Assembly (NCBI GenBank): GCA_001687465.1
Contig: LVLI01000422.1
Span: forward strand, 1 to 34,532
Direction: 5' to 3'
Source of the DNA: Halocafeteria seosinensis
Lineage: Eukaryota > Sar > Bigyra > Bicosoecida
DNA: 34,532 nt
Below the pieces are notes generated by a model. That model had not been told where the DNA came from, ran no database searches, and saw only the letters and a program-made list of their open reading frames with translations. The translations under genes and the position numbers were made by a program. Below are positions 1-34,532 of this stretch, piece after piece; the stretch's first letter is position 1; each line of letters begins with the position of its first letter.

Positions 1-163
1 TGGATAGGTGGCCTGATATCCACCCTGATCATTCACTCTGATGTGTCCGGATCCATCGTACAAAAGTCAGATGTACGATTTTCTTGGGTGGCGACCGGTT
101 CAGTTTTTTGGAGACTCTAATTCACCAATTATCATTTTATTGAAAGCAATTTCCGTGTTATTA

Positions 164-747
164 TTAAGTCGGTTGGTCAATATGGTCGGTCAGAAGAGTG
201 ACCACTTGGTCATAGGTATCCAAACCGGTTTGGTCTTTGATATCATCCAACCATTCCTTGTAACCGACTAGATTCGGATTCTCAGCATACCAACAATAGT
301 GGATAAAGCAAATCTGATGACGACCGCAACTTTGGATATCCAGATTATCTTCGTTTTGAAATGGAAAGGGGTTCGAGTAATATTGATACCTGTCAGGGTT
401 TTTTACGATTTTTTCCAACAGATACGGCCGATTCTGCCCAGTTCTTCGTTTTTCTCCGGCGACGCCCATGTCAGGGGTTCATCGGGGTATTCGCCATAAC
501 TGTCAAAGTAGATCAAATGATCGGGTTCATCCTCTTTGGGAATCCGGCATATTGAGACCCAATGGCCATAATTCTCTTCAATCAGATACAACAAAATACA
601 CGCCCCATTTTGGGTCAAGCGATCCAGTGACTTGCCATAGATTTCATTGTACGTCAGGATTGGAATGTTTTTGGTCGTGTTGTTCTGTATCTGACTCTCT
701 GACAGGGCTATCTGCTTTAGTTCCTTGATTTTTTGGCGATTCACCAT
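164..747 (-). pseudogene. Adenain-like cysteine protease, split by a -1 frameshift
   Basis: Two overlapping minus-strand frames together make one Ulp1/adenovirus-protease-like cysteine peptidase (PRO of Polintons), which in this family matures capsid proteins. The upstream frame (747 to 403, ATG at 747) carries the catalytic His (GHWVSI, H62) and acidic residue (YFDSYG, D82). The downstream frame (open to 164) carries the oxyanion Gln and nucleophile Cys (FQNED...IQSCGRHQ). The second frame is -1 relative to the first. The break falls near a run of six A on the coding strand (plus-strand T run 409-414), and the first frame reaches TAA at 403-405. A one-base loss in the homopolymer is the simplest reading; a sequencing error or recoding are alternatives. 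The N-terminal part overlaps the small membrane-protein gene by 104 nt. The family call is strong; whether the gene is functional is unresolved. Confidence 0.8.
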
Positions 748-949
748 TTTGCTCTATATTAGAATTGCCATTTTTCCGAACCTCAGTACTGAACCGGCAA
801 ATGGTGGTGACCAAATCACTGTTGGTACAACTGGATGAGCAATTGGATCGTCGCCAATACCGATAAAACAGCGGTATTCCGACGGCTGAGACACTTCCAA
901 ACAGCCCAATGAAAACATAACTGACGATCTCCATTCCTTCGTATATCAT
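644..949 (-). CDS. Small single-pass membrane protein of the Polinton element
   Basis: A 101-aa product starts at ATG 949; an upstream GTG could add two residues but is unlikely in a eukaryotic host. Residues about 8-32 form one long hydrophobic segment (IVSYVFIGLFGSVSAVGIPL) followed by basic residues (YRYWRR), a short Cys/Ser-rich stretch and a hydrophilic, polar tail. This looks like a type-III or tail-out membrane protein. It begins about 15 nt after the stop of the 578-aa gene and its tail overlaps the first 104 nt of the protease gene in another frame. Small membrane proteins of unknown role are common in Polintons and related viruses, but I recognise no family here. The hydrophobic segment and tight gene packing are the only support. 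Confidence 0.55.
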   Translation of the reverse strand: MIYEGMEIVSYVFIGLFGSVSAVGIPLFYRYWRRSNCSSSCTNSDLVTTICRFSTEVRKNGNSNIEQNGESPKNQGTKADSPVRESDTEQHDQKHSNPDVQ

Positions 950-964
950 GGACACGAAAGAAAA

Positions 965-2701
965 TTATTTCAGGCGTTTGGCCAATGATGACGTTTTACC
1001 GCCTTGCTTGTTTGGAAAATTTGGCATTGGCATCGGGGCGAAATCCGATTGAGTACCGCCCTTCTTCTTGCCTTTTTTCTTGTTCCCTTTCTTCTGCTTT
1101 TGCTTCTTGCGGAATTCTTGCTTCATCTTCTTCTTCTCCTCTGGACTGGCCAATTGAAGGGCATCAATTTCCTCTTCGCTTTGGAAGTCCTTTGAGCCGA
1201 TCCCATGGTCTTTACCGGCGTTTCCAAGATTCTTCAGGAAATCAATTCCTTTCTTGACCTCCTTGAATGGATTCTTCCCACCGCCTTGCTCTTGTTCCTC
1301 TTCGTCAGTCTTTTCTTCACCAACCTGTTGTGGTTCTTCGGCTGGTGCTTGGGCTTGACCACTCGTATCCTGTTGGGTTTGCCCTTGTTGGGATTCACCA
1401 CGAATTCGTCTGATCATTCGTTCTTTGGTCTCTCCTTTCCGTGGTTTGAGTCCCATTTGTTGGATTTTCCATATCAAATCTTGTTGATTGAACTTATTTT
1501 TGAGTTGACTGGCGTTGGCTTGTTCTTCGCCACTTTGAATACGGTTCAACAATTGCTTCTTTTGGTCGTTGGGGGAATGTTGTGACGCCTTATCTTCCCG
1601 TTCTTCTTGTTGTAATGTGGATTCGTCAATTCCCCGAAGAAGTGTTAATAATTTCCGTCTCTCTTGTTTGGATAGCCGACTCCATCGCCCCAATTGACTC
1701 AGAAACGATTCCAGACTTCCCAATTTAGCATCCACAAGGCTTTCCATGTACGCTTGTAAGGCATCATCTCTCTTTTGGTTTTGATAGGTTTCCAATAACT
1801 TCAGCACAAAGATATAAAAGATCAAAATAACCCGAATTTTGGGTATATTGCCACCGGCAAAGAGCGATGGGTTACCAATAATGCCTCGGATGGCGGATTC
1901 TAACATGGCTCGCATCTCTTCCAGATTTTTTCGCTTGATTTGGGTACCATGTTCCTCTAGCGTCCGAAGCCCATTGTTTAAGGTCTCCATACGCAGAGAA
2001 CTGAAGGAAGCGGATCCAGCACTTTCACGCCCTAGCGACGAACTGATTTCCTGTATCATCTTTTTCAGTTGAAGGACTTCGCCTCGTTTCTCGGTCAATG
2101 GCAAGGTCTTAGCAAATTGGTTGGGGTTGGACGGTTCATCAGTTTCTTCGGGGTCTTCATCCTCTTCAAATTGATCGAAGTGTTTTTGGATCATGTTTTG
2201 GAGTTGCTTTGACGGTCCCGCTCCGCCGGTTGGCGTTTTTTTTTCTCGTCCCATGATTTCGGCCACCACAGCATCAGCGGTCTCATTATTCTGTACGACG
2301 TCAAATTCTTGTTGTTGTTGCGACGCCAAGCCCTGATAGGGCTGACCAAAGGTGGCTTTCATACGATTTTCAAAATTTAAGGGTTGCTCGGGAAGGGTTT
2401 GACTGGGATGATGTTTCGGGAAGTCAAACTGACCGGCTTCGGATTGTCCCCGAAGCAGATTATATTTGGCCTGTATCAGGGGTTCATCATGGTCGGCCGT
2501 CCGATGTTTGGACGGTTCAGCGATATGCCATGTATCAAAGAGGAAGCGATACTGTCCTAAGATATTGTCACGGGTGGATTCCCCCGTATAGTCCCGCCAC
2601 GGGTCATGTGGTTGCTCTAACTGTTCGGGAGGAATGGCCGACCAACTTCGGAAATCATTGGGTTTGAGATTGAGTTTTCGTTCCATAAGTTCTCTGTCCA
2701 T
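965..2701 (-). CDS. 578-aa element protein with SAP-like motif and Lys-rich tail (possible core/virion protein)
   Basis: No family is recognised with certainty. The N-terminal third is polar and Gln/Pro-rich. Residues about 160-190 are strongly acidic. A hydrophobic stretch (RVILIFYIFVLKLLETY, about residues 287-303) sits in an otherwise helical, charged region and could be a membrane or core helix. Residues about 410-440 (LIWKIQQMGLKPRKGETKER) resemble a SAP-type DNA-binding helix pair. The C-terminus has a dense Lys tract (QKKGNKKKGKKKGG) followed by a Pro/Met/Asn patch. A basic, low-complexity tail with a DNA-binding-like motif suggests a DNA-condensing core or minor virion protein; this is inference. 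ATG at 2701 is preceded by CCATATAGAA. The gene lies 38 nt after the fibre gene and just before the membrane-protein gene, all on the minus strand. Confidence 0.75.
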   Translation of the reverse strand: MDRELMERKLNLKPNDFRSWSAIPPEQLEQPHDPWRDYTGESTRDNILGQYRFLFDTWHIAEPSKHRTADHDEPLIQAKYNLLRGQSEAGQFDFPKHHPSQTLPEQPLNFENRMKATFGQPYQGLASQQQQEFDVVQNNETADAVVAEIMGREKKTPTGGAGPSKQLQNMIQKHFDQFEEDEDPEETDEPSNPNQFAKTLPLTEKRGEVLQLKKMIQEISSSLGRESAGSASFSSLRMETLNNGLRTLEEHGTQIKRKNLEEMRAMLESAIRGIIGNPSLFAGGNIPKIRVILIFYIFVLKLLETYQNQKRDDALQAYMESLVDAKLGSLESFLSQLGRWSRLSKQERRKLLTLLRGIDESTLQQEEREDKASQHSPNDQKKQLLNRIQSGEEQANASQLKNKFNQQDLIWKIQQMGLKPRKGETKERMIRRIRGESQQGQTQQDTSGQAQAPAEEPQQVGEEKTDEEEQEQGGGKNPFKEVKKGIDFLKNLGNAGKDHGIGSKDFQSEEEIDALQLASPEEKKKMKQEFRKKQKQKKGNKKKGKKKGGTQSDFAPMPMPNFPNKQGGKTSSLAKRLK

Positions 2702-2739
2702 TTCTATATGGATGGGGCGAAAAAAAGAAATGGCGGTAT

Positions 2740-5700
2740 TTATCCTAACATCAAATAGGTAAAGGTTTCGGAAGCCCCCAAGCGGTTTTCAATGTGTAAC
2801 TGGGATGAGCCGGTTGAGACAGTGATTTTGCCGTCTGTACCGGTCGTCCCTGAAGGCGTTTGATTGATGGCCGTTTCAAACATTGTACTCCGAAGTACAT
2901 TGGTTTGGGAAATATTATCCCCTGAAACATTGTACAGTATTTCTAACATAGCCCCATTAGAACTAGTGGTTCGGATAAGAAACTTACCCACTTGATGGGT
3001 TGGTGTTAAGGAATGGAAGGAATCGTCATTAATGGTCACGGCATTGGATGTCACCGTGGCGACGCCCACTAAAGTGTGACTGTTCATTTCCACGTTGGAT
3101 TGAGCCGGAAGCGAATACCACCCAAAACGCTGAAAATCATTGGTACCAACGCCGTTGTGATACAAGTATTTGATTTCATCGGCCGATAAAACACGATTCC
3201 AAGTAGCCACCTCATCCAATTCTCCACTGCTTGCTATGGAATCTCCCAAGTTACGTCCCAACGAACTTGTATCCGATCCGGATGAGACGTTACCTCCGCT
3301 TAATGAGGCGTCTATATCCAGACTGCCGTCAATATAAAGTTTCCAATCCGACCCTGTTCTTGTCAAAAGCACATGATGGTACGTGTTAAGGGATAAGGCT
3401 GAAGAAGCATTGGATGCCTCTGCGTTTCCGTTTGTTCTTGTACCTATTCTCAGTATATCGGCCTGCATCTTTAATTCAAACTTATCTCCATTGGAATCCT
3501 TCGCCGAAGCGTAGAGAAACTGGTCTGTGGGTGAATCAGTGGTGGGAAAAAACCAACAGGAAACAGTCAAATCACCTGAGCCAAACGACAAAGCATCACC
3601 GATATCCACATGATCCGACGCCGTGAAAGCAATCGCTTGACCAATCTTACCGGAGACAACCGATGTTCCATTATTTGTCCCATCATGCGTTCCGATGGAA
3701 TCGGCATAGGAATCCGTTCCATCAAATGAATAATAGGCTCTACCCCCACGCCGAAGTTGGGGAATTCCGGCCAATGAGTCGGTATAATTCTTGGTCACGG
3801 CATCGGTACTTTGCGTCGGTGTCCCAACATTCGCCAACCGATGGCTATTCATATTGACGGTGGATTGAGCCGGTCGACTATACCAATCAAAGGTGGCAAA
3901 GTCTTGCGTCCCGTTGCCTCCGTTGTACAGATAACGAATTTCCTCAGGGGATAAGACACGATTCCAGATGCCAAATTCATCAATTCGGTAGCCATTTGCC
4001 ATTGGGTTTCCCAAATCATTGCTAATTGTTGATGTAGAACCGGTCATTGTAGCATCATTGAATATTGCTCCTGATGAATCTTGCGAACCATTCACATAGA
4101 TTGTTCCAGTTGTCCCTTGTCCAGTCATAACAATATGATACCATGTGTTTTGTGACAATGTTGATGATTGGACTTCCTTTTTTGAACCCCCTGATTCCGT
4201 ATAGATTCGGATATAATCACCGCTTTCTTGTGTAATCAGCAATCTATTGCTTGAATCAACTTGACTGATCATCATCATTTGCCCTGAATTTTTATGTTTT
4301 ACATACACCCAAAAACTAAATGAAAAGTCACTTCCGGCCACGTTTAAGGCTGATGACGGGAGTGACACATACGATGTCGTACCATCAAATTCTAGAGAAT
4401 CACCTATTTTTCCACCGCTAGAAATAGTAATATTACCGTTGGCTGTTCCATCATACGTTCCAATGGAATCTTCATAATTCCCATCAAAACTGTAATAGGC
4501 TCTTGCCCCACGACGCATTTGGGGGATTCCGGCCAACGCATCCGTATAACTCTTGGTGACCGCATCGGCGGACGCTGAGGGTTCGCCCAGAGAAACGATA
4601 CGGTGAGAATCCATATTCACGTTGCTTTGGGCGGGACGGCTGTACCAATCAAAGGACTGGAAATCATTGGTGGCATTTCCATTGTGGTACAAGTATTTGA
4701 TTTCAGCCAGAGACAATACACGACTCCAAGCCCCCACTTCATCCAATCTAGCATGGGTTGCTCCCCCATCAAATCCAATTGTTCCACTGTTTGCTGTGGT
4801 AATTGATCCGGATTGTACCGACCCACTGGCTTCCAAGATACCATCCACATAAATTTGAGCCGTTCCACCGGTACTAGTGACAACGATATAATACCACTGA
4901 TTCAATGTACTAAACGCAGACGATGTGGAAAGGTTGGTGGTTGAACCATCGTCGGTAAAAAATGTAATTTTTGAATTACTTGATTGATGGTAGATTGAGA
5001 ATTGATTGGATGACGATCCTTGATGAATGAAAGTTTGATTGCTTGACAATTGGGTTGGATAATACCATACAGAAATGGAAAAATCACCCGTGCCGAAATC
5101 AAAAGCATTTCCGACTTTGACGTGTTCCGTTCCGGCCAAATCAAGAGCGTCGCCTATTTTTCCGCTAGAGGTGGTGGTGGCATTATTATTCGTCCCATCA
5201 TGTGTTCCAATGCTATCTTCGTAAGGATTAGATCCATCAAAACTGTAATAGGCTCTCGCTGACCGTCGCATTTGTGGAATTCCCGCCAAAGCGTTGGTAT
5301 ATTGACGTAGTTGTGTGACTTCGCCCTTGGTGGCTAGGTAGGTGTCTTGCCAATTGTTTGTGCCGTTGCCATTGTTATAGAGGAAAGTAATTTCATCTTG
5401 GGTGAGAACACGATCCCAAATACCTACTTCATCAACAAGCACATTTTTAGCATTTCCAGCGGTTGATCCAATTCGACCTGTAGTCGTGTCGCCAATATCA
5501 CCACTTGCTACCGTGCCCGAATTTTCCAACGCTCCATTGACATATATTTCACCTGACGAACCAGAACGGGTGAAAACAACATAATGCCATTGGTTGGTGG
5601 AATATGTGTTGCTTGTTTCAAAACTAACTTGGGAACTATCCCACGTAAAAAACCGAAATTTGTTAGATGTACTAGTTCCATATTGTAAATGTGTCAGATT

Positions 5701-6249
5701 TCCAGACGACAGCCCATTCATAACAAATGTAACACCATCTTCTTTGGGGTAAATCCACAGACCAACAGTAAAATCACCGGTCGTCCAGCCTAAAGCATCA
5801 CCGACATCAACGTAGGTGTCATTGCCCTGTGTGTCAAACGCATCGGCAATCTTACCTGATGAAATTGTCCCACTACCAACCAACAAACCATCATATTGTC
5901 CTACGGAATCAGCATACCGATTGTTGGAATCATCAAAACTATAGTATGCCCGTCCCCCACGTCTCAATTGGGGCACAGCAACCTGTGTGTCAATATACCC
6001 CTTTGTGGTTGCATCGGATGAACTTGTCGGGGTTGCTACGTTGATTATTCGGTTTGAATCGGCATTAATGTTAGTTGTTGCCGGTGTCTCCGCCCAACGA
6101 TTCTCCAAACGATTGCTGTTATCAAAACTGAAGCCGTTTGAAGCGGTTTTGACATCAATATGGCTATTGCCCGATGCACCCAGACCTTTTCTGAGATCCA
6201 AAGTAGCCTGAATACCCCTGCTTGTCCGTACAAACATTCCGGTTGACAT
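2740..6249 (-). CDS. Fibre-like protein with four LamG/concanavalin A-like lectin modules
   Basis: A 1169-aa protein built from four tandem modules, each opening with AYYSFD and closing with a DE(V/F)(A/G).W.RVL..(E/D)I..LY.(N/G)G signature, typical of LamG/Laminin_G_3 jelly-roll domains. Module starts on the plus strand lie near 5945, 5250, 4500 and 3740, a period of about 700-760 nt. Three linkers repeat (VNM(D/N)SHR(I/L)...DAVTK.YTD.LAGIPQ(M/L)RRG), resembling phage and giant-virus tail-fibre repeats; a related linker (NADSNRI...DATTKGYIDTQV) lies near the N-terminus. The last roughly 110 residues form a separate beta-rich end domain. No signal peptide or membrane helix is seen. This architecture points to a virion surface fibre or receptor-binding protein that recognises glycans; function is inferred. 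ATG 6249 is preceded by ACTATATATC. The modules differ enough in sequence that assembly collapse is unlikely. Confidence 0.88.
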   Translation of the reverse strand: MSTGMFVRTSRGIQATLDLRKGLGASGNSHIDVKTASNGFSFDNSNRLENRWAETPATTNINADSNRIINVATPTSSSDATTKGYIDTQVAVPQLRRGGRAYYSFDDSNNRYADSVGQYDGLLVGSGTISSGKIADAFDTQGNDTYVDVGDALGWTTGDFTVGLWIYPKEDGVTFVMNGLSSGNLTHLQYGTSTSNKFRFFTWDSSQVSFETSNTYSTNQWHYVVFTRSGSSGEIYVNGALENSGTVASGDIGDTTTGRIGSTAGNAKNVLVDEVGIWDRVLTQDEITFLYNNGNGTNNWQDTYLATKGEVTQLRQYTNALAGIPQMRRSARAYYSFDGSNPYEDSIGTHDGTNNNATTTSSGKIGDALDLAGTEHVKVGNAFDFGTGDFSISVWYYPTQLSSNQTFIHQGSSSNQFSIYHQSSNSKITFFTDDGSTTNLSTSSAFSTLNQWYYIVVTSTGGTAQIYVDGILEASGSVQSGSITTANSGTIGFDGGATHARLDEVGAWSRVLSLAEIKYLYHNGNATNDFQSFDWYSRPAQSNVNMDSHRIVSLGEPSASADAVTKSYTDALAGIPQMRRGARAYYSFDGNYEDSIGTYDGTANGNITISSGGKIGDSLEFDGTTSYVSLPSSALNVAGSDFSFSFWVYVKHKNSGQMMMISQVDSSNRLLITQESGDYIRIYTESGGSKKEVQSSTLSQNTWYHIVMTGQGTTGTIYVNGSQDSSGAIFNDATMTGSTSTISNDLGNPMANGYRIDEFGIWNRVLSPEEIRYLYNGGNGTQDFATFDWYSRPAQSTVNMNSHRLANVGTPTQSTDAVTKNYTDSLAGIPQLRRGGRAYYSFDGTDSYADSIGTHDGTNNGTSVVSGKIGQAIAFTASDHVDIGDALSFGSGDLTVSCWFFPTTDSPTDQFLYASAKDSNGDKFELKMQADILRIGTRTNGNAEASNASSALSLNTYHHVLLTRTGSDWKLYIDGSLDIDASLSGGNVSSGSDTSSLGRNLGDSIASSGELDEVATWNRVLSADEIKYLYHNGVGTNDFQRFGWYSLPAQSNVEMNSHTLVGVATVTSNAVTINDDSFHSLTPTHQVGKFLIRTTSSNGAMLEILYNVSGDNISQTNVLRSTMFETAINQTPSGTTGTDGKITVSTGSSQLHIENRLGASETFTYLMLG

Positions 6250-6260
6250 GATATATAGTC
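6250..6260 (-). promoter_or_regulatory. TATATA-type motif directly upstream of the fibre gene
   Basis: The minus strand reads GACTATATATC immediately before the ATG. A similar TATAT block lies directly before the PolB ATG, a TAATAT block before the integrase ATG, and CATATAGAA before the 578-aa gene. This may be an element-specific promoter or initiator, or simply an AT-rich start context. Confidence 0.3.
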
Positions 6261-6453
6261 TGTTTGAATCTTTGAGCGAAAAGATTCAAAGTCAAATCTT
6301 TCTAATTACGGTCGTTGTCTGAAAATGGGACTCCGATCTGCTGTCCCAACACCTCTGGTCTTTGGTAAGTTTTTGAAATTGCGACTAAACGATTTCAGAC
6401 CGCCATTAATGGTAATTACGGTTCGCTGTGCTTTTGGTCTAGGCTTGACGATT

Positions 6454-6756
6454 CTAACACTTGGCATATATTCTATTACTCAATTCTTTAAAATTATCCG
6501 CATCAAAATATTCTTCTATGTTGGCTAAACATTGCTTTACATTACGTTTTTCCATAACACAAGCGTTTATTGCTTTTGCTATAATAGCATAATCTTTTTT
6601 TATTGCTGACCATGATGGTTTGGGTAAGGAATAAATAAAACTTTGACGATCAAATGTAATAAACATTTCATAGCCACCTGTATTTAAATTATGACCAACT
6701 CCTGTGATAATGCCTTCTAATCCCAACTCAAATACTTCAGGTAAATTGCTCTGCAT
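6454..6756 (-). CDS. Hypothetical 100-aa element protein
   Basis: An uninterrupted 100-aa frame from ATG 6756 lies in the gap between the divergent fibre and PolB genes. It has a mixed alpha/beta composition with a Gly-rich N-terminal part (ELGLEGIITGVGHNLNTGGY), an aromatic/Pro stretch (SLPKPSWSAIKKDY) and an amphipathic helical C-terminal half containing two Cys (ACVMEKRNVKQCLANIEEYF). No signal peptide or membrane segment is visible and no family is recognised. The ATG is preceded by AT-rich TTATTTATTAAT, as for other genes of the element. Being the only gene between the two divergent blocks, it could be an early or regulatory gene, but nothing in the sequence proves this. Confidence 0.5.
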   Translation of the reverse strand: MQSNLPEVFELGLEGIITGVGHNLNTGGYEMFITFDRQSFIYSLPKPSWSAIKKDYAIIAKAINACVMEKRNVKQCLANIEEYFDADNFKELSNRIYAKC

Positions 6757-6854
6757 ATTAATAAATAAGCAAAGTCAATCATTTTTCTGGGGTGGGTAAA
6801 AAGAGAGTTGGGTAAAAACCAAAAAGAAAAAATGAATGAAACTAACATCAACTA

Positions 6855-6863
6855 ATCATATAT
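6855..6863 (+). promoter_or_regulatory. TATATA-type motif directly upstream of PolB
   Basis: ATCATATAT abuts the PolB ATG. It follows an A-rich tract and two GGGTAAAAA-type repeats (about 6795-6820). It matches the AT-rich context before the fibre, integrase and 578-aa genes. A role as promoter core is inferred. Confidence 0.3.
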
Positions 6864-9800
6864 ATGTCCGCCAACAAAACCAATCGACAGAAATTGAGGG
6901 AACTCCAGCAAAACGCTAAACCGCTTCGTCAAATGGGATTGATCAGTCGACCGCTTAATAAATTTACCCGACAGCAACTTCAACAAACCATCCAAAGCGT
7001 TGAACCGACCTTCAAACGGCTTCAGTTTGATGAACGAAAGTTCTTGAAGACCGCCACCAATAACGAAATTCGTCAAAAGCATCGACAATTTTTGCTTCAT
7101 GGCCTGTCAAGCCCCAAAACCCGCAAAATCAAAGACATCAAGCAATCGTTAATTCAAAACTATCCGACCTTCCGCCAAATGAACCGCAATAACATCAATA
7201 TTGAAAACATGAACCGCCAACAACTCCAAAACCAATTGCGTGAGTTACGGGAACAGGGATTTGCCGTGGGGAAACTGAACCGAAGCAATTTCCAACTTCG
7301 GCAAGAGATTGTTCAAATTTCGCTTCAAAATCAAGGAAACAGAGGACAAGCCCCTGTGGCTACTGATGAGCAACATCTGCAACCGCAAGTGGTTGATGTC
7401 TCTCAAATGAGTCGCTTTCTCTTTAGTTATAAGATAACCACTGAACCGCAAACCGCCGATTTTATTCTCTTTTCCAACGCTGTTTGGGACACCATGCGGA
7501 AAACACTAGAGCAACATTTCCAAGAAATGAATCTGAAGGTACAAATGGCTGTGTTAGCCTCTTTCTATCGTGCGTCCGACCCTGATGTCCAAATGGAAGG
7601 CCGATTTACCTCGTCCGAAAATGGTCAAACAGCCATTGCCATCATTCAAGGCAATCAAATTGAAAACACGATCGCCGAATTGATTAGTCGGATTGAAAAT
7701 ATGCTAGAACGACATCAAAACAGTGCCAGTGATTGGGTTATCATGTCGGTCAATGCTCTATTTCTGAATATTAGTGAATTTGAACCCTTGCGTGGGGCGT
7801 GTGCCGAGCACAAACTACCGAGATGCTTCAAAAATCGGGGTGTCCTTCAGTTGAGCGGTGGCACAGAGGGCGAATGTGGGTTATGGTCTATATTGGCCGG
7901 TCTTCATTATCATGAAATAACCGACAGAAAAAACATTGGACGTGTTAGCAAATACAAAACCTATCGGGAGGAACTCCATCTGGGACATGCAAAACCACGG
8001 CAAATTGACCAAGAAGTCTTTGGCGAAACGGTATCCACCCGCAAGGGACGAGTGGTTGAATTACCCATTTCAGTCCAAGACTTGGAAACCATTGAACAAT
8101 TAAACCCATGGCTAAGTCTGAATGCCTATACCGTTGAACTGGACTGTGAGCAAACAAGAATTAAAGAATCCCGCATCTTGCGTTCGGTTCGTCCGGCCGA
8201 CCATCATGTCAATCTGTTGCTGTTCCATGGTCATTGGTATCCCATCGTGGATTTTAACCGATTCCTTGGTTCTAATGGTTATGCCAAAGAGTTTTGCTTC
8301 CACTGTCTGCAAGGATTTCATACGACGTGGGCAAATCAAACAACATCACGGCGTCCAACCAAGACCGCCAAAGAAAAATTGGCCGAACATCATCAAATGG
8401 GATGCTATGACAATGAAGGGGCGAAACCAATCCTTCCCAAGAAGGGGGAACACTACTTAAAATTTACCAACTTCCACTGTCAATTGAAACTTCCGGTAAC
8501 TGTCTACTGTGATCTGGAAAGTTCTTTAGTTCCTATTGAAGAGAACAAAGGACAAAGCCAATTGCAATACGAGCATGAGCCCAATTCCATTTGTGCCCGA
8601 GTCGTTTCCGACGCATTTCCGGAATTGACACAAACCAAAGTCTTTTACGACACGAAGGAAATGTGGTGTATCAGTTCCTTTATGTACTGGTTAATTGATC
8701 TGGAAGAACAAGTGGGTCACCGTATTCAATCAAGATATGTGGCTCTGCAAATGACAGACGATGATGAAATAACATTTCGGAATGCCGAATCCTGTCATGC
8801 TTGTGGGGGCACATTGGGAAACGACCGTGTTCGTGACCATGATCATTTTACGGGTACGTTTCGGGGAGCATGTCATTCCAATTGTAATCTCCAAAAACAT
8901 TTTCATCGTAAATGGAAAATGCCCGTCATCTTCCACAACTTAAAGGGGTACGATTCACATTTTTTAATTGATGAAGTTGCCCGTGTGGGTCAGATTCGAC
9001 GGAAAAAGTTGAATGCCATTCCACAAAATGCCGAAAAATTCATCAGTTTTTCTCTAGACAGGATTTGTTTTATTGATTCCCTCAGTTTCATGAGTAGCAG
9101 TCTAAGTGCTTTGGTTGAAAATCTGAAGATGAAAGGGGTGGATCAAACCGTATTCCAAAATCTCTATGCTGAGTTCGGGGACTATCCGCAAGAATCCATT
9201 GATTTAGTTGTTCAAAAGGGTGTTTATCCGTATGCTTACATGGACGGTGATCCTGAACGAATGGATCTAGCGGAATTGCCGTCACGGGAACAATTTTATG
9301 ACCCATTGAGCGAAAGTCATATAGAGGAAGAGGACTATCAACATGCTCAACGAGTCTGGGATCAATTTGATTGTCAAACCTTCCGTGATTACCACGAACT
9401 TTACCTCAAAGGCGATGTCTTGTTACTGGCGGATATCTTTGAAAATTTCCGAGACCTCTGTCTAAGTAACTATCACCTTGATCCTTGCTGGTTTTACGGA
9501 GCACCCGGATTGTCGTGGGATGCCTTCCTGTTGAACATTCAGAATCAGTATTCCTTGGAACTGTTCCATCGTGATCAGTACGACATGTTGCTATTTGCGG
9601 AGCGATGTAAACGGGGTGGTATCAGCATGATAAGTCACAGGTTTGCCAAAGCCAATAACCCGTATCTGTCCAACGATAAATATGACGCAAACAAAGAAAC
9701 TAGTTATATCGTCTATTACGATTGTTCCAACCTCTATGGATGGGCAATGAAACAGAATTTGCCGGTGGGCGGGTTCTATTGGCGAGATGACTTGGACACA

Positions 9801-10994
9801 TTTGACGAAGAATTCTTTCGCCAACTTAACCCTGAAGCAGATGAAGAGGGTTATTTTGTGGAAGCCGACCTAGAATATCCGGAAGAACTTCACGATCTGC
9901 ATAATGACTATCCCCTTGCGGTCGAGAATACAACAGGGAAATATTCGCCTTATATGCAACAACAGGCTAGTAATATGGGATTGGAAACAAAACAGAACGA
10001 CATCAAGTTAGTTCCCACCTTGAATGACAAGGAAGGTTATGTCTGCCACAGTGCCAATTTAAAACTATACTTGGAACTGGGGTTGCGTTTAAAACGGGTT
10101 CGGCGAGTTCTAGCATTTCAACAAGCCCCTCTCATGCGAAGTTACATTGATAAGAATACCGAACTCAGGAAAAAAGCACGTGACGATTTTGAAAAAGACC
10201 TATTCAAACTGATGAACAACTCAGTCTTTGGAAAAACTATGGAGAATGTACGGGGCTATAGCAACGTAAGTTTTTGCAAGAACCGGAAAGAGTTTCTCAA
10301 GTGTACCTCTAAGCCGACGTTCCGTGGATTTACCATCATCAATCAAGATCTAGTGGCGGTGGATAACAATAAGGAATTTATCAAATTCAACAAACCCATA
10401 TTCTTGGGGGCATCCATCTTGGACATATCCAAGACCATTATGTACGAATATCACTATAACTATATCAAAACGAAGTACGGCAATGACGCTCAGTTGTTAT
10501 TCACCGACACCGACAGTTTGGCCTACCACATCAAAACAGACGATGTCTATCGTGACATGGCGGACGAAAAATGGCGATTTGATTTGTCTGACTATCCTTC
10601 CGATCACTTTCTGCATGACAAGACCAACAAGAAAGTCGTCGGGACATTCAAGGATGAGAGTGCCGGTGAGCCGATCTACCAATTTGCGGGATTACGTGCC
10701 AAAATGTATAGCATACTGATGAATAGCGATGTGGAAGAGTCCAAGGCAAAAGGTATCCCAAAAGCCGTCCTTAAGAAACAACTCCAACACACCGATTACC
10801 TTCGGGCTTTGGTCTTGCGAACCCAACCGGATCGTTTGGAATTCAATAGCATCAACAGTTTCCTGCATCGGGTGGTTAGTTGCCGTGAAAAGAAACAAGG
10901 CTTAAGCCCACTTGATGATAAGAAGTATGTTCTTGACAACGGCATTACCACGTTGGCACATGGGCATTGGCGGATCAAAAATCAAGAAGACTAA
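6864..10994 (+). CDS. polB: Protein-primed family B DNA polymerase (Polinton type)
   Basis: A 1376-aa replicative polymerase of the DNA_pol_B_2 (protein-primed, viral/organellar) family that would copy the linear element from its termini. Order of parts: residues 1-160 basic helical repeats with SAP-like motifs; about 335 the conserved GECGLWSILAGLHYHE block with RVSKY downstream; about 475-520 a zinc-finger-like region (FCFHCLQGF...H..GC); Exo I VYCDLESS (about 546); a four-Cys/His endonuclease VII-like zinc insertion CHACGGTLGNDRVRDHDHFT (about 644); Exo II FHNLKGYDSHF (about 690); Exo III region YLKGDVLLLAD (about 848); motif A VYYDCSNLYGWAM (about 951); motif B KLMNNSVFGKTMENVR (about 1119); motif C FTDTDSLAYH (about 1215). 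All catalytic acids are present, so the gene looks intact. Its TAA is followed, in the same frame, by TAT and the integrase ATG. Confidence 0.96.
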   Translation: MSANKTNRQKLRELQQNAKPLRQMGLISRPLNKFTRQQLQQTIQSVEPTFKRLQFDERKFLKTATNNEIRQKHRQFLLHGLSSPKTRKIKDIKQSLIQNYPTFRQMNRNNINIENMNRQQLQNQLRELREQGFAVGKLNRSNFQLRQEIVQISLQNQGNRGQAPVATDEQHLQPQVVDVSQMSRFLFSYKITTEPQTADFILFSNAVWDTMRKTLEQHFQEMNLKVQMAVLASFYRASDPDVQMEGRFTSSENGQTAIAIIQGNQIENTIAELISRIENMLERHQNSASDWVIMSVNALFLNISEFEPLRGACAEHKLPRCFKNRGVLQLSGGTEGECGLWSILAGLHYHEITDRKNIGRVSKYKTYREELHLGHAKPRQIDQEVFGETVSTRKGRVVELPISVQDLETIEQLNPWLSLNAYTVELDCEQTRIKESRILRSVRPADHHVNLLLFHGHWYPIVDFNRFLGSNGYAKEFCFHCLQGFHTTWANQTTSRRPTKTAKEKLAEHHQMGCYDNEGAKPILPKKGEHYLKFTNFHCQLKLPVTVYCDLESSLVPIEENKGQSQLQYEHEPNSICARVVSDAFPELTQTKVFYDTKEMWCISSFMYWLIDLEEQVGHRIQSRYVALQMTDDDEITFRNAESCHACGGTLGNDRVRDHDHFTGTFRGACHSNCNLQKHFHRKWKMPVIFHNLKGYDSHFLIDEVARVGQIRRKKLNAIPQNAEKFISFSLDRICFIDSLSFMSSSLSALVENLKMKGVDQTVFQNLYAEFGDYPQESIDLVVQKGVYPYAYMDGDPERMDLAELPSREQFYDPLSESHIEEEDYQHAQRVWDQFDCQTFRDYHELYLKGDVLLLADIFENFRDLCLSNYHLDPCWFYGAPGLSWDAFLLNIQNQYSLELFHRDQYDMLLFAERCKRGGISMISHRFAKANNPYLSNDKYDANKETSYIVYYDCSNLYGWAMKQNLPVGGFYWRDDLDTFDEEFFRQLNPEADEEGYFVEADLEYPEELHDLHNDYPLAVENTTGKYSPYMQQQASNMGLETKQNDIKLVPTLNDKEGYVCHSANLKLYLELGLRLKRVRRVLAFQQAPLMRSYIDKNTELRKKARDDFEKDLFKLMNNSVFGKTMENVRGYSNVSFCKNRKEFLKCTSKPTFRGFTIINQDLVAVDNNKEFIKFNKPIFLGASILDISKTIMYEYHYNYIKTKYGNDAQLLFTDTDSLAYHIKTDDVYRDMADEKWRFDLSDYPSDHFLHDKTNKKVVGTFKDESAGEPIYQFAGLRAKMYSILMNSDVEESKAKGIPKAVLKKQLQHTDYLRALVLRTQPDRLEFNSINSFLHRVVSCREKKQGLSPLDDKKYVLDNGITTLAHGHWRIKNQED

Positions 10995-10997
10995 TAT

Positions 10998-11969
10998 ATG
11001 AGTGATTTAACACGGGCAAATCGTGAAGTTGGGCGTCAGAAACAACAGCCCCGCAAACGTCGGCGTGTCATTTCCGGTGGGGCGGATCACATTTTTACGG
11101 CCGACATTGTCGATATGTCTCAATTTGCTCGGTGGAACAAAAAGAATGGCAAACAGATGAAGTTTATCCTGTTCATCTTAGAACTTTATTCCCGTTTTGC
11201 ATGGGGCATTCCCATTCCCAATAAAAACGCCACCGTTATGAAACAGACTTTGGATGACTTCTTTAAAAAATTGCCGAAAAAGCGTGTTCCCGAATTGATG
11301 TGGACAGACCGTGGGGCTGAATTTACAGCACCAAGAGTCAAGCAAGTCTTTGACAAATGGGACATCAAACTCTATCATACCTTTGGGGAACATAAAGGGG
11401 TTGTCATTGAACGATTGAATCGCACCATTGGTAACCGGATTCGTCAGCAATTGGAAGGGAAACAGAACAAAAAATGGTTGGATTTATTGGATCAGGAAGT
11501 AAAAGAGTATAACAATAGCGAACATCGTACCATTCAGGCCAAACCGGTTGATGTCTATAAAGCTAATGCGACACCCGCTCCTCATCAGTTTGTTCATGGG
11601 AAGGACTATACGGCGACACGACCCAAACTGAAAGTTGGGGATCGGGTACGAATTGCTCGAACCAAGGGGACATTTGAACGTGGGTTTGATGCCAATTGGA
11701 CAAGGGAACTATTCACGGTTCAGAAAGTGTTGAAGACCAATCCAGTGACGTACAAACTGAAGGATGAAAGTGGTGATATTTTAGAGGGTTTATTCTATCA
11801 AAGTGAGCTGCAAAAGACTGAGTTGACTGATGAGGGTGAATTTGCCATTGAGAAAGTGGTACGACGATTTAAGCGGAATGGCAAAAACATGGCTGAAGTA
11901 AAATGGCTTGGAATGCCCAACAGCCAAAATAGTATCATACCAGCAAGTCGGGTACGTAATCTGAAATAA
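10998..11969 (+). CDS. Retroviral-type DDE integrase with SH3-like and chromodomain-like C-terminus
   Basis: A 323-aa rve-family integrase that would join the element's ends to host DNA. The N-terminus is basic (RQKQQPRKRRR, a likely nuclear signal) and lacks an obvious HHCC zinc finger. The catalytic core shows D36 (TADIVDM), D104 (WTDRGAEF) and E138 (VVIERLNR), with 33 residues between the second Asp and the Glu. Residues about 208-272 (KVGDRVRI...FTVQKVLKTNPVTYKLKD) match the SH3-like integrase C-terminal domain. Residues 282-323 (FAIEKVVRRFKRNGKNMAEV, then KWLGMP) fit a chromodomain fold, although the methyl-lysine cage looks incomplete (F, W, Met). The ATG lies three bases after the PolB stop and in the same frame, so translation is probably coupled or an internal promoter is used. 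A minisatellite starts 28 nt after the stop. Confidence 0.94.
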   Translation: MSDLTRANREVGRQKQQPRKRRRVISGGADHIFTADIVDMSQFARWNKKNGKQMKFILFILELYSRFAWGIPIPNKNATVMKQTLDDFFKKLPKKRVPELMWTDRGAEFTAPRVKQVFDKWDIKLYHTFGEHKGVVIERLNRTIGNRIRQQLEGKQNKKWLDLLDQEVKEYNNSEHRTIQAKPVDVYKANATPAPHQFVHGKDYTATRPKLKVGDRVRIARTKGTFERGFDANWTRELFTVQKVLKTNPVTYKLKDESGDILEGLFYQSELQKTELTDEGEFAIEKVVRRFKRNGKNMAEVKWLGMPNSQNSIIPASRVRNLK

Positions 11970-11997
11970 ACGCTAATTTGTTTCATTGTTGGTGTGG

Positions 11998-12300
11998 CTA
12001 CTTCGGTACTTCAGGGGTGAAGTAGTAAAGTAGTAAAGTACTCAAACAATCTTTTCACAAACTACTTCGGTACTTCAGGGGTGAAGTAGTAAAGTAGTAA
12101 AGTACTCCAACAATCTTTTCACAAACTACTTCGGTACTTCAGGGGTGAAGTAGTAAAGTAGTAAAGTAGTTAGTCCAACAATCTTTTCGCAAACTACTTC
12201 GGTACTTCAGGGGTAAAGTAGTAAAGTAGTAAAGTACTCCAACAATCTTTTCGCAAACTACTTCGGTACTTCAGGGGTGAAGTAGTAAAGTAGTAAAGTA
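11998..12300 (+). repeat. Minisatellite, five units of about 64 bp
   Basis: Units start at 11998, 12062, 12126, 12194 and 12258 (steps 64, 64, 68, 64). Each begins CTACTTCGGTACTTCAGGGG and continues TGAAGTAGTAAAGTAGTAAA, then a CAATCTTTTC-A/G-CAAA spacer. Each unit holds an inverted repeat (CTACTTC...GAAGTAG) and could fold into a hairpin. The copies are nearly identical. Diverged echoes of the ACAATCTTTTC spacer continue to about 12400. It lies just downstream of the integrase gene and could be 3' UTR or a structural spacer. Confidence 0.9.
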
Positions 12301-12416
12301 ACTCACTACCGCAGTACCGCAGAGGTGCTGTAGTCCGGTAGTCCTGTAGAACCGAACAATCTCTTCTTCGACTCGGTTTGAACCGAACAATCTTTTCTTT
12401 GGCACTGCCAAAAAGC

Positions 12417-12498
12417 CCCACTGAGCCGGATTCGAACCCACGTCTTTCGAAGTACGAGGGTCTTTCAGTACTCACGCCGATGGTGTCGGCTTGAGTGA
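12417..12498 (-). tRNA. tRNA-like sequence (degenerate; amino acid not assignable)
   Basis: On the minus strand a perfect B-box (GGTTCGAATCC) lies in a T-arm with 4 of 5 pairs. The putative acceptor strands TCACTCA and TCAGTGG pair at 6 of 7 positions (one G-T wobble). A perfect 4-bp D-type stem (CCGA/TCGG) follows. A T5 tract directly after the 3' end would serve as an RNA polymerase III terminator. The anticodon arm does not form a proper 5-bp stem with a 7-nt loop, so no isotype is given. It may be a tRNA pseudogene, a pol III promoter remnant or a tRNA-derived short element captured by the Polinton. Confidence 0.35.
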
Positions 12499-12606
12499 CT
12501 CAACTATCAAGGGAGGGTTAAAAGTAATATCTATAGTTGTGACGCTTATGTCGCAGACCAAAAGACCGAATCAATAAAAATGACTGGGAATTGATGTCCC
12601 AATCCA

Positions 12607-13104
12607 ATGCCCAAGAAAAAGAAGGAAGCCCCAAAAGAATGGAAGCCTATTGCCGGATATGAAGATTCCTACCAAATATCAAACCGTGGTGAAGTGTGGT
12701 CGGATCACGAAAACAGAACTCTAAATCCGTGGTCTCAATACGGCAAACGGCGAATGGTTTACTTGTACAAAAATGGAAACAGAAGAAGAATGACTATCGA
12801 TGATCTTGTCTTTTTTTCCTTCCATCCTCAGGCCTTTGACTACTATTATACTGGTCACCCAATACATAAAGATGGACGTTTTCAAAACGATCACATTGAT
12901 AATCTTGATCCACCTGAGTGGAAACAAACTCTGCCAACATCTGATAGATTCGGACGATTAATACAAGGAAAATGTAGCATGTGTAAAAAGGAAGTACCTG
13001 AAACGCATTTTGACCACCATTACCAAAACGATTCAAATTGTTTGATCTGGCAACAAAAACATGATTACGTATTAAAAAATAGACCGCCATGGACATATTC
13101 ATAA
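12607..13104 (+). CDS. NUMOD4-HNH homing endonuclease-like protein
   Basis: A 165-aa protein. Residues 1-10 are Lys-rich (PKKKKEAPKE, nuclear-signal-like). Residues about 11-35 (EWKPIAGYEDSYQISNRGEV) are a clear NUMOD4 DNA-binding motif. An HNH_3-like segment follows (HPIHKDGRFQNDHIDNLDPP, about 92-111), with the Asp-His-Ile-Asp core in place of the usual NHIDGN. The C-terminal part has Cys pairs and His (CSMCKKEVPETHFDHH) that may bind zinc. Such proteins are free-standing homing endonucleases of viruses and introns that nick or cut DNA. Catalytic competence is uncertain because the first HNH His is not obvious. It is the last gene inside the element, on the same strand as PolB and integrase. 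Confidence 0.78.
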   Translation: MPKKKKEAPKEWKPIAGYEDSYQISNRGEVWSDHENRTLNPWSQYGKRRMVYLYKNGNRRRMTIDDLVFFSFHPQAFDYYYTGHPIHKDGRFQNDHIDNLDPPEWKQTLPTSDRFGRLIQGKCSMCKKEVPETHFDHHYQNDSNCLIWQQKHDYVLKNRPPWTYS

Positions 13105-13471
13105 AACTACGATCCAATCTATCAAATTCACTTGACGTCGTTCGCCGGACGGCTGCAAACCGGCACATCCGTTTGTCGAACCCCCGTGAGACACGGTCGT
13201 GTAGGGGTCAATTTGTGGAATTCGGGTGAGGTTCTCTAGTGGGTATATCGTCGGGTTTGGCGGTCGGGTTCGGTTGAGTGAGGAATCCCTTTGCGTATTT
13301 CGTCTGAATATTTCGTTGGAATATGCGGTCGTATAGCGGTATTTTGGTGAAACAGATAGGTGACGTTGTAGGGGGTATATCGTCGGGTTTTGCGGTCGGG
13401 TGAGGCAGGGTGAGGTTTCACTCTGGTTTGACGCACGAACACTTACTATTGCTACTTTCAGTGACAGTAAG
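13105..13471. other. Probable right terminal region of the Polinton, with a duplicated 29-bp motif
   Basis: This stretch has no credible gene and differs in composition from the coding part (rich in CGG/GGGT). A 29-bp motif beginning GGGTATATCGTCGGGTTT occurs at 13241-13269 and 13373-13401 with one mismatch. Near the right edge ACTTACT (13441-13447) and AGTAAGT (13466-13472) form a short inverted repeat. Host LRR coding sequence begins at about 13472. I infer the terminal inverted repeat and element end lie here, but the left end is outside the window, so no TIR match or target duplication can be shown. Confidence 0.4.
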
Positions 13472-13792
13472 TTAGGCAAGTATTGAAACGCAATATCCGT
13501 TATGGTCGTTCAAAGTTTGCAACTTGGACAGGTGAAGAAATGCAGCATCCGTAATTCCTGAACAATCTGGTACACTTAGATATGTCAGATTCGATAAATG
13601 TCGGCAGGCCAGATCTGAAACAAACTCGTTTTTTATAATCTCCAATGATTCCAAACTAGAGAAGCGTTGAGACAAGCTCGCAGCAGGGCAAACAGCACAC
13701 TCTAATTGAAGCGATCTTACAGAGGGAAGGAATTCCCGAAGATTTCGGCAGCGCGAGTTGTACCCCCGTGCGTAGAGTAAATCTGATTTCCG
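13472..13792 (-). pseudogene. Leucine-rich-repeat gene fragment
   Basis: A continuous minus-strand frame of about 106 codons (open from 13792) shows LRR periodicity: LREFLPSVRSLQLECA, then FSSLESLEIIKNEF, LSNLTYLSVPDCSGITD and AAFLHLSKLQTL. The repeat pattern breaks off at about 13505-13510, after the LQTL of the last repeat, and the frame ends at TGA 13472. No ATG lies at the upstream end, which closes with a TGA at 13793. It resembles RNI/F-box-like LRR proteins, but the family cannot be fixed. The fragment lies directly at the inferred element boundary, consistent with disruption by insertion. It could instead be one exon of a larger, diverged gene. Confidence 0.55.
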
Positions 13793-14538
13793 TCATCGTA
13801 AGCTATTCCTCAGAAGTTAGGAAGATAGCCACAGCCACGCTTCTGACTTCTTTCGAAGTCTTGCGAAGTCCGAGATGCGCATGGAGCAAAAATCACCGGC
13901 TAAAGACGACAACCAGTGTGCTTGTGGGGCAACGGTATGCCAATATTCTTGCGTAGCAAACATGTCAAGAGTATTCGATATGCTTCTTTTCACTCGTTCC
14001 AGACAAACGTCTGGCGTTAACTCTACTGCGGGGTGGCAAGTCCAGCCTTAACCAGTCAACAAGGATCACCCGGACGATCAGGGCGACGCTGATTGCGCCG
14101 AAATTGAAGCCATTGCTCCACATAAATACGAAATAATAGGGAAGGATTGGCTTTCTGCCTGGGCATCTTGCAAGACAGGAAGCACCAACGTTACTTGTGT
14201 CTTCACTACTTCTAAGACTCTTTAGTACAACTCCCTTTTCCAGATTTTCGTATTTTTCCCCTAGCTTCGAGTTTCAGATACAATTAGTGGGCTAGTCGAC
14301 AGCAGACTCATTTTCGACCAACCTTGTTCAATCTACCTAAACTTCCGAAGTTTCCACACTAACTTCGTTGAAGGTGTCCCATTCAGGCCCTTTAGTTTCC
14401 GCGAATCATTTCAACGATAGCCATAGGGACAGACATATTTGTTCAAGTGCTACAAATTGTGGTATATTTTTGCATAGGAGACTACGGGCACCAGCATGAT
14501 GATCTATTTTAAAGGAAGTGTACTTGCGCAGAGCTGCT
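13793..14538. other. Intergenic stretch, no gene recognised
   Basis: About 745 bp separate the LRR fragment from the LTA4H-like gene's 3' end. There is one open plus-strand stretch of about 60 codons (about 14049-14225) without a start, not recognised as any family. No repeats or RNA genes were seen. Confidence 0.5.
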
Positions 14539-17296
14539 TCACTTCGACAGTATCTTCTGGACGTAATTGCGAACGTTTACATGCAATACTGCCGTTGTCT
14601 CCTCGAAAACTTGATGGGCAAGTTTTCTGCCATTCTCCGACTTCGCCAAAGCCCGATAAACAGGAAGCGTATACTTCTGTTTCCCTTGACTATGCAAGAA
14701 TTGCCGGATGCTTTCGAATGCATTCTCGTACCCTAGCATTCCGCAAATTGTGCTCCATCGCTGCCGAATCTCTGGGTTGGCACAACTACTAAGATCATAC
14801 GCGTTATCTAACAGGGACAACGTAGCAACTGCAGGTCGAAAAACCTTAGCCATAACTTATAGCCATTTCAAGCCAATCCAGCGTGGCAACCTACCATTTA
14901 TGTTTCCATCCTCAGCTTCGCTTTGAAGTCGATCAAGGAAGTGCATTTGCTGATACGTAGGCCACTTGCTTACTTCTACTTGCTGGCATTTTTCCAGAGA
15001 CTGCGATGTAGTCACATCTAAAGCACTCTTAGCCTGTTGGACGACAGAATTGGAGGAGCTTGAGACCAAGTTGGCGTTGAGCGTTGGAGAGGTGGAATTG
15101 GAGATAACATCACTGATGCGCATCCAATCTTGAAGGGCCTCATCAACAGGTTTCGTAAGTGATTCAGCATCTGACAGATCAGGTTCATAAGGAGGCCACC
15201 CTGGGAAGTGCAGCCAGCGACGGAACTCAAAGCCTTTCTTGTGCTCAATATCTGCGTCCGAGTTATGCGTCCGAGTTATGCACTTGTATAACAATCAGGT
15301 TCGTGGTGTATAAAGAAATGGCCTACCTTTCAAGTGAGGAAAAAATTCGAAATACAAGTCAAATAAATCTTGGGGGGTAACAGATTGGAATTCAAAGGTA
15401 TCGCAGTAGTACTGGAGGAACTCATCAAACTTCTCTTTCGATCCGGCACAATTTGCCAAATAGGAAACAAACATAAACCCTTTTTCATAGGGCGTTTCAT
15501 TGTACGTGTCTTCCGGATCCACACCTGCACAAACTCGAAAGCAAGTGTCCATGATCTTCGGAAAATATATGGCAACGAGTTTTCTCACCCTTATCTAGAG
15601 GCACATGAAGTCTTGTCAGCGGACTGTCATCTGGAAGATGCTTCATTTCTTCCCTGTGAAATCAGGTTAAGGGCAGCATGCCGTACACACTCAAGGCAAT
15701 TTGCAATTCTAGAATATTGGTCACGCTAACCTTAGTAACTGCAAGCCTGTAGTAGCTTCAAGCGCGGTGAACGCCTTCCCATGCACTTCCTCTGTGATGC
15801 GCCGCTGCCCGTACATCGTGAATCCCTCGTTTAGCCAAAAGTCTGCAGATATTGAAGCTAATAAAGCACCAGGACAACGCTTGTTGATACCAAAATATAC
15901 ATACCACTCCAGCTTGAATTCGTAACTAAGTTTCCGAACCAGGAATGCGTGATTTCGTGAGCAACTACGTCACACAACGACTGGTCTCCGCATATAAGGC
16001 AGGGAGTTACAAATGTCAGCATTGGCTGCAATTCAGTCATTGCACAAAGAAAAGGAAACGTACATCGCACAAGCTTAAAATCATCTAATCGCAGCATACA
16101 TTTTCCATTCCTCCGAAAGGAAAGCACGGAGGCATAACCAGCAGGTCATACTTGTTCCACCGATACCGACCCCACAGATTTTCGGCTACCCCGATATACT
16201 TTTCCGTGATCCCATTGAACTCTTTCTGAGCGCTGCAAGAAATACTAAAAAGAGTTCACCGTCTCTATAAAGTGATTTCCTTCATCAAGCTGTAATTACC
16301 TTTCGAGTACTGAAGGCTCAGTCCACACTTTGGATCGCGGTCCTATTTCAGCGCACGAAATATCACCTACCGCGAACGCAATGAGGTACGATGGAACTCT
16401 GATGTCTTCAGGAAGAGCGGCTCTAAAAAGGTGATACTCATCTTCAGAGCTTGCACTGGGAAGAAAAGCTCGCATAGCAACAGGGACAGGCTCTCCGATC
16501 AACCGATTGCCCTGAATAGGATTCTGCAACTCGACCCCGAAAAGCAAGTTCCATTTTCAGCAAATGCCAAAGAAACACGAATACCGCTGCACTTACATGC
16601 ATCTCCGCGCTGCACACGGCCACTAGTGGTTTCGGTACTACGAGTCGCGTCGAGAAGCACACCTTGATGGAAGGAGTATCCTGACAGGGAAACAAGGATC
16701 GATTCAAGCAAGCTTGGCCTTGCGTGAACAAGTAAGGATACTTCTTGCCCGACGTTTGTTCCGGGTTCAGCCAGCAGATGGCCGGTCCTTCATTCCCCGT
16801 GGAGTATTCGATGATAATCACGAAAAAATCCGAAAGTTCATGAACACCAGCGCTTGTATCAATATGCAAGGCTGAGCCGAATCCCGTGAAGGGCTCAATG
16901 TGGAAGTCCAATTCCTCCCCTCGTTTAAAGTCATCCTCCTCTTTCTGCACACGACCACAGCCGGCAGCAGCTTGTAATCAAACTAACATTCTCATCCACC
17001 AAGTGGGAACGTACTCGATCGAGCTCTCTACCCGTAACACGATGAATATCCAGGTGATGGGAGTCCAAAACCATGACTTTTTCGGAATCTGGATCCCCTT
17101 TGACGCGTCGCTCCATGATTATTTTGATGTACCCATTGGCACGCTGCTGCTCCAGATCCAACACCAGACTGATGTCGTACGAATGAGCCTGGAACTGGTC
17201 TAAATTGGAAGCGGAAGCCACATCGACTTCCTTGGGATGCGCCGCGGCTGGCGCGCGACCGGGGGGAGAAGCAGACAGATCTGTATTGTCGTCCAT
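14539..17296 (-). CDS. LTA4H: Leukotriene A4 hydrolase-like M1 aminopeptidase (10 exons)
   Basis: A zinc aminopeptidase of family M1, LTA4H branch, probably cytosolic; it removes N-terminal residues from peptides, and the epoxide hydrolase activity of animal enzymes is not implied. Exons on the minus strand: 17296-16988, 16944-16597, 16523-16300, 16232-16100, 16025-15905, 15842-15731, 15653-15589, 15524-15327, 15251-14895 and 14828-14539, joining in frame to 718 aa (human about 611). All nine introns (43-77 nt) are GT..AG. Signatures: [10 protein letters not shown] in the N-terminal domain; GGMEN at 334-338; zinc site H361-E362-x2-H365 with E384 (HEXXH-x18-E, NEGF); PYEKGF with a downstream Tyr; and an LTA4H C-terminal helical domain from exon 9. 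The Ser/Asn-rich stretch in exon 9 adds length over animal enzymes. The exon boundaries are my reconstruction. Confidence 0.9.
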
Positions 17297-17829
17297 AGCT
17301 ACGACACACACACAAACACACACAATGAAGATGCAAAATTAAGAATTCTTTGAGGGAGTAAAACCGACAATGTCAATATGGTAATGTACAATGCGTAGTA
17401 CCGTCCGGAAAAGGCCTTCCCACACAGACAATTCAACGACTTCAGGAAACGAAACGTCTCTGTGGAAGACACAGAGCAACTAGAGCATGAAATGAATAAA
17501 TTGTTGCGAATTTTTTAACGAATTGTCTTTGAATCCTCTCATGGTGCATTGATTGAATGAGTTCACGCGTTATCGATTGTATTGGGTACCTCTCTTGGAA
17601 AGAAATGGAAATGATACATTAGCCAACTACAGAACTTCATGCAATGCCTTCGCTGTAAACAGTAGTGGCATCAAACAGTAGCGTGTCGAACCTATGAATA
17701 CAGTAGATGGTAAACCGAACTGAACTGCAAACGTAAACTTAAACTGAATCGGAAATCAACTTCCAGTGCGAATACACATGTACAAATCGCTCGCGGTTTA
17801 CTCATCATTTGTTGCAGCATTTTGAATAC
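17297..17829. other. Intergenic region with CA microsatellite
   Basis: This separates the start of the LTA4H-like gene from the 3' end of the PARP gene. A short (CA)n tract, about 17304-17325, lies just before the LTA4H-like ATG in its 5' leader. No gene was seen. Confidence 0.55.
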
Positions 17830-19119
17830 TCATTGATCGAATTCAATGAGATATGTCAGGTTACACTGATTGACTTGGTATACGATAAATTCGTCATTTC
17901 TCACATTGGATTCACCCGCTTTTGCCCAGGTGCTATCGAACCCGTTAACTGGGAATGATTCCGCACTTGATTTCGGAACGTAAGGGTTTCCTAAAGCCAC
18001 GTCAGCCAAGAACATAAAGCACTTGTCTTCTCTGCTCCCATCCCAGTAGCCATAAGAGTAGTTCAAACTCTTAGTGGAATCGGATGCAAAGTAGAGACCG
18101 TTTCCGAACATTGAACCGGTAAAGTTTGCAGTGGAAGGAGGGTTTACTTGCAGACCGTCCTTTAGAATGCTCAAAAGGTTCGCTTTTTTGGTTCCATGCC
18201 ATAGCTCTCTAACGTTACCAAATCTTTCCGCCGCTAAGTTAAATGATTTGGACATTGATCCAATTTCAATTTTGTATACTTGTTTAACCTTCAAGTGTGA
18301 GCAAACATGGGCATCCTTCCTCGTATCGATGTACTTTTTCTCAATCCGGTTAAATATGGATTGGTCCACTACGTCGATGTCTACATCAAACACCTGTTCG
18401 GCCTGGGGTTTCGGTTTATCGTCCACTTTGCCGTCCTCGGATACTGACTGACCCTTCACAGTTAAAGAGTCAAACGAGATTTCCAAAGAATTCAAAATTT
18501 CGTTTTGTTTCGCGATTCTTTCAGGTGTCCCAAAGAAATTGTCTATATTGAAGCGCATTCCCACATCCTGAGGGATTAAGCGGAAGTACTTGCTGCAGAG
18601 ATCATTAATTGCTGATTCATCTTTCACATCGGCATCGTACTGCTCCTTGATATTTTCCAGCAACTCCCTGGCACGAGTGATAGCTTCCCGTGTCACTATT
18701 CCCAATGGTGTGGTAAAGAGTCCCGTTGCATGATCGTATGTGATTTGAGTATTTTTTGTAATTTCGTGGATGTTCCATTCTACCAAATTGTCGACTAGAT
18801 CTCGAAGAACGGGGTTGTGAATTTTTATTTGGTCCCTCGCCACACTTCTCAATTCCTGGTCTGAAGGAGTAGAAGATACGTCCCCTTGTTTACCTACCGT
18901 AAGCAACTCAGAATACCCTTTCTTCTCTTTCTGACGTTTTTTACTTTCCAAGAACCCGATATCTTTTCCATGGAAAACCTTCTTTTGGGATCCCTTTCCG
19001 ACTCTTCCCCATTCGGTGATAACTGTGTTGTCAGCGAACAATTTGCCCGTCCAGAACTTATTGGAATTGACTCCAACATCCGCTAAGATGAGCCGGATCT
19101 CCTTGATCACTTTGGACAT
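17830..19119 (-). CDS. PARP: WGR-domain poly(ADP-ribose) polymerase
   Basis: A 429-aa single-exon PARP using NAD+ to ADP-ribosylate proteins, probably nuclear and in DNA-damage signalling. Residues about 4-75 are a WGR domain (VITEWGRVGKGSQKKVF). Residues about 95-215 match the helical regulatory domain (TPLGIVTREAITRARELL; FRLIPQDVGMRF). The catalytic domain follows, with the H-Y-E triad intact: H308 (LWHGT), Y343 (GNGLYFAS) and E410 (NDEFIVYQ), which argues for poly rather than mono transfer. No zinc fingers, BRCT or SAP domain are present, so it resembles the short PARP2/PARP3 class. ATG at 19119 (ATGTCCAAAGTG) was chosen because the upstream in-frame codons offer only TTG. It is divergent from the TatD gene, with about 650 bp between their starts. 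Confidence 0.95.
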   Translation of the reverse strand: MSKVIKEIRLILADVGVNSNKFWTGKLFADNTVITEWGRVGKGSQKKVFHGKDIGFLESKKRQKEKKGYSELLTVGKQGDVSSTPSDQELRSVARDQIKIHNPVLRDLVDNLVEWNIHEITKNTQITYDHATGLFTTPLGIVTREAITRARELLENIKEQYDADVKDESAINDLCSKYFRLIPQDVGMRFNIDNFFGTPERIAKQNEILNSLEISFDSLTVKGQSVSEDGKVDDKPKPQAEQVFDVDIDVVDQSIFNRIEKKYIDTRKDAHVCSHLKVKQVYKIEIGSMSKSFNLAAERFGNVRELWHGTKKANLLSILKDGLQVNPPSTANFTGSMFGNGLYFASDSTKSLNYSYGYWDGSREDKCFMFLADVALGNPYVPKSSAESFPVNGFDSTWAKAGESNVRNDEFIVYQVNQCNLTYLIEFDQ

Positions 19120-19775
19120 TGTCACTAGCAATAATTGCAACAGGAGGAAGAGAGAGAGAGAGGAATTTGTCTCCGCAAGGAATTCGTCTCGTCTCGTTTC
19201 CGCAGGATTTATCGAGAGTCCTTATCCACACACACGCACATGTTATCAATTATCCCAGCAATTTTCAACCCATACTTCAACGAAGTCAATGAAGTTGTCA
19301 TTGAATTTTTCCGCTTGTAGTAGCAAACTTCAAATTTTCGCATAGCATACTCCTGCGAAACCAACTTAACTACCTCATCCGCGCATGTGGCCCTGTGTAA
19401 AAGACAGCAGGGGTGAGGAACGAGTTTAAACGTTCGAGGGAGATCACCGTAACTGGAACTCGTGGATACTCAGATGCTGTTTCCCGCTTTCGGAAGCCAC
19501 AAGATCTGTAGTACATTCGCATCGCGTCTTTCATTCAATAAATGTTGAGTTCTCGCTTTATCTCTCCCAATTTAGTAGAAACTTTGATCTATTGGCGACC
19601 AAGCTCTGGTTGGCGACTTCTGAGTGAAGTTCTGACCGAAAAACTTTTCACAGTGAGTATTTCCGGCATACGAATAGTTGTAAAAAGAGTTCAGTATTGT
19701 CAGGAAATGAAAATGTACTAGTTTCCTGGGACATAACGAAAAGTTTACAGAAGTTATAACTTAACATCAGCCAGG
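19120..19775. other. Divergent intergenic region between PARP and TatD genes
   Basis: This is the probable bidirectional promoter region. It has a short GA-rich tract (about 19145-19163). Nothing else was recognised, and no convincing coding frame was seen. Confidence 0.5.
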
Positions 19776-20633
19776 ATGGCTTCTCAAGCAACGAGTTCCC
19801 TGTCGTTTATCGATGCCGGTGTGAATTTGTGCGCCAAGCAGTTTAAGCAAGGCCAATCGGGGCTCATTAAGCGTGCGCAAGACGCCAATGTTAGAGGTTT
19901 AATTACCATTTCGAATGGGTACAAGGACTGGAAACCGAACTTGGGCCATTGTCGACGCTTTTCGAAATTGGAAGGAACTCCAGGAGAATTCCAAGTCAAG
20001 ACAACGATAGGGATACACCCTCACGATGCCAAATCTATGTTCAAGGAAGGCACTTCATTAGACTCGACGATGGCTGAGTTAGAGCAATTATTGGAAGATG
20101 ACGCAACTCGAGGAGATATAGTCGCCGTTGGAGAATGTGGATTAGACTATGATAGAATGTTTAGCCCCGCTGAACAGCAGCGAGAAGTGTTTCGACGTCA
20201 GATTGTCGTGGCAGCCAGGCATAACAAGCCTGTGTACTTGCACGAGCGCAAGGCGCATGAGGACTTCTGGACCATCATGAAGGAGGCTCGAGAGAACTAT
20301 CCAAGCCTACAAGGAATTGTGCATTGTTTCACGGGAGACGAAGAGACCATGCATAAATACCTGTCGCTGGGGCTCTACGTGGGAATTACAGGTTGGATTT
20401 GCGATTCACGGAGGAATCGCCATCTTCTCAAGGCTGTGAAAACGCTGCCAATGGAAAGACTAGTATTAGAAACAGATTCGCCGTTTCTGGCTCCACCTGA
20501 GATTAAGCAAAGGAAGAACGAGCCTTTCTCTTTACCATATATATGTGCGAAAGTGGCAGAGGTGAAGGGAGTGGATACTGATACAATCATGCAGCATGCA
20601 AGGACCAATGCAAAAGATCTGTTCGGACTCTAA
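19776..20633 (+). CDS. TATDN1: TatD-family metal-dependent DNase (TATDN1-like)
   Basis: A 285-aa intronless TatD nuclease (amidohydrolase-type TIM barrel), a 3'-5' DNase with roles in DNA repair and DNA clearance in characterised members. Metal-site residues are visible: HPHD at 81-84 within TTIGIHPHD, E120 (VAVGECGLDYD), H156 (PVYLHERK), H183 (IVHCFTG) and D234 (LETDSPFLAP). The N-terminal FIDAGVNL replaces the D.H.H motif of YcfH-type proteins and is typical of the TatD/TATDN1 branch. The length fits the family. ATG 19776 precedes a Ser-rich N-terminus with no clear targeting signal. It converges with the alpha/beta hydrolase gene, with 260 bp between the stops. Confidence 0.95.
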   Translation: MASQATSSLSFIDAGVNLCAKQFKQGQSGLIKRAQDANVRGLITISNGYKDWKPNLGHCRRFSKLEGTPGEFQVKTTIGIHPHDAKSMFKEGTSLDSTMAELEQLLEDDATRGDIVAVGECGLDYDRMFSPAEQQREVFRRQIVVAARHNKPVYLHERKAHEDFWTIMKEARENYPSLQGIVHCFTGDEETMHKYLSLGLYVGITGWICDSRRNRHLLKAVKTLPMERLVLETDSPFLAPPEIKQRKNEPFSLPYICAKVAEVKGVDTDTIMQHARTNAKDLFGL

Positions 20634-20893
20634 TGCACACAAGTCGCCATATTCTTGAACAATTTAATATTTTCAAACTCTATATGAACTCCAAGGACAA
20701 CGATCCTGTTCATCTACGGCACTACGGGTAGGAGCAACACGAAAATCCAGCGACGCGTAGAGCTTGGTCGACGAGCACAATAATGTTATCGTTACTGGAT
20801 CGGTCTCTCCCCAACCAACGAAGTGGTTCGTTTGGAGGTTTATCTAGGTACCACACTGAGCAAGGATTAGCCCAGAATACTCGCGGGGCTGCA

Positions 20894-22607
20894 TCAGCTA
20901 AACGCAGTACGAACATGGTGCAGCACTGAGTTCCACTCGCTTGTACTAAAATCTCTGTTGTGATGGTCTAAATGAGTAGCAGTCATTTGAAAAATTGCGC
21001 CGTGGTCGTCCTGGGAATTTCCACTCAAGAAATCGAGTTGCGCATGTAGCTGAGTAGCTAAGGGAATGACTCTGTAACCCCGGTTACGCAATAAAGAAAT
21101 AGACCTGTAAATAATACGCTTAAAAAATTGGATGGATAAGAATACATACTTGTCCTGTGGATGAAATGCTATCACCAGATGTCTCCTTTCCGACTGCCGA
21201 CTAGCTAGAAGTTTCTGCCAATGGGGAAGTGTGGCCAGTTCCCATCCTACAACGTATTCAAGCACTATCCATAATGCTTTGCGGGCACCAGTGGCATACC
21301 ATAAAGAGGCATTTTCAGGTCTGCATGCCCATCCTAGCGCATGGAACTGGGCCACGTCGGAAAGATGAGCAAACGTCCTGTCTGCACACACATGAATTCC
21401 ATGGAAGTGCACAGCTGCCTGAACGCACAGGGCACCTCCTATACTATGTCCGAGGATCAATATTTTACTGGAATCAAATTGGAGTCTGTCTCTGATGAAG
21501 GAGACCATTGACCCCGTCTGGATGATTAGACTTTCCCTGGTGGTAAAATAATGATAGCCAGAAAAAGAACCCCAGAGAGAACCGACCAATCGGGACGCCA
21601 ATTTAGACAAGGAGGGACTCGTATCAGATAAATCCAAACGCCCCCCACTTTCTCCCACTCCACAGTAGTTGAAGACAGCTACAGCCAAATTATCTCTCCG
21701 TAAAAGCTGGATTTTATCTATGCTCATGGTTTCGTAAAATTCGCCGTTCCCCAAACTGCAACGTACGGTAGTAATCGAAGGGTTGGAAAAAATCTGACAA
21801 TCATATTCGAGAACTTAACATACCATAGCAGTACTATACCTCGGACCCTCTGAGGATCCGCTCCAAATACCATTGCGTCAATATGTGAGCCATCTGGGCA
21901 CTGAATTGACCACCTGCATATTGTAACCAACAATCAAAATTATTTCTTTAAAACGCATCAGTGAAGAGTTGTGCATCTGCACCCACCTGACCCCGTCCAA
22001 AGATGTCTGTTGCTTGTGTCTGCCTCTGCTTAAACGACTGTATTCTTTTTCCATTAACTCAGCAAAGGGTCCAATTCTGTCATTGAGCCAAGAGTTGCCT
22101 CGTAGAAACCTCACAATAGAAACGGCAGCACGTTGTGCTGGCACAACCGCGAGTCCTATGAAATTATGGAATAAACGCAGCAAAGTCATGGTGATTCCTA
22201 GTGTTACAACAGTTTTCAAACGGAAACCGCCATTGACCAGATAGCCTAGACCGAGTATGAAAAGTCCCATCGGTAGAATCGCTTTCGCTTTCTGCACGAA
22301 ACAAAAAAGCAGCCAATGAAAATCACACTTCCCATTTTTTCCCGAAAGTCTTACGTACCAGTTTTAAGTACTGGTGAAGTAATAACGATCCCACGTCAGC
22401 TAGGCGTACCCTGTGCGTTCGGTTCGTCGTTGGATCCATTGCTGCGTCGTACTCCTCCCCCTCTTCGTCTTCACCTCCGTCAGAAAATGAGTCCTGAGAC
22501 ACGGATCTGGTCAATAGAGGGGCTGATTCCTCGTCCCCTTGCCCTGGGCGTTGATGAGGCTGCTGCTCCTGAGACACCGCCGAGTCATTCAATTGCTGCT
22601 GCGACAT
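20894..22607 (-). CDS. Membrane-anchored alpha/beta hydrolase (5 exons)
   Basis: Exons on the minus strand: 22607-22359, 22291-21987, 21913-21824, 21755-21150 and 21104-20894, joining to 486 aa. The introns are 67, 73, 68 and 45 nt, GT..AG. Residues 1-70 are hydrophilic (Gln/Glu/Asp-rich). Residues about 87-135 hold two hydrophobic segments (ILPMGLFILGLGYLV; TVVTLGITMTLL). The hydrolase fold follows: CLGNGEFYE at 215 acts as oxyanion loop, the nucleophile elbow GHSIGG has S319, the acidic loop HPQDKSI has D416, and a His-rich stretch (ATHLDHH) supplies the base. It resembles large serine-hydrolase-like proteins of membranes (DUF818/CHLPS-type); the substrate is unknown. The 45-nt intron keeps frame either way, but removing it restores the HPQDKSI loop, so I treat it as spliced. 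Confidence 0.85.
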
Positions 22608-23025
22608 GCCTCTTCTTGTAGACACACAACACACGGAGGGTCTGTAAACTTACATCTCCGAGTGAGACTTGTCTTGCGTGCCAACACGTCAAGAAGAGGC
22701 GAATGTAATGGACAACACGCAAGATAAGGTAAAAGAAACTTCAACTTGCCCCCTCTATTGATGGATTGCACGCGATAAATCAAGCTGAATGAAACCAAAT
22801 ACCATGTCTTTGTACAAAAGTGCAGGAAAACATCTCGTATGGTGTAGTCGAAGGTTCATGAAACAAGGAATAGCGATAATAGTGAACTTCACAAAACTCC
22901 AGCTAACCATATGTATATTGGGACTTGATTGTTCCCGAAGCTACCATCAAAGAATGACGCAGAGGAAGCACATAGCTCTTCGCTAACCAGACTATGCGGC
23001 CCTCTAACATGAAAACATTATTTGT
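22608..23025. other. Intergenic region, no gene recognised
   Basis: This lies between the hydrolase start and the FYVE gene's 3' end, both on the minus strand. It holds the hydrolase promoter and the FYVE terminator by position. No motifs were recognised. Confidence 0.5.
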
Positions 23026-24643
23026 TTACGGAAGTAACCCGTATCGACCAGTAGCTAAAGCCTTGGAGGCAAAACACTCTGGCGTACAGAATTCGCCGCT
23101 ATGACATCCAGAATGGGGTCCACATACGAATTCACGTCCACAGTTCACACATTCTGTTACTTCATTGGTGTCCAAACCAGAGGAACTTTGCTGGCCGTTC
23201 GTGGCGCCCCAAGTGTGTGACTGAGAAGCCTTCAACAACGATCGATGCGCTGTACGTTGGCGTTCAAATTCGAAGACATTCATGTCATCACCACACAGCA
23301 TTCGCGTCAACTCGTCTCCAGGCTCTGTCAGATCAGCAACTTTCTTGGATCTTCTGTTCAGTTGTTTATTTGAACCATTGCGCTGAAACGAAGTCGGTAT
23401 CCGCCGATTTGGAGTCCGGGGCTTTCTTGTATCGGCACTCACAGTCCTAGATTCAGAGTAGTGGAAACCAGGACCATCCTCAAGTGCTTCCGTAAGGACG
23501 TGTAGATTAGGGAGCTCATCACGTTCGCACATTTGCTGAGCCCCTTCCGGAGGAGTGAATGGCATCTCTCTACAATACCTACTAAAATGTGTGAAGTCTT
23601 CAGATGTTTGTACACGCTTGACGGCTGGAAATGGGCGATCCTCCTGTCGGAAGCCCGTTTGATTGTCAAACACCTCCTGGGCTTCCTTGCAATTGCGATT
23701 ATACACTTCCACACACATATAGCATACACGAACTCGTGTGACTCTAGCTGGTTTTTCGCCTTGAGATGCCCGACCATCCACTGTCAGAGTCAAAGACTCT
23801 TCATAAGAAGAGGGTGAGCTGCCACCGTTGCTGCACGAGCCACTTTGTTCTGACTCTGCAGAACGACAACGGGCTTTCCCTTTCTCCTGTATAAGATCGT
23901 GTCTATCGAGTCTACTGCTGGTATCCTCAGTCGGTGCTAGCTTCTGGGCTGACGCACTGCACTGGCTATTTCGCCTCGACAGTGGATTTTCGCAAGTCTC
24001 ACCGCAAAACTCAGCATCGCCGTGCCTTCTTCCATCAGGATTTCCTCCATCATCATCGGATGTTGCCTTGTGTAGTCCCTTGTCTAAGGAGCAAGACTCT
24101 GGAAGCCCAATACTCGACCTGGGAGATACTACAGGAAGTAGCACATGTTTCTGTTTAGCACATTTGCCGCAACACAATAATCCGCATGCCCGGCTGCAGA
24201 GAATCAATACATACACATTATGGACGGCCAGTGATTTTTCTTTTTTGGCTCTCCAAAACAAAGAACAGAAGAGTACCCGTTAAGACTTACCAGTGGTGGC
24301 GCCTGCGGAGTAACGAGAAAGTATGTCCGCAAATCAAGCATGCCTGGGATGCATTGTCCGCAACCCATGCCTCATCTCTCCGCGTTAACAATTTCGGCAA
24401 GCGAATGACTTCGTCTTCGCTTCTCTTTCGATTCTTTGACTGTTCGCTTCGATTCTGCTGTTGTTGATCAGTTCCTCCCAAACGTAGTGGAGATAAAGCT
24501 GGAGGTTCAGCTCCGCGGTGTTGCTGCTCACGTCGGGCAGTATTACTCGTGCTCCTCTGGATGCCACCCTCTTCCTGGCCCCCAGTACTGTTGCTGGATT
24601 GCATAATCAACGAACCCAGTGAAGAACTGGTACGAACCGGCAT
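23026..24643 (-). CDS. FYVE zinc-finger protein with a long insertion inside the finger (2 exons)
   Basis: Exons 24643-24291 and 24193-23026 join to 506 aa; the 97-nt intron (donor GTAAGT) splits the signature. Splicing yields RRHHCRACG, the phosphatidylinositol 3-phosphate site. Other FYVE landmarks are WVAD (93-96), C102/C105, C118/C121, C126/C129 and the final RVCYMC pair (C275/C278). The function is probably binding PI3P on endosomal membranes. The loop between the third and fourth Cys pairs is about 145 residues of low-complexity Ser/Asp/Glu-rich sequence instead of the usual roughly 20. The C-terminal third is disordered and ends with a second Cys/His cluster (CVNCGREFVC...CHSGEFC), possibly another zinc site. 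ATG 24643 is the first in-frame ATG. No catalytic domain is visible. Confidence 0.88.
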
Positions 24644-26291
24644 CCTTTCTGGGTGTTCCCACAACTGTTTTTCTTTTTACCGCTGCTTGTTTTGAAGCTT
24701 TGCACGTTTCAGGTTGACCGACTCAGATCAACTGCAAGTCAAAATCAACACATACAGAGTGCATGAACACCACATCCGTCATAAGCGCATCGATAATTTG
24801 CAAGCAAAGGCTAAAACCCGAGAAAAATTACAACCAATGGAGCACAACAACAGCAAAGTCGTCGATCAAAGTCGAGAACACTCCCGGAAAAAAGCGACAG
24901 CGTGGACAAACAAGAAAATAAACAAAAAAACAAGCCAAGAACCACATAAGCACCCACGTTCTGTATACCTTCTCTTGCTCTCACTCCGACATCAACCAAT
25001 GCACCACAACAACTCATTTCAGCGCAATGGAATGCAATACCCTCTCGTCAACTCCGCCCTGATACGGGGCTCGGGCGAGTCGGGAGCCAGCCGCCGACTC
25101 GGGGCCCACTCTAGCGGGGTTATATCAAACCACCCCAGGCTCTTCAACGTACGCATACTCGGTGTCCTCTGCTCCTTCAGAGACGTATACAGGTGGAAAA
25201 GGGAGCATAGGGAAATTACTTCCCTGGGAAACCCCGGAAAGGGCCGTAGCAAGTGCATAAAACTTGCAGTCGAAAGACTTCTTTTTTTCGCACTGGGACA
25301 AAAAGCCGCCACGGAAAAAAAGGGTCTCGGTCATGATTCGTCTTGCTCCTTACCTCTTCTTTGACCCTCTGTTGGCCTATCTTGAAGTAGAGGCACGTGT
25401 CGGACGTCGTGTCCTAACCAAATACACACAATTAAGGTTACCAATAAACTCCAATGCAATATAGTCCAAAAAATGATTGATACTAATGCAATTTTTGATG
25501 TTGAGAATGTCTTATATATTCAACAAATCTCGCACATCTTCAGCTCAAGTCCAATGGGCACTGGAAGATTAGCCGCTCCGTGGTGCGGTGGCCCCGTGCC
25601 TCGGGCGGGGAAAATGCCCCGCCACATGCCATAAAAACGGCCGAAGCGGACCAAGTCATTTCCCGCTTCGGACGCATTAAGTTACCATTAACCCACTTTC
25701 CCCAGTTACATGCCGCATTAAAGCGCATGCTCGGTCGTCTTTTCTCACGAGGAGTCGTTCAGAAGCCTGGAACTGAGTATGGGGTAACTCCTCTCTTGAC
25801 GGGAAGTTACAGAATCGCCAACCTTGTTCCGGAATGGCTGATGTGTAAATTGTTTCGACGTTCTCAGAAAGCAGATGTTCGCACATATGGGATACCATCT
25901 GATGTGCAATCACTGTGTGTATTTAAATTCGAAGCGGGCCTTGCTTGGCGAAAAAGAAAATGTGTGTTGAAGTTGCGAAAAACCTTCTGGTTGTTGTTGA
26001 AGCAGAAAACCATCTTCGCCTAACTTCCGGCGGCAGGCCGCTCTACGTAACTGATACGCGGTTTTAAGTGAAACAGCGTTCTGTTCTGCGAAGTGTATAT
26101 GGTATCTAATGGCTGTGGTACGCTAAACTGACAACATATGTGTTATGGATTCCTTTCCGCAATTCAGCAACGTCTTCTCCTTGCTCCTTCGACCTATGCT
26201 GGAAAAAAGTTGATGACACTATATCACTTTCTCCAATTCCCTCTCTTCTTTCTCCTAAGACTTTCAGAGTTGACGAAGCAAGTCCGTTCCA
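24644..26291. other. Long intergenic region with GC-rich hairpins
   Basis: About 1.65 kb with no gene I can support. Two adjacent perfect inverted repeats occur: GGCGGGG/CCCCGCC (25604-25610 and 25617-25623) and CCGAAGCGG/CCGCTTCGG (25641-25649 and 25663-25671). A TATA-like CATAAAAC (about 25256) and an AATAAA (about 25442) lie 190 bp apart, as in an LTR, but no LTR ends were found. A 216-aa plus-strand frame (24714-25364) and a 147-aa one (25580-26023) show no recognisable family and look like chance. Confidence 0.45.
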
Positions 26292-26989
26292 CTATCCAGC
26301 CGATCTGGAGGTAGCAACGATGTGGCCAAGGACTCCGAGTATCATGACCAAATTACACAGGCTGCTCATTCCGTGCCAAATACCAAAGGATTTCTTTGCT
26401 TCCTTTACCCGTGGATCATTATCGACAGCGTCAGGATCTTCATCCCCAAGCTCTTCTCGAGCATCTAGCCGGCTTTTATGTAAGCTCTCCATTGCTGACT
26501 TGGTGGCTGGTCCCACAAATATCTGCAAAAATACCGAGGAAAACACGGTGAAAACAGTGTCAAACAAAAATCCCTTCCAGCATAGTGTTCCATTGCACAT
26601 ACCATATTTAGAAAAGAAGAGAAGAGCGCTACCCATGCTAGAATCATTGCAATTTTGGCTGAATAGTTGAGCATTTGAACCGACATGCTCACCACCCTGA
26701 AAAAGTTCCGTCCTTCCGGTATCGGCTTGTTGTACAACGCTTGCAAGAAATACGTTAAAACCGTAACGAGGCCACTGAAAGTGCATACTTGAAAGTATTT
26801 AGGGAATAAAAGACTTTGTACTTGTGAAAACGTCTCCCGTGGCAGATTACGAAACAGCAGTATTCCACTGAAGAATGTCATCCATATCGCGGCTCCAAAC
26901 CATGTCGCCACTGTGATGTTATGGAGGGAGTATATTCCCCACTTAGGAGGTACTAGGGAACCTGCATAGTCCTCAAATGACGCCACCAT
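26292..26989 (-). CDS. TMEM205-like membrane protein (2 exons)
   Basis: Exons 26989-26603 and 26522-26292 with an 80-nt GT..AG intron (donor GTATGT, phase 0) join to 205 aa. The TMEM205/DUF4149 pattern is clear: TWFGAAIWMTFFSGILLFRN (about 30-49), then LPRETFSQVQSLLFPKYF, a second helix pair, a GPATKSAM motif after the splice, and a charged loop before the last helix (CNLVMILGVLGHIVA). Four hydrophobic segments are visible. Human TMEM205 is linked to cisplatin resistance and membrane traffic, but the molecular role is unknown. ATG 26989 is well placed. The gene is divergent from the aldo-keto reductase, with a 33-nt palindrome between them. Confidence 0.86.
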
Positions 26990-27140
26990 TGTCCATCAAC
27001 TGAATGTCGCTGTTCCAACTTCAACTTGGCTCGTATTTTCAAAAATCCACACAACTGAATGGCAAGTGACCTCTGTATCCATGGAGCACAGTGACGAACG
27101 TCTTTAGATATCAATCAATAGTGGACGGATATGTCGTGCA

Positions 27141-27173
27141 AAGACTCTTGGTCCAGAGTGGACCAAGAGTCTT
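27141..27173. promoter_or_regulatory. Perfect 15-bp inverted repeat in a divergent promoter region
   Basis: AAGACTCTTGGTCCA (27141-27155), spacer GAG, then TGGACCAAGAGTCTT (27159-27173). It lies in the 388-bp gap between the TMEM205-like and aldo-keto reductase starts, about 150 and 205 bp from each ATG. It could be a dimeric transcription-factor site, a hairpin in a 5' leader, or a remnant of a small inverted-repeat element. Confidence 0.6.
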
Positions 27174-27377
27174 GGAGGAATAAAGGAAAAGTGAAACTTA
27201 AGTTTGTAGGCTACGGAGCCCGAATAGCTTCGCGGAGGTGTGTATTGCCATGTTAGGTTGGATTGCTATAGATAAAAAGTGCATCGTCCGTATGAAACTG
27301 CCGTGAAAAGGCAGATCGATAGATCTGCGGAATGTGCAGTCGTATAGGATAAGAAGCCCATTAAACATCGGTAGAGA

Positions 27378-28462
27378 ATGACGACGGCAGATGGCAAGAT
27401 CCCCCATGTACGGCTTTCCAACGGCGTTGAAATGCCCGTGTATGGCTTAGGACTGAGGTACGTCCGTCTGAATCTACCTTCAAATCAACCCTATAAAGTA
27501 CCATGAACACAACTGCATGATGCAGTCATCATGGGGGATTCAACCCGGAAGCAGTCCACGAGAGCCTCCGACATGGAATACGATTGTATGATACCGCCAA
27601 GAGATATGGCTCCGAAGAGCCATTGGCACAAGCAATATCTTCGTTCAAAAAGGACCAAGGACGTCAAGATCTCCCAGATTCCCTGTTTATCACGTCGAAG
27701 CTATGGTGCGTGACTCTGTTGTCGATGTAGAACATTGGATTGTTCTGATTCATGTTCACATGGTACATCCATGCAGGCCTGGAGATGCCAACAATGTTCG
27801 GAAGGCATTTCAGGAATCCTTAGAGCGCCTCGGAGGAAAACTCGATTTGTATTTGGTCCACTGGCCTGGCCCATGGCCTCCCTCAGGCCATCAGGACCAC
27901 CGCCAGCTAGCAGAATTCCGCGTCCAAGTCTGGCGTGAAGTAGAGAAATTGTACGATGAAGGGAGAACGAGAGCAGTGGGCGTCAGTAACTTTCTTAGCC
28001 AACACATGAAGGATCTTTTAGAGTCGGAAGAAGTGTCGATTACTCCCATGCTCAACCAGGTTGAGTTTAATCCTCTGCAATATCCGGAAGCGATCCTTGA
28101 ACAGTGCAAAGCCAACGATATCGTTGTGGAGGGGTACTGTCCCTTGGCAAAAGGCAATGCTCTGGATCATCCAACTGTTACAAAAGTGGCGAATGAAGTC
28201 GGTGCAGATCCTGCAATTGTTCTGTTGCGTTGGTCTCTTCAGCATAATGTATGTTTGCTTCCTTCTTAAATACGCACCGGTACGTCATCCAACGTGCATC
28301 TCTGACTTGCAGGTCATCACCATTCCCAAAACGACAAAACCCGGAAGAGTTGCAGCAAACCTTGAATGCTTCAATATAACGCTTTCTGATAGTCAAATGA
28401 AGGCACTGAATAACATTAATGAAGACTTCCGCGCGACATGGGACCCTACAATCGTCGCTTAG
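27378..28462 (+). CDS. AKR: Aldo-keto reductase (4 exons)
   Basis: Exons 27378-27457, 27526-27705, 27777-28248 and 28313-28462 join to 293 aa; the introns are 68, 71 and 64 nt. This NADPH-dependent carbonyl reductase has the complete catalytic tetrad D49 (RLYDTA), Y54 (KRYGSEE), K85 (ITSKLWPGD) and H115 (LYLVHWPG). Further AKR marks are GVSNF, the NQVEFNPLQYPE block, YCPLAKG, and the cofactor-binding VITIPKTTKPGRVAANLECF created by the last splice. Several family signatures (SKLWPGD, QHNVITIPK) appear only after intron removal, which supports the model. The last roughly 30 residues include DFRATWDP. The substrate cannot be named. The stop is only 20 bp from the stop of the convergent ZIP gene. 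Confidence 0.95.
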
Positions 28463-28482
28463 GAGGGAAAGCCCAGCAGCGA

Positions 28483-30131
28483 TCATCCATGCGAATGTCC
28501 CGCAATCTGACTCAAAACGAGTGGCAGAACCATGCCAAAATAGAGCACAAGCAGGTCCATTGACCGCTGTGACTGCGGCAGCATGAAATAGACCTTTGCT
28601 TTGTAAGACTTCATCTGGTGTCTCAGCCCTTCCGGGAAGATAGCACAACAACTCCCGCTTTCGTATGCAATTTTGATTCTGCGTTTCACACTACCACTCG
28701 ATGTTTTAGAATCTTTTCCGTCGTATCCGTCCTCCTCTTCGAGTAACCCTTCTTCCTCCGTGCTTTCAGGACCCTCTTGAGCCTCGCCAGTAGGTGATGG
28801 TGTAGGGAAGACACCTCGGCCAGTGGTCTTTGGGGTTCGAATACCGAGGTGGGAAGCGGAGGCTCCACTACTCTCAGTAGGTTGGCGGTAGCTTGCATCG
28901 TGATCTTCCTGTGTCCAAGAGCCTTTAAGAGAAAGCGATGGATTGGCTTCTGGCTTTGGCACGTGAGACGAGCCATCTTCACTGAACGCCTCTGGTAACG
29001 CATGAGTGGTGGCCACGTGTAGAAAAGTGCCTGCCGCGAATAAGAACGCATGAGCGAGCCACTGCTGGGAGAAATGCCCTGACGAATCACTCGCGAAAAT
29101 TAATACCAGCAAATATGCACCCACGGAACCAAGGGGAGCTGCAACAGAAAACAAGAGTATACTGCGAAGCAGAGCTCTGTCTTGCAGCTTAAGGAACATG
29201 TTGCTGAAGGAACAAAAGCTCGCCGTGAACGAAGCTTGTTCACCTGCCTGTTGAACTTTCTGCGCTGCTTGCGAAACCATTGTCGTCAACCCGAAAGCAG
29301 CTGGTGCCTTATGCAGCATGATAGCCATCAGCATAATGTTACTGATCCGATAGTCTTCAGACCCGGCCGTTTTCGTATTCAATGACGCGGATGCACATGC
29401 CACTCCCAGTGCCACCCCATCCATTGCTGCATGCAGTAGCAAGCCCCATACAGCTGCCATTTTGTCATTTGCCTTACTGCTCTTTGTCGTAGTAGCAGTA
29501 GCACGACGGGACGATCTTTCCGGGTTCTGCTTCGGCTCCCCTTGCACAGCCTCTTCTTCATCATCTGCATCATACGATTGCTCACTCGGAGTGGCATTTA
29601 ATCCCTCTGTAGCACTGGTACTACCTCCATCTCCGGGTGGCCCATGAGAATGCCCATGGTGATGAGCATGGGAGCCATGAGCATAGAGGTCCACTGCAAT
29701 CATCAGTGCAAACCCTGCCATTAAGGACAGTCCAATTTGCCAGGTCGGTAAATGATGATGCTCATGTTCATACTCCTCCGTCTCCATAGAGCGAGCCGAA
29801 TAAGAGTCCTCAGTTTGCTGTAACAAAGCTCTTTTCCCAGCTTCTTCCTCGTGAGGAGGGGCTTGTCCTTCCATCCAGAGAGCGATGGCTGCGTTATACA
29901 GATATAAAGAGCAACATTTTCTACATCTTCCATCCTAGCTGGACCCTCAGGGAGCTTACCTTCGGGCAGAACGACGGTCAATGCTGTCCCTACGAGCAAC
30001 CCGGCGCCTAGAATGGACAAATACTTGGTCGTCTTGGGCGAAACTGGGGCCATTAAAGGCACCAAAGCTGCCAATAAGGAGCCCATAAACATGGCCAGAC
30101 ATGATAGAAATAACCATGCGATTGGACTCAT
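28483..30131 (-). CDS. SLC39A9: ZIP-family zinc transporter, ZIP9-like (2 exons)
   Basis: Exons 30131-29960 and 29888-28483 with a 71-nt intron join to 525 aa. The protein would move Zn2+ (or Fe/Mn) into the cytosol, probably from the Golgi or across the plasma membrane, as ZIP9 does. Exon 1 encodes two membrane segments ending LLVGTALTVVLPEAIALW across the splice. Exon 2 has TM3 (WQIGLSLMAGFALMIAVDLY), a His-rich loop (HGSHAHHHGHSHG), the TM4 motif LLLHAAMDGVALGVA and the TM5 motif IMLHKAPAAFGL, diagnostic of the ZIP9/ZIP11-type pattern, then TM6-TM8 and a short His-containing end. The loop before the last helix is long, acidic and Ser-rich (about residues 360-450), unlike animal ZIP9. It overlaps no neighbour but almost abuts the convergent AKR gene. 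Confidence 0.9.
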
Positions 30132-30592
30132 TTTACTCCCTTTTTCTTTCTTTGTAAGACAAGGAAACACAACTGGTGATGTTCATGTGTCATTTGACAA
30201 CCCGAAATATCCAAAGAAACTTAAGCTCAGTACTTAACCCCCGTAACCTCCGTAAAGTTCCCATCTGCAACTTCCAAGAAAGAATCTGGCCCAACTAAGA
30301 TGCAACATATGCATTTAAATTTTGTAGATTTACAACTAATGACCCAAGGGCAATGGCAATGGTGGTCGATAGTAAGCAGCAAGTAGTGCCTTGATGGTAT
30401 GGAATTGTAAGAGCATGACCAATTCACACCAAGAGGGAATCTGAAGTTCTCACACTTAAGCTTGCTACAATGTATTACATGATGAATGTGATGAGTCAAT
30501 GTAGCTCGGAGAAAAGTCCCAATACACTTTATACCATATTGTACATTGGGTATCTGCATTAACTAGTGCAGCTGTTCCTACTTATATCCTAC
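30132..30592. other. Intergenic region, no gene recognised
   Basis: This lies between the ZIP gene start and the stop of the S33-like hydrolase, both on the minus strand. It is AT-rich in the middle. No repeats, RNA genes or convincing frames were seen. Confidence 0.5.
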
Positions 30593-31495
30593 TTACTCAG
30601 CAGCTTTTTTCCCGAGGCCAAGGGATTCAATTCCTTCCTTGACATGTCTCCAGAAGGTCTCTGGTTGCTCAATCCAAGTAAAATGGCCTGCCTTGTTGAC
30701 TGAAAGCCATTTGCTCTTCGGCAATGCCAAATGCATATCCACAGAAGCATTGTGGGTTGTCATGACATCTTGCACCCCAGAGATGATAAGAGCTGGTACC
30801 GTGATGGCTGCGGCAGCGGACTTCAAATCAGTGTGCATCGTCTTGTTTGTGAATGCCCAGTTGACAACATCTAGTGAGACTTTAGACATGTGCAGGTACT
30901 TCTCTCTGTCCGGGCAGTCATAGAAGTAAAACCCAAACGCCTTACTGAGAATTGTTGCAAACTCTTCCTCGCTTTCGAACGGCTCTTTCCGAGACATCAT
31001 TCCAAGAAGCTGTTCTTTTGCCTCCTCAAACCACGGTTGACTCTTGAACAAGTCCATCGCTTCGTGAATGGAAGCAACAGTGTTGTCGTTGAATCCCAGA
31101 AATGAAGAAATTATGAGAAGCCCATTCACTCGCTTGGGATAGCGGTGAGCAGTTTCCAGGCTAATTACTCCACCACCAGAGTGTCCTCCCATGATTGCAC
31201 TATCCAGATTCAAGTGGTCCATCAGAGCGTTGATATCGTTGGCATAGTCCGTGATTGTGTAAGAGACAGGCTGCGGACTAGTACTGCGGCCAGTACCTCG
31301 GGTCTCGACCCACACGATGGTGAAGAATTCCTCCAGTTTCCGCAATCCGGTCTGATGGTACAAACCGAGATCTAAGCCTTGTCCCTGGCTGACAAAAATG
31401 CATACAGGTCCTTCTCCTGCAATCTCATACCAGAGTTGGGCGCCGGTGGAGAGCTCCGCATAGCCTTCTCCCTTGGGCAAGTCAGATGGTGCCAT
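30593..31495 (-). CDS. Alpha/beta hydrolase, proline iminopeptidase/S33-like
   Basis: A 300-aa single-exon protein from ATG 31495; an upstream GTG would add three residues but is not a likely eukaryotic start. It has a complete catalytic triad: S106 in MGGHSGGG, D243 in ISGVQDVMT and H271 in NKAGHFTWIEQPE. RGTGRST (66-72) is typical of the S33 group. The proline iminopeptidase oxyanion motif HGGPG is replaced by SQGQG (36-40), so peptidase activity is uncertain; it may be an esterase or epoxide-hydrolase-like enzyme. No signal peptide is present and the C-terminus is GKKAAE. A cap-like helical insertion lies about 130-220. The protein is probably cytosolic. Confidence 0.9.
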   Translation of the reverse strand: MAPSDLPKGEGYAELSTGAQLWYEIAGEGPVCIFVSQGQGLDLGLYHQTGLRKLEEFFTIVWVETRGTGRSTSPQPVSYTITDYANDINALMDHLNLDSAIMGGHSGGGVISLETAHRYPKRVNGLLIISSFLGFNDNTVASIHEAMDLFKSQPWFEEAKEQLLGMMSRKEPFESEEEFATILSKAFGFYFYDCPDREKYLHMSKVSLDVVNWAFTNKTMHTDLKSAAAAITVPALIISGVQDVMTTHNASVDMHLALPKSKWLSVNKAGHFTWIEQPETFWRHVKEGIESLGLGKKAAE

Positions 31496-33654
31496 GTTTT
31501 CCACAAAGTATTAGACTGTGCGAGAAACAGATAGGAGTCTGAGCAATCTTTCATGGTCAGTTAAGGAATAACGTGTAATAGAATGAACTTGCAATATATG
31601 TATGCTTTCATCCCTGTGTGGCGTCCTCGTCCCCGCTCAGCGCATCAGACGGGAAAGTTTCCTCAGACTGGAGCCCCCTCCTACTCACGTACCTGCTTTT
31701 TGAATCGTCGATGCGAAGGATGTAGAGACTCTTTATTGCCACTTATTAATGTTGCGCTTCCTTTCGTCAAACCTCAGAATTATCAATAAAGTATATGAAC
31801 TATGGTTTCGTTGCTAGGTCGGAATTTCGGAAACCATAGGTCGGGATGGTTGCGGTTGTTTGATGCTTCGGAACAAGATACTCCATACATGAAAGCCCCA
31901 CTACCATACATGGTATCACCTCTATAAGACGCTGAACGTAGTATAGAGCCATTGGTACTGAAATGATTGAACCTTCCGCCGTCTGCGGAGAGTGTTGATC
32001 GGAGAGAAACTGGGGTGGCGCTGTGCCATACATTGGAGCACCGCTGCCCGTCCCTCGTAGTCTTGGGCACCGCTCTGAGTCCTAGCGGGCGGAGGAGGGA
32101 GCCGGTCCCGGCTCCCCGAGAAAAATTTTCCCACAGACGAGATTCAGGCCGATGCTTCATGTGCAGTTGGGAGATTGATTTTTTGGGAGGAATAGGGACT
32201 ACTACTTGAAGCACCCCAGTGTTGTTCGCGAGACTAAGGAGTGCCTAGGACGCTCTAGGATTTCTTGCGGACGAGGGACTACTAGTACACCCGGGTGAAA
32301 TGCTCAAATTTGTTGAGACCAGGGACTCGTGCGGGCCTGTAGCTGCCAGACACGGGCGCCAGCTGCTACCTAAGTGCAGCGGCTAACATCCAGCTGCCGG
32401 TGGGCCATCAGTCACATCTTCGTCGTCGACTCGTGCACTGTTCAGACACAATTCTCAGGATCACTGGATGCTCCATTAGAGTCAAATGGAATGGAGACAA
32501 GAAGTTGATTCCTGATTTAAATGCCAAGGATCTGGACAACACGTGGATATTACTACGCTGCGGTGGTGTTTCGTATCGGTAGGCGCCATGCCATGGTATG
32601 TTGTTCATTGTCCAGACAGAGTGAGCCTTAATTATCCTAGCTGGACACAGCCTAAACTACCCGTATGTACGGTGGTGGAATAGCCTTTGTGCTATGCCGA
32701 GGATGGATAGGTACATCTTAAGGAGCGATAGCGCTCAAAACTACCACACACATATCATCGCGAAGCCAGCAAAGCAAGCCGGTATTACGGTATAGTGAAC
32801 TTGACGCTAACTGTGGTAGAAGGGCAAGTGGAACATGAGCTTTCTGGTTAGAAAAAGAAACCACTTGTGGGCAGTGCGCACCGAGCTACATTCATACACC
32901 TTATTTTGGACATGTCTAGCCTGTTCGCGTTCCCATTCCTACCAGTTAGTTTTATCGAACATACATCACTATACAGATATAGACTCTCCAATTTTATGCA
33001 TAAAGATTTCCACAAAGAGATTCGAGATCACAATATACAAACCAGCGCTTTTGTGTCCGCTATATGTACACTGGAAGAACTGCACATCAGGGCTGCAATG
33101 CGACTCCGTCACACTTAACTTCACAGAATCAACGACTTCAATGGCGGTCTGATTCTGTGTTATCTGATACCCTATTCGCTATGACGATCTCTCTTATAGT
33201 CCGTATGACATCTGGAACTACAAAAGCCATCAAGATTGACCTCGTCTGGCTATCAGGCCAGTAGCGAGAGAGGTAAGAGAGAGGCCTTTCCACATACTTG
33301 TACAAGTAGTAGGTAGTTGGAATTAACTACTTGTACATCGCTAACTACAGTAGTTAACTTGGCCCTGATTGGAGAAGTGGAACTGAATCATGAACTTGTT
33401 GACGGGAAAATCAAAGCTATCAGTGGAACCCGCGTTCTGTGCATCTTCGTCATTTCGGACTGGTAACAGTGCCTATGGACATGTTCCTAATCGAATGCCA
33501 GAATTCAACTGCAGTGTGTACGATTCATCCAAGTACGTGAAAGCTTTCGAGTCTTACTGGTACGTTTGGCTTTACCAATATCTCTACTGGTCTGCATTTC
33601 TCTTGGCGACGTAAGCAGTCTCCCACTGCTGGTTCTAGGTCATCGAGTTGAGCA
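31496..33654. other. Gene-poor region with short hairpins
   Basis: About 2.2 kb with no frame I can assign. A perfect GC-rich hairpin GGGAGCCGG/CCGGCTCCC with a 2-nt spacer lies at 32097-32116, followed by AAAAATTTT. The phrase GGGACTACTA recurs (about 32192 and 32275). A 143-aa minus-strand frame (31783-32214) shows no family and is probably chance. Confidence 0.45.
33299..33337. repeat. Perfect 12-bp inverted repeat
   Basis: TGTACAAGTAGT (33299-33310) and ACTACTTGTACA (33326-33337) flank a 15-nt spacer. A further TAGTTAAC-type echo (CTAACTACAGTAGTTAAC) follows at about 33341-33358. It lies upstream of the satellite array and its role is unknown. Confidence 0.7.
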
Positions 33655-34445
33655 TAGGAAGATGGAATTCCCGAGCCAACCTCCCGGAATTCAATCTACT
33701 CCACAACACCTAGACACCAAACCATATGTTTCCACACCGTATCCGACCATATTATGATGTAATAATGTATTTGGATTCCAAATAACCATCCAAATAAGTC
33801 TGCAAAGAGTACTTTGGTAACGACACTGAATACACGGATGGGAAGTGGAGTTTCACTGGGTTACCAGCCAGCCTTCCGGAATTCAATCTACTCCACTACC
33901 TAGACACCGAACCATACGTTTACACACCGTATCCTACCATATTATGATGCAATAATGTATTTGGATTCCAAATACTTCATCCAAATAGGTCTGCAAAGAG
34001 TGCTTTGGTAACGATACTTAATACACGGATGCTAAGTGGAGTTCCACTGGGCTACAAGTTAGCCTCCGGGAATTCAATCTACTCCACTACCTAGACACCG
34101 AACCATACGTTTACACACCGTATCCTACCATATTATGATGCAATAATGTATTTGGATTCCAAATACTTCATCCAAATAGGTCTGCAAAGAGTGCTTTGGT
34201 AACGATATTTAATACACGGATGCTAAGTGGAGTTCCACTGGGCTACAAGTTAGCCTCCGGGGATTCAATCTACTCCACTACCTACACACCAAAGCATACG
34301 TTTCCACATTATATCCGACCATATTACGATGTAATAATGTATGTGGATTCCACATACACCATTTAAATAGGTCTGCAAAGAGTGCTTGGTAAACTATACT
34401 GAATACACGAATGCAAAGTGGGATTCCAGTGGGGTACTTCAGTGT
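33655..34445. repeat. Tandem satellite, about 4 units of 191-192 bp
   Basis: Units begin at the GGAATTCAATCTACTCCAC anchor near 33686, 33878, 34069 and 34261 (steps 191-192), with a partial unit before the first. Units 2 and 3 are nearly identical; units 1 and 4 are more diverged. Each unit contains an odd palindrome, GTATTTGGATTCCAAATAC in units 2 and 3. Unit 4 has GTATGTGGATTCCACATAC, with both arms changed in a matching way. No coding potential is seen. It may be a local satellite or part of a larger array beyond the window. Confidence 0.88.
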
Positions 34446-34532
34446 ACGTTTGGACCCGTCGCTACCCACACTGCAAATCTTAATATATGAGGTTACTCGG
34501 GCTAATATGGTAATAAATCCAATAGACTAGAG

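What the first reader, a model, noticed from the sequence alone, without database searches (positions are those of the whole stretch)
1..13471. Polinton/Maverick-type virus-like element in a probable diatom genome
Protein-primed PolB, rve integrase and an adenain-like protease together define Polintons. Here they sit with a four-module lectin fibre, a SAP-like basic protein and a NUMOD4-HNH gene, next to intron-rich host genes. The minus-strand virion-type block and plus-strand replication/integration block diverge from one centre. Capsid and ATPase genes are not in view and may lie to the left.
Basis: partly seen in the sequence, partly recalled or inferred. Interest (0 to 1): 0.75.

Follow-up and report, generated by a model that had tools for sequence, protein, structure and literature searches.

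The report
Mosaic Polinton-like provirus in a protist
The first 13.5 kb of this contig is one end of a virus-like mobile element (Polinton/Maverick type) sitting in a eukaryotic chromosome, and its attachment-fibre region looks spliced together from two different element lineages of the same genome; it is a known kind of element in a host that is probably not a diatom.

Summary
Window 1-13456 is the right-hand part of an integrated Polinton-like virus, cut on the left by the contig start. It carries a polymerase-B-like gene, an rve integrase, a laminin-G fibre, an HNH gene, a protease split by a frame change, and a right terminal repeat. Ends of this type show 6-bp target duplications: 4 matching pairs among 105 pairs of 15 ends, about 0.026 expected. 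One pair places the other flank of this insertion on contig C334, whose element part carries capsid-type, ATPase, VLTF3-like and methylase genes. Open frames and dN/dS of 0.06-0.10 between copies mean recent selection.

New here: window 1 to about 5250 mostly matches a second resident lineage ("B"), and about 5250-13456 the lineage of the polymerase ("A"). The seam lies inside the fibre gene, which has an A-type anchor and a B-type tip. Recombination explains this best. An assembly chimera is not excluded, since no other contig with this seam was seen.

"Diatom" is not supported: no silicon-transporter or chlorophyll-binding match was found, though no diatom control was run. Laminin-G fibres in such viruses are published. 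Verdict: a new member of a known kind, with an interesting mosaic.

The parts
164..469 (-). Protease, second piece (101 aa from its ATG), in another frame than the first piece and overlapping it. The relative on C190 has one open frame of 194 aa with a weak Peptidase_C48 (Ulp1-type) match.
403..747 (-). Protease, first piece (114 aa). The gene is split by a frame change in this copy; pieces were searched apart and reach no protease family on their own.
644..949 (-). Small frame (101 aa) with one hydrophobic stretch (read by eye); lineage-B type.
965..2701 (-). 578-aa protein of unknown function with a lysine-rich tail; lineage-B type (C190 has a 584-aa relative).
2740..6249 (-). Fibre protein, 1169 aa: N-terminal anchor of lineage-A type, four Laminin_G_3 stretches, C-terminal tip of lineage-B type.
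5185..5301 (.). Most likely seam: B-type similarity (C321) runs up to 5301, A-type similarity (C15) begins at 5185. From 5401 to about 6000 none of the copies compared is close. A smaller A-like patch lies at 3301-3750.
6454..6756 (-). 100-aa frame of unknown function.
6864..10994 (+). 1376-aa DNA-polymerase-B-like protein with an internal region weakly like endonuclease VII.
10998..11969 (+). 323-aa rve integrase with a C-terminal chromodomain match below cut-off; it starts 3 nt after the polymerase frame ends.
11998..12300 (.). Minisatellite of a 64-bp unit, 4.7 copies; C15 and C147 have different arrays behind the integrase.
12607..13104 (+). NUMOD4/HNH homing-endonuclease-like gene (165 aa).
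13179..13456 (+). Right terminal repeat; its likely inverted partner is on C334, ending at C334:9574.
13457..13462 (.). 6-bp host target-site duplication, reverse-complement identical to the flank on C334.

Best explanation
Window 1-13456 is the right part of an integrated Polinton-like virus, at least 23 kb long if the pairing with C334 holds. Inferred life cycle: its own polymerase copies a linear genome, the rve integrase inserts it with a 6-bp duplication, and morphogenesis genes on the paired contig (capsid-type, penton-like, packaging ATPase, VLTF3-like factor) let particles form, with the laminin-G fibre binding surface sugars. Shown here: genes, terminal repeats, 6-bp duplications, and purifying selection on polymerase and integrase. 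Inferred: particles, receptor binding, current mobility. The copy is a mosaic. Its backbone (fibre anchor, polymerase, integrase, terminal repeat, and the capsid block if C334 belongs to it) is lineage A. The fibre tip, the 578-aa gene, the membrane frame and the protease are lineage B, most likely brought in by homologous recombination at the repeated laminin-G domains. The protease is split in this copy.
For: rve at 2.3e-09 (above cut-off) and four Laminin_G_3 stretches. The polymerase relatives match EndoVII in 5 of 5 and DNA_pol_B_2 (5.6e-20) in 1 of 5. Of 16 ends read, 15 had the terminus; 4 of their 105 pairs have reverse-complement identical 6-base flanks (about 0.026 expected with equal base frequencies; 0 in the same-orientation control). 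C334 carries the C-terminal part of the capsid-type protein and ATPase, VLTF3-like and Eco57I-type genes, with capsid, 508/556-aa, ATPase and VLTF3-like genes in the same order as on C147. dN/dS against C15 and C147 is 0.060 and 0.098 (polymerase), 0.063 and 0.078 (integrase). Mosaic: of 90 pieces of 150 nt compared with two A and four B contigs, those from 1 to 3000 match B only or nothing, those from 4051 to 5250 match B (one also A, weakly), and those from 5251 onwards match A only or nothing. The fibre start matches 3 A fibres at 62-70% from residue 1, while B matches begin at residue 47 or later; the fibre end matches the four B fibres at 95, 92, 72 and 40%, and 2 of 4 A pieces at 31-33%.
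Against: The window holds only one end. The pairing with C334 rests on a 6-mer, an identical terminal stretch and a 95.6% repeat match, lower than the 99.3% of the two other cross-contig pairs; the pairs were first noticed by eye, so one search was not blind. The window's own polymerase frame reaches no polymerase model, and its EndoVII match is below the curated cut-off; polymerase and capsid profiles find no solved structure beyond chance. No relative was confirmed in viral contigs or phage records. The mosaic is not a clean two-part one: at 3301-3750 A is the better match. No other contig with the seam was seen, so an assembly chimera at the laminin-G repeats stays possible. A third, distant lineage on C71 carries protease, a 578-like piece and another polymerase together, so a protease beside a polymerase is not in itself foreign.
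Confidence: 0.77

Rival explanations
1. The element is real, but the A/B mosaic is an assembly artefact: two elements of different lineages were merged at the laminin-G repeats.
For: The seam lies in repeated sequence with copies 696-765 bp apart. C15, C395 and C482 end inside element sequence, so the assembly breaks in these repeats. Among the contigs of the 22 protease rows and 22 polymerase rows no other was seen with this seam, though most of them were not read in full.
Against: The fibre frame stays open over 1169 aa across the seam. The B part is its own version, not a copy of one B contig: patches of 70-99% to different B contigs. The stretch 5401 to about 6000 is close to none of the copies compared.
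Confidence: 0.3
2. Nested or adjacent insertion: a lineage-B element, or a piece of one, was inserted beside the fibre gene of an A element.
For: A nested or adjacent end was seen elsewhere (C538, terminus 164 bp before sequence like the polymerase upstream region).
Against: The terminal-repeat search gave no row in C293 other than the right end (a lower bound), and the switch falls inside one open fibre frame.
Confidence: 0.05
3. The element is a dead relic, or has been taken over by the host for its own use.
For: The protease is split; the left end is unseen.
Against: Polymerase, integrase, fibre and 578-aa frames are open; dN/dS is low between copies at three places; target duplications are exact, also round a 2,504-base non-autonomous copy at C75.
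Confidence: 0.1

Closest known systems
Polinton/Maverick elements and Polinton-like viruses of protists (PMC12220804 and PMC10120064, passages seen)
   Same: PMC12220804 passages: PolB, rve integrase, terminal repeats of hundreds of bases, 5-6 bp target duplications, fibres with arrays of up to seven laminin_G_3 domains, and replacement of replication genes by recombination. PMC10120064 passages: many capsid-gene copies and several types in one protist genome.
   Different: Here the fibre joins the anchor of one resident lineage to the tip of another, and the polymerase has a region like endonuclease VII and lies 3 nt from the integrase. Whether published elements share these details was not checked beyond the passages read.
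Oxyrrhis marina PLVs (PMC12721341, passages seen)
   Same: Endogenous, with terminal inverted repeats and an enlarged PolB protein.
   Different: There no rve integrase and no target duplications were found, and PolB is fused to a helicase.
Mavirus-type virophages (recalled, not compared)
   Same: rve integrase, PolB, cysteine protease, integrated state.
   Different: Capsid relationship and dependence on a giant virus were not tested.

Membership tests
Polinton/Maverick (Polinton-like virus) | Protein-primed B-family DNA polymerase | tested here: inconclusive
   DNA_pol_B_2 at 5.6e-20 in 1 of 5 relatives, not in the window's own frame. Polymerase-like motifs in the alignment are recognised from memory. 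Protein priming is not testable here.
Polinton/Maverick (Polinton-like virus) | Retroviral-type (rve) integrase | tested here: met
   PF00665 at 2.3e-09, 37.8 bits against a cut-off of 32.6.
Polinton/Maverick (Polinton-like virus) | Terminal inverted repeats of hundreds of bases | tested here: met
   278 bp at window 13179-13456 with a likely partner on C334 (95.6% over 274 columns); C75 has both repeats on one contig, inverted, 97.6% over 327 columns.
Polinton/Maverick (Polinton-like virus) | 6-bp target-site duplication | tested here: met
   4 of 105 pairs of ends match, about 0.026 expected; only the C75 pair lies on one contig.
Polinton/Maverick (Polinton-like virus) | Packaging ATPase | tested here: met
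   Not in the window; on the paired contig C334, PF04665 Pox_A32 24.6 bits against a cut-off of 22.8.
Polinton/Maverick (Polinton-like virus) | Double jelly-roll major capsid protein | tested here: inconclusive
   A 470-aa candidate on C147 has 17 other rows in the genome, one on C334, but no Pfam match, and its profile finds only a chance-level lectin among solved structures (E 0.43). Named from gene order and memory; the fold was not predicted.
Polinton/Maverick (Polinton-like virus) | Adenain/Ulp1-type maturation protease | tested here: inconclusive
   The window's two pieces reach no such family and piece 1 no solved structure (best E 0.17). The open relative on C190 matches Peptidase_C48 at E 0.0027, 18.0 bits, below the cut-off of 20.7.
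Integrated element of a diatom | Host has silicon transporters and a photosynthetic antenna family | tested here: not met
   PF03842 and PF00504: 0 matches; control PF01026: 8 rows. No diatom was searched as a control; rRNA searches failed.

The most novel reading that the evidence does not exclude
Distantly related Polinton-like lineages living in one genome trade the receptor-binding half of their fibres by recombination at laminin-G repeats. The N-terminal anchor stays with its own capsid lineage, while the sugar-binding tip and the genes behind it move across: a natural change of binding specificity recorded in a provirus.
Probability: 0.5. Interest if true: 0.6.

Novelty: new member of a known kind. 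Interest (0 to 1): 0.42.

Why it matters
The genome offers a view of such viruses evolving as co-resident lineages: insertions marked by target duplications, a non-autonomous copy, and a fibre gene that appears to have changed its tip while keeping its anchor. If reads confirm the seam, it would show how Polinton-like viruses may change what they bind, as phages and adenoviruses are known to do with their fibres (recalled, and titles seen in the listing).

Tried and rejected
Diatom host: two marker families gave no match (control). Oomycete: elicitin gave 0 matches, but its control rang nowhere, so it says nothing. Host rRNA: two searches failed on the machine. The host is left open: by its genes a eukaryote, 30.6-Mb assembly, no photosynthesis marker found.

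Relatives outside the genome: polymerase and capsid alignments and one capsid protein against viral contigs, and the polymerase against phage records, gave no confirmed match. The viral-contig scans rest on 2 to 6 short peptide patterns each and are weak negatives.

Protease piece 1 against solved structures: 9 rows up to E 10, best 0.17, no use.

Start-codon motif: an A-lineage TATATG motif suspected from the frames was not borne out (0 of 30 A-lineage stretches). TATAGA is within 40 bases upstream of 7 of 13 B genes (control mean 0.21, 0 of 1000 random sets reached it), 5 of 9 C55 genes (0.82, 0 of 1000) and 1 of 30 A genes (0.51, 387 of 1000). It was chosen after looking, and the B set holds three homologous pairs (window and C190), so it is a lead only. 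One search stopped with a script error after printing; two of its rows (a wrongly placed start on L029, a start at a locus edge on L044) were dropped.

C103 as one complete 11.5-kb element: rejected, because its left terminus pairs with C482 and not with its own right terminus.

C71 carries a distant protease (183 aa, 44% to piece 1), a 578-like piece (32%) and a different 1255-aa polymerase frame (29-31% in two short stretches): a third lineage. The B assignment of the window's left part rests on DNA identity, not on the presence of the gene.

Full report
WHAT IS THERE. The window is the whole contig C293 of a 30.6-Mb, 605-contig assembly. Its left 13,456 bases are one end of a virus-like element. 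On the minus strand lie, from right to left, a 100-aa frame (6454-6756), a fibre gene of 1169 aa (2740-6249), a 578-aa gene (965-2701), a small frame with a hydrophobic stretch (644-949) and a protease in two overlapping frames (403-747 and 164-469). On the plus strand lie a 1376-aa polymerase-like gene (6864-10994), an integrase (10998-11969) and an HNH gene (12607-13104). Pfam gives rve at 2.3e-09 for the integrase, four Laminin_G_3 stretches for the fibre, NUMOD4 above its cut-off for the HNH gene, and for the polymerase frame only Endonuclease_7, below its cut-off. Of five polymerase relatives from this genome scanned at E up to 10, the window's included, 5 match Endonuclease_7 and 1 matches DNA_pol_B_2 at 5.6e-20. 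I read the protein as a B-family polymerase with an EndoVII-like insert; its catalytic motifs are recognised from memory in the alignment.

ENDS AND INTEGRATION. Similarity to the C15 copy stops at a terminus ending CTACT. A search with window 13150-13451 found 21 rows on 15 contigs. I read 16 ends on 14 of these contigs; the short C161 row was not fetched, and C296 lacks the terminus and was dropped. Among the other 15 ends, 4 of 105 pairs have reverse-complement identical 6-base flanks, where about 0.026 are expected; none match in the control orientation. The pairs had first been noticed by eye. One pair, C75, lies on a single contig: a 2,504-base non-autonomous element with inverted repeats 97.6% alike and two small genes. 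The others link contigs: C293 with C334, C147 with C395, C103 with C482. So the other flank of this insertion is most likely on C334, where the terminus is at 9574 and element-type genes reach back to base 1. Repeat identity is 95.6% for C293/C334 and 99.3% for the two other cross-contig pairs, these measured on 137-144 bases only. That speaks against the C293/C334 pairing, or for older or exchanged ends.

THE OTHER PART. C334 begins inside a capsid-type gene (74% to residues 252-470 of the C147 candidate), followed by a 508-aa gene, an ATPase, a VLTF3-like gene and a 268-aa gene that I call penton-like from memory, then on the other strand small genes, an HNH gene and an Eco57I-type methylase. 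The order capsid, 508/556-aa gene, ATPase, VLTF3-like agrees with C147, which has a GIY-YIG gene between the second and third. C147 also carries a lipase-like gene, three fibre-like genes with an HNH gene among them, and a second, inverted element copy whose polymerase frame covers residues 1-355 only. The two parts were compared as they stand and were not joined.

COPIES, AGE AND STATE. The polymerase query gave 22 rows; six, with the window, are near full length without a stop: 100, 98, 95, 46, 46 and 42%. The integrase gave 31 rows: 13 near full length without a stop at 34-100%, counting the window, and a second family of 11 rows on 10 contigs at 28-30%. The capsid gave 18 rows, the protease piece 22. 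Between the window and its two near copies, dS is 0.18-0.26 and dN/dS 0.060-0.098 for polymerase and integrase. The copies diverged while these proteins were under selection. The only broken gene that I saw in the window is the protease; 20 of the 21 other protease rows carry no stop in the matched part.

TWO LINEAGES, AND A THIRD. Lineage B, read mainly on C190, has a 388-aa integrase with rve and a chromodomain above their cut-offs, a gene weakly like a hydrolase, a piece with a weak DUF5906 match that I read as helicase-like, a 1583-aa fibre, a 584-aa gene, a membrane frame and the protease. The protease query hits 5 of the 10 contigs with an integrase row of the second family (C92, C190, C318, C321, C448). 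It has no row on C147, C55 or C334, and its one row on C15 lies about 70 kb from the C15 element. A third lineage on C71 combines a distant protease, a 578-like piece and another polymerase of 1255 aa.

THE MOSAIC. Pieces of 150 bases were compared with two A contigs (C15, C147) and four B contigs (C190, C321, C448, C76). From 1 to 3000 only B contigs match, up to 99%, with four weak or empty pieces in 1351-1950. The piece at 3001 matches neither. From 3151 to 3750 both match, and A is the better in identity from 3301. From 3751 to 5250 B is the better. The piece at 5251 matches A only (89%); from 5401 to about 6000 nothing is close; from 6001 A alone matches, with empty pieces at 6451-6750 and 12001-12600. 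A separate DNA search shows six contigs matching across the junction of the 578-aa gene and the fibre end, up to window 3065-3068 (C448, C76, C493, C597, C605, C321); three of these (C448, C76, C321) also carry the protease, the other three were not read. In the fibre, the first 50 or so residues match A fibres only; the last 110 match B fibres at 95% (C448), 92% (C76), 72% (C321) and 40% (C190), and A pieces at 31-33% in 2 of 4. The fibre thus has an A anchor, laminin-G domains of mixed origin and a B tip, and the genes behind the tip are B-type. The simplest cause is recombination at the laminin-G repeats between lineages that share a genome. The main rival is an assembly chimera at the same repeats; I put it at 0.3.

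HOW IT WORKS. Best reading: a Polinton-like virus that replicates with its own polymerase, inserts with its integrase and builds particles with the capsid block. The fibre's laminin-G domains would bind sugars of the host surface. Replication, packaging and binding are inferred from families. PMC12220804 (passages) describes laminin_G_3 arrays in PLV fibres, 6-bp duplications with rve integrases, and replacement of replication genes, so the parts are known. In the searches made (listings; passages of three papers) I saw no report of a fibre joined from two resident PLV lineages. This is a narrow search and no proof of novelty.

HOST. No silicon transporter and no chlorophyll-binding protein was found; the method did find a family known to be in the window. 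The host is, by its genes, a eukaryote that I could not name. 'Diatom' should be dropped as a label unless rRNA says otherwise.

VERDICT. A sound observation, an ordinary kind of element, a host label that the evidence does not support, and one feature worth a follow-up: the fibre seam.

Noticed in passing
window 33680-34437: Four tandem copies of a 191-bp unit near the right contig end, perhaps a host satellite.
   Followed up: no
L013 (G000:C147:25000-34999) and L015: A second element copy in inverted orientation beside the first, with only residues 1-355 of the polymerase and no terminal-repeat row found between the two copies; rearrangement or misassembly.
   Followed up: partly
L019 (G000:C75), 471-2974: A 2,504-base non-autonomous element with both inverted repeats and an exact 6-bp target duplication, carrying two small genes.
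   Followed up: yes
L017/L018 (G000:C103:50665-62149): Two termini 11.5 kb apart on one contig with different end types and no shared target duplication; the left one pairs with C482 instead.
   Followed up: partly
L022 (G000:C538:20450): A terminus lies 164 bp before sequence like the upstream region of a polymerase gene: one element inserted in or beside another.
   Followed up: partly
window 11998-12300; L009 3477-3708; L013 1984-2184: Different minisatellites (64-, 86- and 23-bp units) behind the integrase gene in three copies.
   Followed up: partly
upstream of lineage-B genes (L044, L045, window 747, 949, 2701) and C55 genes (L038, L039): TATAGA within 40 bases of the start codon in 7 of 13 B and 5 of 9 C55 genes but 1 of 30 A genes; perhaps a lineage-specific promoter, chosen after looking.
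   Followed up: partly
L012 4444-5886 (C147 fibre) against window 2740-6249: Fibres with the same A-type anchor carry either a pectate-lyase-like beta-helix or laminin-G domains, another sign of exchangeable tips.
   Followed up: partly
L050 (G000:C71:58500-66500): A third element lineage: distant protease, 578-like piece, two GIY-YIG-like genes (by eye) and a 1255-aa polymerase frame with little likeness to the window's.
   Followed up: partly
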